Part shown: one piece after another, positions 1 through 64,000 of the stretch | Numbering within the stretch: position 1 is the first letter of the stretch | How the letters are laid out: every line of letters starts with the position of its first letter | Assembly (NCBI RefSeq): GCF_015240255.1 | Contig: NZ_CP061205.1 | Coordinates: 1,881,501-1,945,500 of the forward strand | Reading direction: 5' to 3' | Source: Kordiimonas pumila | GTDB taxonomy: Bacteria > Pseudomonadota > Alphaproteobacteria > Sphingomonadales > Kordiimonadaceae | Length of the DNA: 64,000 bases | The notes under the pieces: model-generated | What the model was told of the DNA's origin: nothing | What the model saw: the letters and a program-made list of their open reading frames with translations, nothing else | Databases searched by the model: none | Made by a program: the position numbers and the translations under genes

Positions 1-338
1 GTTTTCAGCGGAGCCCCAGAAAGCTCGAACTGCCCGCCCGGCTCAAGCGTAATAGAGGCTCCCGCCTGTTTGGCGGCAATTAGCTTGCCTTTTTCCTGTA
101 TAGGTTCCCATCCTCTGTCGACAAAAGCTTGCAAAACAGTTTTGATGCCAGGTTTGTTGTCCTCTGGCTCATAAGCAAGGGGGCTATAGTCAGGGCGGTA
201 GAAAATGAATTTTTCATGTTCTGAACCAATGCGCCAACTGGCACGATCAGGCTTTGAACCTTTTTCCATATAGGCAATGAGATCTGCCTTGCTTTCGATC
301 GGCATGGATTTTTCTGAGTTTATTGAAGCACTGGACAT
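1..338 (-). CDS. gshA: Glutamate-cysteine ligase, N-terminal part (cut by the window edge)
   Basis: The minus-strand frame from ATG at 338 stays open to base 1, giving about 112 residues. It carries the motif GSEHEKF near residue 38 and a Gly-rich ITLEPGGQFELSG segment near residue 98. Both are typical of the plant/alphaproteobacterial type of glutamate-cysteine ligase (GCS2-like), which makes gamma-glutamylcysteine as the first step of glutathione synthesis in the cytoplasm. The rest of the gene lies beyond the window. A second in-frame ATG at residue 12 is possible. The position next to rsmE and ubiA matches a common alphaproteobacterial gene order, although an esterase gene is inserted between gshA and rsmE here. 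The identity is well supported by motif and context. Confidence 0.88.
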   Translation of the reverse strand, partial: MSSASINSEKSMPIESKADLIAYMEKGSKPDRASWRIGSEHEKFIFYRPDYSPLAYEPEDNKPGIKTVLQAFVDRGWEPIQEKGKLIAAKQAGASITLEPGGQFELSGAPLK

Positions 339-656
339 AGGCTTAAGTGTTCCTGAATGATGTTAGAGCCGAACTTAAGTATTGTCCTGCGCAGTTTCAA
401 GCAATGTAATTATACAGTGCAGCATATAAATGCTTAACTATTCAATAATTTGTGACAGCATTATAGCGAAAGCTTTTGCTGGTTTTCTGTATGGCCCACC
501 AGCTGTGGCCTATATGTTGCACTTGGTATGGCACGTTTGCCGGGTAAAAATACTCTTTTCTGGGTAGAAGGCCATATGCATTCCTTAAACGCTTGTCGGA
601 ACAGAGCCTATTTCATAAAAAAGCTTATGGCATTTGTAGAAAAAGTGGAGATAAAA
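339..656. other. Divergent intergenic region between gshA and the esterase gene
   Basis: This stretch of about 318 bp separates two divergent genes. It is AT-rich in its first half and must hold both promoters. An in-frame upstream extension of the esterase frame exists from 528, but it lacks a ribosome site and would put 43 residues before the signal peptide, so I treat it as noncoding. I see no RNA gene or repeat. Confidence 0.5.
376..404 (-). promoter_or_regulatory. Candidate sigma70-type promoter for gshA
   Basis: Read on the minus strand, TTGCTT (404-399) and TACTTA (381-376) are 17 bp apart and lie about 40 bp before the gshA start. This is the usual spacing, but both hexamers are imperfect, so this is only a candidate. 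Confidence 0.3.
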
Positions 657-1571
657 ATGGCACTTCTGTTGTGCAAGCAGGTTAAAGGGTTCGCTAGGGC
701 GTGTGCTCTGGTGTCTTTGTTAATTTTTGGCATACCTGCTGGGGCTGATGAGGCAGCCACTTCTGTATTGCCAGCGTATAGCCTGCCTTCAACCGAGGTT
801 TGGGATATCACGTCAGCAGAAGAGGCGCCGTACAGAGTTTTTGTTTCGATGCCAGAAGGGCCTGCACCTACTGGTGGCTATCCGGTACTATATGTGCTGG
901 ACGGTAACGCTATTTTTGCAAGTTTCGCTGAAGCACGCCGTGTTCAGGAGGCTAGTGCACCTGAGGTGGCACAGTCTATCATTGTTGCTGTTGGCTACCC
1001 GACAGACAAAACCTATGATCTTGCGCGGCGCTTATATGACTTTACATCGCCGTACCCCCCAGTGATGCCGCCTTCACAGGAGGCCTTGAAAGATTACAAA
1101 GCTGGTGGGCATGAGAAATTTCTTGATTTTCTACTAAATACATTACGACCTGAAGTGGCCACGCGTTATTCAGTTAACCCCCACCGTCAGGCACTTTTTG
1201 GGCATTCGCTTGGTGGTCTATTTGCCTTACACGTTCTCTATACACATCCGTCTGCCTTTAATGCGATTATTGCCGCTAGCCCTTCTACTTGGTGGAATGA
1301 TCAGGAGCTTCTTACTGAAGAACGTGCCTTTACAAAAAGTCTGATGCAGATGAAGATCACACCTCCTATGAGCCGTATTATGGTGGTTGCGGGTGACCTT
1401 GAAGCGCATGTTGCGAATGTTTGGGATTCTGAATCTCTTGCCAAGAGACTGGAGCCTCTCTCTGCATATGGCCTTCGTAGTCGGTTTGAGATGCTCGAGG
1501 GTGAAACACATTTAACAGTGCCAAGCCGTGCGGTCACTGCGGCGCTCAGGTTCGCTTTTGCACTGCCGTGA
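657..1571 (+). CDS. Secreted alpha/beta-hydrolase of the esterase D / IroE type
   Basis: The protein has 304 residues from ATG 657, chosen because GGAG lies six bases upstream and the translation then begins with a clean signal peptide (hydrophobic stretch to about residue 30, AGA-like cleavage site). The nucleophile elbow GHSLGG places the catalytic serine at residue 184. The C-terminal 'GETHLTVPS' carries the probable catalytic histidine. This layout fits putative esterases of the PF00756 family, which include enterochelin/siderophore esterases and S-formylglutathione hydrolases. A periplasmic hydrolase acting on an ester substrate is inferred, and the substrate is unknown. No siderophore genes are visible nearby, so an IroE-like role is not supported by context. 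The gene converges on rsmE with only six bases between them. Confidence 0.8.
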   Translation: MALLLCKQVKGFARACALVSLLIFGIPAGADEAATSVLPAYSLPSTEVWDITSAEEAPYRVFVSMPEGPAPTGGYPVLYVLDGNAIFASFAEARRVQEASAPEVAQSIIVAVGYPTDKTYDLARRLYDFTSPYPPVMPPSQEALKDYKAGGHEKFLDFLLNTLRPEVATRYSVNPHRQALFGHSLGGLFALHVLYTHPSAFNAIIAASPSTWWNDQELLTEERAFTKSLMQMKITPPMSRIMVVAGDLEAHVANVWDSESLAKRLEPLSAYGLRSRFEMLEGETHLTVPSRAVTAALRFAFALP

Positions 1572-1577
1572 TGAGGT

Positions 1578-2333
1578 TTACCAATCCCCCAGAGCTGATT
1601 GCCACAGTGCGAGTGCAGACATAGCCGCAGTGTCTGCACGTAATATTCGGGGGCCAAGGGCAACAACAACTGTATTCGGGTGTGCTTTTATTCGCGCACG
1701 TTCTTCGTCTGTAAAGCCGCCCTCTGGCCCAATAAAAATGGCCCAAGGTGAAACAGAACCTTTTGTTTCTGCGCTTCTCAAGGCATCATGTGCTGCCACG
1801 CCAGATAGGTCTTCGTCGCAGAACATTATTTTGCGTTCATCTGGCCATGTATCTAAAAGTTTATCGAGCTTTACAGGATCTGCAACTGTGGGAACGGTTA
1901 GCCTTTCACACTGCTCAGCGGCTTCAACGGCGTTTGCTTGCAGGCGTTCTTCTTTAACGCGGTCAACAATGGTTCTTTGTGTATAAACAGGCTGTAGGTG
2001 ACTTGCACCCAATTCAGTGGCTTTCTGGGCGATAAAATCAAGGCGCGCTTTCTTGATGGGTGCAAAAACAAGCCAAAGATCAGGTTCTGGTATTTGTTCT
2101 TTTGTTTGATGCATAATTTTTAAAGTCACAGCCCGTTTGTGTGCTTCAGTAATTTCAGCAGACCATTCCCCGTCTTTACCATTAAAAAGGGCGACAGTGT
2201 CTCCCGCTTTAAGACGCATTACATTTGCAAGATAATGTGATTGGGCCTGAGACAATGCCACAGTTACTGATAAAGCAAGGTTGGTGGCATCTTCAATAAA
2301 CAGGCGAATGAGCGTTTTTGTACGCATTAGCAT
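1578..2333 (-). CDS. rsmE: 16S rRNA (uracil-1498-N3) methyltransferase RsmE
   Basis: The protein has 251 residues, the usual length for RsmE. It shows the SPOUT-class signatures IGPEGGF and, about 25 residues later, LGPRILRADTA, which form the knotted SAM-binding site. The N-terminal part resembles the PUA-like RNA-binding domain (ALFNGKDGEW segment). The enzyme methylates U1498 of 16S rRNA in the 30S subunit. The start is ATG 2333 or the ATG two codons on (2327); neither has a strong ribosome site. The gene sits between gshA and ubiA as in many Alphaproteobacteria. Confidence 0.93.
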   Translation of the reverse strand: MLMRTKTLIRLFIEDATNLALSVTVALSQAQSHYLANVMRLKAGDTVALFNGKDGEWSAEITEAHKRAVTLKIMHQTKEQIPEPDLWLVFAPIKKARLDFIAQKATELGASHLQPVYTQRTIVDRVKEERLQANAVEAAEQCERLTVPTVADPVKLDKLLDTWPDERKIMFCDEDLSGVAAHDALRSAETKGSVSPWAIFIGPEGGFTDEERARIKAHPNTVVVALGPRILRADTAAMSALALWQSALGDW

Positions 2334-2415
2334 TATCTTTCAGTATTTTTGATGAGTCTATATGAAGCGTTCAAAATGGGTCGTCAATCATTGAGATGCG
2401 TAATGTAAAAAATTA

Positions 2416-2475
2416 TTGACATTTAGTCTGTTATTTTTTACACAAAATATGTATGTAATACTTTACCTAATGTAA
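2416..2475 (+). promoter_or_regulatory. Promoter region with overlapping palindromes before the membrane/XRE pair
   Basis: A perfect -35 hexamer TTGACA lies at 2416-2421 in a very AT-rich leader. Just upstream of the start there are two overlapping small palindromes sharing TTAC: GTAA-N4-TTAC at 2455-2466 and TTAC-N5-GTAA at 2463-2475. Such paired half-sites between promoter and start codon are the expected place for an operator of the XRE protein encoded two genes down. The operator role is inference. The -10 hexamer is not clear. Confidence 0.4.
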
Positions 2476-2487
2476 GGATTTTTTGAC

Positions 2488-2922
2488 ATGTGTTTTTATG
2501 AAAAAAGTGCGATAGCAGCGCTCTCTTTATCAGTTTTAGTATTTGGTGCTTATTTTGTTTATGTTCTAACCGGTCTGCCCACAAATGGCAGTATGACTTT
2601 ATCTGTGTATGTGCCTTATCTGGTGGGTGTTGTCGTTCTGTTTATAATTCTCTCAATTATTATGCAGGTTATCATTACAATTTGTACACCTAAAGACGAA
2701 ATGGATGAAGCCGGGAAATTAGATGAACGCGACAAGCTTGTAATTAATACAGGCAGTAGCAATGCAAGTTATATTTTGTATACAGGCATTATTGCAGCAA
2801 TTTTTGCGCTTGTTTACGAGATGTCTGATTTTTGGGTGGCCCACATTCTTTTGGGTGCATTGGTATTGTCTGATATTGTTCGCCACGTTTTGGTCCTGTT
2901 TATGTACAGGCGGGGCATGTAA
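2488..2922 (+). CDS. Four-helix membrane protein, DUF2178-like
   Basis: The 144-residue protein has four predicted membrane helices (about 8-30, 44-70, 92-112, 116-136). Between helices 2 and 3 lies a soluble loop with the motif DERDKLV, which is characteristic of DUF2178-type proteins. The function of this family is not known. The stop codon TAA shares its last A with the ATG of the next gene, a small XRE regulator, so the two are translationally coupled. This membrane-protein plus HTH pairing recurs in many bacteria and suggests a regulated membrane function or a membrane-linked regulator. The start ATG 2488 has only a weak ribosome site (TAAGGA, 13 bases before). Confidence 0.7.
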   Translation: MCFYEKSAIAALSLSVLVFGAYFVYVLTGLPTNGSMTLSVYVPYLVGVVVLFIILSIIMQVIITICTPKDEMDEAGKLDERDKLVINTGSSNASYILYTGIIAAIFALVYEMSDFWVAHILLGALVLSDIVRHVLVLFMYRRGM

Positions 2923-3149
2923 TGGCAAAAGAGACAAATATATCTAATGAAATACGAGGTTTGCGGTTTCATGCGGGTGAGATGACACAAGCAGAGCTTG
3001 CCAAGCGGGTAGGTGTTTCGCGGCAGACAATTATAGCGATTGAACAGGGTCGTTATTCACCGTCTCTGGAAGTCGCATTCCAAATTGCGCTTGTTTTTAA
3101 GGTGCCGATTGAAGAAGTGTTCCAGTATTCACTGCCTGCTAACCACTAA
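2922..3149 (+). CDS. Small XRE/Cro-type transcriptional regulator
   Basis: The 75-residue protein is almost entirely one helix-turn-helix domain: MTQAELAKRVGVSRQTI near residues 21-37, followed by the dimer-type tail EQGRYSPSLEVAFQIALVF. It belongs to the YgzD-like short XRE regulators, which bind DNA as dimers and commonly repress their own operon. It overlaps the preceding membrane protein gene by one base (TAATG). The likely target is the shared promoter at about 2416-2475. No ligand domain is present. Confidence 0.85.
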   Translation: MAKETNISNEIRGLRFHAGEMTQAELAKRVGVSRQTIIAIEQGRYSPSLEVAFQIALVFKVPIEEVFQYSLPANH

Positions 3150-3235
3150 ATCTCTCTACATCTTGTGTTCAAAGGCTTGACGGCAGCTGCTAAGCCAGCC
3201 ACATAGTGTATTCATGAAAAGGTGGGTGCTTATAT

Positions 3236-4156
3236 ATGGTTGAAGCCGTAAAAACAGCAGATGCTGTTCAGGGTAGTTGGGTATATAGACATGCTCCGGC
3301 TCATTTTCGTCCTTATCTTAAATTAGCGCGCCTCGACCGGCCTGTTGGGGCATGGTTGCTGCTATGGCCTTGCTGGTGGTCACTTGCTTTATCCATTACA
3401 GGACCCTTTGAGCTACTTCATGCTTGGTATCTTGTACTTTTCATGGTTGGCGCATTTGTTATGCGCGGCGCAGGGTGTACCTATAACGACATTATAGACC
3501 GCGACTTTGACGGTCAGGTTGAGCGAACACGCTCTCGACCCATACCTGCAGGCGAAGTGACTGTGCGCCGTGCAGCTGTTTTTGCCGCAGTACAGTGCCT
3601 GATTGGGCTGATTATCCTTTTGCAGTTTAATTGGTTTGCCATTGCGGTAGGGGCGGCTTCCTTACTGCTGGTGGCAGGCTATCCCTTTATGAAACGCTTC
3701 ACATACTGGCCGCAAGCTTGGCTTGGCCTTACTTTTAATTGGGGCGCGCTTATGGGAGCTGCGGCGATAACCCATACTATTCCCCTTTATGCTGTGGCCC
3801 TGTATGTAGGTGGACTGTTCTGGACGCTGGGTTATGATACGATATATGCCCATCAAGATAAGGAAGATGACGCTCTAATCGGTGTAAAATCAACAGCTTT
3901 GGCGCTAGGTACTAACACCAAACCAGCCCTTTTGGTTTTTTACGGTCTTTTTACAATTTGCCTGATTATAGCAGGAAGTCTTGCAAATCTCTCGATAATC
4001 TATTACATCGGCACCGCGCTTGCGGCCACCCACCTCGGCGCGCAGGTCTTAAGGGTCGATATAAATGAGCCTGAAGCCTGTCTGGAAGTTTTCCGCTCGA
4101 ACATTGCTTTCGGCTGGATTGTGTTTGCTGCTGCTATTATGGGACAGCTTACATAA
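3236..4156 (+). CDS. ubiA: 4-hydroxybenzoate polyprenyltransferase UbiA
   Basis: The protein has 306 residues with eight or nine membrane helices. The first prenyl-diphosphate/Mg site NDIIDRDFD begins at residue 84 and the second, YDTIYAHQDKEDD, near residue 200. These are the two Asp-rich motifs of UbiA prenyltransferases. DRPVGAWLLLWPCWW near residue 33 is typical of the ubiquinone enzyme. It attaches the polyprenyl tail to 4-hydroxybenzoate at the inner membrane, the committed step of ubiquinone synthesis. The gene orientation opposite to rsmE is the usual alphaproteobacterial arrangement. A ribosome-like AGGTGG lies eleven bases before the ATG. Confidence 0.93.
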   Translation: MVEAVKTADAVQGSWVYRHAPAHFRPYLKLARLDRPVGAWLLLWPCWWSLALSITGPFELLHAWYLVLFMVGAFVMRGAGCTYNDIIDRDFDGQVERTRSRPIPAGEVTVRRAAVFAAVQCLIGLIILLQFNWFAIAVGAASLLLVAGYPFMKRFTYWPQAWLGLTFNWGALMGAAAITHTIPLYAVALYVGGLFWTLGYDTIYAHQDKEDDALIGVKSTALALGTNTKPALLVFYGLFTICLIIAGSLANLSIIYYIGTALAATHLGAQVLRVDINEPEACLEVFRSNIAFGWIVFAAAIMGQLT

Positions 4157-4217
4157 CTTGTGCTGATGTTTTGGTCGGGCATTCGTCCCCAACCCCCAAT
4201 CCAAGGATCAGTTCCCC

Positions 4218-4751
4218 ATGGATATTACAAAAATAGCAATCGGTGAAAATGCCCCCTGGGATGTGAATGTTATTATCGAGGTTCCTGTCGGCACAGAGCC
4301 AATTAAATATGAACTCGATAAAGAATCTGGCGCCCTGTATGTTGACCGTATTATGCACACAAGTATGCGGTATCCCTGTAACTATGGTTTTATCCCACAC
4401 ACACTCGCAGATGACGGTGACCCCGTAGACGCTTTGATTGCAAACCGTACACCCATTATGCCAGGTGCTGTTGTTCGTTGCCGTCCTATCGGTGTTCTGA
4501 TCATGGAAGACGAGGCTGGTATGGATGAGAAGTTGCTTATGGTCCCAGTCAACAAGCTTCACCCTTTTTATAAGGATGTAGCGAACTATGATGAGCTTCC
4601 AAAAATATTTCTGGAACAGATCTCACACTTTTTTGCCCACTACAAAGACCTTGAAGAAGGTAAATGGGTGAAAATTCAAGGCTGGAAAGATGCAGACACT
4701 GCGGCAGCCTTAATTACAAAAGCAATTGAAGCTGAAAAAAAGTCTAAATAG
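4218..4751 (+). CDS. ppa: Inorganic pyrophosphatase, family I
   Basis: The protein has 177 residues, the usual length of bacterial family I pyrophosphatase. The signature DDGDPVDAL near residue 65 supplies metal-binding aspartates, and KYELDKESG near residue 30 matches the conserved N-terminal substrate site. It hydrolyses the pyrophosphate released by biosynthetic reactions, driving them forward, in the cytoplasm. The gene stands alone between ubiA and a clear terminator. Confidence 0.95.
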   Translation: MDITKIAIGENAPWDVNVIIEVPVGTEPIKYELDKESGALYVDRIMHTSMRYPCNYGFIPHTLADDGDPVDALIANRTPIMPGAVVRCRPIGVLIMEDEAGMDEKLLMVPVNKLHPFYKDVANYDELPKIFLEQISHFFAHYKDLEEGKWVKIQGWKDADTAAALITKAIEAEKKSK

Positions 4752-4780
4752 GCTTTAGTATATACCCTGATAAATTTAAA

Positions 4781-4804
4781 AGCCCGGTTTTGCCGGGCTT
4801 TTTA
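4781..4804 (+). terminator. Rho-independent terminator after ppa
   Basis: AGCCCGG (4781-4787) pairs with CCGGGCT (4793-4799) around a TTTTG loop and is followed by a T-run. An A-run precedes the stem, so it could also end transcription of the convergent gene at 4817-5086. Confidence 0.9.
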
Positions 4805-4816
4805 TATTCAACTGCC

Positions 4817-5086
4817 TTACCATTCATACCCCTTTGGGTCTGTGGTGCGCAGTATACGCCTGTAAGGTGTTGGTAGTTTTTCTGTAATATGGTGCATAGC
4901 TTTATCTAAAAAGCCAATTTTACGGCGCGCACCCTTTACCCACTGTGCTGATACGGGCGTTGATGGTATTAAAAACATCAACCCAATTACAAAAACAATT
5001 AATCCAAAGGGAATAGGGGTTAAAAGGCCTATTATGCCAAAAAAGCATAATAAACTGCCAATTAGCCGGCAGAGTATGCGTATCAT
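4817..5086 (-). CDS. Small two-helix membrane protein of unknown function
   Basis: The 89-residue protein has two close hydrophobic segments (about residues 4-22 and 24-44) joined by a Pro/Gly turn (LLTPIPFGLIV), then a basic, soluble tail of about 45 residues. The layout is reminiscent of PGPGW-type small membrane proteins, but the defining motif is not exact, so no family is asserted. AGGAG lies eight bases before the ATG, a good ribosome site. The gene converges with ppa and is divergent from scoA. Function unknown. Confidence 0.65.
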   Translation of the reverse strand: MIRILCRLIGSLLCFFGIIGLLTPIPFGLIVFVIGLMFLIPSTPVSAQWVKGARRKIGFLDKAMHHITEKLPTPYRRILRTTDPKGYEW

Positions 5087-5243
5087 TTTTATCTCCTGTC
5101 GCGGTCTATGTAATTCTTATAATTATTTATCGTGTCTATATATAGCATCAACACATTAAGGCTTCAACATGTGTTGAATTTGTGTATAACGGTCAACCAT
5201 TAAACTAATCCTTTTCTAGGCCTATAAGGCTCAGGAGTAAGAT

Positions 5244-5948
5244 ATGAATAAGATATATGGGGATGCATCGAGCGCCCTTGAAGGGCTATTGTTTGACGGT
5301 ATGACGGTTATGGCGGGTGGCTTTGGGCTATGCGGTATACCAGAGAACCTTATTGCAGCAATGCATGCAGACGGTGTGAAAGACATTACAGTAATTTCCA
5401 ATAACTGCGGTGTTGATGGGTTTGGCCTTGGTGTTCTGCTAGGTGCCAAGCAGATTAAGAAGATGATCAGCTCTTATGTTGGCGAAAATAAAGAATTTGA
5501 GCGTCAGTATCTGTCTGGTGAGCTGGAGCTTGAGTTTAACCCGCAAGGGACACTCGCAGAACGCATTCGGGCGGGCGGCGCTGGCATACCCGGTTTTTAT
5601 ACCAAAACGGGCGTGGGTACACTTATCGCAGAAGGCAAAGAGCATAAAGACTTTGGCGGTGATACATTCATCATGGAAACCGGCCTTGTCGCAGATCTTT
5701 CTATTGTGAAAGCATGGAAAGCGGATACTGAAGGCAACCTTGTTTACCGAAAAACCGCGCGTAACTTTAACCCCATGATGGCAACGGCTGGCAAAGTGAC
5801 GGTGGTTGAGGTCGAAGAGGTTGTTGAAGCTGGTGAACTGGACCCAGATCACATTCATACGCCGGGTATCTTTGTGCAGCGGTTGTTTGTTGGTCAGCAC
5901 GAAAAGCGGATCGAGCAACGCACTATTCGTGAAAGGGAGACAGCATAA
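5244..5948 (+). CDS. scoA: 3-oxoacid CoA-transferase, subunit A
   Basis: The protein has 234 residues. Its N-terminal segment [13 protein letters not shown] near residues 26-38 is the CoA-transferase family I signature, and [16 protein letters not shown] near residue 113 is the conserved glycine-rich loop. Together with subunit B it moves CoA between succinyl-CoA and acetoacetate, or a similar pair, in ketone-body and short-chain acid metabolism. AGGAG sits seven bases before the ATG. It shares one base with scoB (TAATG), so the subunits are translationally coupled. Confidence 0.92.
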
Positions 5949-6577
5949 TGGCTTGGGACAGAAACCAGATGGCAGCCCGTGCTGCTCGTGAGCTTGAAGA
6001 TGGCTTTTATGTAAACCTTGGGATCGGTATTCCAACCCTTGTGGCAAACTATATACCAGAAGGCATGCATGTAACGCTTCAAAGTGAAAACGGGATGCTG
6101 GGTATGGGCCCGTTTCCGTACGATGATGAAGTAGATGCTGATCTGATTAATGCAGGTAAGCAGACGATTACCGAATTGCCAACCAGTTCTTATTTTTCAA
6201 GCGCGGATAGCTTTGCTATGATCAGGGGCGGACATATTGACCTTTCTATTCTTGGTGCTATGGAAGTGGCAGAGAACGGTGATCTGGCGAACTGGATGAT
6301 ACCGGGCAAGATGGTAAAAGGCATGGGCGGAGCGATGGACCTTGTCGCCGGTGTTAAAAGAGTTGTTGTCTTGATGGATCACACCAACAAGGCGGGCGAA
6401 CCAAAGTTGCTTAAAGCCTGCTCTTTACCACTTACCGGTGCGGGTGTGGTTGACCGTATTATTACTGGCCTTGGTGTGTTTGATGTTACAGAAGCAGGAC
6501 TGAAAGTGGTTGAACTGGCTGAAGGCGTTACTTTTGATGAAGTGAAAGCCCAGACAGAAGCTACTCTTTTTCCATAA
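5948..6577 (+). CDS. scoB: 3-oxoacid CoA-transferase, subunit B
   Basis: The protein has 209 residues. The catalytic SENG motif ([12 protein letters not shown]) puts the active-site glutamate, which forms the CoA-thioester intermediate, at residue 47. The [15 protein letters not shown] stretch near residue 26 is typical of subunit B of succinyl-CoA:3-ketoacid CoA-transferase. It directly follows scoA with a one-base overlap. Its 3' end overlaps the convergent binding-protein gene by 17 bases. Acetate/butyrate-type transferases (AtoAD) are close relatives, so substrate preference is not certain. Confidence 0.92.
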
Positions 6578-7382
6578 CTGGTCGAGCAATAGTTGAATTG
6601 ATTGGGATTTCAGGCAACTGGAATCCCAATTTTTTCATCGCAAGTGCTAGCTTTTCAAGTATAGGCACAGGGACAGACTTGCTACAGGTCATATAAACGG
6701 GTGTTGGTGTTTCTTCGGTAATAAGTGACATAATATTAACAAGGGACTTTAGAGAAGGATTACTTTTTTTCTCTGATTGCCAGCGGCTTGTTACAACTAT
6801 GGTATAGTCGGCCCTGCCTGCCGCTACCATCAGCATGGTTTGGGTAGCTGTCTGTGCTGTCTGGTTTAGCCATGGCACTTGCTGTTTTAAAAGCGCATCA
6901 ATTTCATTGCCGTACGACCCATGCTGTACAAAAGCACCCTTTAAGGTGTCAGAGCGCACAATCTCGAGGAAACTTGAAAAAGCGTCAAATTTTTGCAGGT
7001 TATCTTCATGTACCAAAAGGGCGTCACTAGTCACACGGAACATGATACGAGGCAGATAGGCCCATTTTTTGGCGCGTTCTGCCGTATATATTCTTCCTGT
7101 AGTGCAAAATGGGCGGTTGCCATCATTAAGCATGGCAGACTCTGCGCCAAGTGTTGTCGGGAACCAGCTATAATGAATACCCGCAGCTTTAAAGATCGAT
7201 GTGGTGGCTTCTATCAGGGGGCCTTCAGGTGTTGTTTTGGCGTGAATGATATCAGGCGGGTAATCATATACAGTGATTGTTAGCGTAGGGTGTTTTCCTC
7301 CATCTGGCTCACCAAAGGCCATAGGCGCACACCACATTAGGCAACACGTAACAATAATGTTGAATAACGTTCTTTGGTGCAC
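6561..7382 (-). CDS. Periplasmic solute-binding protein, amino-acid family (orphan)
   Basis: The 273-residue protein starts with GTG and a signal peptide (hydrophobic to about residue 24, ending in AFG). The mature part has the feel of family 3 solute-binding proteins: a YDYPPDI entry strand, an [12 protein letters not shown] segment, and a YTIVVTSRW strand near residue 200. There is no transporter permease or ATPase gene nearby, so it may be a stand-alone sensor or a scavenged binding protein rather than part of a local ABC importer. Such orphan binding-like proteins are common in marine Proteobacteria. The 3' end overlaps scoB by 17 bases on the opposite strand. Confidence 0.65.
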
Positions 7383-7401
7383 GCTATATTACCTCACATC
7401 C

Positions 7402-9312
7402 TTAGGATTCAGTATCTTTGGTGGCCTTTTGGGCGGCAATCCACTGGTCAACACGTTTCTCCAGAATGGTCAAGGGCAGCGCGCCTCCACCAAGTACCGT
7501 GTCGTGGAATGCTTTGATGTCAAAATCATCCGCAAGCTCTTCTTCGGCCTTTTTTCTCAGTTCCAGAATTTTGAGCATCCCAATTTTGTAGCTGGTAGCT
7601 TGCCCGGTCAGAACAAAATAACGCCTGACCTCAGCGCGCGCCTGCTGCTCTGTGATGGCAGAATTTTCTTTGAAATAGTCAACGGCTTGATCTTCTGTCC
7701 AGCCTTTTGAATGAATGCCTGTATCCACAACAAGTCTGATAGCGCGCCATATTTCAGAGCCTAACCTGCCAAATTCAGAGTATAAGTCTTGATATGTTCC
7801 GGGCATTTCTTTTGCCAGTTTTTCTGAATATAGTGCCCAGCCTTCCACATACGCAGTGAACTGCGTTTGTGTTCGGAATGTTGGCAACCTTTTAAGCTCT
7901 TGCTGAATTGCAATTTGCATATGATGACCAGGCAGGCCTTCGTGATAGGCGATCACTTCCAGTTCGCGCTTTGGCATTGCTGTCATATCTGACAAATGCG
8001 CGTAATAAATGCCAGGGCGCGAGCCATCTGGTGTGCTTTGGAAATAGTGCTGGGGTGCCCCATCCTGTTCTCTGAAAGGTTCTACCCTTTTAACGATAAG
8101 GTCTGCTTTTGGTAAAAGACCAAAATAGTCAGGTAATTTTGTTTTTATATTTTCCAGCGCTGCTGTTGCATCATCGATGTAAGCTTGCCGACCCTCATCG
8201 GTATTTGGATAATAGTAGCGGCGGTCTTCCTTGTTGTCGCGCAGCTCTTTAAAGAAGGCAGGTAAGTCGCCCTTAAACCCAGTTTCGTCTTTAACTTTTT
8301 CCATTTCGGCCCGCAGGCGCTTCACTTCTGCAAGGCCGATGTTATGGATTTCATCAGCGGTCAGGTCTGTTGTGGTGTTATGGGCCAAGCGTTCGTTATA
8401 GTAGTCAACACCATTTGGCAGGCTGCTAGCTCCTTGGGCCTCTGCTGTTGCATTAACAATATCTTCTTCCTGCCATGTAATCAGGTCTTCATAACCGGGC
8501 TTCCAGTATTCAAGAAGGGCTGTTCGTGCGTCATCAGTTAGTTGTTTTGCCTCGCCCTCAGTTATGTTGCCTGCATCTTTTTGAGCAGCAATTTTGGCTT
8601 TGGCATCTGACCAGATAGAACTGTCTTCGCCGTCGTCAAAAGGAGCACCCGTAATGATTTTCTTAGCTTCACTGATAACAAATTCGAAAGCAAACTTTGG
8701 AGGATGTACGCCAGTTGCTGCATTTTCCTTAGATCGTTCTATCAGTTGTTCGAGAGCCATTTTAGTTGCTTTGATCCGTGCAATATAGGCATCTAGATCT
8801 GCTTTGCTGTCTACTGAATGGAAAGCAATTAATAACTGAGGAAAGAACGAATGGACGGAAGTCATCTGGTCGAAGATATATGCATTCGTCAGGAACTTGT
8901 CTTCAGCTTCGCTATCGTTGAGCTGATATTCCCATATGTCCCATGACATCTGGGCACTGGCATCCAGCTTGTCATAATCAAACTTTTCTTTCATCTCTGC
9001 TATACTGGCACGTTTCCAGTTTAAGTGGTCTTTTGTGGCTTTTTTAGAAAAGTCATCAAGCTTATCGTTATCTGTTTTACGACCAAGAATGGTTTGTTGA
9101 ATGGGGCTAAAGCTCAGTTCTTTTTCAAACTGAACTTCAAACCATGCGTTTAGCCGCTGCGATTCTGTAATACTCGCTTCCGCAACACTACTGGTTTCAG
9201 GCACTGTTGTCTGTGTGTTGGATTGTGCATCACAGGCAACGAGTGCGGTTGATAGAATGAGCGTAGATACAAGCAGGCTTAGTTTTTGTTGTGTTTTAGT
9301 ATTGGTGTTCAT
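7402..9312 (-). CDS. DUF885 family lipoprotein, probable zinc metallopeptidase
   Basis: The 636-residue protein begins with a lipoprotein signal (TALVAC, lipid-attached Cys27). The long helical body fits DUF885. Near residue 455 the motif YHEGLPGHHMQ gives the His-Glu-...-His set seen in this family and in gluzincin-like peptidases, and ELEVIAYHE precedes it. The predicted role is cleavage of peptides at the cell envelope; the substrate is not known. A good ribosome site (GGGGAGAAG) precedes the ATG. It lies in the same direction as tldD, 53 bases apart, so the two may be co-transcribed. Confidence 0.87.
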   Translation of the reverse strand: MNTNTKTQQKLSLLVSTLILSTALVACDAQSNTQTTVPETSSVAEASITESQRLNAWFEVQFEKELSFSPIQQTILGRKTDNDKLDDFSKKATKDHLNWKRASIAEMKEKFDYDKLDASAQMSWDIWEYQLNDSEAEDKFLTNAYIFDQMTSVHSFFPQLLIAFHSVDSKADLDAYIARIKATKMALEQLIERSKENAATGVHPPKFAFEFVISEAKKIITGAPFDDGEDSSIWSDAKAKIAAQKDAGNITEGEAKQLTDDARTALLEYWKPGYEDLITWQEEDIVNATAEAQGASSLPNGVDYYNERLAHNTTTDLTADEIHNIGLAEVKRLRAEMEKVKDETGFKGDLPAFFKELRDNKEDRRYYYPNTDEGRQAYIDDATAALENIKTKLPDYFGLLPKADLIVKRVEPFREQDGAPQHYFQSTPDGSRPGIYYAHLSDMTAMPKRELEVIAYHEGLPGHHMQIAIQQELKRLPTFRTQTQFTAYVEGWALYSEKLAKEMPGTYQDLYSEFGRLGSEIWRAIRLVVDTGIHSKGWTEDQAVDYFKENSAITEQQARAEVRRYFVLTGQATSYKIGMLKILELRKKAEEELADDFDIKAFHDTVLGGGALPLTILEKRVDQWIAAQKATKDTES

Positions 9313-9365
9313 AATGCTTCTCCCCGAAAGTGTCGTCTCGTTTTGTATTCGTGTATAAGCTGATT

Positions 9366-10796
9366 TTAGGCAGTACCGCCAACTGTTAGACCGTCAATCC
9401 TAAGGGTTGGCTGACCGACACCCGCAGGAACACTTTGCCCTGCTTTGCCGCATGTGCCAACACCGTTATCCAGCCTCAGGTCATTACCAATCATGGAAAC
9501 CCTTTTCAGAACATCAGGTCCGCTGCCTATCAGAGTTGCTCCCTTAACTGGCTCTGCAATTTTTCCGCCGCGCACCCGGTACGCTTCAGTGCAGCTAAAT
9601 ACAAATTTGCCAGAGGTTATATCAACCTGACCGCCTCCAAAGTTTACGGCGTAAAGCCCGTCATCAACACTTGCTAGTATTTCAGCGGGGTCTTTGTCAC
9701 CAGCTAGCATGAACGTGTTGGTCATGCGCGGGAGGGGGGCATGGGCATAGTTTTCACGGCGGCCATTCCCTGTTGCTGTCATGCCCATAAGCCGGGCGTT
9801 GAGCCTGTCTTGCATATAGCCCTTCAAGATACCGTCTTCAATCAGTACAGTCCGTTCTGTTGGGGTGCCTTCATCGTCAACAGACAGGGAGCCACGCTTG
9901 CTATCAAGTGTGCCATCATCCACAATGGTGATGCCCGGCGCGGCAACGCGTTCGCCCATAAGGCCCGCAAACGCAGATGTTTTTTTACGGTTAAAGTCAC
10001 CCTCCAGGCCGTGTCCAATCGCTTCATGCAGCAAAACACCTGGCCAGCCGGGGCCTAGAACAACGGTCATTTCGCCTGCTGGGGCATCAACGCTTTGTAG
10101 GTTAACGGAGGCTTGGCGTACAGCTTCCTGTACCTGTGCCTGCCAGTGTGCTTCATCGAAAAGAAAATCGTACGATTGCCTACCACCAGCGCCGTCGTGC
10201 CCGCTTTCCTGCCTGTCACCTTCACCCATAACGACGGCAACATTCAGGCGAACCAGTGGGCGAATGTCTCGTACTCGGTAGCCGTCAGCCCTGATTATCT
10301 CTACAGCTTTCCAGCTACCAAGGATGGAGGCGCTTACTTGTCTAATCCTTGGGTCTTGGGCTCTAGCGTACGAATCAATTTCCTGAAGGAGCTCAACTTT
10401 ACGGTTAAAGGGAATGCCGCCTAGTGGGTTTTCGTCCGTATATAGCTGTTTATTTGTGCGCACAGGCGGCAAACTCATTGTGCCACTTGTGCCAGTTTTT
10501 ACGGCCTTTACAGTTTCCCCCGCGCGCTTGATGGCTTCATGGGATAATTCGTTCGAATGTGCGTAGCCAGTTGATTCGCCAGTTACGGCGCGAAGGCCAA
10601 AACCTTGGCTCGAATCAAAACTAGCGCCTTTTAGGCGGCCATCATCAAAACTGAAAGACTCAGATTGGGTAGACTCGAGATACAATTCACCATCATCCAT
10701 GCCATTAAGGGCTTGGTTAACTAGCGTTTCTGTCTGTTTTTCTTCCAAATCCGAGTTTGCAAAAAAGAAATTCAATGATGCGGTCGCATCTGCCAT
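9366..10796 (-). CDS. tldD: Metalloprotease TldD
   Basis: The 476-residue protein starts at ATG 10796, picked because AAGGAG lies six bases upstream; a longer frame to 10850 lacks this. The zinc-binding HEXXXH motif reads HEAIGH at residues 257-262, followed by GLEGDFNRK, exactly as in TldD. In E. coli TldD pairs with TldE (PmbA) to degrade unfolded peptides and mature microcin B17. No pmbA is present in this window. Position next to the divergent cox operon is common in Alphaproteobacteria. Confidence 0.93.
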   Translation of the reverse strand: MADATASLNFFFANSDLEEKQTETLVNQALNGMDDGELYLESTQSESFSFDDGRLKGASFDSSQGFGLRAVTGESTGYAHSNELSHEAIKRAGETVKAVKTGTSGTMSLPPVRTNKQLYTDENPLGGIPFNRKVELLQEIDSYARAQDPRIRQVSASILGSWKAVEIIRADGYRVRDIRPLVRLNVAVVMGEGDRQESGHDGAGGRQSYDFLFDEAHWQAQVQEAVRQASVNLQSVDAPAGEMTVVLGPGWPGVLLHEAIGHGLEGDFNRKKTSAFAGLMGERVAAPGITIVDDGTLDSKRGSLSVDDEGTPTERTVLIEDGILKGYMQDRLNARLMGMTATGNGRRENYAHAPLPRMTNTFMLAGDKDPAEILASVDDGLYAVNFGGGQVDITSGKFVFSCTEAYRVRGGKIAEPVKGATLIGSGPDVLKRVSMIGNDLRLDNGVGTCGKAGQSVPAGVGQPTLRIDGLTVGGTA

Positions 10797-10978
10797 GAGG
10801 CACTCCTTATGTATTTTCTCTGTTTTTTGGGGCTTTAGTAGCGATAGCATGCGACAAAGTGGCGCAGACTTTAACAGATTATGCTGTTAAAATGGAGGTG
10901 TAATAAGGAAATGACAAGCAAGAGTTTGTAAAAATGTGGTGTTTTCAAGAAAAAATGACGATAAGTGCTTACTCAGAC

Positions 10979-11006
10979 TTGAGCCTGACAAAACGTCTGG
11001 TATAAC
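10979..11006 (+). promoter_or_regulatory. Candidate promoter of the cox operon
   Basis: TTGAGC and TATAAC are separated by 16 bp and lie about 150 bp before the coxB start. This would give a long leader that contains the inverted repeat at 11088-11109. Confidence 0.4.
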
Positions 11007-11087
11007 GGGCGCGCATTTTAAAGCGGTCAGGTAGGCCGCGCATTTGCCATTAAGTCTGTGTCAGGCTGGCCGAGCAGGTGAAATTTG

Positions 11088-11109
11088 GTTATTATGTTAT
11101 AGTAATAAC
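11088..11109. repeat. Inverted repeat in the coxB leader
   Basis: GTTATTA (11088-11094) and TAATAAC (11103-11109) are perfect inverted copies separated by eight bases. The symmetry and position, between the candidate promoter and the start, suit a dimeric regulator site, but no regulator can be named. Confidence 0.4.
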
Positions 11110-11154
11110 GGTTCATGTGTCAGGGTAAGGGCGAAACAAAAGGAAAGCAAAACT

Positions 11155-12045
11155 ATGAGCGTTAAAAGGCTTACCGCCGGAGTTATAGCCACGATGGCGA
11201 CGATTCTTGGTTTTACGGTTAGCGCATTTGCTGAGGGACGCCTCGGTATGCCCAAGGAAGATGGTTACTGGTTGCAGGAAGCAGCAAGTGAGCAGGCTGA
11301 AAAAATCGTTAACTTTAACTTTGATCTCTTGGCGATCATAACAGTAATCACAATCTTTGTGTTTGCTTTGATGTTTTATGTGATGTTCCGTTTCAGGGCA
11401 AAAGCAAACCCGGTTCCGTCAAAAACAAGCCATAACACATTCATCGAAATTATTTGGACAGCTTTGCCTATCCTTATTCTTGTGTTCATTGGTATTACAT
11501 CACTACCTTTGCTTTATTATCAAGATGTCGTTCCCGAAACAAAGTTTGCTGTTCGTGTAACGGGGAACCAGTGGAACTGGACATATACATACCCTGATCA
11601 TGATGGCATTGAGTTTACGGCAATGGTAATTCCTGATGAGACCTTCAAGAATGCTGATATGCGGAAAGAGGCAGAAGATAGCCTTTCAAAGTTCCTTGGC
11701 TACCCAGCAAAACTTAATGCACGACTTCTGGATACAGATGTCAGGCTTGTTGTGCCGGTTAAGACAAAGGTTAAAGTTTTGCTGACGGCTTCTGATGTTA
11801 TTCACTCATGGGCGCTACCTTCAGTAGGTGTTAAGCTTGATGCAGTTCCTGGGCGTTTAAATGAAACATGGTTTGAAATTGATGAAGTCGGCACATACTA
11901 CGGTCAGTGCTCTGAACTTTGTGGTAAAGACCATGCCTTTATGCCGATTGCTGTTGAAGCTGTTAGTCAGGAAGATTTCGACAAGTGGGTTGCGCGCGCG
12001 AAAGCAGAATATGCTGACGCTGCGACAACGGCACTTGGTCGTTAA
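11155..12045 (+). CDS. coxB: Cytochrome c oxidase (aa3) subunit II
   Basis: The 296-residue protein starts at ATG 11155 with an AGGAAAG ribosome site, giving a signal peptide (to about residue 24) followed by two transmembrane hairpin helices (about 52-75 and 95-117). The periplasmic cupredoxin domain binds the dinuclear CuA centre: DVIHSWALPS supplies one His, and CSELCGKDHAFM supplies two Cys, Glu, His and Met. NQWNWTYTYP is the aromatic patch used to accept electrons from cytochrome c. It is the first gene of the oxidase operon. Confidence 0.96.
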   Translation: MSVKRLTAGVIATMATILGFTVSAFAEGRLGMPKEDGYWLQEAASEQAEKIVNFNFDLLAIITVITIFVFALMFYVMFRFRAKANPVPSKTSHNTFIEIIWTALPILILVFIGITSLPLLYYQDVVPETKFAVRVTGNQWNWTYTYPDHDGIEFTAMVIPDETFKNADMRKEAEDSLSKFLGYPAKLNARLLDTDVRLVVPVKTKVKVLLTASDVIHSWALPSVGVKLDAVPGRLNETWFEIDEVGTYYGQCSELCGKDHAFMPIAVEAVSQEDFDKWVARAKAEYADAATTALGR

Positions 12046-13671
<1,626 letters not shown>

Positions 13672-13682
13672 GATAGGACTGT

Positions 13683-14615
13683 TTGTTGGCTGATAGCCTT
13701 ACATCGTATGGTCAAGAAATGCAGTCTTCCGCTCCAGATATGGGGCGGGAGGCTGAAGCACGTGATTTTATAGCGCTCTTAAAACCGCGCGTTATGTCAC
13801 TTGTTATCTTTACAGCATTTGTTGGTTTGCTGGCGGCACCTGGCACAATGAACCCTGCTATTGCCTTTGCGGCAGTGCTGCTGATTGCTGTGGGGGCAGG
13901 GGCCTCTGGTGCCTTGAATATGTGGTATGATGCCGATATTGACGCGGTTATGGATAGAACAGCAAAGCGCCCAATACCTGCGGGGCATGTCGCACCGGGG
14001 GATGCGCTTGGTTTTGGCATGGTTTTGTCTGTAGCATCTGTTGTGCTGCTTGGGCTAATTGTGAACACAACCTCTGCTGTGTTGCTTGCGGTCACAATAT
14101 TTTTCTATGCCGTTATTTATACCATGTGGCTGAAGCGCAGGACGCCGCAAAATATTGTTATAGGCGGTGCAGCAGGCGCTTTCCCCCCCATGATTGGATG
14201 GGCTGCAGCGACAGATAGTGTAACAATAGAATCGATTATTCTATTTGGGATTATTTTCCTTTGGACGCCGCCGCACTTTTGGTCTTTGTCGCTGTTCCTT
14301 AAAAAGGATTATGCAAAAGTGGGTGTGCCAATGTTGCCTGTTGTTGCGGGTGAGGCTGAAACTCGGAAACAAATACTTTTGTATAGCCTGTTGGTTGTAC
14401 CCTGCGGCATTGCGCCCTATTTTGTTGGTTTTGCAGGTGCTATATACGGTGTTGTATCTGCAGCCCTTGGTGCATGGTTTCTGATTCTTGCATTTTTTGT
14501 GTGGCGCGGAAAAGCAAAGGCCGATAGAAAGCTGTTTCTATTTTCCATTGTTTATCTTTTTGCCTTGTTTGGCACGCTTGCGGGCGAGCGTCTTATGGAG
14601 AAGCTGTTACCATGA
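13683..14615 (+). CDS. ctaB: Protoheme IX farnesyltransferase (heme O synthase)
   Basis: The protein (310 residues from the longest start) is a UbiA-fold membrane enzyme with about nine helices. The first Asp-rich site is [19 protein letters not shown] near residue 78, the standard CtaB/CyoE motif. It farnesylates heme b to heme O, the precursor of heme A for the oxidase. The start is uncertain: TTG 13683 or 13686 lie behind AGGA, while the first ATG at 13719 has no ribosome site. Its stop overlaps the start of the next small gene (ATGA). Confidence 0.94.
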
Positions 14616-14740
14616 CCGACAAGTCTGAAATGCATACAAAAATGAAAAAGCGCAATCGTGTCGTTGGGTTGTCGCTTCTTGCATTTGTCATTGCTCTTAT
14701 GGTTATAAGCTACTTCCGTATCAAGGGGCTTACACCGTGA
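14612..14740 (+). CDS. CoxF-like small single-helix protein in the cox operon
   Basis: The frame encodes 42 residues: a charged, Lys/Arg-rich N-terminus ([16 protein letters not shown]), one hydrophobic helix (about residues 17-35) and a short tail. It overlaps ctaB upstream (ATGA, 14612-14615) and ctaG downstream (GTGA, 14737-14740), so three genes are coupled stop-to-start. Alphaproteobacterial cox operons often carry a similar tiny gene, sometimes called coxF, at this position. A role in oxidase assembly or stability is inferred from position alone. Confidence 0.75.
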
Positions 14741-15297
14741 TACAATCGAAAAAAAATCGGTACGTTGCTGCAGCCGCCGCCTTCTGTGTTTTTGGTATGG
14801 TTGGCATGTCCTATGCTGCGGTGCCACTGTATAACCTTTTTTGTAAGGTAACAGGGTACGGAGGCACCACTCAAAAGGTTGAGCTTGCGTCTTCGGGGGT
14901 TATTGATAGGCCTATAACTGTTAGATTTGTTGCAAACACTAATCAGGATATGCCATGGGATTTTAAGCCCATGCAGGTTAAGCAAAAGATGAAGGTTGGC
15001 GAGCAGTCATTGGCCTATTTTGAAGCATATAACCCAACAAACCAGACGCTGGTTGGTCGTGCGACTTATAATGTTTCTCCCCATAAAGCGGGTAGCTATT
15101 TTTCTAAAATTGAATGTTTTTGCTTTACTGAGCAAATTCTCAAGCCGGGCGAACGGGTTGAAATGCCTGTCGTCTATTATTTAGATCCAGAGATGGATCA
15201 AGACATAAACTTGGATGAAGTAACCGAAGTGACACTTTCTTATACGTTTTTCCTGCTTGATGCAGAAGAAACAGCGGATGTGCTTGCTGGCCGGTGA
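14737..15297 (+). CDS. ctaG: Cytochrome c oxidase assembly protein CtaG (Cox11)
   Basis: The 186-residue protein starts with GTG 14737, overlapping the preceding small gene. It has one N-terminal membrane anchor (about residues 8-26), then a periplasmic immunoglobulin-like domain. The copper-binding pair lies in KIECFCFTEQ near residue 126, the invariant Cox11 CFCF motif. It delivers copper to the CuB site of subunit I. AVPLYNLFCKVTGYGGTT near residue 28 is also family-typical, with a further conserved cysteine. Confidence 0.95.
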   Translation: MIQSKKNRYVAAAAAFCVFGMVGMSYAAVPLYNLFCKVTGYGGTTQKVELASSGVIDRPITVRFVANTNQDMPWDFKPMQVKQKMKVGEQSLAYFEAYNPTNQTLVGRATYNVSPHKAGSYFSKIECFCFTEQILKPGERVEMPVVYYLDPEMDQDINLDEVTEVTLSYTFFLLDAEETADVLAGR

Positions 15298-15355
15298 ATG
15301 ATTTTGTAGGGAACGATAATCGGCGAGTGCCGGTAAGTTGTCAGGAGAGAGAAAT

Positions 15356-16204
15356 ATGGCGGGCGATGTGAAACACGATTATCACTTGGTAAACCCCAGT
15401 CCGTGGCCAGCATTTGGGTCACTTGCTGTGCTTATCATGATGATTGGTGCGGTTTTTAGCATGAAGCCAGAAGCAACCTTGTTCGGCATGAGTGGTTTTG
15501 GCCATTATATGTTCGGGTTGGGGTTTGCAGCCTTGCTTTACACTATGTTTGCATGGTGGAAAGACGTGATTACAGAGGGTGAAACTGGTGATCATACACC
15601 CGTTGTGCAAATCGGTCTTCGGTATGGCATGATCCTGTTCATTGCTTCTGAGGTTATGTTCTTTGTTGCATGGTTCTGGGCATTTTTTAATGCGTATCTA
15701 TATCCGATCGAGCCATCTACGGGTGGTACATTCTGGGATGTTTACCAGAATGTTGCTGTGTGGCCGCCCAAAGGTATTGAAACTTTTGACCCTTGGCATC
15801 TGCCTTTTATGAATACACTCATTCTTCTACTGTCTGGCACAACGGTTACATGGGCACACCATGCTCTTGTTGAAGGTAATAGAGAAGCTGTGAAAAAAGG
15901 CCTGTGGCTTACTGTTATTTTGGGGGCTTTCTTTAGCTGCGTTCAAGCATATGAGTATAGCCATGCGGCATTTGGTTTTGCAGGCAATGTTTACAGCGCT
16001 ACATTCTATATGGCGACAGGCTTCCATGGTTTCCATGTTCTTGTAGGGACTATCTTTTTGGCTGTATGTTTGGGCCGTGTTTACAAAGGCCATTTCAAGC
16101 CAGATCATCATTTCGGTTTTGAAGCGGCGGCATGGTATTGGCACTTTGTTGACGTTGTATGGCTTTTCCTATTTATCTGCGTCTACATACTTGGCGGCGC
16201 CTGA
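15356..16204 (+). CDS. coxC: Cytochrome c oxidase (aa3) subunit III
   Basis: The 282-residue protein begins at ATG 15356, which has CAGGAGAG upstream; an in-frame start 18 bases earlier has none. Seven membrane helices are visible. The motifs [17 protein letters not shown] near residue 97 and [17 protein letters not shown] near residue 222 are typical of subunit III, and the C-terminus [14 protein letters not shown] matches the family end. Subunit III stabilises the catalytic core and proton uptake. The following DUF983 gene starts five bases after the stop. Confidence 0.96.
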
Positions 16205-16208
16205 TCCT

Positions 16209-16625
16209 GTGACTAGGACAGACAATCATAATGATGCTGAAACCGGCCTGAATAACCTCAGGCCGGTTTCACCGTATAAAGCGGGTTTTTCTTGCGTATG
16301 CCCAAACTGTGGCAAAGGGCCGCTTTATAAAAACCTGCTAGACTTAAAAGACAGATGCGATGTCTGTGACTTTGACCTTAGTAGCGCGGATGCAGGTGAT
16401 GGCGCACAGGTTTTTGCTATCCTCATACTGGGCGCTATATGTGCGATACTCGGTTTTTTCCTTTATGCGCTGAACTTACCTGACTGGGCGATTGTCTTGA
16501 CACTATTTTGGGTTATTATGGTTGGAACAATTTGGATGCTACGAGTTTTTAAGGCAACGCTTGTTGCTTTGCAGTTTTTTCATGATGCGCATGAAGGCTC
16601 AATCAATAGCGAGGATGATAGCTAG
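16209..16625 (+). CDS. DUF983 family protein
   Basis: The likely start is GTG 16209, four bases after the coxC stop, giving 138 residues. No ribosome site is visible, so re-initiation after coxC is likely. Near residue 28 begins a zinc-ribbon-like cluster CVCPNCGKGPLY, with CDVCDF 19 residues on, followed by two membrane helices (about 69-90 and 93-115). DUF983 proteins in alphaproteobacterial cox operons are of unproven function; a link to oxidase assembly is inferred from position. A perfect 13-bp hairpin (16239-16270) lies inside the first codons of this gene. Confidence 0.85.
   Translation: MTRTDNHNDAETGLNNLRPVSPYKAGFSCVCPNCGKGPLYKNLLDLKDRCDVCDFDLSSADAGDGAQVFAILILGAICAILGFFLYALNLPDWAIVLTLFWVIMVGTIWMLRVFKATLVALQFFHDAHEGSINSEDDS
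16239..16270 (+). repeat. Perfect 13-bp hairpin in the start of the DUF983 gene
   Basis: GAAACCGGCCTGA (16239-16251) and TCAGGCCGGTTTC (16258-16270) are exact inverted copies with a six-base loop (ATAACC). There is no T-run after it. It begins 35 bp after the coxC stop, within the coding frame. It could slow ribosomes, protect the 3' end of the coxBAC message, or lower expression of downstream accessory genes. Confidence 0.8.
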
Positions 16626-17321
16626 ATGTTTCGCCCCGGCATACCTCTGACTATTTGTACTGTTATTGCCTTGGTTCTTTTGGCGCTTTTGGGAACATGG
16701 CAAGCTGGAAAAGTTGGCCCAAAAACAGCGTTGCTTGCTAAGATACAGACGAACATGACCACATCACCTGAACAGTTGCCTGTTAATATTAGGGAACCTA
16801 AAAAGCTCGCTTATAGACATATGTTGTTTACGGGTGAGCGGATAGCAGAGCCAATCAGGGTTTTTGGTACGAATCAGCGCGGTGAGAGTGGGTACAACCT
16901 CTATGCCCCTGTTCGCAGGGATACTGGCAAAATCGTTATTGTTAATTTTGGCTGGATACCGCTTAGCATGAAAGCCACGCCAAGTTTACCCATGGATAGA
17001 CTTCTTTATGCAGGAGTGGTTCTTGAAAATGGGGCAAGCGGTAGTATGACACCGGCAAACAATCCAGCCGAAAATATTTGGTATACTTCTGAGGTAAACG
17101 AAATAGCTGCATATTTTGGTTTTGCTGAGGGCGACTATTATGAAATTCGTTTTTTTAGAGATCATGTAGACTCAGATGGGGGATATCCACTTGGCGGTCA
17201 AGTTAGGGTTGATATTCCCAATAACCATTTCCAATATGCTTTAACTTGGTATGGCTTAGCTTTAGCACTGATAGGTGTTTATGTTGTCTTTGGGCTAAAA
17301 AGAGCCAAAGAAAAGCCCTGA
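16626..17321 (+). CDS. SURF1 family oxidase assembly protein
   Basis: The 231-residue protein has the Surf1 layout of two membrane helices, one at each end (about residues 5-22 and 205-224), with a periplasmic domain between. The LLALLGTWQAGK segment at residue 18 and the FNFGW-like strand (IVNFGWIP) are typical. Surf1 helps insert heme a into subunit I. The ATG directly abuts the preceding TAG stop. It is the last oxidase-specific gene of the operon; thrC follows after 69 bp. Confidence 0.92.
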   Translation: MFRPGIPLTICTVIALVLLALLGTWQAGKVGPKTALLAKIQTNMTTSPEQLPVNIREPKKLAYRHMLFTGERIAEPIRVFGTNQRGESGYNLYAPVRRDTGKIVIVNFGWIPLSMKATPSLPMDRLLYAGVVLENGASGSMTPANNPAENIWYTSEVNEIAAYFGFAEGDYYEIRFFRDHVDSDGGYPLGGQVRVDIPNNHFQYALTWYGLALALIGVYVVFGLKRAKEKP

Positions 17322-17390
17322 GGCCTTGCATATTCCTAGATGTACACTTATGAATGTGCCGCCTATTTAACATGAAATCGAGTAAAAGCT

Positions 17391-18788
17391 GTGAAATATA
17401 TCTCTACACGCGGTCAGGCTGAAAGTCTGGATTTTGAAGGTGTCACGCTAACAGGGCTTGCCCGTGATGGAGGCCTGTATGTACCTGAAATATTGCCGAA
17501 GTTTAGTGCAGATAAAATTCGCGCGATGCGGGGCAAGTCTTATGCCGAAATCGCATTTGAAGTTATTCAGCCATTTGTTGTTGGATCGGTTTCTGATGCA
17601 GACCTGAAGCGTATGCTGGAGACAACATACGGTAATGCCTTTAGACATGCTGCTGTTGCGCCGCTTGTGCAGCTTGACACCAATGAGTGGCTTTTGGAGC
17701 TCTTTCATGGCCCGACACTTGCGTTTAAAGATTTTGCCCTACAATTGTTGGGGCGCTTTTTTGACCATTTCACAGCTAAGCGCGACCAGAAATTAACAAT
17801 TCTTGGTGCGACATCAGGGGATACTGGTTCTGCCGCTATTGAGGGGTGTAGGGGGAGAAAGAATGTTTCTATTTTTATGCTGCACCCTAAAGGGCGGGTG
17901 TCGGATGTGCAGCGCAAGCAAATGACAACGGTCCTTGAGCCTAACGTCGTGAATATTGCGGTAGAAGGCACTTTTGACGATTGTCAGGCACTGGTAAAAG
18001 CGTGTTTCAATGACCTTAGTTTCCGCGATGAAGTGGGTTTAACAGCTGTTAATTCTATTAACTGGGCGCGTGTCATGGCGCAGGTTGTATATTATTTTAC
18101 GTCAGCTGTGTCATTAGGGGCACCAGACAGGGCGGTATCCTATTCTGTTCCAACCGGTAATTTTGGTGATATTTTTGCGGGATATATTGCAAAGGGCATG
18201 GGGCTTCCTGTTCACACTTTGGCCATTGCAACTAACAGCAATGACATATTGGCAAGAACACTTGAAACCGGCAGCTACTCATCAGGTGTTACATCAGCAA
18301 CTTTGTCACCAAGCATGGATATTCAGGTCTCCAGTAATTTTGAGAGGCTACTGTTTGACCTCTCTGGTCGTAACGGCGAACAGGTACGTACCTATATGGA
18401 AACGTTCCAGAATGAAAAGTCCTTCACTCTGGCGCCAGAGCATCTTGAGCTTTTGCGTGCGGGGTTTGTGGCAGGGCGCGTTGATGATGCGATGACAAAG
18501 GCCGCTATGCGCCGCTATCAGCAAAAGTCTGGGTATATAGCAGACCCTCATACCGCTGTTGGCCTTGATGTAGCAAACAGATATCTGCCTAAAGGAGCTG
18601 TGCCTGTTGTTGCACTATCAACGGCGCACCCGGTAAAATTTGGGACGGCTGTAGAAGAGGCCTGCGGTATTACACCTACGTTACCCGATCATATGGCGGA
18701 CTTGTTTGAGCGCGAAGAGCGATTTGAAACTTTACCAAATGATATAAAAGCCTTGCAAGCACGTGTGCTGTCTGGAGGCAGCCGTTGA
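17391..18788 (+). CDS. thrC: Threonine synthase
   Basis: The 465-residue protein (GTG start) belongs to the long, yeast/proteobacterial type of threonine synthase. The pyridoxal phosphate lysine is K113 in GPTLAFKDFALQ, followed by the phosphate-binding GATSGDTGSAA near residue 143. It converts O-phosphohomoserine to threonine. thrB, which makes its substrate, lies about 10 kb away on the other strand. The stop codon overlaps the TTG start of the M16 peptidase. Its place after surf1 is a known alphaproteobacterial order. Confidence 0.95.
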   Translation: MKYISTRGQAESLDFEGVTLTGLARDGGLYVPEILPKFSADKIRAMRGKSYAEIAFEVIQPFVVGSVSDADLKRMLETTYGNAFRHAAVAPLVQLDTNEWLLELFHGPTLAFKDFALQLLGRFFDHFTAKRDQKLTILGATSGDTGSAAIEGCRGRKNVSIFMLHPKGRVSDVQRKQMTTVLEPNVVNIAVEGTFDDCQALVKACFNDLSFRDEVGLTAVNSINWARVMAQVVYYFTSAVSLGAPDRAVSYSVPTGNFGDIFAGYIAKGMGLPVHTLAIATNSNDILARTLETGSYSSGVTSATLSPSMDIQVSSNFERLLFDLSGRNGEQVRTYMETFQNEKSFTLAPEHLELLRAGFVAGRVDDAMTKAAMRRYQQKSGYIADPHTAVGLDVANRYLPKGAVPVVALSTAHPVKFGTAVEEACGITPTLPDHMADLFEREERFETLPNDIKALQARVLSGGSR

Positions 18789-20020
18789 TTCCAAAGGTTA
18801 CGTCTTTGGCAAGTGGGTTAAGGGTGGTGAGCGAGTGCCGCCCAAGTCTTGAGACAGTCTCTGTTGGTGTTTGGATAGATGTCGGTTCTCGTCACGAACC
18901 CGCGCAGCTAAACGGTATTACACACTTTCTGGAGCATATGTTGTTTAAAGGGACAGCAAAACGCTCTGCAAAAGATATTGTTATGGAAATTGAGGCCGTA
19001 GGCGGTCATTTGAACGCTTATACCTCAAGGGAAAATACAACATATTATGCCCGGATTCTTAAGGATGACCTGCCGCTTGCTCTCGATATCCTATCAGATA
19101 TTCTGCTAAACAGTGTATGTGATCCTGCTGAGGTGGAGCGTGAAAAGGATGTAATTTTACAAGAAATTGGGCAAGCTATCGATACACCAGATGATATTGT
19201 TTTTGATCATTTGCAGCGAGCAGCTTATGGCGAGCAGCCTCTTGGGCGTACTATTCTTGGTGAGCCAGAAATTATTCGTACATTTACTCAGTCTGATCTG
19301 CTTACTTACCTGAAACAAAATTATGTTACGTCTAATATTGTCATCTCAGCTGTTGGCAACCTTGACCATGAACAACTTGTGCAAATGGTTGAAGAACGTT
19401 TTTGTGATTTACCTGTAGGCCCTCCTATTGAAACGAGTATTGCTGCTTATATAGGTGGGCATAAAGCCGAGTATAGAAAGCTTGAGCAATTACATCTTAC
19501 CGCAGCTTGGCCTGCTGTGTCGTTTCATGCACCTGAATATTATGCATTACAGGTCTATTCTACGATTTTAGGCGGGGGTATGTCTTCTCGTTTATTCCAG
19601 GAAGTAAGGGAACATAGGGGGCTTGCCTACTCTGTTTACAGTTTTACAAGTAGCCACAAAGAAACCGGCATTCTAGGTATTTATGCAGGCACTGGCCCTG
19701 AAATGGCAGCAGGCTTAATGCCGGTCATAAAACAGGAAATGGAAAGTTTGTGTAAAGGCCCAGAAGAGGGTGAGTTTTTATCGGCAAAAGCGCAGTTAAA
19801 GGCAAGCTTGATGATGGGGCTGGAAGCGACAACTTCGAGAATGGAGCAATTGGGGCGCCAATTGCTTATTTTTGATCGAATAATTTCTACATCTGAGATG
19901 ATCTCTAATGTAGAAGGGGTAACGGTAGATCAGGTCTCCAAAGTATCTGATGATATTTTTTCTTGCTCTAATTCTTCAATTGCCATCGTTGGGGATGGAG
20001 AATTAGGTAACTTTACTTAA
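18785..20020 (+). CDS. M16 family zinc peptidase (mitochondrial processing peptidase-like)
   Basis: The 411-residue protein starts with TTG 18785, overlapping the thrC stop by four bases. The inverted zinc motif HxxEH reads HFLEH at residues 47-51, followed by the conserved EIEAVGGHLNAYTSRE segment. The C-terminal half holds the substrate-binding GGGMSSRLFQEVRE stretch. Bacterial relatives of the mitochondrial processing peptidase beta subunit sit after thrC in many Alphaproteobacteria. It is expected to cleave peptides, but its natural substrate is unknown. Confidence 0.93.
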   Translation: MIPKVTSLASGLRVVSECRPSLETVSVGVWIDVGSRHEPAQLNGITHFLEHMLFKGTAKRSAKDIVMEIEAVGGHLNAYTSRENTTYYARILKDDLPLALDILSDILLNSVCDPAEVEREKDVILQEIGQAIDTPDDIVFDHLQRAAYGEQPLGRTILGEPEIIRTFTQSDLLTYLKQNYVTSNIVISAVGNLDHEQLVQMVEERFCDLPVGPPIETSIAAYIGGHKAEYRKLEQLHLTAAWPAVSFHAPEYYALQVYSTILGGGMSSRLFQEVREHRGLAYSVYSFTSSHKETGILGIYAGTGPEMAAGLMPVIKQEMESLCKGPEEGEFLSAKAQLKASLMMGLEATTSRMEQLGRQLLIFDRIISTSEMISNVEGVTVDQVSKVSDDIFSCSNSSIAIVGDGELGNFT

Positions 20021-20125
20021 ATTTTAATACTTTGTTAATAAATTATCCTATACCTTCGCTTGCACAAGTGTGAAATGCAAACTGTTAAGACAGTAGACCA
20101 AGCATCATTTCATTAGGGGGTAAGT

Positions 20126-20821
20126 TTGTTAAGTTCTGAAATATGTCAATTTCTGACGTATTGGCAGTCCTTGGGTGGTGGCAGCAAGGTGCCAGCACGC
20201 AGTATGCTTGATTTACGCCAATTAACCCAGATTTTGCCGTGGATGTATATTCTGGAAATGTCGCCTGATGGTGCCATTAGATACCGATTGGCTGGATCAG
20301 CCATTGAGGCGGCTGTTGGTTGTGGTATGGCCGGAAAAATATACAGCGATGTTTTTTCTGAGCGTGTACACGCAAAAGTAATTGAAGAGCTTTTCGCGGT
20401 TAGCCTTGTACAGGGCTGCGGCGTTTTAAGAACTGGTAAATTTTCTCTCGATAATAGCTCGCTCTATAACCTTGAAACATTAACCCTGCCTTTTAGTGAT
20501 GCCCGTGCTATGGGCGGGATTATATTGGTGGGTGTTATGTGCCCGTTTGAATATGATAATGATGCTTTTGTAGATAAGTGGGGAGCTCTTAATGAAAGTA
20601 TTGAACAGGTTTATATTGTTCCATCTCCCAGAATTGTTACCTATTCAAACTTGACTAAACGGGTATCGGACGGGCTTGATGCAATCAACGTGCAATTACG
20701 GATTGTTAATTTAAAGAAAATTTTAGAAATAAACTCACTCGGTACCCACCGAGATTATACGGACGTTCCTTCTCATTCGGTTGAGTATTTTGCAGGTAAA
20801 ACAGAGTATATTGTGAACTGA
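20126..20821 (+). CDS. Stand-alone PAS_5-type protein
   Basis: The 231-residue protein starts with TTG 20126 behind a strong TAGGGGG ribosome site. Residues about 8-140 resemble the PAS_5 (PF07310) fold of Alphaproteobacteria: FLTYWQSLGG, then PARSMLDLRQLTQILPWMYI, then RYRLAGSAIE, and GGIILVGVM. There is no kinase, cyclase or DNA-binding domain, so output must come from a partner. The C-terminal 80 residues match nothing I recognise. A second protein of this type is at 61651-62214. Function unknown. Confidence 0.75.
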   Translation: MLSSEICQFLTYWQSLGGGSKVPARSMLDLRQLTQILPWMYILEMSPDGAIRYRLAGSAIEAAVGCGMAGKIYSDVFSERVHAKVIEELFAVSLVQGCGVLRTGKFSLDNSSLYNLETLTLPFSDARAMGGIILVGVMCPFEYDNDAFVDKWGALNESIEQVYIVPSPRIVTYSNLTKRVSDGLDAINVQLRIVNLKKILEINSLGTHRDYTDVPSHSVEYFAGKTEYIVN

Positions 20822-21385
20822 TCAGGCGTGCCCTGCATCAGAAGACAACATGGAAATGTCGATACCAAGCATAGCCATTGTACGGGGCCATTTTTGTTCA
20901 AGCTCGGTATAGAAAATAATTTCTTCTTCAGCCTCTGCTGTGAGCCAGACGTTTGCTTGAATTTCATGTTCTAGTTGGCCTGCACCCCAACCGGCATATC
21001 CGAGAGCAACAAGACAGTGCAGAGGGCCGCGCCCATCAGCAATAGCTTTCAAAATATCTACTGTTGCGGTTAGAGCTAATGTTTCACTGATAACAAGAGT
21101 GCTATCTTGTACAAAGTCAGCAGAATGCAAAACAAACCCCCTGCCGGGTTCTACTGGCCCGCCAGTGTGGATGAGGACTTCGTGATCAGGTGCGTTCGCT
21201 TCAATCTCAAGATGGCGCAGAAGGGCATCAAAGTTAAGCGAATCATGTACTTTATTGATTACTAAACCCATAGCACCAGAGCTATCATGTGAGCATACAT
21301 ATATCACGCTACGGTCAAACCGGGGGTCGTTCATACCGGGCATGGCGAGCAATAAGTTACCGTCAAGGTAGGTGGAAGATGTCAC
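20822..21385 (-). CDS. algH: YqgE/AlgH family protein
   Basis: The 187-residue protein starts with GTG. The N-terminal motif GNLLLAMPGMNDPRFDRSVIYVC and then GAMGLVINK near residue 37 are diagnostic of the UPF0301/YqgE family (AlgH in Pseudomonas). Further on, GGPVEPGRGFVLH is also conserved. The biochemical role is unsettled; links to alginate regulation and redox sensing have been proposed for Pseudomonas. It converges with the PAS gene, stop codon to stop codon, with no spacer and no visible terminator. Confidence 0.93.
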   Translation of the reverse strand: MTSSTYLDGNLLLAMPGMNDPRFDRSVIYVCSHDSSGAMGLVINKVHDSLNFDALLRHLEIEANAPDHEVLIHTGGPVEPGRGFVLHSADFVQDSTLVISETLALTATVDILKAIADGRGPLHCLVALGYAGWGAGQLEHEIQANVWLTAEAEEEIIFYTELEQKWPRTMAMLGIDISMLSSDAGHA

Positions 21386-21553
21386 GTAGTTATACCCTCG
21401 CTTTCTTACATAAGTGTAGCCTGTTCGTATTATTTGCGCAATGGCCAGGCGTGAAAGGCATGATTAAAGCTACTTAACAGAATTGTGAAAAAAGGCGATT
21501 GGCTTCTCACTGGAGAGGCTGGTACATATATCTTCTATGATATGGAGAGTTTG

Positions 21554-22366
21554 GTGAAAGCTTTTAGCAAAATAATTGTGTTGCTTGTGTGCGTGAGTAA
21601 TGCTGCATTTGGCGCAGAGTCTCAGTGGCAAGATCATGAAGGTATTGTCCAAACCCGGATTATAACGGCAACGGACAGTCTTTCTGATAAAGGCCAAGTT
21701 TTAATGGGGTGGGAGGCTAGACTGGCTTCTGGATGGAAAACCTATTGGCGGTCCCCGGGCGAAGCAGGCCTGCCGGTCAGAGTTTTTGTTGATGGTAATG
21801 AGCAAGAAATTCTTTATCCTTATCCTGAGCGTTTCGATCTTTTTGGACTTGAAACTTATGGGTATAGTGACCGTGTTTTGTTGCCCTTCAGAATTTCAAA
21901 GATGGTCTCTTCGGGTACTGTGATACAAGCTGACTTTATGGTTTGTAAGGAAGTGTGCATACCTTTTAAAAGTACATATCAACTCGAGAACCAAGATGCA
22001 GGTGATCATGATATTATTCTTAAAAACTGGCTTCAGAAAGTGCCTGTGCAGGAAAACTCAGACCAAACTGGCCTGATTATCGATAGTGTCAAGGTTATGG
22101 GCCCCGTTGGCAGACAGAAACTTGTGGTTGATCTTACAGGGCAAAAACAGCTGACATCAGCGGATATTCTAGTCGAGGCAGGGGAAAGCTTTCATTTTGG
22201 CAAGCCTGCTGTACGGCTCCTTGAAAACGGTACGAAGGCTAGGCTTGTGCTGGGGGGCATGTCAGCAAGTGGTGCGCCTGATTTGCGTGGGCAAGTTTTA
22301 CGCTTAACGGCTACTGATGGTCATGGCGTCACAATTGATAAGACAATTGGACCGCTTTCCAAATAA
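21554..22366 (+). CDS. Periplasmic DsbD-alpha-type domain protein (no membrane or thioredoxin domain)
   Basis: The start is taken as GTG 21554 because GGAG lies six bases before it, giving 270 residues with a compact signal peptide ending in AAFG. ATG 21542 is an alternative. The mature protein resembles the N-terminal immunoglobulin-like domain of DsbD/ScsB, including WKTYWRSPGEAGLP near residue 56 and a redox pair in VCKEVCIPF near residue 137. The membrane electron-transfer domain and the C-terminal thioredoxin domain of full DsbD are absent. It may exchange disulfides with an unlinked partner. A peroxiredoxin gene follows. Confidence 0.8.
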   Translation: MKAFSKIIVLLVCVSNAAFGAESQWQDHEGIVQTRIITATDSLSDKGQVLMGWEARLASGWKTYWRSPGEAGLPVRVFVDGNEQEILYPYPERFDLFGLETYGYSDRVLLPFRISKMVSSGTVIQADFMVCKEVCIPFKSTYQLENQDAGDHDIILKNWLQKVPVQENSDQTGLIIDSVKVMGPVGRQKLVVDLTGQKQLTSADILVEAGESFHFGKPAVRLLENGTKARLVLGGMSASGAPDLRGQVLRLTATDGHGVTIDKTIGPLSK

Positions 22367-22434
22367 GGCTTGCGCCTGTTTTGAAGGTGCGTATCCTGCA
22401 GGCCTGAATAGTAGAAAATTTTTGACAGGGGATA

Positions 22435-22920
22435 ATGATGACAATTAAAGTTGGTGACAAGTTGCCTTCAGCAACACTTACAACAATGACAGCAGATGGC
22501 CCGGCCCCTATAAAAACAGATGAGTTTTTTGCAGGCAGAAAGGTTGTTGTGTTTTCTGTGCCTGGTGCCTTTACACCAACATGTTCTGCAAAACACTTGC
22601 CGGGTTTTATTGAGAAAGCGGCGGACATTAAAGCCAAAGGCGTGGATGAAATTGCCTGTTTTGCAGTCAATGATGTGTTTGTGATGAATGCGTGGGGTAA
22701 AAGCGCAGGCGCCGAAGGTACTGTTACTATGTTGGCAGACGGCAGCTGTGCTTTCACAAAAGCACTAGGTCTTGAGATGGATGCTTCTGGTTTTGGGATG
22801 GGTATCCGCTCAAAACGCTTCTCCATGATAGCCGAGGATGGAAAAGTAACAGCTCTCAATGTTGAAGAACCGGGCGCTTTTCAGGTGTCTACTGCTGAGC
22901 ATGCATTGACGCAGTTGTAG
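22435..22920 (+). CDS. Peroxiredoxin, Prx5 type
   Basis: The 161-residue protein has the Prx5/redoxin signature VPGAFTPTCSAKHLPGF, placing the peroxidatic cysteine at residue 50. VNDVFVMNAWGK near residue 80 and the SMIAEDGKV strand also fit this class. It reduces hydrogen and alkyl peroxides using glutathione or thioredoxin systems in the cytoplasm. A second cysteine (C75) exists in DEIACFAVND, and another (C103) in DGSCAFT. A strong terminator closes the unit. Confidence 0.93.
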   Translation: MMTIKVGDKLPSATLTTMTADGPAPIKTDEFFAGRKVVVFSVPGAFTPTCSAKHLPGFIEKAADIKAKGVDEIACFAVNDVFVMNAWGKSAGAEGTVTMLADGSCAFTKALGLEMDASGFGMGIRSKRFSMIAEDGKVTALNVEEPGAFQVSTAEHALTQL

Positions 22921-22942
22921 TCATTGTTACATATGGCATTGC

Positions 22943-22978
22943 AAAAAGGGGGGATAGTAATGCTATTCCCCCCTTTTT
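22943..22978 (+). terminator. Rho-independent terminator after the peroxiredoxin gene
   Basis: AAAAAGGGGGGATAG (22943-22957) pairs with the stretch 22963-22978 (CTATTCCCCCC plus T5), with one bulged T. The G6/C6 core is very stable, and the A/T flanks make the terminator usable in either direction. Confidence 0.9.
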
Positions 22979-23047
22979 ATTGGTGTTCTGCATCCTTATG
23001 TATAATAGTGAAGTACAAATGAAATCTGTTTTGGGGGAGATCATAGA

Positions 23048-24019
23048 ATGTTGGAAATGGGTTCCATAATTGTTGGTTTAATTACTTTTCTTGCCATTAT
23101 ATTTGTTTTTTCAGCTGTTGTGACAGTAAGGCAAGGCCATAAATATACGGTGGAGCGCTTTGGTCGCTATACCCATACACTTACTCCAGGCTTTCATTTT
23201 ATATTACCATTTGTCGATAGAGTTGGGCACCGGGTTAATATAATGGAGCAGGTGCTGGATATTCCAACACAGGAAGTTATAACAAAAGATAATGCTATGG
23301 TTGCGGCTGACGGCGTTGTATTTTTTCAGGTTCTTGACGCATCTCAGGCTAGCTATGAAGTGAGTAACCTGACCCTTGCTATTCTTAATCTCACTATGAC
23401 AAATTTACGGACTGTTATGGGGTCGATGGATCTTGATGAACTTTTATCAAAGCGGGATGAGATTAATGCACGTTTGATGAATGTTGTTGACGGCGCAACC
23501 CAGCCTTGGGGCGTTAAAATTACCCGGATTGAAATTAAGGATATAGAGCCGCCACGGGATATTGTTGATGCAATGGCCCGGCAAATGAAGGCTGAACGTA
23601 ACAAACGTGCCGCCATTCTGGAGGCGGAAGGCCTTCGGGAAGCAGAAATTATGCGTGCCGAAGGTGAGAAAAAAGCTGCTGTTTTATCGGCAGAAGGTCG
23701 CAAGGAAGCAGCTTTCAGGGATGCCGAGGCCCGGGAACGTGAAGCTGAAGCTGAGGCAAAAGCAACTGAAATGGTTTCCAAAGCTATAGCTGACGGTAAC
23801 CCGCAGGCTATTAATTATTTTATTGCGCAAAAATATGTCGAGGCCCTACAGGGGTTTGCAACATCGCCAAACGAGAAGTTAGTCTTTATGCCAATGGAGG
23901 CCTCAAGCGTTATTGGTTCCATAGGCGGTATTGCCGAACTGTTTAAAGATGTAAAAGGCAATACAGGCACGGCTAAAACGACATCCAAAAGGTCAAGCGG
24001 TGTACCCTCAACGGAGTAA
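23048..24019 (+). CDS. SPFH/band-7 (stomatin/paraslipin) membrane protein
   Basis: The 323-residue protein has one N-terminal membrane helix (about residues 5-26), then the SPFH domain beginning [22 protein letters not shown]. It contains the family-typical [13 protein letters not shown] and [16 protein letters not shown] long charged, Ala/Glu/Lys-rich coiled coil spans about residues 175-245. It resembles QmcA/paraslipins, which form large membrane rings and affect membrane microdomains and protein quality control. The NfeD-type partner follows after five bases, the classic pair. Confidence 0.92.
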
Positions 24020-24024
24020 GGGAA

Positions 24025-24489
24025 ATGGAAAACTTTATTTCTTGGGCGATTGAAAATGCACACTGGCTTTGGTGGGCGGCAGGGATATTACTGCTAACTG
24101 GCGAAATGGTTATTCCTGGTGTCTATCTTTTATGGCTGGGTCTTGCGGCTTCTTGCACAGGCGTGGTTGCCTGGCTAATGCCTGGCTTGGCGTTTGAAGG
24201 ACATGGCCTCGTTTTTGCTGCTTTATCGGTGGTATCCATATATGTGGGGCACAAGTATTTTTATGGGGCAGGACAGACTGTTCCCGATAAGGAATTAAAT
24301 ACAGAAGGTAAGCGTCATATTGGTAAAATATATGAGGTTGTAGAGCCTATAAAAAACGGTAGTGGCCATGTGCAGGTTGCAGATAGCCGTTGGTTGGCGG
24401 AAGGCCCCGATGTTGCTAAAGGGGCACGGGTGAAGGTTATTTCTGTTGAAGGCACAGTTTTGGTGGTAGAACCTGTCGCGGATAAATAA
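24025..24489 (+). CDS. NfeD-like membrane protein, partner of the SPFH protein
   Basis: The 154-residue protein has three closely spaced helices (about residues 14-35, 37-55, 60-80) and a C-terminal soluble beta domain (about 100-154, ending VISVEGTVLVVEPV) of the NfeD OB-fold type. It has no ClpP-like protease domain, so it is the short NfeD1b form. NfeD proteins stabilise or anchor SPFH assemblies. The gene starts five bases after the SPFH stop, in the same operon. Confidence 0.9.
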   Translation: MENFISWAIENAHWLWWAAGILLLTGEMVIPGVYLLWLGLAASCTGVVAWLMPGLAFEGHGLVFAALSVVSIYVGHKYFYGAGQTVPDKELNTEGKRHIGKIYEVVEPIKNGSGHVQVADSRWLAEGPDVAKGARVKVISVEGTVLVVEPVADK

Positions 24490-24543
24490 GGTGTAACCTT
24501 AAGGGCTTTACCGTGGGTTTGCCCAAGGACCGTTTGACAGGAA

Positions 24544-25848
24544 ATGCCAACCTTCATGAGTTTTGAAAGTTTTGTACAATCGAATGCTGCTGCTTGGCTT
24601 ACAAGTGAGAAGCGCTTAAATCTAAACCGTTTACAAACGGAAATAGGACGGCGCATGTCTCGTAAGGGGCATGAAATTCTGTATTTTCACAGAGTGGATG
24701 ACCCTTACTGTCAGCTCATGGTACAGGTTTTACCCGACCTTATTTCAAGATTTGATGTCATTGTGAAGCCTCTTGTTGTTGAGCGGTTGCCAGCAAATAT
24801 GTACCCTGATCCCGCCCGGTATGAAGCTTATAGCATTCTGGATGCTACCCGTTTGGCGCGTCTTTATGGTCTTGGTTTTCCGTCGCGGGCAAAAGTGCCA
24901 GACAGGTTTGGCGTGGGTATGGCGAATCGCTATCTAGCCAGCATTCAAGGTTCACCTGACTTTTTTGCTATCGCCGAAGAAGTAGGAGCCGCTCTCTGGC
25001 GTGAGGATATCGCGTCCGTTAAACGTCTTTGTGTCGCGGCAGATATTCATGATAGCGTACTTGCTGCTAACGAGCAGTTGCTGCGGTCGTTGGGGCATTA
25101 TGCTAGTGGTACACTGATTTACGGCGGTGAAATATACTTAGGCCTAGACAGAATGGACCACTTGGAACGCCGTTTGAACCGGCTTGGTATTGGTGACGGT
25201 GAGGTTCACTATGAATTAGGGCGCTTATGGCGCTATAATCTTGAGGAGCCAGAGCGTTCTGTTTCTGGAAAAACGGTTGAATTGTTTTTTTCGGTTCGTA
25301 GCCCATATAGCTATATTGCATTGCACCAAGCCTCTGAGTTTGCGGCTAAAACAGGGGTGCGTATAAAGCTGCGGCCGGTTTTGCCAATGGTTATGCGTGG
25401 TTTAGCTGTCCCACCTGCTAAGGCCCGGTATATTTTAGACGATGCAGCGCGTGAAGCGCGACTTGAGAATATACCTTTTGGCCGTATTGTTGATCCGCTT
25501 GGGGGGGCGACGAATAAAGCAATGGCTATTGGGTTTGCGCTTGCGACAGAAAATGCAGACTTTGATTTTTTCAAAGCTTTTACAAAAGCTGTATGGGCAG
25601 AAGGCATAGACGGTAATAGCGAAAAGGGGATGGCGACCATTCTTGAAAAAATAGGATTGCCATCATCACGAGCTTCTACAGTAATGCCCCTTAACATGTG
25701 GCAAGAAAAAGCTGAACGAAATCGACAGCAAATGCTGATGTATGGTAGTTGGGGTGTGCCAGCATTTCGCGTAGGGACCGAAACCCTATGGGGGCAAGAC
25801 AGGTTGTGGGCAATTATGGAAGCCCTGAAGCAGTCTGCCGCAGGATGA
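24544..25848 (+). CDS. Double DsbA-fold protein (HCCA isomerase/GST-kappa-like)
   Basis: The 434-residue protein has two thioredoxin/DsbA-fold halves. The C-terminal half (from about residue 240) begins ELFFSVRSPYSYIALHQ and ends YGSWGVPAFRVG, matching 2-hydroxychromene-2-carboxylate isomerase and kappa-class glutathione transferases. The N-terminal half (about 35-235) begins EILYFHRVDDPYCQLMVQ, with one cysteine and a less conserved core. It may be a degenerate copy. Related tandem proteins occur in marine Proteobacteria. Glutathione-dependent chemistry is likely; the substrate is unknown. A ribosome site (CAGGAA) is very close to the ATG. Confidence 0.8.
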   Translation: MPTFMSFESFVQSNAAAWLTSEKRLNLNRLQTEIGRRMSRKGHEILYFHRVDDPYCQLMVQVLPDLISRFDVIVKPLVVERLPANMYPDPARYEAYSILDATRLARLYGLGFPSRAKVPDRFGVGMANRYLASIQGSPDFFAIAEEVGAALWREDIASVKRLCVAADIHDSVLAANEQLLRSLGHYASGTLIYGGEIYLGLDRMDHLERRLNRLGIGDGEVHYELGRLWRYNLEEPERSVSGKTVELFFSVRSPYSYIALHQASEFAAKTGVRIKLRPVLPMVMRGLAVPPAKARYILDDAAREARLENIPFGRIVDPLGGATNKAMAIGFALATENADFDFFKAFTKAVWAEGIDGNSEKGMATILEKIGLPSSRASTVMPLNMWQEKAERNRQQMLMYGSWGVPAFRVGTETLWGQDRLWAIMEALKQSAAG

Positions 25849-25959
25849 CATCGCTTTAACGGATTATTCTTGAAAAAAAAGTCAGCTTTTATAACTTCGG
25901 TTCAGCTTGGGTAAGGCTAAGGTACCCACGACTGGATTTTTAAGACTGTAGGGATAGAT

Positions 25960-27645
25960 ATGAAAAAGCAAAATAAAAGCTATTTGAGCGGCCTGAGAAG
26001 CTGCGTTTTAGCTGCAACGGTAACGTTACTCACAGCGTGTAGCGCTAATCAAGCGAGCAGCCCTGATTCTGATAAAGTGTTCATGCCAACGCTGAATACA
26101 TTCAGTGCTAATCGTATTCGGGCAGATATTACGTTTCTAGCCGATGATATGTTGCTTGGCCGTGATACAGGCTCTGATGGCTATAGAATTGCAGCCAATT
26201 ATGTGGCGGCTGAGTATGCTAGGCTAGGTATGATACCTGCTGGTGATGGCAACAGTTACTTTCAGGAAGTACCTTTTCAAAAAGCAAAACTGAACCACGA
26301 AAAAGCAAAACTATCAGCGATGATTGATGGTGCAGAAATCAACTTCACTTTAGGGGACGATTACCTTATGGGCGGTAGTGTGGGGAACCCGTCTGGCGCT
26401 GCCGTTGGGAGTGTTGTTTTTGTGGGTTACGGTGTTCACGCGCCTGATTTTGGCTACGACGACTTTAACGGGGTTGACCTTACAGGCAAAGTGGCGCTTG
26501 TGCTTTCTGGCGCACCCGCGTCTCTCCAGACAGAAATTAGGGCACATTACGGTTCATCATCAACAAAAGCAGAAGTGTTAAAGGCGCACGGTGCAGTGGG
26601 TATTATCACGGTGAACTCTCTAACCAATGAAAAGCGTGTTCCTTATTCACGTATGAAGGCATATTTGGACAGAGAGCAGTTCGATTGGATAAGGCCTGTT
26701 TCAGATGATGAAGCATCTGGTATAAGTGCCACAGCTTTTATAAGCCATGATACGGCAAAAAAACTGTTTGAGGGTGCTGCGCATTCTTTCGATGATGTCT
26801 TGGTATCGGCTGAAGATGGGAACGTGACTTCATTCCCCTTAAAGGCTCGTGTATCAATGGTGCGCGAAAGCATTCTAAGTGAGCCTGTTTATAGCCCGAA
26901 TGTGATTGGGGTTATTGAAGGTAGCGACCCAATACTAAAGAATGAATATGTCGTGCTATCTGCGCATCTTGATCATATTGGGATAAGTGCTAACGCAAAA
27001 GGTGAAGATAAGATCAATAATGGTGCACTAGATAATGCAGCCGGTGTGTCTGTTATGATGGAAGTTGCGCGAGCTTACATTCATTCAGGTATGAAGCCAA
27101 AGCGGTCCATATTATTTGCTGCGGTAACTGGAGAAGAAAAAGGTCTTCTGGGAGCAGAATATTTTGCACATTTCCCCACCGTGCCAAAGGCCAATATTGT
27201 TGCAGATGTAAACCTTGATATGCCTGTGCTTCTATATGATTTTTCAGATGTAGTTGCCTTTGGCGCAGATCGTTCAAGCCTTGGCCCTATCACTGAAAAA
27301 GCGGTGCAGTCTATTGGGCTTGTCTTAAGCCCAGACCCAATGCCGCAAGAAGGTGTTTTTACACGGAGTGACCATTACAGGTTTGTACAGCAGGGCATAC
27401 CGTCTGTGTTCTTGGTAACGGGCTTTAATAAGGGATTTGATAATAAAAACGGCGGTGAGGTATTTATGGACTTTTTGCATAAAACCTATCATTCACCTGC
27501 TGATGAAGTTAGCCTGCCGATCGATTATCAGGCAGCGGCCAAGTTTGCTTACGTAAATTGGTTGATTTCGAATGCGATAGCTAATGAAGCAGAACGTCCT
27601 ACATGGAACAAGGGCGATTTTTTCGGCGATACATTCAGCAAATAA
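25960..27645 (+). CDS. Lipoprotein M28 zinc peptidase with PA insert
   Basis: The 561-residue protein carries a lipoprotein signal (LLTAC, lipid-attached Cys27). Residues about 150-310 look like a protease-associated (PA) insert (GSVVFVGYGVHAP, LTGKVALVLSG). The catalytic M28 domain follows: LSAHLDHIG with the first zinc His/Asp, NNGALDNAAGVSVMMEVAR with the bridging Asp, TGEEKGLLGAEYF with the catalytic Glu pair, and a late YHSPADE histidine. It is an aminopeptidase-type enzyme anchored at the envelope, probably releasing amino acids from peptides for uptake. Confidence 0.92.
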   Translation: MKKQNKSYLSGLRSCVLAATVTLLTACSANQASSPDSDKVFMPTLNTFSANRIRADITFLADDMLLGRDTGSDGYRIAANYVAAEYARLGMIPAGDGNSYFQEVPFQKAKLNHEKAKLSAMIDGAEINFTLGDDYLMGGSVGNPSGAAVGSVVFVGYGVHAPDFGYDDFNGVDLTGKVALVLSGAPASLQTEIRAHYGSSSTKAEVLKAHGAVGIITVNSLTNEKRVPYSRMKAYLDREQFDWIRPVSDDEASGISATAFISHDTAKKLFEGAAHSFDDVLVSAEDGNVTSFPLKARVSMVRESILSEPVYSPNVIGVIEGSDPILKNEYVVLSAHLDHIGISANAKGEDKINNGALDNAAGVSVMMEVARAYIHSGMKPKRSILFAAVTGEEKGLLGAEYFAHFPTVPKANIVADVNLDMPVLLYDFSDVVAFGADRSSLGPITEKAVQSIGLVLSPDPMPQEGVFTRSDHYRFVQQGIPSVFLVTGFNKGFDNKNGGEVFMDFLHKTYHSPADEVSLPIDYQAAAKFAYVNWLISNAIANEAERPTWNKGDFFGDTFSK

Positions 27646-27652
27646 ATGCCGG

Positions 27653-28105
27653 TTAGGTGTTTTTATAGAGTGCCATGCCTTGGTTTGCCAAGGCATCGGC
27701 ACGTTCATTGCCGGGGTCGCCAGCATGACCTTTTACCCATTTCCATTCAATGGAATGCCTGTTTGCAGCATCTTCGAGCAACTGCCAGAGATCTGCATTT
27801 TTGACTGGCTTTTTGGCGGCTGTGCGCCAGCCGTTTTTCTTCCAGCCTTCAATCCATTTGGTAATGCCGTCTCGTACATAAGTACTATCAGTATGCAGAT
27901 GTACTATGCAGTGACGTTTCAAGGCATTTAATGCTTCAATAGCAGCGGTCAGTTCCATCCGGTTGTTAGTGGTTTCAAACTCGCCACCCGTTAGTTCTCT
28001 CTCGTCCGTCCCATAGAGCAGGAGCGCACCCCAGCCTCCAGGGCCTGGATTACCAGAACATGCACCATCTGTATATATTTCAACGATTTTTGATTTAGAC
28101 GACAT
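27653..28105 (-). CDS. rnhA: Ribonuclease HI
   Basis: The 150-residue protein has the four catalytic acids in their usual motifs: [17 protein letters not shown] (Asp near 11), [13 protein letters not shown] (Glu near 49), [11 protein letters not shown] (Asp near 71) and [10 protein letters not shown] (Asp near 135). It cuts the RNA strand of RNA-DNA hybrids. The gene overlaps thrB by 11 bases, forming the ispH-thrB-rnhA operon common in Alphaproteobacteria. RNase HII (rnhB) is also present in the window, at 44088-44741. Confidence 0.96.
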
Positions 28106-29054
28106 AACTGGCCGTATCTTTTACGCTTTGATGAAACTGTAAGCGTTTTAGGTAATCAAGGGGGTCTTTAGGGCGTACAACAGCACCCTTTACAGGGTTT
28201 AGCCAGTCGTAGAGGCGTGTGAGCAGAAAACGCAGTGCGGCACCGCGGCACAGAATTGGCAGAGCATCTATTTCAGCAGCACTTAACCGCCTAACGCTGT
28301 CATACATTTCGGTAAGTCGCTTAGCACGTGTTGCTTGAAATGTATGATCTGCATCGAAGCACCATGCATTGATGCAAACGGCAATATCGTAGGCTAGCAT
28401 ATCTGTACAGCCAAAATAAAAGTCAATTAGCCCGGTAATTTTAGTGCCTGTGAACAAAACATTGTCAGGGAACAGATCTGCATGAATGTTGCCGGAAGGT
28501 AGGTTTGATGGCCAATTGGAAGCGAGATATTCAAGTTCATTAAAAATTATAGTTTTTAAACCGGCTTCAACACTGTCTGCGCCGTTCTGTGTATCGCTCG
28601 CAAGCTTTTGCCAGCCCTTAAGGGATAGGTCATTAGGCCGGGTTTGAGTATAAGACTGTAAGCTATTGTGCATCTCAGCCAATGTTTCACCAAGCGCGGC
28701 ACAGTGTGCATCAGTCATGTGGTTTACACTAACGCCGCGCAAAAAACTGATAAGGCATGCGGGCCGCCCAGAGAGGGTTTGCAGTGAAGCGCCGGTTTTG
28801 TCCCTGATGGGCAAGGGGGCAGGCATCCCGTCCGCGGCCAAATGTTCCATCATGTCGAGAAAATAGGGAAGGTCAGCAGGATTTGCGCGCTTTTCGTAAA
28901 GTGTCAGAATAAATTGGCCGCCGGTTGTTTCTAATAAATAGTTAGAATTTTCAACACCTTCCGCGATGCCTTTAAAGCTGGTTGCCGTTCCTACATCGTA
29001 CATGTCAAGAAAGGCGGAAAGAGTATGGTCATCCACCTGAGTATAAACAGCCAT
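28095..29054 (-). CDS. thrB: Homoserine kinase, phosphotransferase-fold type
   Basis: The 319-residue protein is of the ThrB type related to aminoglycoside/choline kinases rather than GHMP kinases. [22 protein letters not shown] near residue 33 is the nucleotide-binding sheet, and [14 protein letters not shown] near residue 195 is the catalytic HxDxxxxN loop, followed by GLIDFYFGC with the metal-binding Asp. It makes O-phosphohomoserine for ThrC. It overlaps ispH (TGATG) and rnhA. Confidence 0.95.
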
Positions 29055-30010
29055 CAGGCAACATCCTTCAAGATTGGGGGGACTTTAAAAATGACATTTT
29101 CTTCCGCGGTTGTAACCAGCTCAACTGTTGCGATATAATGCTCGCGAATAGCCTCGATAACTTCTTCAACTAATATTTCTGGGGCACTTGCTCCTGCAGA
29201 TATGCCAACAATTTTTGCGCCTTTTAGCCATGTCCAGTCAAGATCGCTGGCTCGCTGAACAAGTTTAGCTGAGCAGCCTTCTTTTTCACTGACCTCAACA
29301 AGCCGGCGACTGTTTGACGAGTTAGGTGCACCTATCACAATAACGCGGTCTGATCTGGTAGCGATAGATTTTACAGCGGTTTGTCTATTTGTTGTGGCAT
29401 AGCAGATATCTTCTTTTTTCGGGCTTTTTAGCTCAGGAAAACGTTCCTCAAGGCGAGCTACGATATCTGCTGTATCATCAACAGAAAGTGTAGTTTGTGT
29501 TACATAGGAAAGCTCAGCATATTTTGCAGGGTCCAGCCTATTAACATCTTCAACGGTTTCAATCAGGCTCATAGAGCCCTCTTCTACTTGGCCCATAGTG
29601 CCAATAACTTCGGGGTGGCCAGCATGGCCTATCATCAAAATGTGGCGGCCATTGTCTTTGTGGCGCTCGACCTGCCTGTGCACTTTGGATACAAGCGGAC
29701 AGGTGGCGTCAACATAGATCATTTTTCGGCGTTCTGCTTCTTCTGGCACTGATTTGGGTACGCCGTGTGCTGAAAACACAACGGGCGAATCTGTTGGTAC
29801 TTCATCCAGTTCGTCGATAAATATAGCGCCTTGTGCTTCAAGCCCTTCAACCACATAGCGATTATGAACAATTTCATGACGAACATAAACGGGTGCGCCA
29901 AACTTTTTAAGGGCAAGCTCAACAATTTTTATTGCACGGTCTACACCTGCACAAAAGCCCCGGGGGTTTGCAAGCAGGATTTGCAGTAGTTCTTTACTTG
30001 CCTTTGGCAC
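29054..30010 (-). CDS. ispH: 4-hydroxy-3-methylbut-2-enyl diphosphate reductase
   Basis: The 318-residue protein starts with GTG, six bases after GGGAGA. The three iron-sulfur cysteines lie in [20 protein letters not shown] and DICYATTN, and the substrate-phosphate loop GAPNSSNS near residue 226 is typical. IspH makes the final products IPP and DMAPP of the MEP isoprenoid pathway, needed for ubiquinone and for heme O farnesylation here. It is the first gene of ispH-thrB-rnhA. Confidence 0.96.
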
Positions 30011-30244
30011 CTAGTTTCTCCCGTGTGTTCGTATAGCCCTTTGCTAGCCTTCCTTTGAGTTTGGGTCAAGCCGCCGTATGCTTTAAGCCTTACTTTTGTC
30101 ATGGTCATTGCATATTGCACTTGTCTGGCTTTACAAACAGCGCTTATGGTGGCTTGCGCTTTTCAAACGTTCTTTTTATGATGCCGCCACTACCGGCACT
30201 TCTGTAACGTCTGTCCGGTGCTATAAACAGTTGAAAGGGTTTCT

Positions 30245-30751
30245 ATGTTAATGCGTTTTGCTTTTTTGTCAGCGGTTATGCTTTTGGTCGCGGCATGCAA
30301 TAAAAACCCGCTTGAAGTAACTGTATCCCGGTGTTTTGGTGTTGCTGTGGTGGGGGATGTTGGTACCCTTACTAAGTTTAAGGGGGTAAGCCGCACAACA
30401 GCAGATGTTGAATATACAGCTTCCATTATGGATGTAACCAGTAGCTGTGTGGAAGAAGCAGATGTTAAAGCACAATTAGATTTTTATATCGGTGCTCAGG
30501 CAGGGCCAGCCCTCGCAAACTCATCCATAACAGTGCCGTATTTTGTGGCAGTAGTTAAAGACAACAGCCAGCTTGTTTCCAAACGCATTTATGATGTGAC
30601 TTTAAAGTTTGATGGCAGTGGCATTGCCCGTAGCCATGAAATGCTTACACAGCTGATACCTTCAATAGAACAAGCACGGCGCTATAACTATGAACTTTTG
30701 GTTGGGTTTCAAGTGGATGCAGACAGCGCTGTCTACAATATGCAGCGCTAA
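30245..30751 (+). CDS. Hypothetical lipoprotein
   Basis: The 168-residue protein has a lipoprotein signal peptide ending LLVAAC (Cys18). The mature part is short and predicted beta-rich, with a pair of cysteines (C28 and C75), for example in SSCVEEADV, and a conserved-looking stretch YFVAVVKDNSQLVSKRIYDV. I recognise no family. It has an AAAGGG ribosome site. It stands alone between ispH (divergent) and the glycine riboswitch. It probably sits on the inner face of the outer membrane; function unknown. Confidence 0.65.
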   Translation: MLMRFAFLSAVMLLVAACNKNPLEVTVSRCFGVAVVGDVGTLTKFKGVSRTTADVEYTASIMDVTSSCVEEADVKAQLDFYIGAQAGPALANSSITVPYFVAVVKDNSQLVSKRIYDVTLKFDGSGIARSHEMLTQLIPSIEQARRYNYELLVGFQVDADSAVYNMQR

Positions 30752-30878
30752 CCTTTTAGAGTTTCTGTAAAAATGAGGCTGGAGCATTTGCCCGATTGAC
30801 TCTTTGGGTTTTGCACCTATTATCCCGCCTACTATCAAGTCACGCAGTTGATAATGATACATCAGCTGTGCCCACTTG

Positions 30879-31064
30879 CGGGAGAGACCAGTAACTTTAC
30901 TGGCGCCGAAGGAGCAACCGCCCCGGAAACTCTCAGGCAAAAGGACCGCATGGGTTTGTGACACTCTGGAAAGTAGAGACATAAGCGTTTCTCACCGACG
31001 GGGTAAGCTCAAAGCATGTATGCGGTGGGTCAAATCTCTCAGGTTCCGTGACAGAGGGGGCACT
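30879..31064 (+). ncRNA. Tandem glycine riboswitch (gcvT element)
   Basis: Two aptamers lie in a row before gcvT. The first has GGAGAGACC, GCGCCGAAGGAGCAA, ACTCTCAGGCAAAAGGACCG and ACACTCTGG. The second has CACCGACGGGGTAAG, ATCTCTCAGGTTCCGTG and ACAGAGGGGG. These are the conserved cores of the glycine riboswitch. The second copy departs from the usual CCGAAGGGGCAA. Binding of glycine normally turns on the glycine cleavage genes that follow. The riboswitch ends about 44 bases before the gcvT start, so control could be at translation initiation; I do not see a clear terminator stem with a T-run. Confidence 0.93.
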
Positions 31065-31107
31065 TTTGCCGGTTTAACTGGCTGTGTGCCTATGCGGAGA
31101 GTGTCTG

Positions 31108-32241
31108 ATGTCTGATGAAAACCTGTTAAAAACTCCTTTATATGACCTGCATGTTGCAGCTGGTGGCAAGATGGTGCCGTTTGCAGGGTATGCCATGCCT
31201 GTGCAATATCCCCTTGGTATTATGAAAGAACATATCCATACCCGTGAAAAAGCAGGGTTATTTGATGTGTCGCATATGGGCCAGTGTTACATTCGCTCTA
31301 CACAGGGAGCAGATCCCGCCAAGGCTCTCGAAAAGCTTATGCCAGGTGCACTCTCAAGCTTATTACCTGGAAAGATGCGTTACACGCTATTGTTGAATGA
31401 TAAAGGCGGTATTGAAGATGACCTGATGGTCACACGCACGTTTGAGCCAGAAGGTACGCTTTATGTTGTTGTGAACGCGGCATGTAAGGCAAAAGATTAT
31501 GCCATTATTGAAGAAAAGCTTGGGGCGCAGATCGTTGTTGAGCCTCTTGATGACAGGGCACTACTTGCACTTCAAGGTCCCGCCGCGGAAAGTGTTCTTG
31601 CTGCGCTGGCGCCAGAAGTTGCTGATTTGTCTTTTATGGAAGCAACGATGGTGACCCTCGAAGGTGTGGTTTGTTGGGTTTCCCGTTCTGGCTACACGGG
31701 TGAAGATGGATATGAAATTTCTGTTCCATCTGAGGAAGCACGTGCTTTTGCCGAGCGGTTACTTCAGAATGAAGCTGTAGAATGGATTGGCTTAGGCGCT
31801 CGCGACAGCCTGCGGCTGGAAGCTGGGCTGTGCCTGTCCGGCCACGATTTTAACGCCGATATTAGCCCTGTTGAAGCGAATGTTACCTTTGCCCTTGGTA
31901 AAAAGCGCAGGGAAGACGGTGACTTTGTAGGTAGTGAGCGTATCCTAAATGAATTGGCAAATGGTACCTCTAAAAAGCTTGTGGGCATTCAGCCTGAAGG
32001 CCGTGCGCCAGCGCGTGAAGGTACGGAAATTGCCGATGCCGATGGTACTATTATAGGTATTGTTACCTCTGGCGGCTTTGGACCTACGATTGGCAGCCCA
32101 GTTGCTATGGGGTATGTCCCTGCACAGTATGCAACAGTAGGTACGACAATTAGCCTGATGGTGCGGGGCAAAGCTTTGCCCGCAAAAGTTTCTAAAACCC
32201 CTTTTGTACAACAGCGTTATAAACGCAAATCAATTGCCTGA
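31108..32241 (+). CDS. gcvT: Glycine cleavage system T protein (aminomethyltransferase)
   Basis: The 377-residue protein starts at ATG 31108, seven bases after GGAGA; an upstream GTG at 31084 is closer to the riboswitch and less likely. Motifs include LYDLHVAAGGKMVPFAGYAMPVQY at the N-terminus, the folate-site Asp in LFDVSHMGQ near residue 52, and SRSGYTGEDGYEI near 195. It transfers the methylene group from the H-protein arm to tetrahydrofolate with release of ammonia. First gene of the gcvT-H-PA-PB operon under the glycine riboswitch. Confidence 0.96.
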   Translation: MSDENLLKTPLYDLHVAAGGKMVPFAGYAMPVQYPLGIMKEHIHTREKAGLFDVSHMGQCYIRSTQGADPAKALEKLMPGALSSLLPGKMRYTLLLNDKGGIEDDLMVTRTFEPEGTLYVVVNAACKAKDYAIIEEKLGAQIVVEPLDDRALLALQGPAAESVLAALAPEVADLSFMEATMVTLEGVVCWVSRSGYTGEDGYEISVPSEEARAFAERLLQNEAVEWIGLGARDSLRLEAGLCLSGHDFNADISPVEANVTFALGKKRREDGDFVGSERILNELANGTSKKLVGIQPEGRAPAREGTEIADADGTIIGIVTSGGFGPTIGSPVAMGYVPAQYATVGTTISLMVRGKALPAKVSKTPFVQQRYKRKSIA

Positions 32242-32268
32242 TGCGATTTAATATTAAAGGAAAAGTCC

Positions 32269-32640
32269 ATGCTTAAATATACGGAAGATCATGAGTGGAT
32301 CCTCGTTGAAGGAGATACTGCTACTATCGGTATCACAGACCATGCACAAAGTGCTCTTGGAGATATTGTGTTTGTAGAGCTCCCTGAGATTGGGGTGAGT
32401 TTTAGCAAAGGCGATGATGCGGCGGTTGTTGAATCTGTGAAAGCAGCAAGTGAAGTGTATGCCCCAATTTCTGGCGATATTCTTGAGGTTAATACAGACC
32501 TGGAAGCAGATCCTGCAATAGTGAACAGTTCGCCGATGGATGATGGCTGGTTTTTTAAAATGAAAATAGCTGATTCAAGCGAACTGGACGACATGATGGA
32601 TGAGGCTGGTTACGGCGAATATGTTGCCGGGCTTGAATAA
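32269..32640 (+). CDS. gcvH: Glycine cleavage system H protein
   Basis: The 123-residue protein is a lipoyl carrier of standard length. The lipoylated lysine is K58 in [33 protein letters not shown] near residue 22 and the C-terminal [12 protein letters not shown] are typical. It shuttles the aminomethyl group between the P, T and L proteins. It lies 27 bp after gcvT with an AAAGGAAAAG ribosome site. Confidence 0.97.
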
Positions 32641-32674
32641 TATCCGCTTTAAAGATTTTGTTAGGGAGTAGGGC

Positions 32675-34027
32675 ATGCGGTATTTGCCTCTGACCACCAC
32701 TGACCGGCAGGAAATGCTGGCTAAAATTGGCGTTCGTCATATTGATGAGCTTTTTAAAGATGTGCCTGCAGATTGCCTGAATCCGGATATTGATCTGCCA
32801 CGCCATAAAACGGAACTAGAGGTCGAAAGACATATGGCGCGTCTTGCAGCTAAAAACGTGGCTGCAGGCAGTGTGCCTTTCTTTGTTGGGGCCGGGGCTT
32901 ACCGGCATCATGTTCCTGCAACGGTAGATCATATTATTCAGCGCGGCGAATTTCTGACAGCCTATACACCGTATCAGCCTGAAATTGCACAGGGCACACT
33001 TCAGTATATCTTTGAATTCCAAACACAGGTGGCTGAACTTACTGGTATGGATGTGGCAAATGCCAGCATGTATGATGGCTCTACGGCGACAGCAGAAGCT
33101 GTTATGATGGCCCGCCGTGTAACACGCCGCAAAAAAGCAGTGCTTGCAGGCAGTGTGCATCCGCATTACCGCGCAGTCGTTGAAACAACGACACAGTATA
33201 CAGATGATGAAATCGTTGTTCAAAAAACACTCCCTGAAAGCCCTGAGGCTGAGCTAAAGGCTGCGATCGATGCCATTGATGAGACAACAAGTTGTGTTGT
33301 GTTCCAAAACCCCGGTGTTTGTGGCCACGTTCTGGACCTCACACCGCTTGCTGAAGCTGCGCATGCCAATAAAGCACTGCTCATTGTAGTTGTTAATGAA
33401 GTGTTTTCACTTGGTCTGATCGAAAGCCCCGGCGCTATGGGAGCAGACATTGTTGTTGGTGAAGCACAGTCTATTGGTAACGGCCTTAATTTTGGTGGCC
33501 CATACCTTGGTATTTTTGCGACCAACCAGAAGTATGTGCGGCAGATGCCAGGCAGGCTTTGTGGTCAAACGGTTGACGCTGAAGGTAAACGCGGATTTGT
33601 GCTAACTCTTTCAACACGCGAACAGCATATTCGCCGTGAAAAAGCGACATCAAACATCTGCACGAACTCTGGGCTTTGTTCACTTGCATTCACAATTCAT
33701 ATGACCTTGATGGGGGAAAAGGGCCTTAGAGCTCTTGCTAAACTCAATCATAAAACCGCGTGCGACCTACGAGATGCGTTAAACGGCGTTGCTGGTGTTG
33801 AAGTGGTGAACCAGACTTTTTTTAATGAGTTTACGGTTAAGTTGCCTGTGAACGCGGCGGGGCTGGTTGAAGCGCTTGCCGAAAAGGGCATTCTTGCAGG
33901 GGTGCCTTTTTCAAGGCTTGACCCAACAGCCGGGCTTGAAAACTATTTGATGCTAGCTGTCACAGAAACTGTAACGCCAGATGATATTGCGGCGCTTGTT
34001 GCAGCGCTTGAGGAGACAGTAAAATGA
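32675..34027 (+). CDS. gcvPA: Glycine dehydrogenase (decarboxylating) subunit 1
   Basis: The 450-residue protein is the N-terminal half-subunit of the split P protein. [19 protein letters not shown] near residue 71 and [18 protein letters not shown] near 108 are characteristic, as is [14 protein letters not shown] near 129. With GcvPB it decarboxylates glycine and loads the aminomethyl group onto GcvH. The stop overlaps the gcvPB start (ATGA), indicating coupled synthesis of equal amounts. Confidence 0.96.
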
Positions 34028-35580
34028 GTATGAACAATCAAGGGCGCCCAACAACTGCCCAAAATGTTGGTACGTCTTTTCAACCGTTTGAGAGCTTTTC
34101 TGGCCATCAGGGCCTTAGGCTAGCAGAACCTCTTATTTTTGAATTGGACCGCGCAGATACAACGGGTGTGGACGTGCCAGAAGTTGATGATTTTGAAATG
34201 GCCATCGGTGGGTTGGCCCGTAAAACATCGATTGGTTGCCCAGGTTTGCCAGAGCCTGATGCTGTAAGGCACTATACACGCCTTAGCCGCCTTAACTACG
34301 GTATTGATATGGGCGTGTTTCCTCTTGGTTCATGTACCATGAAACACAATCCACGCCTGAATGAAAAAATGGCGCGTTTGCCGGGCTTTGGTGACATTCA
34401 CCCTCTGCAGCCAATTTCTACAGTACAAGGGGCACTGGCCTTGATGGGTGAGTTGTCGCATTGGCTTATGACGATTACCAATATGCCTGCGGTTGCTCTA
34501 TCCCCAAAAGCTGGTGCGCACGGCGAGCTTTGTGGTGTTATGGCAATTCGGGCTGCCCACGAAGCACGTGGTGATGGCCGGAAAACTATTTTGTGCCCGG
34601 AAAGTGCGCACGGCACAAACCCGGCAACAGCTGCTTTTTGCGGGTATGATGTTAAATCTATTCCTGCAAAGTCTAATGGCCGGGTTGATATTGATGCCCT
34701 GAAAGCCGCACTTAATGAAACTGTTGCTGCAGTTATGATTACAAACCCCAATACATGCGGTTTGTTTGAAACTGAAGTGAAAGAGATTGCTGACGCTATC
34801 CATGCGGCAGGTGCCTATTTTTACTGTGATGGTGCTAACTTTAATGCGATTATGGGTAAGGCTTGCCCCGGTGATCTGGGTGTCGATGCCATGCACTTTA
34901 ACCTGCATAAAACATTCTCAACACCGCACGGCGGTGGTGGGCCCGGTTCTGGCCCTGTTGTATTCTCTGATGCGCTAAAAGATTTTGCGCCGATGCCGTA
35001 TGTGGTGAAAGAAAATGACGGTAGCTTGAACCTTAAAGAATGGAAAGCAGACAGTGCTGATACATCTTTGGGCCGCCTTACAGCGTTTCACGGCCAAATG
35101 GGTATGTATGTTAGGGCTCTTACCTATATGCTAAGTCACGGCGGTGACGGACTAAAGCAAGCCTCTGAAGATGCTGTGCTGAATGCTAACTACATTAAGG
35201 CATCTCTCATGGATGTGATGAGCCTTTCTTATGAAGGGCCGTGCATGCACGAAGCCCTGTTTGATGATAGGTTCTTGAAGGATACTGGTGTTACCACGCT
35301 TGACTTTGCCAAGGCGATGATTGACGAGGGCTATCACCCCATGACCATGTATTTCCCACTGGTTGTGCATGGTGCCATGCTCATTGAGCCAACAGAAACC
35401 GAATCAAAGTTTAATCTGGATCAGTTTATTCGTTCTATGCGTGGTCTTGCTTCTACGGCTAAAGCTGGTGAAACAGAGCGCTTTGAGGGTGCCCCTTATT
35501 ATGCACCCCGAAAACGGCTTGATGAAACACAAGCCGCACGGCAACCTGTATTGCGCTATAGCAACAATCAGGAAGCATAG
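34024..35580 (+). CDS. gcvPB: Glycine dehydrogenase (decarboxylating) subunit 2
   Basis: The 518-residue protein is the C-terminal half-subunit of the split P protein and carries the pyridoxal phosphate lysine, K296, in [34 protein letters not shown] near residue 96 and [11 protein letters not shown] near 194 are also diagnostic. Overlap with gcvPA (ATGA) couples translation. A large hairpin follows the stop and is probably the operon terminator. Confidence 0.97.
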
Positions 35581-35636
35581 GCACTAATACCTTCCCGGAA
35601 GCAAAGAGAAGCGTTTGATCTTTGCTTCCATAGTGC
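35581..35636 (+). terminator. Two-tier hairpin at the end of the gcv operon
   Basis: GGAAGCAAAGA (35597-35607) pairs with TCTTTGCTTCC (35619-35629), and outside it GCACTA (35581-35586) can pair with TAGTGC (35631-35636) across an asymmetric bulge. There is no T-run, so it may be a Rho-assisted stop or an RNA-stability element. Confidence 0.6.
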
Positions 35637-35668
35637 TAGCTTAAGGGCAGTTATGGGAAGGAGTTACT

Positions 35669-36874
35669 GTGAGCAAACGAATACTTGTTGTAGACGATTC
35701 CGCTACAATGCGGGATATGCTGACGCAATATTTGCAAACTGCCGATTATTTGGTCGCTACTGCGAGTAGTCGAGCACAGGCCCTCGAAATACTGAAAACA
35801 GAACGATACGATGTTATCGTGACAGATCTCAATATGCCTGAAATGGATGGTTTCGGGCTGATCCAGTCTATATCCGAGCTTGATTGGGATCCGGGGCTTA
35901 TCATTGTTAGTCATCAGGACGAACGGGCACTTTATAGCGCTCGCGAGCTGGCGCTTGCCTACAGTGTTAATCTGCTTGGGGTTTTAACCAAGCCTATCGA
36001 CAAAGGCCTATTGCTTAGCACCCTGAATGATGTTGCCAGTATGCGCGACACAGACAAAAAGGGTGCAGAAACGGTTCTGATTGAATCAGAATTTATCCGC
36101 GGCCTGCTGACCGATGGCCTTGCACCCGTGTTCCAGCCAAAATTAAATCTGAAAACCAGGAAGGTTGCTGGCGCCGAGGTGTTCGCACGGTGGCGTGCGC
36201 CGGGTGGCGGTCTTTTAGGTGCTGGTGCGGTACTACGCATTGCCGAAGAAAAAGGCTTTATGGATGTTTTAACCTACCGCATGATGGAACTGGCTTTAGA
36301 GCAGCAAGGCCGGTGGCACAGGCAGGGGCAAGACGTTAAAATTGCCATTAATGTTAGTAGTGAAAACCTGAGAAAAGAAGATTTTGCCGATATTGTATTA
36401 GGGCTGACTGACCAGTTTGATGTGAAGCCCGGTATGGTACGCCTTGAATTAAGTGAGTCCGACTTCCATGTTGATGAACGTGTACCGCTAGAGGTGCTTT
36501 CGAAGCTGAAGGCCGCAGGTGTTGGTTTATCCCTCGATGATTTTGGAGCGGGTTTTGCGTCCCTTGTACGGTTAAAAACCATTCCCTTTGATGAGCTTAT
36601 TGTAGACCGTGAATTTGTTGGTCGGGCATTAGAAGATAAAATGGCACGTATTATTCTTGAAAGTGCTATTGATCTTGCACACAAGCTTGATCTTTCGTGT
36701 AACTGCGAAGGTATTGAAGATACTGCTCATTTGAAAATGGTGCAGGACTTGGGCGCTGATACAGCGCAAGGCTACCTGATAGGGAAGCCTATGGCGCCAG
36801 AAGAGTTCTTGATCTGGTCGGAAGATTTTAATGATGGTGTTCTGACAATTCCTGGCCTTAACATAGCTGAATAA
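35669..36874 (+). CDS. RocR-like response regulator with EAL domain, catalytic lysine missing
   Basis: The 401-residue protein is a receiver domain (residues 1-122; acidic D9/D10, phosphoacceptor D53, K108 in LTKPI) joined to an EAL domain (about 140-390). Compared from memory with Pseudomonas RocR, the key EAL positions are colinear with a constant offset of five: E170 (as EVF rather than EAL), N228, E260, D290, D291, E347 and Q367 are kept. The position of the catalytic Lys316 of RocR is Ile311 here (DELIVDREF instead of the usual LKIDRSF). This predicts a weak or inactive cyclic-di-GMP phosphodiesterase that may serve as a phosphorylation-gated c-di-GMP sensor. No cognate histidine kinase is adjacent. 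The start GTG is preceded by GGAAGGAG. Confidence 0.9.
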   Translation: MSKRILVVDDSATMRDMLTQYLQTADYLVATASSRAQALEILKTERYDVIVTDLNMPEMDGFGLIQSISELDWDPGLIIVSHQDERALYSARELALAYSVNLLGVLTKPIDKGLLLSTLNDVASMRDTDKKGAETVLIESEFIRGLLTDGLAPVFQPKLNLKTRKVAGAEVFARWRAPGGGLLGAGAVLRIAEEKGFMDVLTYRMMELALEQQGRWHRQGQDVKIAINVSSENLRKEDFADIVLGLTDQFDVKPGMVRLELSESDFHVDERVPLEVLSKLKAAGVGLSLDDFGAGFASLVRLKTIPFDELIVDREFVGRALEDKMARIILESAIDLAHKLDLSCNCEGIEDTAHLKMVQDLGADTAQGYLIGKPMAPEEFLIWSEDFNDGVLTIPGLNIAE

Positions 36875-36914
36875 TTTATTTGTTCTCTTTTTGTTCTTAT
36901 GCTATTCTTCTAGA

Positions 36915-38030
36915 ATGACAGCGAAAGATAACATTATCCGTTCCCATACTTTCCCCCGGCCTTATAAAGGCCGGGGAGCCATTTCTAATGCGTCTGGGCG
37001 GTTTGAAGCATATCAGCGGGAAGTTATCGAAGACGGTTATCTCGGTGAGGATATTCATGCTCCTAAAACATTGGTAACGGAAGAAAATGCACGACACATT
37101 CTAACAAAAAACACATCGCCGGATATTCCTTTTGATCGCTCTGTCAATGCCTATCGGGGCTGTGAACATGGCTGTGTTTACTGTTTTGCAAGGCCTAGCC
37201 ATACTTATATGGGGCTTTCAGCAGGCCTTGATTTTGAAACACAGCTTTTTGCCAAGCCAAATGCTCCGGCACTTTTAGCGGCTGAAATTTCCAAGCCGGG
37301 GTATGTAGCCCGTCCCATTGCCATGGGTACCAATACCGACCCTTATCAGCCTATTGAGAAAGAGCGTCAAATTACCCGCGAAATGCTTAAGGTGTTAGCG
37401 GCACATGATCACCCGGTAACTATTTTAACGAAGTCACGCCTTATTGTGCGAGACCTTGATATTTTGGCTCCGATGGCAGAGCGGGGGTTAGTGAAAGCTG
37501 GTTTATCAATCACAACACTGGACCGCCGTTTGGCACGGCTTTTAGAGCCCCGGGCTGCTATGCCGCAGCGTCGGTTAGATGCTGTAAAGCTTTTAACAGA
37601 TGCAGGTGTGCCCACGACAGTTATGTTTGCACCCGTTATACCGGCGATTAACGATCATGAAATGGAGGCGGTTTTAGCAGCAGCGGCGCATGCTGGCGCA
37701 ACCGAAGCGGCTTACATTTTATTACGATTGCCCCGTGAAGTAGCTGGCCTCTTTAGTGAATGGCTTGAAACACATTTCCCTGACAGAAAAAAGCGTGTGT
37801 TGAACAGGCTTATGGTTCTTAAAGGCGGTAGGCTTAATGACCCTCGTTTCAAACACCGCATGAAAGGGCAGGGGTTGGAAGCAGACTTGCTACAACAGCG
37901 GTTTAGCGGTTTATGTCGGCGCTTGCGGCTAAATGAAGGGCGTGTATCTGTTGATGTTACGCAGTTTAAGCCTGCAAATGTTAAAAACACTCAGTATAAT
38001 TTATTTGATCAAATAGCGCAGATGCACTGA
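36915..38030 (+). CDS. PA0069-family radical SAM protein
   Basis: From ATG 36915 the protein has 371 residues. The cluster-binding motif is CX3CX2C in RGCEHGCVYCFARP, Cys83, 87 and 90. NTDPYQPIEKE near residue 139, TILTKSRLIVRD and VMFAPVIPAINDHE are typical of the family called PA0069 or Rv2578c-like, related to spore photoproduct lyase-like enzymes. The reaction is unknown. The gene lies 40 bp after the receiver-EAL gene, which may be chance. Confidence 0.88.
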   Translation: MTAKDNIIRSHTFPRPYKGRGAISNASGRFEAYQREVIEDGYLGEDIHAPKTLVTEENARHILTKNTSPDIPFDRSVNAYRGCEHGCVYCFARPSHTYMGLSAGLDFETQLFAKPNAPALLAAEISKPGYVARPIAMGTNTDPYQPIEKERQITREMLKVLAAHDHPVTILTKSRLIVRDLDILAPMAERGLVKAGLSITTLDRRLARLLEPRAAMPQRRLDAVKLLTDAGVPTTVMFAPVIPAINDHEMEAVLAAAAHAGATEAAYILLRLPREVAGLFSEWLETHFPDRKKRVLNRLMVLKGGRLNDPRFKHRMKGQGLEADLLQQRFSGLCRRLRLNEGRVSVDVTQFKPANVKNTQYNLFDQIAQMH

Positions 38031-38060
38031 ATGACAGACAAGGCCTGTCATTCAATGCGC
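38012..38060. terminator. Convergent hairpin between the radical SAM and OYE genes
   Basis: TGAATGACAG (38028-38037) and CTGTCATTCA (38045-38054) form a perfect ten-base stem, with outer AGCGCA/TGCGCT arms able to extend it past a bulge. It sits over the radical SAM stop codon, between two convergent genes, so it may stop transcription from both sides. T-runs are weak. Confidence 0.6.
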
Positions 38061-38065
38061 TATTG

Positions 38066-39169
38066 TTAGGCCAGTTTCATCAGCATATCTTTTGTATAAG
38101 ACAAAAGATCATCTGTGTTTTGGCTCTGGATTTTTTGCGGCCATTCAGGGTTTGCAATAAGCGCGCGGCCAACAGCAACCAAATCAAACTCATCATGTGA
38201 CAGGCGTTCAATCAGGTTATCAATACTTGCAGGTTTAGCATCGTTGAAGTCTTTTTTGCCTTCTTCTGTAAAGACTGCGTCAAGCCCTACACTGCCAACT
38301 GTGATGGTTGGTTTGCCTGTTATTTTTTTAGCCCAGCCTGCAAGGTTAAGGGAGCTGCCTTCAAATTCAGGTTCCCAGAACCGGCGTGAAGAGCAATGGA
38401 AAATATCTACGCCAGCTTCCGTGAAGGGTGCAAGAAACTCTTCCATTTCGGCAGGGGTTGTTACAAGGCGCACGGAATAGTCTTGCTGTTTCCACTGTGA
38501 CCACCGCAGCATAACTGGAAAATCAGGTCCTACTTCTGCCCGTATGGCTTTTACAATCTCAGTAACAAAACGTGTTCTTTTAATGAGAGAGCCACCCCAT
38601 GCATCTGTACGTTCATTGAGGCCAGCCCATAGGAACTGGTCTAGAAGATAACCATGGGCACCGTGTATCTCAACGCCGTCAAAGCCTATGGATTTTGCAT
38701 CTTTGGCTGCTTTAGCAAAGGACGCAATAACATCGGCTATATCTTCTTCTGTCATAACATGGCAGCGTTTCTTGCCTGGCATAACTAGCCCTGAAGGGCC
38801 AAAGCCTGGAACTTCTGGGTCTGGTTCAACGCCGGTTTTTCTAATGGATCCGACATGCCACAACTGCGGCATGATTTTACCGCCCTCTGCATGCACGGCG
38901 TCTACAACCTTTTTCCAGCCAGCAAGGGCGTCATCACCCGCAATGAAGGGAATATTAGGATACCCATTTGCAGCCTTGTGGCCCACGCAGGTGCCTTCTG
39001 TGATGATAAGGCCAACACCGCCTGCTGCACGCTTCCTATAATATTCGATATTCAGGTCGTTAGGAACATTGCCGGGGGAAAACTGCCTTGTCATGGGGGC
39101 CATAACAATGCGGTTGTTAAGTGATAAATTAGCCGTTTCAAACGGTTTGAACAAAAGGCTGGTATCCAT
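38066..39169 (-). CDS. Old yellow enzyme family NADH:flavin oxidoreductase
   Basis: The 367-residue protein is a TIM-barrel flavoprotein. RIVMAPMTRQ near residue 21 and GGVGLIITEGTCV near 51 bind FMN; the substrate-anchoring pair is HGAH (HxxH form) in DGVEIHGAHGYLLDQF near residue 168. LVAVGRALIANPEWP near the C-terminus is the phosphate-binding end. It reduces activated alkenes such as enones with NAD(P)H. The ribosome site is weak. Confidence 0.94.
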   Translation of the reverse strand: MDTSLLFKPFETANLSLNNRIVMAPMTRQFSPGNVPNDLNIEYYRKRAAGGVGLIITEGTCVGHKAANGYPNIPFIAGDDALAGWKKVVDAVHAEGGKIMPQLWHVGSIRKTGVEPDPEVPGFGPSGLVMPGKKRCHVMTEEDIADVIASFAKAAKDAKSIGFDGVEIHGAHGYLLDQFLWAGLNERTDAWGGSLIKRTRFVTEIVKAIRAEVGPDFPVMLRWSQWKQQDYSVRLVTTPAEMEEFLAPFTEAGVDIFHCSSRRFWEPEFEGSSLNLAGWAKKITGKPTITVGSVGLDAVFTEEGKKDFNDAKPASIDNLIERLSHDEFDLVAVGRALIANPEWPQKIQSQNTDDLLSYTKDMLMKLA

Positions 39170-39361
39170 TATGTGATGATCCCTTATATAATTTGGCGTT
39201 TTATAATAGATAGCCTTAGATGGTAGATGTTCAAGAAAAGGAATTTTTGCTTAACTGGCAAGCTTTTCTTCGAGCATATAGTTCCATCACAAATACGTCA
39301 GGCATCTTGCTTATTATCTGATATCTGCCAATGTTGAGTTTCCTGTTCATGGAGAGATAAA

Positions 39362-39904
39362 ATGATTAAAAAACTATATGTTGCGATGCTCTGCATGGTT
39401 ATTTCGTCCCCTGTTTTGGCGGAAGACAGCGTGTATGATTTTAACCTTACATCTATTGATTATACCGAGATGCCGTTAGAGCAGTATCATGGGAAGGCAA
39501 TTTTGCTGGTTAATACAGCATCGCAGTGTGGTTTTACGCCCCAGTATGAAGGACTGCAAGCCTTGTGGGAAAACTACCGGGATAAAGGCCTTATTGTTTT
39601 AGGTGTGCCGTCAAACGATTTCGGAGGGCAAGAGCCAGATAGTGAAGACGATATTAAAGAGTTTTGCACTATCAACTTTGATGTTGATTTTCCGATGACG
39701 AAAAAAATGGTTGTGAGTGGTAAAGAAGGTAATGCAGCTATTTATGACTGGCTCGCAGGGGAGTTGGGCGATGCTTCCCGCCCAAAGTGGAATTTTCATA
39801 AGTATCTTATTTCGCCAGAAGGCACGCCTGTTGCTTATTTCCCAAGTCAGGTAACGCCTGATTCTGAAAAACTTCTTGCGGCTATTGATGCTGTCCTGAA
39901 GTAA
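39362..39904 (+). CDS. Exported glutathione peroxidase-like thiol peroxidase
   Basis: The 180-residue protein starts with a signal peptide (MIKKLYVAMLCMVISSPVLAE). The peroxidatic Cys56 is in NTASQCGFTPQYEGLQ. VLGVPSNDFGGQEP near residue 80 supplies the catalytic Gln, and KWNFHKYLI near 143 the catalytic Trp-Asn pair. The dimer/helix insert of animal selenoenzymes is missing, as usual in bacteria. It should reduce peroxides in the periplasm, which is less common than cytoplasmic versions. Good GGAGAG ribosome site. Confidence 0.92.
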   Translation: MIKKLYVAMLCMVISSPVLAEDSVYDFNLTSIDYTEMPLEQYHGKAILLVNTASQCGFTPQYEGLQALWENYRDKGLIVLGVPSNDFGGQEPDSEDDIKEFCTINFDVDFPMTKKMVVSGKEGNAAIYDWLAGELGDASRPKWNFHKYLISPEGTPVAYFPSQVTPDSEKLLAAIDAVLK

Positions 39905-39905
39905 A

Positions 39906-41135
39906 TCAGGACAGCAGTTCGGCAGCAATGTCTTTGATAGGCTTGCTGTCGTCAGCCAGCTTTTCTGCGTCAACATCAACTTTGGCAGCAATTAGCTTTT
40001 TAGCCTGCATAAACTCACCCATCCGACCAACACAGTCTGCAGCAATCAGTTTGCCTTCTTTTAAATAGAAGAAAGCAACGGAACGCTCAGAGGGAGAGCC
40101 ACGTGTGATTAGGGTATCAAATCCGGCAGAGAGGCCTGCAATTTGTAGCTTCATGCTATACTGGTCTGACCAGAACCAAGGCAAGGCGTCATAGACAGCC
40201 TCTTCGCCAAACATGTGGCCAACAGCAACTTTTGCCTGATCTACAGCATTTTGAACTGATTCGAGGCGCATATCACGCTCATAAAGCACATTATGATGCC
40301 ATGTTACATCGCCGATAGCATAAATGTCAGGATCACTTGTTTGGCAAAAACCATTTACCTCAATCCCCATTTGAGCAACTTTAATATCTGCAGCAGTTGC
40401 CAGCTCAGTGCTAGCAATCAGGCCAATACCTGCGACAATAACATCAGCTTCAAACCGGTTGCCGTCAGCCGTCATCACAGCTTCTACACGGCCTGTGCCT
40501 TCAATTGATGTAACCATCTGGTCTGTAAGAATGGTGACCCCTTCCTCTGAATGTACATCGGCATAAAACCGCGAGACTTCAGGGGCAACGACGCGGGCCA
40601 AAATTCGGTCCATTGCTTCAAGAACTGTTACTTTTTTGCCAAGCTTTCGTGCAACTGCGGCTATCTCCAGTCCAATGTAGCCGCCGCCTACAACTAGTAA
40701 CTTTTCAGCACTTTCAAATTCAGGGCGCAGGGCATCTGTGTCAGCCTGTGTTCGAACATAGTGGATGCCCGCAAGGTCGGCACCCGGACATGAAAGCTTG
40801 CGCGGCTGGCCCCCTGTTGCGAGAATAAGTTTATCATAAGGGACGGTCTCACCGCTTGAAAGGCTTACAGTTTTATCTGTGCGGTTAATTTTTTCTGCAC
40901 GTGTGCCAAGCTTCAGGGTTACTCCTGCACCCTCATACGCAGCTTCGCGCAGGATAGGTAGACGCTCTGCAGCCAAATCGCCTGATAGGTAGGCTTTTGA
41001 TAGTGGTGGGCGCTGGTAGGGCACAACAGGCTCTTCGCTGATTAGGGTGACAGTGCCTTCAAACTTTTTTTGTTTCAGTGATGTAACAGCCTGAGCAGCC
41101 GCATGACCACCGCCAACAATAACAATATTTTGCAT
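39906..41135 (-). CDS. FAD-dependent ferredoxin/rubredoxin reductase-type oxidoreductase
   Basis: The start is ATG 41135; an upstream extension would run back through the preceding gene. The 409-residue protein has an N-terminal FAD site (IVIVGGGHAAAQAV), PYQRPPLSKAYL near residue 38, a second dinucleotide fold (LLVVGGGYIGLEIAA near 146) for NADH, and the second FAD motif DIYAIGDVTWH near 270. The C-terminal reductase domain starts PWFWSDQYSMKLQIAG. Such enzymes pass electrons from NADH to ferredoxins serving P450s or Rieske oxygenases; no such partner is encoded here. It directly follows the PhyH dioxygenase gene by one base, so they are co-transcribed. Confidence 0.92.
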   Translation of the reverse strand: MQNIVIVGGGHAAAQAVTSLKQKKFEGTVTLISEEPVVPYQRPPLSKAYLSGDLAAERLPILREAAYEGAGVTLKLGTRAEKINRTDKTVSLSSGETVPYDKLILATGGQPRKLSCPGADLAGIHYVRTQADTDALRPEFESAEKLLVVGGGYIGLEIAAVARKLGKKVTVLEAMDRILARVVAPEVSRFYADVHSEEGVTILTDQMVTSIEGTGRVEAVMTADGNRFEADVIVAGIGLIASTELATAADIKVAQMGIEVNGFCQTSDPDIYAIGDVTWHHNVLYERDMRLESVQNAVDQAKVAVGHMFGEEAVYDALPWFWSDQYSMKLQIAGLSAGFDTLITRGSPSERSVAFFYLKEGKLIAADCVGRMGEFMQAKKLIAAKVDVDAEKLADDSKPIKDIAAELLS

Positions 41136-41136
41136 A

Positions 41137-42012
41137 TCAAAAACCCCTGAGTGGCATATCTTTTGGTCGAGTGAGCCAGTTATCTGCAGGATAATGGGTG
41201 GTTTTGTCAATGATGTGCAGTGTAAAAGCATGTCGTGAGTGTGCAGATTTATTTGCATAGGACATATGGGGGAACAGACCGCCAAATACAATTACACTGC
41301 CTTTTGTGACTTCAAGCGGGATTTTTTTGCCTTCGTCGTAGGGGGTATCGTCCAGTATTTCTGTCCATGTTTGGTTGGTTTCTGGATCGCGCCGAAAAGC
41401 GGCTTTTAGTCCACCTTGCTTATGGCCTCCTGGAATACCCCAGAGGCAGCCATTTTCTATTGTGGCATCTTCAAGGGCAACCCAAAGGCCAATGCACGAC
41501 TGTGGTTCTGTGCGCAAGTAGGTGGCATCCTGATGGCACACGACTTCACCGCCTATTTGAGGTTGCTTGAAAATATACATAGATTGCAACAATAAAGGGT
41601 CAACAAGTCCTAGGCCTTTTGTAATGGTTTCAAATGCTGGCTGCCTGCAAAAATCATTGAATACAGGGTCCAGGTCGTGCATTGCGTGTCCTGCTTTGTT
41701 TAAGGCAAGATCTATTGGCTTTTGTAATTGGCCAACTTTGTCAAAAACACCTTCTTCAAAGAAAAAGTGTATTTTGTGACCTGATTCGAGAAAGTAGCTT
41801 TCTTGTGCATGTGCTTCTGATGTTGAGGAAAAAACAGTTCTGTGTTCTGTGACATCAAAGTCTTGCACTAGTTTTGCCATTTGTTGGCGCAGGATATCGC
41901 AGGTATCAGCGCTGACCAAGTGCTCAAGAACAAGGACACCTTGGTCTTTATAGCATGTAAGCATTTCGGGTGTTATTTTGGTGAAGTTACGTGCATTGAA
42001 ACGGGGGATCAT
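41137..42012 (-). CDS. Phytanoyl-CoA dioxygenase (PhyH) family protein
   Basis: From ATG 42012 (GGAG six to eight bases upstream) the protein has 291 residues. The iron-binding HxD pair is in VVCHQDATYL near residue 150, with a distal His and Arg in SAHSRHAFTLHIID near 265, as in 2-oxoglutarate/Fe(II) oxygenases of the PhyH family. The substrate is unknown; relatives hydroxylate fatty-acyl-CoAs, ectoine or small natural products. It is coupled to the downstream FAD reductase. Confidence 0.9.
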   Translation of the reverse strand: MIPRFNARNFTKITPEMLTCYKDQGVLVLEHLVSADTCDILRQQMAKLVQDFDVTEHRTVFSSTSEAHAQESYFLESGHKIHFFFEEGVFDKVGQLQKPIDLALNKAGHAMHDLDPVFNDFCRQPAFETITKGLGLVDPLLLQSMYIFKQPQIGGEVVCHQDATYLRTEPQSCIGLWVALEDATIENGCLWGIPGGHKQGGLKAAFRRDPETNQTWTEILDDTPYDEGKKIPLEVTKGSVIVFGGLFPHMSYANKSAHSRHAFTLHIIDKTTHYPADNWLTRPKDMPLRGF

Positions 42013-42180
42013 CCGTGTCTCCAGACGTTGTGCCCGCCGATTAGACACGTGTCTGACGGAGGTTGATTAAGGCACACCGGTATTTCCAGTAATCAATCAT
42101 ATGCGTTGAGTGTGGTCAAGCCTTGCACAATGCTGCTGCGCTGGGGTACTGATGGTGCATATTCATGGGAGATACATAAA

Positions 42181-43419
42181 GTGGCGCTGGCAGACATAGT
42201 ATTTGGAGCAGGCATTCTTGTTATGGTGCTGTTGATCGTGGCTGTTATGCGGCAAGTTTCTGTTTTAAGGGCATCCTTAAAAGATGGCGATAATGCTGAT
42301 AATTTAATTCGCATTGAAACCCGTATCACCGAAATGGCCTTTCAGGCTGAGCGCCGGGAAACTGCTATGCGTGAAGAGCTGCGCATAAACCGCGAGGAGA
42401 ACGGAAAGGCGATACTCGGCCTCGGCGAAACGGTGCGGAAATTGGGGGCTGATCAGTCCGCACAGCAGCAGCAGTTTCGCGACAAGCTAGATGAAAAAAT
42501 GAAAGAGCTACGCACAGAAAACAGCCAGAAGCTGGATGAGATGCGTAAAACAGTGGATGAAAAGCTTCAAACTACGCTGGAAAAACGCTTAAGCGAGAGC
42601 TTTAAGTCTGTTTCAGAACGGCTTGAAGCCGTGCAGCGCGGTCTTGGTGAAATGCAGAACCTTGCAATTGGTGTTGGTGACTTGAAACGTGTGCTGACGA
42701 ATGTAAAATCACGTGGCACATTTGGCGAAGTGCAGCTTGGTTTACTTATTGAAGACTTCCTTACCCCAGACCAGTTTATCTATAATTATGATTGCGGTAA
42801 GCAGACGGGTACGCAGCGTGTGGAATATGGTATCCGCATGCCGGGGGCAGAGCCAAGATTTTTGCCTGTGGATTCTAAATTCCCGACAGAGGATTATGAG
42901 CGCCTTTTAGGGGCTGTGGAAATTGGTGATAAGCTCGGTATCGACGCTGCAACCAAAGATTTGGTGAAACAGATAAAGGGCTTTGCCAAAGATATTTCAC
43001 AAAAATATATCAACCCGCCTCATACTACTACGGAAGCTATCTTGTTTTTGCCAACAGAGGGTTTGTATGCGGAAGTACTACGGACAGCAGGGCTAATGGA
43101 AAGCCTGCAGCGTGACTATTCTGTCACCGTAACGGGGCCAACAAACTTTCAGGTTCTTCTCAGCACATTCCGCATGGGCTATCAGCAGGCAGTGATGCAG
43201 GAACAGGCAAGTGAAGTGTGGAAAGTGTTGGGGGCTGTGAAGCTTGAGTTTACCAAGTTTGGTTCGGATGTGGAGAAAATTGGCAAACAATTGAATGCTG
43301 CAGTTAACCAAACTGAAGAGATACAGAAGCGCAAGCGCATGATGCTGCGTGCTCTCAAGTCTGTTGAAGCTGTGGATGACCAAACTTCGGCAGCTCTGCT
43401 GGAAGATACATCCGAATAA
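42181..43419 (+). CDS. rmuC: DNA recombination protein RmuC homolog
   Basis: The likely start is GTG 42181, nine bases after GGGAG, giving 412 residues that begin with one membrane helix (about 5-22). A TTG at 42106 is possible but has no ribosome site. A long coiled coil runs from about residue 25 to 155. The RmuC core follows, with NVKSRGTFGEVQLGLLIEDFL, VDSKFPTEDYERLL and EAILFLPTEGLYAEVL. RmuC proteins are nuclease-fold proteins that limit DNA inversions in E. coli. Confidence 0.93.
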   Translation: MALADIVFGAGILVMVLLIVAVMRQVSVLRASLKDGDNADNLIRIETRITEMAFQAERRETAMREELRINREENGKAILGLGETVRKLGADQSAQQQQFRDKLDEKMKELRTENSQKLDEMRKTVDEKLQTTLEKRLSESFKSVSERLEAVQRGLGEMQNLAIGVGDLKRVLTNVKSRGTFGEVQLGLLIEDFLTPDQFIYNYDCGKQTGTQRVEYGIRMPGAEPRFLPVDSKFPTEDYERLLGAVEIGDKLGIDAATKDLVKQIKGFAKDISQKYINPPHTTTEAILFLPTEGLYAEVLRTAGLMESLQRDYSVTVTGPTNFQVLLSTFRMGYQQAVMQEQASEVWKVLGAVKLEFTKFGSDVEKIGKQLNAAVNQTEEIQKRKRMMLRALKSVEAVDDQTSAALLEDTSE

Positions 43420-43683
43420 GTTTATACATTTCAAATATCCGGGCACCCCAAATATCTGCACATCAAACAACAGGCTATATCAGCTATGACATTCTGTCGC
43501 ACTTGGTCTGATTAGCGCTGAATAGTGCAAAATTTGCGACGAGGGGAGTTGAACCCCGCGGAGGAATACCTACATATATTTCGTACAATAAAGGACACTA
43601 CCGGATAACAAGGCAGTGCCAATACGACAGATCAGATAATTGCGCATACGGCGAATTATTTTATAGATAAAAAGGATAGAAAT
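43420..43683. other. Intergenic region between rmuC and the small gene
   Basis: This region of about 264 bp has a GGGG-N7-CCCC hairpin at 43543-43557 and a possible promoter TTGCGC (43640-43645) / TATAGA (43662-43667), 16 bp apart, just before the 42-codon frame. I see no other gene. On the minus strand the hairpin looks like a T-arm, but no complete tRNA or tmRNA can be built. Confidence 0.45.
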
Positions 43684-43812
43684 ATGTTTACGAATTTATT
43701 GTTAGCTCCATCTGGCAAAGCTGTTCTTAATCCCTCGGTAGCATCTGGTGCGCGATCATGGCGTCGGCACCGTCGTGCCCAGCGCCGGGTTGCAAGCATG
43801 TTTGCAGCATAA
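43684..43812 (+). CDS. Small Arg-rich peptide of 42 residues
   Basis: ATG 43684 follows a good AAGGATAG ribosome site by four to five bases, and the frame ends in TAA at 43810. The N-terminal half is mildly hydrophobic (MFTNLLLAPSGKAVLNP); the second half is strongly basic with six Arg in nine residues (WRRHRRAQRR), ending SMFAA. I recognise no family. A candidate promoter lies directly upstream and a strong terminator 190 bp downstream, with a long hairpin between. It could be a small protein, a leader peptide or the coding part of a regulatory RNA. Translation is not proven. Confidence 0.45.
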   Translation: MFTNLLLAPSGKAVLNPSVASGARSWRRHRRAQRRVASMFAA

Positions 43813-43882
43813 GTTTCTGTTGGCCTATACCGCAGGCATTTGTTCCTCCCCCCCCTACGGGTGCTTGCAATGGTTAACAGAG

Positions 43883-43935
43883 GGCCGGACTCTTTATCGA
43901 CACCTCCTAGCCCCCAAAAGCGATAAGGTCCGGCC
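43883..43935 (+). ncRNA. Long stem-loop downstream of the small gene
   Basis: GGCCGGAC (43883-43890) pairs with GTCCGGCC (43928-43935), continued by CTTTATCG with CGATAAG at 43921-43927 (one bulged T), leaving a 21-base C/A-rich loop. It is a 15-bp stem. A second small stem, CTGTTG/CAACAG, follows at 43957-43973. Together with TTGCAAGCA (43790-43798) pairing to TGCTTGCAA (43862-43870) this suggests a folded RNA. Type unknown. Confidence 0.45.
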
Positions 43936-43977
43936 ACAAGTTTTGTTCTGAGTATCCTGTTGTTTCGCAACAGATTA

Positions 43978-43986
43978 TTATCCACA
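43978..43986 (+). promoter_or_regulatory. Consensus DnaA box
   Basis: TTATCCACA at 43978-43986 is a perfect match to the standard DnaA-binding nonamer. It lies in the intergenic region before rnhB and ccrM. A single box can occur by chance in 64 kb, so a role is speculative. Confidence 0.3.
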
Positions 43987-44002
43987 CTTGCCCTGAAAAC
44001 TG

Positions 44003-44031
44003 GCGCTTTCTTTTTTAAGAAAGCGCTTTTT
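44003..44031 (+). terminator. Rho-independent terminator before rnhB
   Basis: GCGCTTTCTT (44003-44012) and AAGAAAGCGC (44017-44026) form a perfect ten-base stem with a TTTT loop and a T5 tail. It ends the small-gene unit, so rnhB probably has its own promoter in the following 57 bp. Confidence 0.92.
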
Positions 44032-44087
44032 CTTACTTGCTTGGCAAAAAGAAGATAAAGTTTTATTGCTTGTTTGAGGGGCTATTT

Positions 44088-44741
44088 ATGAATGATTTAT
44101 TCACATCCGCAGGTATTGCAATAACCACTGGCCCAGACTGGTCTGCAGAAATGTCTATTCTCTCTGAAAATGGCGGATTAGTTTGTGGTATTGATGAAGT
44201 AGGGCGAGGCCCTCTTGCAGGCCCCGTGGTTGCGGCTGCGGTTATATTGGACCCAGAGAAAATTCCCCAAGGTCTAAATGACAGTAAAAAATTAAGCGAA
44301 AAAAGACGTGCATATCTTTATGCACTTATAAAAGAAACTGCAATTGCGGTTTCTGTGGCCGAAGCAAGTGTCGCTGAAATTGATGATATTAATATTTTGC
44401 AGGCGTCTATGCTGGCTATGCGTCGTGCAATGGGGGGGCTTTCTGTAAGGCCGTCCTGTGCACTTGTAGATGGTAACCGCGACCCAAACCTTAGAATACC
44501 CACTCGTACACTTGTTAAAGGGGATAGCAGGTCACTTTCAATCGCAGCGGCCAGTATTATCGCAAAAGTTTTTCGTGACGAGTTGATGAAAAAGTTAGCA
44601 AAAGACTATCCAGAGTATGGGTGGGGCAAAAACGCAGGATATGGTGTTGCATATCATTTGGCTGCACTAAAGATTGTGGGTGTTAGTCCTCATCATCGAC
44701 GTTCTTTTTCACCGATTCGCAATATTTTAAGTGAAGAATAG
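44088..44741 (+). CDS. rnhB: Ribonuclease HII
   Basis: The start ATG 44088 has GAGGGG seven bases upstream; a longer frame from 44037 would begin beside the terminator. The 217-residue protein has the signature GIDEVGRGPLAGPV with catalytic D36 and E37, the LNDSKKLSEKRR segment near residue 62, and further acids in ALVDGN and SIIAKVFRD. It removes misincorporated ribonucleotides from DNA. ccrM follows in the same direction, an order also seen in other Alphaproteobacteria. Confidence 0.95.
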   Translation: MNDLFTSAGIAITTGPDWSAEMSILSENGGLVCGIDEVGRGPLAGPVVAAAVILDPEKIPQGLNDSKKLSEKRRAYLYALIKETAIAVSVAEASVAEIDDINILQASMLAMRRAMGGLSVRPSCALVDGNRDPNLRIPTRTLVKGDSRSLSIAAASIIAKVFRDELMKKLAKDYPEYGWGKNAGYGVAYHLAALKIVGVSPHHRRSFSPIRNILSEE

Positions 44742-44754
44742 CTAACAAACTATT

Positions 44755-44803
44755 GATTCATATAAAAGAATCACTTGACCTCGATTCGATTTCGAATCAT
44801 GAT
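44755..44803 (+). promoter_or_regulatory. ccrM promoter with clustered GANTC methylation sites
   Basis: Four GANTC sites lie within 44 bp: 44755-44759, 44768-44772, 44783-44787 and 44794-44798. A fifth lies at 44714-44718 inside the end of rnhB. A candidate promoter, TTGACC at 44775-44780 and CATGAT at 44798-44803 (17-bp spacer), has two of the sites in its spacer and two just upstream. CcrM methylates GANTC, so the gene's product can mark its own promoter. Confidence 0.75.
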
Positions 44804-44851
44804 CACCTCTGTAATTCGCTGAAAACTTATCATAATATCAGCTCAAAATGA

Positions 44852-46003
<1,152 letters not shown>

Positions 46004-46016
46004 TCCATAGATGATA

Positions 46017-46077
46017 GAAATACAGATGCCCATCTGTATTTCCTCCGTTGCCGCCCTCTGCCCAGAGGGCGGCATTT
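46017..46077 (+). terminator. Two stacked hairpins after ccrM
   Basis: GAAATACAGATG (46017-46028) pairs with CATCTGTATTTC (46031-46042), and then GCCGCCCTCTG (46050-46060) pairs with CAGAGGGCGGC (46063-46073) followed by ATTTTC. The second, GC-rich stem looks like the terminator; the first is unusual in being perfect for twelve bases. Confidence 0.85.
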
Positions 46078-46095
46078 TCATAACGCTGTAGAGTG

Positions 46096-46254
46096 TTATT
46101 TTTTTGCAATTATATAAATTGCGTGAATAATCCCCGGCAGGTACCCACATATTGTCAATAGAATATTAAGCCAGAAGTGTAGCCCAAGCCCAACTTGTAA
46201 GAATACTCCGACAGGCGGCAATATGATGGCAAATATAATACGAATGATATCCAT
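46096..46254 (-). CDS. YqaE/Pmp3 family small membrane protein
   Basis: The 52-residue frame on the minus strand begins MDIIRIIFAIILPPVGVFLQ and continues with GLHFWLNILLTICGYLPG, ending IIAKK. This matches the Pmp3/YqaE family (PF01679) over its full length, with two membrane helices. AGGAG precedes the ATG by seven bases. These peptides are linked to membrane potential and salt or stress responses in yeast, plants and bacteria. It is convergent with ccrM, whose terminator hairpins end about 20 bases from its stop. Confidence 0.93.
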   Translation of the reverse strand: MDIIRIIFAIILPPVGVFLQVGLGLHFWLNILLTICGYLPGIIHAIYIIAKK

Positions 46255-46443
46255 AGCTTACTCCTGAGTGTGGTGTTTTTTGGTGTGGGTAAAGGTTTGT
46301 TTACCCAAAGTTATGTTTTTGACATTACTTTTCTGATCTATGAAATCAATCAATTTCAGTTTTATAGCGCTGGTTAGCACTTATATTTTATTAACTAAAG
46401 TTGTTTAATCTTTCTCTGGGGTTGAAAGAACAGAGGAAATGCC

Positions 46444-48495
46444 ATGTCGCGTTGGATGCAAAATAAGCCATTTTCATTCAGAGTATATATGCTTGCAGGG
46501 GGCGCATTGCTGGGCCTGATAGCGATTGTTATACTCGGCCTTGTCATTTCTACAACAGTTCAAAATAGTAGAGATAGGGCAGATTATTTCAATAGTATCA
46601 GTATGATGCAGAAAGATCTTGAGAATTATTCTTTACAGATGCGCCGTAAAGAAAAAGATTTTTTTATTCGACAAGAAATCAAATATGCTGACGGCTATTA
46701 TGAGGAAGTTGCCCACGCTCAAAGTGTTGTAAAAAAACTTTTGGATAGTGAGGTTTCAAGCGAATTTCATAGTGCTGTTAAAGCGTTAAATGATATTTTG
46801 CCCCGGCACGCAAAACAGTTTGATGTGGTTAAGGAAGATTACGTTCAATTGGGGCTTGATGAAAATGCTGGCCTGCAGGGGCAATTGCGGGATGCTGTAC
46901 ACGAAATTGAAAACATACTTTCTGAGTATAAGTCTGATAAGCTTGAAATACTGATGCTAATGATGCGCAGGCATGAAAAAGATTTCATTATGCGTGTCGA
47001 TGAAAAATATATTGGCAGGATGAATGACCGCAGTAAGGAGTTTCAGGATAGCTTGATGAAGGAAGATATTGCGGCATCTGCGAAAGAGGAAATTCTAACT
47101 AATCTTAACACCTATATTTCCACATTTAATGCTTATGCAAAATTACGGTTGCAGCTGGATGACAACACAAAAAAACTTAGTGATATCTATGCTGAAACGA
47201 CTGAGCCTTTTGAAATAATTTCTAAAGCGTCACAGGATGGAACTATCGCTGCAGAACAAGCAGCTGAGGATACCGAACAAGTCGGTTTTATTGCCACTAT
47301 GGGGGTTGGTTTTGTCATTATATTGCTGGTTAGTTTATTATCTGCGCTGATCATACGTATTACCATCGCGCCAGTTAAAAGCCTTGAGAATGCCCTACAA
47401 AAAATTGCAGCGGGCGATTTTAAGGTCGCTATTCCTGGTGCCGAAAACAAGGATGAATTTGGCCGTATGGCCCATGTCACGGCAGAACTACGCGACAGTG
47501 CTGCTGAGCGAGTTCGCCTTGAAGCTGAAGCGCGGACGCATGCAGAACGCCAAGCTGCACTTGAAAAAAGAGAAATTGAATTACAGGCTGAGCGCGAGCG
47601 TGAAGAGCGTGAACGTGAAAAAGAGCAACTCCGTATTAGGGAAGAGCGCAATCAGATGATTGGCAAACTGATTGCCGAGTTTGAGAAGTCTATTAGCATA
47701 GCGATCTCCAATCTTAGCCAATCCTCTTCAAAGATGCGTGAAACTGCTACTGGTATGGTCTCTGTTGCAGATACGACAAGCAGGCAGGTGGAAAGCGTTA
47801 GTAACGAATCCCATCAAATGCAGGACAATGTTACGTCGATGGCATCTGCTATTGAAGAGTTTGCGGCTTCTATTGCGGAAGTGAGTCAGCAAATGCAGCG
47901 TGCATCGTCAAACTCGCGCGAGGCTATGTCTGCTGCGAAAGATGGTCAGGCGGCTATTGAAAAACTCTCAGACGCTTCTAGCCAGATAGAGGGCGTGGTG
48001 AAACTGATCAATGATATATCTGAACAAACCAATTTACTGGCGTTGAATGCCACAATTGAGGCTGCGCGTGCAGGTGAGGCAGGTAAAGGGTTTGCTGTTG
48101 TTGCAAGCGAAGTAAAAGCGCTCGCTAACCAAACGGCCAAAGCTATCGAAGGGATTACATCTCAAATTGTTGCTATCCAAAACGTGACAGGATCTACAGT
48201 GAATGCGATGGATTCAATTAGTGGCGCTAATGATCGGTTAAATCAAGTTATGTCGAGTATTGCTGCGGCCGTTGAAGAGCAGGAAGTAACGACAAATGAC
48301 ATTAGCCGTGGGGTTCAGTTTGCAGCAGAGGGCACACGGCGTGTAGCATCAGATATTCTGGTTGTAACCGAGGGAGCTAAGAAAACTGGCTCAGCCTCTA
48401 ATAGTGTAATGGAAGAGGCAAATAAACTTGATGGGCTTTCGTCTAGCTTGCGCATAGAGGTTGAAACTTTCCTTGGGCAGGAGCGGACGCTTTAA
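46444..48495 (+). CDS. Methyl-accepting chemotaxis protein with HBM-type sensor
   Basis: The 683-residue protein has membrane helices at about 13-35 and 280-305 around a helical periplasmic sensor. The sensor holds the repeated motif [11 protein letters not shown] (about residue 60) and [11 protein letters not shown] (about 176), the hallmark of the helical bimodular (HBM) domain that binds small organic acids in McpS-type receptors. HAMP follows (about 305-358), then a Glu/Arg-rich coiled coil and the signalling domain with the tip [28 protein letters not shown] near 530. No other chemotaxis gene is nearby. No CheR-tether pentapeptide at the C-terminus. Confidence 0.92.
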
Positions 48496-48500
48496 ATTGT

Positions 48501-48529
48501 GTGTCATTTATTTGTCACAGTAATGTAAC
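48501..48529 (+). promoter_or_regulatory. Pho-box-like triple repeat before the porin gene
   Basis: GTGTCATTTATTTGTCAC (48501-48518) resembles the PhoB box CTGTCATAWAWCTGTCAY. A third unit ATGTAAC (48523-48529) continues the exact 11-bp phasing (starts 48501, 48512, 48523). This is how PhoB dimers bind in tandem. A TATGCT -10-like sequence at 48561-48566 is somewhat far away. The box starts five bases after the chemoreceptor stop. Confidence 0.6.
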
Positions 48530-48738
48530 CTTTTTGCAAAGCGGCGCAGTTTTGCTTTTGTATGCTAGGCTTTTCTCAGTAAGTACCCATGTTATCAAAT
48601 ACTTAGCTTGGGTTATCGTTTGCCATTACAGCTTGATAGTAAGGAAACGATAACCTTTTTGGCGTATTAAGAAGTACGGCGTGTATCAAGCGTGTACCGG
48701 GGATGAGGCATTCTGCCAAAAGAGAAAAGAGAAACGCA

Positions 48739-50034
48739 ATGATGAATAGAAACTTTCTATCAACTCTGTTGTTGGCATCAGCACTGTCAACCGGGGTTGC
48801 AACACCACTGTATGCTCAGTCAATTGAAGAGCTTAAAGCACAACTTGAAATGCTATCAAAACGCATTGAAGAGCTGGAAAAAAAGCAAGCGGCAGCCCCA
48901 CAAGGCAAAGTTGCAGAGATTAAAAAGGCTGGCCCTGCGCTGACACTGGCAACAGATGATGGTTTGTTTGAGTTTAAACTGCGTGGAAGGCTTTATGCGG
49001 ATGCAGGCTGGGCACACGATAACGATGATGCCATGAATGTTGCGGGAACAGAACTGAGGGCCGCAAGAATTGGTATTGAAGGAAAAGCCTGGGGTAAAAT
49101 TGGATACAGGTTTGAGGCGGATTTTGCAGGAAATACAACAACTGTGAATGATGCTTTTATAACATATCCAACAAGTTTTGGTAAAGTGACCGTTGGTAAC
49201 TTTAAGACACCGAACTCTCTGGAAGAGCAAACATCGTCGCGGTTTGTAACATTCATAGAAAGAGGTGCTTTCACCGATGCCTTTAATTTGGCGCGCCAAT
49301 TAGGCGTGAGTCTCAGTAATGGCGGCGATAACTGGACATTTAAGGCTGCGGTTTTCCGGGGCAGTGTCTCAGATACAGCTGACGAGCAGGGCACTACCCT
49401 TGCGGGCAGGGTAACATACGGCGGGAAGTTTGATAATGGTGCGTGGATGCTGGGCGGTTCTGTGCGGTATCAAGAGGCTTCTGAGGGGGCACAGTACCGG
49501 TACCGCCAACGAACATATCACCATCTTTCTGACCGACTTTTGGCAACGGGCTTTATCACAGATGAAGATTTCATGTATGGCTTAGAAGCCGCAGCACAAA
49601 TGGGGGCTTTTCATGCTTCTGCTGAATGGGCTTCTCTTTCTGCGAAAGATGGTGGTTCGGCAGCGCGTAATGCCACCTTCTCAGGTGGGTATGTGGAAGC
49701 AGGCTGGTTCATCACTGGTGAAAGCAGGCCATTGAAGCTTTCTTCAGGTGTATGGGACCGTGCGGCAGTAAACTCGCCTATCCATAAAGGCGGTGTTGGC
49801 GCATGGGAAGTCGCGGCAAAATACGATATTATCGACCTAACTGATAACGGCGTGTTTGGCGGTGAGATGGATACAATAGTGATTGGCTTAAATTGGTATT
49901 TAAACCGCCATGCCCGTGTGATGGCCAACTATAGTCATAGCACTATAGACGACGCTTTTGATGTTGCTGCAAACGGCGCTGACGGTGAAAACTCGGCAGA
50001 TACATTTGGGCTGCGTTTCCAGATTGACTGGTAA
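48739..50034 (+). CDS. Porin of the OprO/OprP (phosphate-selective) family
   Basis: The protein (431 residues from ATG 48739, or 430 from the next ATG) starts with a signal peptide ending PLYAQ, then a short coiled coil (IEELKAQLEMLSKRIEELEKKQAA) that likely trimerises or tethers in the periplasm. The rest is beta-barrel with alternating polar strands and the C-terminal phenylalanine-rich end LRFQIDW. RLYADAGWAHD near residue 93 and EARIGIEGKAWGKIGYRFEADF-like strands fit PF07396. A Pho-box-like element upstream supports a phosphate role; this is inference. Confidence 0.88.
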   Translation: MMNRNFLSTLLLASALSTGVATPLYAQSIEELKAQLEMLSKRIEELEKKQAAAPQGKVAEIKKAGPALTLATDDGLFEFKLRGRLYADAGWAHDNDDAMNVAGTELRAARIGIEGKAWGKIGYRFEADFAGNTTTVNDAFITYPTSFGKVTVGNFKTPNSLEEQTSSRFVTFIERGAFTDAFNLARQLGVSLSNGGDNWTFKAAVFRGSVSDTADEQGTTLAGRVTYGGKFDNGAWMLGGSVRYQEASEGAQYRYRQRTYHHLSDRLLATGFITDEDFMYGLEAAAQMGAFHASAEWASLSAKDGGSAARNATFSGGYVEAGWFITGESRPLKLSSGVWDRAAVNSPIHKGGVGAWEVAAKYDIIDLTDNGVFGGEMDTIVIGLNWYLNRHARVMANYSHSTIDDAFDVAANGADGENSADTFGLRFQIDW

Positions 50035-50060
50035 GACAAACTGCTAGTAACCTATTTTAC

Positions 50061-50100
50061 ACATGGGGCGGTGAGATTGTATCTTGCTGCTCCATGTTTA
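50061..50100 (+). terminator. Probable terminator after the porin gene
   Basis: ACATGGGGC (50061-50069) pairs with GCTCCATGT (50089-50097), with one G-U pair, and AGAT/ATCT can pair in the loop. TTTAT follows. Moderate support. Confidence 0.6.
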
Positions 50101-50327
50101 TAATACGGGCCAAATTTATACTAAATCGGGCAATTTTTTTCTGGTATTTATGATTAATTGTCATTAGCTTGAAGCGTATTGAACATAAATATGAAACGGA
50201 GCCTATGTTAAGCAGCAACCACACAGAACGACGCACCTGCATGCGACGACGATAAGTGCCTATAGCTTATTGGGAAATGTTGTGTTTGACTTGGCGTCAT
50301 TGATGCCTATTACATAGGATATAGCCG

Positions 50328-50888
50328 ATGATCGTATTTGATCAGGAAAGGCCGGAAGATTCAGCAGTAGTGGAAAGCCTGCTGGATGCGGCTTTTGGCC
50401 CTAACCGGTTCGAAAAAGCTTCGTATAAACTTCGGATAAATAACCCTCCTATTGCTGAGTTCTCGTATGTTGCCCGCGATGGCGATAGAATCGTTGGCTC
50501 AGTAAGATATAATAAAATTCAGGTCTGCGATTTATTGCGCGGTACGCATATTAATGCAGTGTTGCTGGGGCCGCTTGCAATAGTTGCTGATCGTAAAGAT
50601 CAGGGTATTGGGGCACAACTACTATCGCGTACTATAGCGGCTCTTAATGCGGCGGGGCACCACCGTATTTTGTTGGTGGGTGATTTAGCATATTATCAAC
50701 GTTTTGGGTTTGTACCGGTCTTACCAAATTATATCACGCTACCAGGCGGGAAAGATGCGAGACGTTTGCTTGTGCGCCAGCCCGAGAGCATGTCCGCTTT
50801 GCCATCCGTTGGTAAAATAATAGCAGGATGGTCAGAGGAATACCGCGCAGCCATGCCGCATGAACGCGCTTATATATCAGCCGCCTAG
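50328..50888 (+). CDS. GNAT-family N-acetyltransferase
   Basis: The 186-residue protein has the acetyl-CoA-binding motif A of GNAT enzymes: LLGPLAIVADRKDQGIGAQLLSRTI near residue 80, with the Q/R-x-x-G-x-G/A loop as KDQGIGA, and YYQRFGFVPV near 125. The N-terminal DSAVVESLLDAAFGP and the layout resemble the predicted acetyltransferases COG3153. The substrate is unknown. It stands apart from the DUF1285 operon by 69 bp. Confidence 0.88.
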   Translation: MIVFDQERPEDSAVVESLLDAAFGPNRFEKASYKLRINNPPIAEFSYVARDGDRIVGSVRYNKIQVCDLLRGTHINAVLLGPLAIVADRKDQGIGAQLLSRTIAALNAAGHHRILLVGDLAYYQRFGFVPVLPNYITLPGGKDARRLLVRQPESMSALPSVGKIIAGWSEEYRAAMPHERAYISAA

Positions 50889-50957
50889 GCTTATAACATA
50901 TATAAGGGGTTTTCAGATCCTCTTTGAACGCCATATACTATCTGTAAGGAGCAGTAT

Positions 50958-51530
50958 ATGGCACAAAGCGCAAATTTTGATCTAACAGAGTTTATGAAAC
51001 AGGTAGCAGGGCAGAAGTTCCCGCCTGTTGACAAATGGAACCCTGATTACTGCGGCGATATTGATATGCGCATTGCGGCAGACGGCACATGGTTTTATAT
51101 GGGTACACCCATTACACGGGAACGTATGGTCCGGCTTTTTTCAACGGTGTTACGTAAAGATGAAGATGGGAAAACCTACCTTGTTACACCTGTAGAGAAA
51201 ATAGGCATTAAGGTTGATGATGCACCATTCGTTGCTGTTGAATGTGACCTGCTCACTGATGGTGATAAACAGGTTTTGAGTTTTAGAACCAATGTAGGTG
51301 ATCAGGTTGTTGCGGGGCCTGAGCACCCAATCCGCGTTGAGGTCGACCCTGAAACCGCAGAACCTAGGCCTTATGTGTTAGTGCGTGGCAGGCTTGAGGC
51401 CTTAATTGCTCGCCCGGTTTTTTATCAGTTGGTGGAAAAGGCAAAGCATGTCAAAAAGGGCACTGAAACCGAATTGGTCATAGAAAGCGCAGATACAAGC
51501 TTTAGCCTTGGAAAATGGAGTGAAGATTAA
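50958..51530 (+). CDS. DUF1285 family protein
   Basis: The 190-residue protein matches DUF1285: PPVDKWNPDYCGDIDMRIAADGTWFYMGTPI near residue 22, then RLFSTVLRKDEDGKTYLVTPVEK. It is a small beta-rich cytoplasmic protein of unknown role. AGGAG lies eight bases before the ATG. It shares its last base with the next gene's ATG (TAATG) and heads the DUF1285-Nudix-DUF6111-cca operon typical of Alphaproteobacteria. Confidence 0.92.
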   Translation: MAQSANFDLTEFMKQVAGQKFPPVDKWNPDYCGDIDMRIAADGTWFYMGTPITRERMVRLFSTVLRKDEDGKTYLVTPVEKIGIKVDDAPFVAVECDLLTDGDKQVLSFRTNVGDQVVAGPEHPIRVEVDPETAEPRPYVLVRGRLEALIARPVFYQLVEKAKHVKKGTETELVIESADTSFSLGKWSED

Positions 51531-52153
51531 TGCGCACATGGCTTAAAAAAGCCTTGTCAGAACATAACCCTGCAGCAAAAGGAATGCGCAGCGATTACGA
51601 CCTGAATGGTGATTTAAAAGAAATTGAATTACACGGCCTTACGCTCAGGCAAGCAGCGGTGCTTGTACCAATCGTTGATCGGCGCAGTGGCCCAACGGTA
51701 TTATTAACCCGCAGGGCGGATCATTTAACGCAACATGCTGGGCAGATCAGTTTTCCTGGGGGTAAGGTAGACCCACTGGACGAAGACGTTATCGCAGCGG
51801 CTTTTAGGGAAGCTGAAGAAGAGATTGGGCTACCCCGCTCTTATGTAACACTTAAAGGTTTTTTGGATGGTTATCGAACAGGCACTGGGTTTGAAATTGT
51901 CCCTGTTGTGGGGCTGGTACGTGAAGGGTTTTCACTAACACTGCAAATTGAAGAAGTGGTGGAGGCGTTTGAAGTGCCCCTTTCCTTTATATTGAATAGG
52001 GATAATCATAAGCTTAAAACTGGTGTTTGGCGGGGTACTGAGCGCTCATATTATGCGATAGAGTATGAAGATTATGATATTTGGGGAGCGACAGCGGCAA
52101 TGCTAGTAAACCTGTGTGATGTGCTGGAAGCTGCAAAAGAGGAAATGGCATGA
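51530..52153 (+). CDS. Nudix hydrolase, CoA pyrophosphatase type
   Basis: The 207-residue protein contains the Nudix box GGKVDPLDEDVIAAAFREAEEEIGL near residue 81 with the REAEEEIG metal-binding helix, and upstream LLTRRADHLTQHAGQISFPGG, the CoA-pyrophosphatase signature (NUDT7/NudL-like). It is expected to split coenzyme A or its derivatives into phosphopantetheine and 3',5'-ADP. It overlaps both neighbours by a base or a few (TAATG upstream, ATGA downstream). Confidence 0.93.
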   Translation: MRTWLKKALSEHNPAAKGMRSDYDLNGDLKEIELHGLTLRQAAVLVPIVDRRSGPTVLLTRRADHLTQHAGQISFPGGKVDPLDEDVIAAAFREAEEEIGLPRSYVTLKGFLDGYRTGTGFEIVPVVGLVREGFSLTLQIEEVVEAFEVPLSFILNRDNHKLKTGVWRGTERSYYAIEYEDYDIWGATAAMLVNLCDVLEAAKEEMA

Positions 52154-52479
52154 TACTAGTGATTTTTCGCGTTCTGCTTTTATTGTTGCCGCTTGCCTTA
52201 ATGGTTATGTGGCTACGGTACAGGGCCCTTAAAACGACAGATGAAGGCATATCAGATGCAGATGTTACAAAGGCCCGGCGATTTTTGTTGCTGATCATTG
52301 TGGCAATTATCATCACTGGTATTGGCTTGAAACTTTCTGATGATAGCGGCAACACAGATATGGTCTATGTGCCAGCTAGAATGGAAAACGGCGAACTTAT
52401 ACCGGGTAAGTTTGTTCCTGCCGAAGAGATAGAAAAGCCTGATGCTGCCTCAAAGACAGAAACCGGTGCAGAAAATTAA
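52150..52479 (+). CDS. DUF6111-like small membrane protein
   Basis: The 109-residue protein has two hydrophobic helices (about residues 4-22 and 46-62) and a soluble tail rich in Glu/Lys, with YVPARMENGELIPGKF near residue 75. This layout and the gene position, between a Nudix gene and cca, match DUF6111. Function unknown. It overlaps the Nudix gene by four bases and cca by 38. Confidence 0.8.
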   Translation: MILVIFRVLLLLLPLALMVMWLRYRALKTTDEGISDADVTKARRFLLLIIVAIIITGIGLKLSDDSGNTDMVYVPARMENGELIPGKFVPAEEIEKPDAASKTETGAEN

Positions 52480-53644
52480 AGCCGATTGGCTTGATGCCCT
52501 GCATATCAAAATGATCGTTACAGCCTTGGGGGAGCAGTCTATCAGGTTTGTTGGGGGGGCAGTAAGAGATACACTCATGGGGCGACCTGTGCAGGAAGTT
52601 GATGCTGCCACAACGCTTATACCTTGTGATGTTATAGCAAGGTTAGGGGCTGCTGGGATTAAAGCGGTGCCAACAGGGGTTGAACACGGTACGGTGACTG
52701 CCGTTGTAGAAGGCAAATCAGTTGAGATAACGACTTTACGACGCGATACCGAAACCGATGGCAGGCATGCAGTTGTTGCTTATACTGATAGCTGGAAGGA
52801 AGATGCTAAACGACGCGACTTTACCATGAATGCAGTATATATGGATGCCGCAGGCACTGTTTTTGACCCGCTGGACGGCATTGATGATGTGGTTGCGAGA
52901 AGAGTGCGTTTTATCGGCGATGCCGCAATGCGGATTGAAGAAGACGCCCTCCGAATTTTGCGGTTTTTCCGCTTTAATGCCGTTCTTGGTACAGACGTTA
53001 CTAAAATTGATGCTGAAGGTCTCTCGGCTTGTTCAAAAAAAATATCGTTGCTTGAAAATCTCTCTGTGGAACGGATCAGATCAGAACTGATCAAAATATT
53101 TTCCGCCCCTAAAATCAGCGCGCTGGCTGACGTTATGGAGTCTGCAGGAGTTTTTCAGGCGTTGCAGTTAAAAGTGTTGCTGACGAAGGTAAGCACGCTT
53201 GAGCAAAATGAGTGTAAGCTAGGGCAGCAGGCAATGCCGGAAGTGCGGCTTTTTTATTGCTTGGGTGATATTAGATGCTCTGATGCATTTTCTATGCAAC
53301 TGCGTTTGTCAAACAAGATGAGGGCCATGTTAAAGAGCACAAGCTCTGTCTGGGCTGCCAAAGCAGTAAACACAGATCATGATATCCGTAAGCTTATGTA
53401 TCAATATGGGGCTGAGGCTGTGCAGCAGGCTGGCCTTTGTTCGGGCTGGAATAAAGGCTTTCAAGAAATTGCGCAAAAATGGCACGTGCCTGTTTTGCCT
53501 GTGCAGGGAAAAGATATTATAGCGCAAGGGGTTTTGCCTGGCCCCGAGATTGGTGCAGAGATAAGAAGGCTGGAAGGTCTGTGGGTAGAAAGTGATTTCA
53601 CCCTTACTAAGGCTCAGTTGATTCATATGATAAATACAAAATAA
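52442..53644 (+). CDS. cca: CCA tRNA nucleotidyltransferase
   Basis: The 400-residue protein has the class II polymerase-head motifs: RFVGGAVRDTLMGRP near residue 35, with EVDAATTL supplying the catalytic Asp, RRDFTMNAVYMD near 121, and EDALRILRFFRFNA near 162. It adds or repairs the 3' CCA end of tRNAs. The start is ATG 52442, inside the DUF6111 gene by 38 bases; the next ATG, 23 codons on, would still leave a complete head domain. A terminator follows directly. Confidence 0.95.
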   Translation: MLPQRQKPVQKIKADWLDALHIKMIVTALGEQSIRFVGGAVRDTLMGRPVQEVDAATTLIPCDVIARLGAAGIKAVPTGVEHGTVTAVVEGKSVEITTLRRDTETDGRHAVVAYTDSWKEDAKRRDFTMNAVYMDAAGTVFDPLDGIDDVVARRVRFIGDAAMRIEEDALRILRFFRFNAVLGTDVTKIDAEGLSACSKKISLLENLSVERIRSELIKIFSAPKISALADVMESAGVFQALQLKVLLTKVSTLEQNECKLGQQAMPEVRLFYCLGDIRCSDAFSMQLRLSNKMRAMLKSTSSVWAAKAVNTDHDIRKLMYQYGAEAVQQAGLCSGWNKGFQEIAQKWHVPVLPVQGKDIIAQGVLPGPEIGAEIRRLEGLWVESDFTLTKAQLIHMINTK

Positions 53645-53666
53645 AAGGCGGAAAAACCGCCTTTTA
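53643..53666 (+). terminator. Rho-independent terminator after cca
   Basis: AAAAGGCGG (53643-53651) pairs with CCGCCTTTT (53657-53665) around an A5 loop and starts within the stop codon of cca. The symmetric A/T flanks could serve the convergent SYLF gene as well. Confidence 0.92.
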
Positions 53667-53694
53667 TATTAGCCTAACGATTTATCGTGCTTAC

Positions 53695-54264
53695 TTACTC
53701 ACGATTCAGCTTTTTGTCTTGCCAGTATTTAGTGCCGTGAAGCGACGCCTGCAAGGCAAGGCCATTCTCCGTGAACTGATAAACGCTTACTTTTTTGCGG
53801 ACAGAAGCTGCTTCACCTATCTCGCCGCCTTTGTCTTCGGCGACAGCCGCTGCATCAGCTTCACCAGTGAAATCCCAACCATGCTCAACAAAGTTAGTAA
53901 GGGCATCACGGTCATGGAAAATAAATACGGCTCGAAAATCTTTCACACCTAAACCAAGGCCAATAGCGATTGTGCCCATTTTCATATAGGTATCAATGCC
54001 GCTTTTAGTATCACGTACAACTCCGCGGCCCCCTCCGGCACCTAAAAGCAAAATTTGCACACCCACGTTGGAAAAGACGGCATAGCCTTCAGATTCGTCT
54101 ATTTCTGCCTTGGCTTGAGGGCGAGAAGCGAAAAGGTCAGTCAGCACTTCTTGTCGTATGGCCTGAATTTTTTCACGCTTTTCAGAATTGCTGTCAGCAA
54201 AGGCTGTCGTTGTTGTCATTAAAAGCGAAACAGCCAGTAATAGTGACGTGACTGATTTAATCAT
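53695..54264 (-). CDS. Exported SYLF (YSC84-like) domain protein
   Basis: The start is ATG 54264 with GGAGG five bases upstream, giving 189 residues. A signal peptide ends in TAFAD. The SYLF/YSC84 domain covers about residues 60-185, with GYAVFSNVGVQILLLGAGGGRGVV and the repeated GIDTYMKMGTIAIGLGLGVKDFRAVFIF strands. Eukaryotic relatives bind phosphoinositides; bacterial exported forms are of unknown function. It is convergent with cca. Confidence 0.9.
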   Translation of the reverse strand: MIKSVTSLLLAVSLLMTTTTAFADSNSEKREKIQAIRQEVLTDLFASRPQAKAEIDESEGYAVFSNVGVQILLLGAGGGRGVVRDTKSGIDTYMKMGTIAIGLGLGVKDFRAVFIFHDRDALTNFVEHGWDFTGEADAAAVAEDKGGEIGEAASVRKKVSVYQFTENGLALQASLHGTKYWQDKKLNRE

Positions 54265-54358
54265 ATAATCCTCCAAGACTTCATGTCTGAACCATGTTTA
54301 GCTCAAAAACTGTTCATATAAAACGGCATAATTATGGCAGAAAGGTGTATCCATCAGG

Positions 54359-54796
54359 TCAGCCCCAGAAATGGAAGCCTGCTACTATAAAAGCATATCT
54401 GCTTGCTTTGCTTATAGCTACAAGCACTAGAAAAATTGTAAAAGGCGTTTTTAAGACACCCGCAACAAGTGTAATCGGGTCGCCGATGATGGGTAGCCAG
54501 GCCAGTAAAAGTGACCATACGCCGTATCGTGCAAAATATTTTTCGGCTTTCGCTAGCTGATTGGGCCTAACAGGAAACCAGCGTTTGTGTTGAAAAATAG
54601 TTATTCTACTTCCTACCCACCAGTTAAGAATAGAGCCTGCTACATTACCTGCTGTTGCAAAAAGGAAAAGCAGGAGCGGGCTGCCAATATCTTCAGCGAG
54701 TAAACCGGCAAGAGCCAGTTCAGAAAACACAGGTAAAATGGTAGCCGCAAGAAAGGCATTCCAAAACAGACCGAGATAGATAAGTAAGTCAGACAC
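54359..54796 (-). CDS. yqaA: YqaA-family membrane protein (DedA-like fold)
   Basis: The 145-residue protein starts with GTG. It has about four hydrophobic segments and the conserved NVAGSILNWWVGS near residue 51 and LLAWLPIIGDPITLVAGVLKTPF near 97, which mark YqaA within the SNARE-associated/DedA-like superfamily. These proteins may move lipids or ions across the membrane; the specific role is not known. It begins three bases after the hemF stop, so it is in the trmL-hemF transcript. Confidence 0.9.
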   Translation of the reverse strand: MSDLLIYLGLFWNAFLAATILPVFSELALAGLLAEDIGSPLLLFLFATAGNVAGSILNWWVGSRITIFQHKRWFPVRPNQLAKAEKYFARYGVWSLLLAWLPIIGDPITLVAGVLKTPFTIFLVLVAISKASRYAFIVAGFHFWG

Positions 54797-54799
54797 TCT

Positions 54800-55666
54800 T
54801 TACGGCCATTTAGCCTCAGGAGGAAGGGACATTAAAATAGCTTCCACATTGCCTCCGGTTTTAAGACCAAATGTTGTGCCTCGGTCATAGACCAGGTTGA
54901 ACTCTGCATAATAACCCCGGTATTCAAGCTGTTTTTCTCGCTCAAATGGTGTCCAGCTTTCGTTCATATGCTCACGCACTAATGCAGAGTATATTTCATT
55001 AAAGGTTTTTCCAACATCTTGGGTTAGGGCAAAGTCAGCATCCCAGTTGCCAGAATTGTGGCGATCATAAAAGATACCACCTTCACCGCGCGCTCTATTA
55101 CGATGTGGAATATAAAAATACTCATCACACCAAGCTTTAAATTTGGGGTAGTAGGCTGAATCATGCCTATCACAACATTCTTTAAAAGCACTATGGAAGC
55201 GCGCTGTATCGTAACTGTTTGGCAGAGGGGCATTGAGGTCAGCGCCGCCGCCAAACCAGTCTTTCGTCGTTACAAGGTACCGTGTGTTCATATGGACAGC
55301 CGGTACTTTGGGGCTATTCATATGGGCAACAAGAGAAATGCCCGTTGCAAAAAAGCGAGGGTCTGTATCTGCGCCAGGTATGGTTTTGGCAAATTCCTCT
55401 GTAAAAGTACCGTGTACGGTTGAGATATTAACTCCAACTTTTTCAAAAACTCTGCCGCCGCGCATGATAGACATGGTGCCGCCGCCACCTTCAGAACCAT
55501 CATCCTGATTAGTGCGCTGCCATTGTTTGCGTTCAAAGCGCCCAGCCTCGCGTCCAGCCATAGGGCCCGTGTTGTCGCTTTCAATTGCTTCAAAGCTGGC
55601 GCATATGTCATCGCGTAGTTTTTCAAACCACTTGGCTGTAATCTGTTTTTTGGTTTCAGTATCCAC
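54800..55666 (-). CDS. hemF: Oxygen-dependent coproporphyrinogen III oxidase
   Basis: The likely start is GTG 55666, eight bases after GAAGGG, giving 288 residues starting [30 protein letters not shown] 21 bases earlier, inside trmL, is possible. Motifs: [26 protein letters not shown] near residue 70, [23 protein letters not shown] near 135, and the C-terminal [27 protein letters not shown]. It decarboxylates coproporphyrinogen III in heme synthesis, supplying the cytochromes encoded nearby. Confidence 0.95.
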
Positions 55667-55671
55667 GCGGT

Positions 55672-56133
55672 CTACCCTTCTGGCCAATTGTCTGTTTGTC
55701 GTAATCCTTCGCCTAGCACCATTGCCATAGATACTGCAACATTAAGTGACCTGACGTTAGCTGTCATTGGTACAAGAAGGCGGTGGTCGGCAATGTCATG
55801 CACATAATCTGGCGCGCCGGTTGATTCACTCCCAACCATCAAAATATCATCAGGCTGATATGTGAACTGGTGATACGGTTGGGCCGATTTTGTTGTTAGT
55901 AGCAATAAACGGCTGCCTGATTCTATGCGCCAGCGCTGAAAAGCATGCCAATCGGCATGATGATGCAGGGTCACGTGGTCTGCATAATCCATTGCATATC
56001 GCCGTAACGCGCGTTTGGAAAATGGGAAACCACATGGTTCAATAATGTGCACAGGTGTGCCCATACAGGCACCAAGCCGCAGCAAAGTGCCGGTGTTCGT
56101 GGGTTGATCAGGTTGAAAAAGCGCTATTTGCAT
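55672..56133 (-). CDS. trmL: tRNA (cytidine/uridine-34 2'-O)-methyltransferase TrmL
   Basis: From ATG 56133 the protein has 153 residues: [20 protein letters not shown], a start typical of TrmL. SPOUT motifs include [12 protein letters not shown] near residue 42, [14 protein letters not shown] near 95 and [24 protein letters not shown] near 120, forming the knotted SAM site. It methylates the wobble nucleotide of certain leucine tRNAs. The gene stops within a few bases of the hemF start and is divergent from petABC, a known alphaproteobacterial order. Confidence 0.95.
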
Positions 56134-56433
56134 GAGCGGCACAGTATCGCCCGAGGGCAGCTTGAGCAATTGTTTCTGCATGGCATAAGTAAAAATTAAT
56201 GTTTTTTTTGTAATCCTTCGGCATAAAGACTTGCCTCTTTGAGCAGAGCCTACTAAACCAAAGCCAAACTCGTCAGGTTGGATTTTATTAATCTGATTTG
56301 GCTTTAGGTATGGATAGTTTTAATAACTGCGACTGTGTGACGCAGGGAATTGAAATTATGCAAGGGTAAACTAGGGTTTGGAACGCAAACAACGGAATGC
56401 CTTATGCGTCACGTTCCTGTCAGGGAAAGATAG
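56134..56433. other. Divergent trmL/petA intergenic region with an inverted repeat
   Basis: This is about 300 bp without a gene. AAAGCCAAA (56260-56268) and TTTGGCTTT (56297-56305) form a nine-base inverted repeat with a 28-base spacer that can pair further (GATT/AATC). It lies 130-170 bp before petA and may be a leader hairpin or operator of the bc1 operon. Confidence 0.5.
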
Positions 56434-56979
56434 ATGAGCACACTCAATAAAACACATGATGGTGAAGAAGCCACACGCCGTGATTTTCTTCATATAGCAG
56501 CAGCCGGCGGGGCTGGTGTTGGTGCAGCCATAGCTGTCTGGCCATTCGTGGATCAGATGAACCCGGCTGCAGATACACTTGCACTTGCTACAGTGGAAGT
56601 TGACATTAGCCATATCGCCGAAGGCGAGGCTATTGTTATTAAATGGCGCGGCAAGCCCATTTTTATTCGCCACCGTACAGCCGCAGAAATTGAAGCCGCA
56701 CGTACTGTAGATATGTCTGTTCTAGTGGACAAACAAGCAGATACAGACCGTGTTGAAAAAGATGATTGGCTGGTTGTGGTTGGAACCTGTACACACCTTG
56801 GTTGTGTGCCACTTGGTTCAAAGTCCGGCGATGATCGCGGTGATTTCGGTGGTTGGTTCTGCCCATGTCACGGTTCGCATTATGATACATCTGGTCGTAT
56901 CCGCAAAGGCCCCGCTCCAAAGAACCTAGCGGTTCCTGAGTATGCCTTTATGTCTGATACAACAATCAAGATCGGTTAA
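56434..56979 (+). CDS. petA: Ubiquinol-cytochrome c reductase, Rieske iron-sulfur subunit
   Basis: The 181-residue protein begins with a twin-arginine type leader ([13 protein letters not shown]) that stays as membrane anchor (about residues 21-38). The Rieske cluster motifs are [10 protein letters not shown] near residue 123 and [20 protein letters not shown] near 149, each giving one Cys and one His plus the disulfide Cys pair. It takes the first electron from ubiquinol in the bc1 complex. AGGGA ribosome site. First gene of petABC. Confidence 0.97.
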
Positions 56980-56990
56980 GGGGAAGCGTT

Positions 56991-58265
56991 ATGGCTGAAT
57001 GGGAAGCAATTACCCCCAAGAACAAGGCGCTTGCCTGGTTTGAGGAACGTTTGCCGGTTCTGTCCGTTGTCAACAATGTTGTTGGCCCCGGTACACCGAC
57101 GCCGCGCAATTTGAATTACTGGTGGAACTTTGGCTCGCTTGCGGGCCTTATGCTCGTTGTGCAGCTTATTAGCGGCATTGTACTTGCGATGCACTATACA
57201 CCAGATACGGCGGTTGCCTTTGATAGTGTTGAGCGCATTATGCGCGATGTGAACTATGGCTGGCTGATCCGTTATATCCACGCAAATGGCGCATCTTTCT
57301 TCTTTATTGCTGTTTATATCCATATTCTTCGTGGGCTTTATTATGGTTCCTACAAGGCACCCCGCGAAGTGTTATGGATGCTCGGTCTTGTTATCTTCCT
57401 TCTGATGATGGCAACAGCTTTTATGGGGTATGTACTGCCATGGGGCCAGATGTCCTTCTGGGGTGCAACAGTGATTACAAACCTGTTTTCAGCCATCCCT
57501 GGTGTTGGTGAAAGCATAGTAACACTTCTATGGGGCGGGTTCTCTGTTGATAACCCAACGCTGAAGCGTTTCTTCAGCTTGCACTACCTGCTGCCATTTG
57601 TGATTACAGGTGTTGTTATTTTGCACATTTGGGCGAAGAAGGTTTCTGACAGCGGTAACCCGCTGGGTATTGATGTGAAGTCTAATGCCGATCAGATTCC
57701 ATTCCACCCATATTACACTATTAAAGATGCTTTTGGTGCTGGTGTATTTTTCCTGATCTTTGCGTATTTCGTGTTTTATGCACCAAATGCAATGGGGCAC
57801 CCGGATAACTACATTCCTGCGAACCCGCTGGTAACACCAGACAGTATTGTCCCTGAATGGTACTTCCTACCGTTCTACGCGATCCTGCGGTCGATCGATT
57901 TTGCAATCGGTATACCGGGCACAGATATTACCTTCATTACAGGTAAGCTTCTTGGTGTTATTGCAATGTTCTCGGCTATTATTGTGCTGTTCTTCTTGCC
58001 GTGGCTGGATACATCAAAAGTGCGCTCTGCTCGCTTCCGCCCAACATACAGGTACTTCTTCTGGTTCCTTGTGATTGATATGGTCATTCTTACATGGCTT
58101 GGCGGTCAGCACCCTGAGGGCAATATTCCTCTGTATGGTAAAATCGCGACAGCATACTATTTCATACATTTCCTGATTGTTTTGCCTGTCCTTGGCAAAA
58201 AGGAAAAAACATTGCCGCTGCCTGAAAGTATTATTCAGTCAGTTACAGAAAAAGCTGCGAAGTAG
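56991..58265 (+). CDS. petB: Ubiquinol-cytochrome c reductase, cytochrome b
   Basis: The 424-residue protein has eight membrane helices. Heme ligands are in [23 protein letters not shown] (first His pair) and [20 protein letters not shown] (second pair). The quinol-oxidation motif PEWY is in [14 protein letters not shown] near residue 286, and [14 protein letters not shown] near 148 is the Qo/Qi helix cd signature. It carries the two b hemes and both quinone sites. AAGGGGAAG ribosome site, 11 bp after petA. Confidence 0.97.
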
Positions 58266-58277
58266 GGGATGAAGACG

Positions 58278-59066
58278 ATGAAATTTGTTAAAAACATTGC
58301 ACTCGCCCTTACTGCTGTAGCAGGCTTTGCTGGTATGGTGCAGGCATCTGGTGCTGATAAGCACCCGATGAAACTGGAATGGTCTTTTGAAGGTGCCTTT
58401 GGTACCTTTGATAAAGCTGCTGCTCAGCGTGGCTGGCAGGTTTACAAGCAAGTTTGCTCTGCGTGTCACAGCTTGAAGTATTTTCATTTTCGTAACCTTG
58501 AGGGTATTGGCTACGAAGAAGATATGATCAAGGCGTTTGCTGCTGAATATACAGTGGCTGGTGACCCTGATGATTTTGGTGACCCAACAGAGCGTGCAGC
58601 ACTGCCGCAAGATGTTTTCCCTGCACCTTTTGCAAATGAGAATGCGGCAAGGGCTTCTAACGGCGGTGCATTGCCACCTGATCTTTCTCTGATCATTAAG
58701 GCACGGCATGATGGTGCAAACTATGTGCACAGCTTACTTACGGGCTACGAAGATGCACCTGCGGGTCATGAAATTACACCGGGCAAACATTATAATCCAT
58801 ACTTTAAGGGTGGCCAGATATCTATGGCAGCACCGCTCGCTGAAGGTATTCTTGAATATGAAGATGGTACTGCGGCAACGTCAGAACAGATGGCTCGCGA
58901 TGTTGTTCAGTTCCTGACGTATGTTGCAGAGCCTGGACTTGATGCGCGCCACCAGATGGGTTTTAAGGTGCTTGCGTATTTGGCTGTATTAACGCTTATA
59001 TTCTACCTTTCTATGAAAAAGCTATGGAAGCCAATCAAGTCAGGCAGAAATGTTTACGAAGACTAG
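58278..59066 (+). CDS. petC: Ubiquinol-cytochrome c reductase, cytochrome c1
   Basis: Either ATG 58269 or 58278 may be the start; the second has GGGG nine bases upstream and is chosen (262 residues). A signal peptide ends near VQASG. The heme-binding CxxCH is VCSACHSLKYF, Cys60, Cys63, His64. The axial Met lies in a late segment such as GGQISMAAPLAEG near 180. A C-terminal membrane anchor (about 233-250) ends the protein. It passes electrons from the Rieske centre to soluble cytochrome c. Confidence 0.95.
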   Translation: MKFVKNIALALTAVAGFAGMVQASGADKHPMKLEWSFEGAFGTFDKAAAQRGWQVYKQVCSACHSLKYFHFRNLEGIGYEEDMIKAFAAEYTVAGDPDDFGDPTERAALPQDVFPAPFANENAARASNGGALPPDLSLIIKARHDGANYVHSLLTGYEDAPAGHEITPGKHYNPYFKGGQISMAAPLAEGILEYEDGTAATSEQMARDVVQFLTYVAEPGLDARHQMGFKVLAYLAVLTLIFYLSMKKLWKPIKSGRNVYED

Positions 59067-59093
59067 CCGTCTTTGTTGCTAAAGACTTTCATT

Positions 59094-59120
59094 AAGGGCT
59101 GCCATTCGGTGGCCCTTTTT
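59094..59120 (+). terminator. Rho-independent terminator after petC
   Basis: AAGGGC (59094-59099) pairs with GCCCTT (59112-59117), with GCC/GGT stacking inside, then a T-run to 59120. It ends the petABC operon. Confidence 0.88.
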
Positions 59121-59159
59121 GTATAGTGAGCTGAATATTTAAAGCGTAAGGAAAACGGT

Positions 59160-60371
59160 ATGAATAGGCCATTAAAGCAAATATCTAAGCGGCTGCTTTT
59201 GGCTGTGCTTGGAGGCGTGCTATATATACTGGCGCCTATGGCTTATGCTGAAGAAGTAGTGGTCTCTATTGCCGGTAATACAGTGACGGCAGGCGAAACA
59301 AACCTTGCTACAGCAGTTTTTTATAATGCATCGTTAGAAAAAGCATTTGCTGTACCAAAAAAGCTAGAGGCAACTTTTTTAAAAGATGATCTGGAATATT
59401 CGGTTCTTTTGGAGGTTGTTTCAGAGCAGGAGGTTGGGGCTGTTGATCCTGAGGCCTTTCAAAAAGTTTTATACTTTATGAAAGTGCCATCTATTTTGCC
59501 TGATGGAACTGTTTCTCTTGTACTACCTAAACCTTATAATAATGCTATCCTGCTTCATGTGGTTCACCCTGAAAATATTGATGGTGCTGAAGTAAGCTTA
59601 ATTAAAAAGGTAGAAGAGGCTGCCCTTGAAAAAGAAACATTCGGCTCTCTGGGAGGACTTTCCACCTATAAACCAATTTACTTTCTGGGCGGTATAAAAC
59701 CAACGGACGCCAAGTTTCAGATCAGCCTTAAGTACCAGCTTTTTAACGAAAAAGGGTCGTGGGCTAGTAATCATCCTTGGCTGTCCGGCTTTCATCTTGG
59801 TTATACGCAGGTTTCTTTTTGGGATCTGTCTTCAGAATCGAAACCTTTTGAAGATACAAATTTTCAACCTGAGTTTTTTTATGGCCTAGAAGGCCTCGAT
59901 TTTAACTTTTTACCAAAGGGCTCGGAGGTTGATCTGCGTGTTGGTTTCTTACACGAATCAAATGGTAGAGAAGGTGACGATAGTCGAAGCCTTAATATGG
60001 TATATTCGCATATTTCTTATAGGCATTCTCTTGGGGGTGATTGGTTTGCGCGCCTGACCGGTGATTTCTGGAGCTATCAGGGAAGTCTGTCAGATAACCC
60101 TGATATTGCAGATTACCGTGGTCACTCAAGCTTGCAGTTCATTATTGGTAGCGAAAAAAGCGTTCAACTTTCAGCGTATAGTAAGGGTAAGTTGGGGTCA
60201 GATAAAGGAAGCTATTTGTTTGATTTTACAGTGCCAATGAAGTGGGAGGGAATTGCAAAAAACCTGAATTTCAGCCTGCATGGGCAATTGTTTACAGGAT
60301 ACGGCGAAAATCTACTAACCTACGACCAAAAAGAAACACGGTTCAGGTTTGGTTTAGGAATACACAGATAA
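59160..60371 (+). CDS. pldA: Outer membrane phospholipase A with N-terminal extra domain
   Basis: The 403-residue protein has a signal peptide (to about residue 30) and, from about residue 170, an OMPLA beta-barrel. The catalytic His265, Ser267 and Asn279 lie in HESNGREGDDSRSLNMVY, with the exact spacing of E. coli PldA (His142, Ser144, Asn156). About 140 residues of predicted beta structure (30-170) precede the barrel and are not present in E. coli PldA (289 residues); their role is unknown. It hydrolyses phospholipids that reach the outer leaflet. A terminator before it suggests its own promoter. Confidence 0.9.
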   Translation: MNRPLKQISKRLLLAVLGGVLYILAPMAYAEEVVVSIAGNTVTAGETNLATAVFYNASLEKAFAVPKKLEATFLKDDLEYSVLLEVVSEQEVGAVDPEAFQKVLYFMKVPSILPDGTVSLVLPKPYNNAILLHVVHPENIDGAEVSLIKKVEEAALEKETFGSLGGLSTYKPIYFLGGIKPTDAKFQISLKYQLFNEKGSWASNHPWLSGFHLGYTQVSFWDLSSESKPFEDTNFQPEFFYGLEGLDFNFLPKGSEVDLRVGFLHESNGREGDDSRSLNMVYSHISYRHSLGGDWFARLTGDFWSYQGSLSDNPDIADYRGHSSLQFIIGSEKSVQLSAYSKGKLGSDKGSYLFDFTVPMKWEGIAKNLNFSLHGQLFTGYGENLLTYDQKETRFRFGLGIHR

Positions 60372-60390
60372 AGATTGTAATATTCAATTA

Positions 60391-61332
60391 GTGCGATATG
60401 AAAGGGTTCGCTATAACATTCTCTTTGGGGGGGAGAAGGTGATCAGGTTAACTGAAGATCAAATTCAAGCTATTAGTACTACTATTTCTTACAATGCTGA
60501 CTACGGTGACCTGTCGCCAGAACTAGTTCTACAGTATATGGTAGCCACCTATATTACACCTTTAAACCAGCACTGTGATATTCACTCTGTTGGACTGGGT
60601 GATTGTGGATCCGGGTTTGGCTGGTTAGCTTTTGCATACCTTTTATCTGGTGGTAAATCGGCTTTCCTGGCTGAGCCTGATATTAAGAAATTGGAAGCTT
60701 CGAAAAAAATAGCCGAAATATTGGGTGTAGAAAGCAGGTGCGTTTTTAGCTCTGAAAAGCTGCAAGATATAAGCTTGCCTAATAAATCGATTGACGTCTT
60801 TGTTTCGGTTGAAACTTTAGAACACGTTGGTAAGGCTAATATTCGGCCCGCGGTTGAAAACATTATAAGGCTTACGAAGCAGGTTATAGTCTTAACTGCT
60901 CCAAATCAACTGTTCCCAATGGTTAGCCACGACGCTTATGTTCCATTTTCGCATTGGCTTCCTTTGGCGTGGAGGCATTCTTTTTGTCGCTTTTTGGGCA
61001 TACAGCACCATGAGTTTCACCATTTTCCCTTTCCTTGGCACTTGAAGCCATTGCATCGCTTTTTTGCACCAAGAAGTCGTGTTCTGGTGTTTGGAAGCTA
61101 CCGACACTGGCTTAACCGCTACCCAATTTATAGCCCTTATAATGGCGGGGTTGAAAAAATAAGGCCTCCAAAACTGGTTGCTCTATACATGCGCATAGTT
61201 TCAATAATATTGGGCCGGTATTCTTTCATTGCTAGCCCTAACCTTGCAAGCATATGGATTGCTAAAAACGAAAAGGTTTATGTGCCCAAGCAGGATGAAG
61301 AAATAAAAATATCTGGTGTTGCTGCAGAATAG
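60391..61332 (+). CDS. Class I SAM-dependent methyltransferase
   Basis: The protein has up to 313 residues from GTG 60391, or 297 from GTG 60439 after a GGGGGGGAG run. The SAM-binding motif I reads VGLGDCGSGFGWLAFAYLL near residue 67, and VFVSVETLEHVGKANI near 134 is motif IV of the methyltransferase_11 type. The C-terminal half is rich in His and aromatic residues (HHEFHHFPFPWHL). The substrate is unknown; sugars, lipids and quinones are all possible. It follows pldA by 19 bp and may be in the same transcript. Confidence 0.85.
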   Translation: MRYERVRYNILFGGEKVIRLTEDQIQAISTTISYNADYGDLSPELVLQYMVATYITPLNQHCDIHSVGLGDCGSGFGWLAFAYLLSGGKSAFLAEPDIKKLEASKKIAEILGVESRCVFSSEKLQDISLPNKSIDVFVSVETLEHVGKANIRPAVENIIRLTKQVIVLTAPNQLFPMVSHDAYVPFSHWLPLAWRHSFCRFLGIQHHEFHHFPFPWHLKPLHRFFAPRSRVLVFGSYRHWLNRYPIYSPYNGGVEKIRPPKLVALYMRIVSIILGRYSFIASPNLASIWIAKNEKVYVPKQDEEIKISGVAAE

Positions 61333-61338
61333 CCTGAT

Positions 61339-61644
61339 CTATTTTACATGGCTGCCGGTACCATCGCCTTTTGCTCGCCATTTTCGATTACGATTTTCTT
61401 GCATTTTTTTTGTCACTTCGTCCTGCATATCAAGGCCGTAGTTTTCAAGAAGGCGCATCAAGAGAATGATAACATCAGCAGCTTCTTTGCCAATGTCTAT
61501 CAGGTTGTTATTCACGACAGCTTCTTTAAGCTCTGTTATTTCAATAGCAGCACGGTCAACCAGAACACTTTGATCATACGCCGGACCAAAGGTGGTATCG
61601 GCCCATTTTTGGATCGAGGATTGTGTTTCATGGGCATGTGTCAT
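61339..61644 (-). CDS. MazG-like nucleotide pyrophosphohydrolase
   Basis: The 101-residue all-helical protein has the MazG-type metal motifs: AAIEITELKEAVVN near residue 32 and GKEAADVIILLMRLLENYGLD near 52, supplying Glu and Asp ligands. Such small MazG-fold enzymes hydrolyse aberrant NTPs/dNTPs to monophosphate and pyrophosphate. It ends six bases from the methyltransferase stop (convergent) and lies six bases after the PAS-protein stop, so those two minus-strand genes are probably one unit. Confidence 0.88.
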   Translation of the reverse strand: MTHAHETQSSIQKWADTTFGPAYDQSVLVDRAAIEITELKEAVVNNNLIDIGKEAADVIILLMRLLENYGLDMQDEVTKKMQENRNRKWRAKGDGTGSHVK

Positions 61645-61650
61645 AGGGAA

Positions 61651-62214
61651 TTACTCTTTATGAAGCGTGTATTTTTCAATTTTAAATGTGGGGGCGCCAT
61701 TACCAAGATCTATATAGTGCATTTCCTTTACATTTTTTTGGTCCATTCCCATAAAGGCCCGTTTGTTATAATTGTGTTCTGGCTGTAGGGCCGTACCATA
61801 AATAATCAGATAGCGTGGTATCCCTTCCTCGTCTACTGCGGGTAGTTGCAATGTTCTATAAGAATAATATAACTTATCGCTGCTTGCGATAAGATAAACC
61901 ACATAAGCTGCACACATTCTTTCAAAGATAATACTATGAAATAGCTTTATTGCTTCATGCGATTCAGGGGGCAGTGTATCAAAGAAATTCTTGCCAGTAG
62001 GAGCAATGCCCGTGGCTTTTTCAAGAAGGGTGCCATAAAATAAAACATATATATTGCCGGGGGCATTGTAGCGACCAATACCCATGTGTGGTAGAAGTTT
62101 TCCGCAGTTAGCTGGCGTTATGTCAGCTTTAGCGGGAAGGAAGGGGTGTAGGGTACGAGGCAGAGCGTCCCAAAACGATAGAAAATCATGAAAGTGTTGG
62201 CCCAGAGTCAGCAT
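61651..62214 (-). CDS. Second stand-alone PAS_5-type protein
   Basis: The 187-residue protein resembles the PAS_5 group: HFHDFLSFWDALPRTLHPFLPAKADITPANCGKLLPHMGIGRY at the N-terminus, then LFYGTLLEKATGIAPTGKNFFDTLP and RYLIIYGTALQPEH. No output domain follows. It shares fold type with the protein at 20126-20821 but little direct sequence. AGGA precedes the ATG. Its neighbours are a MazG-like gene (downstream) and a MarR regulator (upstream, same strand, 39 bp away). Confidence 0.75.
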   Translation of the reverse strand: MLTLGQHFHDFLSFWDALPRTLHPFLPAKADITPANCGKLLPHMGIGRYNAPGNIYVLFYGTLLEKATGIAPTGKNFFDTLPPESHEAIKLFHSIIFERMCAAYVVYLIASSDKLYYSYRTLQLPAVDEEGIPRYLIIYGTALQPEHNYNKRAFMGMDQKNVKEMHYIDLGNGAPTFKIEKYTLHKE

Positions 62215-62253
62215 TTTATATCCTGCTCAAATATTCAACACTTTCTATTGTCG

Positions 62254-62742
62254 CTATTTTTCGATTTGACGCAATACTTGTTCACGTTCTTTTTCATCAA
62301 CAATATTAAGGAGTACTTCCCAGAACCCTGCAACGGCTTCTGGCCCTGCTGTTTTGTAAGCCTCTGCAACACGCTGACGCTGTGTTGAGAAAAGTTCTTT
62401 TTCAAACTTTTCTCCTTTGGGTGTCAGGTGTAAAAGTCTTTGTCGGCGGTCTGTTGCGCCGGTTTTTTGGTCTATGTAACCATCATCCACCAGTTGCCCA
62501 AGGACACGTGATAAGCTTTGTTTGGTTATGCGCAGTAAACTTAAAAGTCCGGAAACTGTCGTTCCCGGGTTGCGGCCAACAAAATATAATACTCTATGGT
62601 GTGCTCTGCCAAAACCGGCTTTTTGGAGTATTTCATCAGGGTCCCGTGTGAAATCCCTGTAAGCAAAATACAGAAGCTCGATGCCACGGCGAAGTTCTTC
62701 TTCACGTAAGTATAAATTTGATTGGGGTAGTTTTCTAAACAT
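62254..62742 (-). CDS. MarR-family regulator, PetP-like
   Basis: From ATG 62742 (GTG 62754 is an alternative) the protein has 162 residues. The winged helix-turn-helix runs from about residue 45: RAHHRVLYFVGRNPGTTVSGLLSLLRITKQSLSRVLGQLVDDGYI, then the wing GATDRRQRLLHLTPKG. The N-terminal LYLREEELRRGIELLYFAYRDFT is shared, from memory, with PetP-like MarR proteins of Alphaproteobacteria, which in Rhodobacter sit beside the response regulator petR. No petR is adjacent here. A palindrome in its leader may be its own operator. Confidence 0.88.
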   Translation of the reverse strand: MFRKLPQSNLYLREEELRRGIELLYFAYRDFTRDPDEILQKAGFGRAHHRVLYFVGRNPGTTVSGLLSLLRITKQSLSRVLGQLVDDGYIDQKTGATDRRQRLLHLTPKGEKFEKELFSTQRQRVAEAYKTAGPEAVAGFWEVLLNIVDEKEREQVLRQIEK

Positions 62743-63151
62743 GTATGTTTGCACCGCTTATGTCAGTGTTGTTGACACATTAAGGATGGAATGTGATGCA
62801 AATCAAGTAAAAAAAAAGGACATTGCTGCAGACGGTAATGATAGATATTGTTGAGCCTCTATTTGTTACGGCAAGTCTACGTTTTTAAATAACGATAGCT
62901 TGTCGAAAAAACGCCGCTTTTCTGTCTCTTATAATCACGATAGAACAGCATAGATGTGTCTTCCTTGGCTATGAGGGGTTTTCATCGTTGGCGCATGACT
63001 TTTCCTGTGCTAGTAGAGAAACCGCTTATGTCAATGCTACAGGAAAGCCTGTTGTGGGTTGGCAAATATCATAAGGGCTGTATGGCGATTAGTTATATCG
63101 TAGTGCAGGGCGACAAAGTGACATCAGGTGTGTCAGGAGAATGTGATTACA
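62743..63151. other. Divergent marR/bamD intergenic region
   Basis: This is about 409 bp with no gene I can support. It holds an inverted repeat near marR (62761-62777), a perfect TATAAT at 62930-62935 without a matching -35, and an inverted repeat TTTCCTGT/ACAGGAAA at 63001-63008 and 63039-63046 in the presumed bamD leader. A 68-codon GTG frame here lacks a ribosome site and family resemblance. Confidence 0.5.
62761..62777. promoter_or_regulatory. Candidate MarR operator
   Basis: TGTCA (62761-62765) and TGACA (62773-62777) are inverted copies with a seven-base spacer, 20-35 bases upstream of the marR start. MarR regulators typically bind such sites in their own leaders. The match to this regulator is inferred from position. 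Confidence 0.35.
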
Positions 63152-63961
63152 ATGTTTGGTAATGTTTTTAAAAAGTCAATTCTGCTTATCACCCTGCTGG
63201 GCGTAGTGGCGTGTAGTTCCAAAAAAGACGAAGACAAGTATGTAGCACGCGATGTTGAGGTTATTTATAATATCGCAAATGATAATCTTGAGCGAAAGCG
63301 CTATAAACTTGCGGCGGCTGCCTTTGATGAAGTAGAGCGTCAGCACCCTTATTCTGTGTGGGCGCGTCGTGCACAGCTTATGTCAGCTTATTCCTATTAT
63401 ATGGGTAATGATTATGACGAATCTATTCTGGCAGCAGAGCGATTTTTACAGCTCCACCCAGGAAATAGATCTGCACCGTATGCCTATTACCTTATTGCTC
63501 TTTGTCACTATGAACAGATTTCAGATGTAGGCCGGGACCAAGACGAATCGGTCAGGGCACAAAATGCCTTAACTGAGGTGATCCGGCGTTACCCGGATTC
63601 AGACTATGCAAGAGACGCTAAACTAAAACTTGATCTGACAAGGGATCACCTTGCAGGCAAAGATATGGAGGTTGGGCGCTTCTACCTGAAACGGCAGGAA
63701 TATTTGTCAGCAATTGTTAGGTTTCGCAGTGTCATTGAACAATATCAGACAACAAGCCATACCCCTGAAGCTTTACATCGATTGGTTGAAGGCTATCTAG
63801 CGCTAGGTATTACGGATGAAGCCCAAATGGCTGCTGCAGTGCTAGGGCACAACTACCCGGGTACAAAATGGTACAGGTATAGCTATGCTCTTTTATCTGA
63901 CGTAGATTTAGCACCTGAGGTTAAATCAGGCTCATGGCTTAGTAAACTGTGGCCATTTTAA
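63152..63961 (+). CDS. bamD: Outer membrane assembly lipoprotein BamD
   Basis: From ATG 63152 the protein has 269 residues. The lipoprotein signal ends LLGVVAC with lipid-attached Cys21. The mature part is a row of TPR helices: YNIANDNLERKRYKLAAAAFDEVERQHPYSVWA near residue 38, FLQLHPGNRSAPYAYYLIALCHYEQI near 97, and FYLKRQEYLSAIVRFRSVIEQYQTT near 177, typical of BamD (YfiO). It docks BamA in the machine that folds outer membrane proteins. AGGAG is 12 bases before the ATG; a GTG at 63143 is closer but less likely. The gene ends just before the window edge. Confidence 0.95.
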   Translation: MFGNVFKKSILLITLLGVVACSSKKDEDKYVARDVEVIYNIANDNLERKRYKLAAAAFDEVERQHPYSVWARRAQLMSAYSYYMGNDYDESILAAERFLQLHPGNRSAPYAYYLIALCHYEQISDVGRDQDESVRAQNALTEVIRRYPDSDYARDAKLKLDLTRDHLAGKDMEVGRFYLKRQEYLSAIVRFRSVIEQYQTTSHTPEALHRLVEGYLALGITDEAQMAAAVLGHNYPGTKWYRYSYALLSDVDLAPEVKSGSWLSKLWPF

Positions 63962-64000
63962 TAAAACTGAGAGGCCTCGAATTATATTTTGTGCGATAGA

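Follow-up and report, generated by a model that had tools for sequence, protein, structure and literature searches.

Among the closest described systems is the GANTC methyltransferase gene ccrM of Caulobacter crescentus, which is most probably itself affected by how GANTC is methylated (PMC3973325); this and the other papers cited below were accessible in part, and our statements about them refer to those parts. The same source calls CcrM an orphan methyltransferase and suggests that its homologs are orphan in all Alphaproteobacteria. Caulobacter ccrM is activated by CtrA (PMC3667746, PMC2877005). According to Brilli et al., rhizobial ccrM genes often have CtrA sites, and in the accessible part of that study the GANTC counts gave no derivable methylation control of ccrM (PMC2877005). 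GANTC sites between -35 and -10 are described for the GcrA/CcrM sigma-70 promoters of Caulobacter (mipZ, ctrA P1, podJ P2 and ftsN), which have one or two of them (PMC3667746, PMC4287350), at about -29 in ctrA P1 and at -24 in podJ P2 (PMC4287350). The gcrA promoter of A. tumefaciens is dense in GANTC (6 in 250 bp), and the accessible text describes no fixed geometry there (PMC11514494). Promoter methylation also controls the methyltransferase genes of CfrBI, AhdI and LlaDII; in CfrBI, a restriction-modification system, the result is repression, and methylation lowers the binding of RNA polymerase to the methyltransferase promoter (PMC12707154).

The window analysed here, a stretch of 64,000 nucleotides from Kordiimonas pumila (G000:C1:1881501-1945500), belongs to a genome of one contig (4.04 Mb). 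It contains ccrM (44885-46003, forward strand, ATG start at 44885), the gene for a GANTC adenine methyltransferase, downstream of rnhB, the gene for ribonuclease HII (44067-44741, forward strand). The product of ccrM matches the NCBIfam model NF050803 with an E value of 1.9e-189 and 628.9 bits, which is under the model's curated cut-off of 830. Among Pfam domains, N6_N4_Mtase and RAMA scored over the cut-off, and UPF0020 was marginal with no stretch over threshold. The closest named CcrM match, from Kordiimonas gwangyangensis, is 83% identical.

A preliminary description of this DNA had reported five GANTC sites clustered on the ccrM promoter. All five are present (44714, 44755, 44768, 44783 and 44794), with the last four spanning 44 bp, and it is these four (44755-44798) that lie on the promoter, inside the 143 bp between the stop of rnhB and the start codon of ccrM. 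The fifth, at 44714-44718, is coding; it falls within the rnhB frame, in P-I-R codons near the C terminus, and was rejected as a part of the promoter. The candidate promoter consists of a -35 element TTGACC (44775-44780, forward strand), a gap of 17 bp and a -10 element CATGAT (44798-44803, forward strand). It is the sole promoter-like match in 44600-44900; since shuffles of the region already give 0.8 such matches on average, the case for this promoter rests on comparison and not on the match from the promoter scan.

The first two sites lie upstream of the -35 element, as had been proposed: site 1, GATTC (44755-44759), at about -55 with TTGAC as the -35, and site 2, GAATC (44768-44772), directly 5' of the -35. 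Two further sites had been assigned to the spacer. This is correct for site 3, GATTC (44783-44787, about -27 to -23); site 4, GAATC (44794-44798, about -16 to -12), instead reaches into the -10 hexamer, whose first base is also the last base of the site. The ccrM promoter thus contains the target of its own enzyme, as in the autoregulated CfrBI-type methyltransferase genes, and, by position and conserved geometry, GANTC lies inside a sigma-70 core promoter, as in promoters controlled by CcrM methylation. The likeness to CfrBI has its limits, since ccrM has several sites per promoter and these recur at the same positions over a bacterial class. In the Caulobacter GcrA/CcrM promoters, too, GANTC lies between -35 and -10; the window's ccrM differs from them in having four sites, of which one shares a base with the -10. 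With the A. tumefaciens gcrA promoter it has in common the dense GANTC on a cell-cycle gene, although the gene is another one.

We then compared the stretches 5' of ccrM in the own genome and its nearest relatives, 30 distinct regions in all (the near set, from which the two copies L084 and L094 had been dropped and of which two loci, L109 and L110, belong to different families of the same order). In most rows the alignment reads TTGATTC-N8-GAATC-n-CTTGAC-n3-GANTC-n6-GANTC-AT. Sites 1 to 4 are intact in 26, 29, 26 and 29 of the 30 regions, respectively, TTGAC is aligned in 29/30 with the -10 GANTC 14 bases on, and every one of the 30 regions has at least three GANTC with starts within 45 bp. 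The mean frequency of the majority letter was 0.95 for the GA and TC letters of the sites, 0.79 for the four N positions and 0.55 for other intergenic positions. Relatives that keep the promoter without the sites, an outcome named beforehand as a refutation of the earlier interpretation, did not occur in this set. Judged from these alignments, the four sites on the ccrM promoter are under selection.

The sites could be ordinary contacts of a transcription factor or of RNA polymerase, for example in the inverted repeat TGATTC-N8-GAATCA located 5' of the -35, in which case methylation would be irrelevant. The N and the spacing of sites 1 and 2 are indeed kept in most of the 30 relatives (N is T in 27/30 at site 1 and A in 29/30 at site 2). 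At sites 3 and 4, in contrast, N varies while GA and TC stay: it is T in 16, A in 9, G in 4 and C in 1 region at site 3, and C in 23, A in 6 and T in 1 at site 4. The argument that the methylation target and not an exact sequence is retained therefore holds for sites 3 and 4 only. The cluster also persists where its members move, as in L107 and L095 with differently placed spacer sites, and in L098 and L100, where one site is added; furthermore, as shown below, the two core sites recur over the class with different N and different flanks. Taken as a whole we consider ordinary protein contacts an improbable explanation. The preliminary description had proposed a methylation-state switch or feedback on ccrM; because the sites are kept in near relatives, feedback of CcrM on ccrM is a fair inference.

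The arrangement is more than a local one: its promoter geometry exists in many Alphaproteobacteria. Our first set comprised 110 loci, namely the best 80 matches to this CcrM in the genome collection and 30 from the own genome and relatives, a composition by which the set leans to near CcrMs. We kept 108 of the loci, including the near copies L060/L062, L086/L087, L098/L100 and L101/L102 and a single record labelled Rhodobacteraceae (L044). The core pattern TTGAC-N1-5-GANTC-N5-7-GANTC occurs upstream of 52 of these 108 ccrM genes. It was found 0 times in 1,244,715 control strand-bases from the same loci outside those stretches, antisense included, and 100 dinucleotide shuffles of the 108 regions gave 0.01 occurrences on average and 1 at most. 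Counted from TTGAC, GANTC stands at +8 in 25 cases and at +19 in 29 in the near set (36 TTGAC, 30 loci), and the respective numbers for the other Alphaproteobacteria are 23 and 30 (74 TTGAC, 78 loci). The same positions are occupied in 0/889 (+8) and 1/889 (+19) of the control TTGAC. With looser spacing, both sites were present in 56 of the 108 loci, the -10 site only in 8, the spacer site only in 11 and neither in 33.

With TTGAC as the -35, the +19 site spans -16 to -12, and the -10 hexamer accordingly begins with the C of this site. Two letters of this -10 that were no part of the search are constant or nearly so in the promoters found: A(-11) in 29/29 near-set, 30/30 other and, in the independent set described next, 36/36 promoters, and T(-7) in 29/29, 28/30 and 36/36. 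The +8 and +19 sites recur across the class with differing N and flanks. An extra GANTC often starts 15 bp before TTGAC (11 in the 78 other loci, 17 in the 94 independent ones); the near set instead has its upstream sites 7 and 20 bp before TTGAC.

An independent draw of 142 genomes over the class, with about one per family, gave 102 with a CcrM match of E 1e-60 or better. Upstream stretches of ccrM were obtained from 97 of them, after leaving out the own genome (G000), an earlier relative (G032), two matches without the N terminus (G140, G115) and one at a contig end (G216); three more (G230, G211, G133) were dropped as already present in the first set, which leaves 94. The geometry was found in 56/94, with both sites in 35, the -10 site only in 6 and a loosely defined spacer site only in 15. 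The core pattern is present in 29 of the 94 regions and an exact +19 site in 36. On the antisense strand of the same set, 0 of 55 TTGAC had a GANTC at +8 or +19. The remaining 38/94 are without the geometry, and 13/94 upstream regions have no GANTC at all.

How often such a cluster should arise by chance depends on the background, which had been taken as one GANTC per 256 bp. This is too high, since the window holds 67 GANTC compared with 156.5 expected from dinucleotide shuffles. Over 1.664 Mb of the genome (41%) the density is 1.02 per kb; in the first 864 kb, coding DNA has 0.97 and non-coding DNA 1.39 GANTC per kb, with genes defined by a simple longest-frame rule. At 1.02 per kb and with uniform placement, 0.015 clusters of four in 44 bp are expected in the 1.664 Mb sampled. 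Within this sample, four GANTC in 60 bp occur at two places, one being the ccrM promoter and the other L116:12981-13031; the promoter core with two GANTC occurs at ccrM alone. The second place (G000:C1:612981-613031) is the densest cluster of the sampled genome, with five GANTC in 51 bp beside TTGACA. It lies in the gap after a frame of 905 aa that by eye resembles a conjugation-type ATPase, and its geometry is unlike that of ccrM. The existence of this second dense cluster is the one point in favour of a chance origin of the ccrM cluster. Against it stand the expectation of 0.015 and the recurrence in the relatives and in the 94 independent genomes, and with the core counts, the shuffles, the genome background and the independent set we reject chance or composition, which retains a negligible probability.

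The phylogenetic distribution of the geometry was analyzed on a quick, unrooted CcrM tree of 108 rows, in which 39 of 105 inner branches are unresolved. On this tree the geometry needs 8 changes, compared with 28.5 in shuffles (0/500 as low). It is absent from all 19 rows of a starred Rhizobiales clade and from all 6 Caulobacter-type rows (Caulobacter, Hyphomonadaceae and Hellea), and it is present in 75/83 of the rest, or 45/53 when the near set is excluded. By "Rhizobiales clade" we mean these 19 rows; the geometry does exist in some records that carry the label Hyphomicrobiales (L021, L057, L073). Positive rows carry labels such as Sphingomonas, Novosphingobium, Croceicoccus, Kordiimonas, Sneathiella, Micavibrio, Reyranella and Pelagibacteraceae, together with many Rhodospirillaceae. 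In the Rhizobiales clade, 15/19 regions are without GANTC in 360 bp (e.g. L034, L050, L052, L053, L072 and L077). The three Caulobacter loci have 4, 4 and 5 GANTC in the scanned stretch, none of them in the TTGAC geometry, and at most 1, 2 and 3 GANTC starts within 45 bp (300 bp upstream of the projected start; 207 bp for L042). For these three loci, the earlier impression that the ccrM promoter of the window is denser than that of Caulobacter was therefore right.

We also searched for CtrA sites as TTAA-N7-TTAA or as [GT]TAACCAT, which we take to be the CtrA half-site. None occurs in the 360 bp upstream of the window's ccrM; the search used exact patterns, which weaker sites may escape. Exact matches to the half-site were found in 9/19 regions of the Rhizobiales clade, in 1/6 Caulobacter-type regions and in 2/83 others. 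This distribution, on an unrooted tree, leads us to infer that CtrA control of ccrM is derived and the geometry ancestral. A wider reading, which we offer tentatively and with somewhat less than even confidence, is that in a large part of the Alphaproteobacteria the promoter of ccrM would be a methylation sensor, with GANTC at about -27 and at -16 overlapping the -10, that is read directly by sigma-70 RNA polymerase, independently of GcrA and CtrA; this arrangement would be ancestral, and the CtrA-driven ccrM of Caulobacter and Rhizobiales a later replacement.

The main rival is activation that depends on GcrA. Here a complex of GcrA and sigma-70 would read both core sites in their methylated form, the one in the spacer as well as the one at the edge of the -10, and would help a weak -10 to open; the feedback of CcrM would be positive, with a timing set by the GcrA level and the replication fork. 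GcrA has a preference for methylated GANTC, and on ctrA P1 in its fully methylated state it protects the stretch between -35 and -10; mutation of GANTC lowered several Caulobacter promoters by 60-80% (PMC3667746) and ftsN down to 14% (PMC3885167). Caulobacter starts with GANTC between -35 and -10 are switched on 40-60 min into the cell cycle (PMC4287350). The genome of the window does encode GcrA (PF07750 over the cut-off, G000:C1:10883-11263). However, the geometry does not go together with a detectable gcrA. In the independent set, 14/22 genomes in which no GcrA passes the Pfam cut-off have the geometry, as do 42/72 genomes in which one does (Fisher p 0.80), so across these genomes the promoter architecture shows no dependence on GcrA. 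Among genomes at least 90% complete and without detectable GcrA, 13/15 have the geometry and 10/15 both sites; one of the 15 (G106) has a partial GcrA match under the cut-off (E 2.5e-4), and G191 has a doubtful one (E 0.03). In the first set, GcrA was over the cut-off in 51 of 57 selected genomes, and the six without it (L008, L016, L028, L051, L057 and L073, all metagenome assemblies) have the geometry in 6/6. Since the geometry is kept without detectable GcrA, which distinguishes it from the GcrA/CcrM promoters of Caulobacter, GcrA is probably not essential for it, with the caveat that the Pfam model may miss divergent GcrA proteins. The GcrA-dependent alternative accordingly appears rather unlikely to us.

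Eight genomes of at least 95% completeness have CcrM and no GcrA over the cut-off (G170, G183, G239, G242, G163, G217, G182 and G218), and the same holds for three Reyranella-type metagenome assemblies (L051, L057 and L073); genomes that have CcrM and lack GcrA may be more frequent than expected. The own gcrA gene has three GANTC 220-250 bp upstream (L113:10632-10662). We did not count these as a cluster on a gcrA promoter because they lie within a reading frame on the opposite strand.

Our preferred reading is that ccrM transcription responds to methylation by CcrM of its own core promoter, in a self-limiting loop; we give it a probability of roughly 0.5, and the effect of methylation, its sign and its timing are all putative. 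The sigma-70 promoter of ccrM would carry CcrM targets in its core, in the spacer and at the edge of the -10, and in this genus two more 5' of the -35. CcrM would methylate these sites in its own promoter, the methylation state would alter the use of the promoter by RNA polymerase, and the output of ccrM would track the methylation state of its own locus. Full methylation would weaken the promoter, and the hemi- or unmethylated promoter, as it would exist after passage of the replication fork or when CcrM is scarce, would be stronger. GcrA may tune the promoter and is probably not required. The methyl groups of the -10 site would be at -15 on the top strand and opposite -13, beside the place where strand opening begins, and those of the spacer site at -26 and opposite -24. 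A timing based on closeness to the terminus was considered and rejected: the GC skew of the sampled stretches puts the origin at about 0.55 Mb and the terminus at about 2.45 Mb, and ccrM, located at 1.926 Mb, has about 72% of this distance behind it, which is late and not terminal.

The self-limiting sign seems the more likely one because the geometry is kept without detectable GcrA and because a methyltransferase must not run away. There are precedents for repression by methylation: the A. tumefaciens gcrA promoter loses activity on methylation, and does so in E. coli as well (PMC11514494), and the CfrBI methyltransferase gene is repressed through methylation of its promoter (PMC12707154). 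Several observations count against the self-limiting loop. In Caulobacter, promoter GANTC and GcrA mostly activate (PMC3667746, PMC3885167, PMC4287350). The -10 with its C at -12 looks weak, as if an activator were needed, and the constant N of the two upstream sites may reflect a protein site instead of a methylation site. Furthermore, the geometry is absent in 38/94 genomes of the independent set and 33/108 loci of the first set, and 15/56 positives have the loose spacer site only. In a further alternative the CcrM protein would bind the cluster and repress its own transcription whatever the methylation state, like some methyltransferases of restriction systems. The sites are clustered and kept, and regulatory methyltransferases that bind an operator are known (PMC12707154). 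These are reported to use a separate N-terminal region, as in SsoII in the accessible text, whereas in CcrM only the methyltransferase domain, RAMA and a marginal UPF0020 match were found; we regard direct repression by the protein as very unlikely.

The position of the promoter can also be viewed from the transcript. With a start deduced from the -10, the ccrM 5' leader would be 44810-44884 (forward strand). It includes the ribosome-binding sequence GGGACGGAG (44869-44877, forward strand), of which GGGACGG is invariant in 16 aligned leaders, and folding places a stem-loop at 44814-44868, just 5' of this sequence. In the near set the letters of the inverted repeat differ between species and the pairing is largely kept. 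For 26 of the 30 leaders the repeat could be counted (the other 4 were not delimitable or too short), and in 22/26 it was equalled by at most 12 of 200 letter shuffles, the exceptions being L003, L095, L096 and L097. Because MAFFT misplaced the 3' arms, a structure named by hand was counted on seven distinct aligned leaders. In these, 86.7% of the cells pair (0/500 shuffles as high) and 7/15 pairs are changed on both sides (1/500 shuffles), and further pair types are no more numerous than in shuffles (375/500). Of 13 leaders folded singly, L002 and L108 were no more stable than shuffles, and a consensus fold of 12 leaders by RNAalifold reached only -2.2 kcal/mol. A structured ccrM leader is thus possible, and would fit a transcript that starts just downstream of CATGAT. 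Folds in which the first letters of the leader pair with the ribosome-binding sequence were discounted because most of these letters lie upstream of the presumed start. A search of 44000-46200 against Rfam gave no match at the gathering score and three below it, with E values up to 1. One of the latter, CyaR/RyeE at 45987-46079 (forward strand) near the end of ccrM (25.3 bits, gathering score 47, E 0.096), is probably chance or a terminator hairpin.

What is already known, in the accessible text of the sources, is the suspected methylation feedback on Caulobacter ccrM. The fixed geometry over the class, the overlap with the -10 and the retention without gcrA appear to be new; they were not found in the literature searched.

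CcrM is a core enzyme of the cell cycle, and the setting of its level is known mainly from Caulobacter, where it is driven by CtrA. If the reading preferred here is true, many members of the class would rely on another, simpler circuit, with the methylation of one promoter reporting both on replication and on the supply of the enzyme. The ccrM promoter would then provide a clean case for deciding if m6A next to the -10 affects RNA polymerase directly or solely by way of GcrA.
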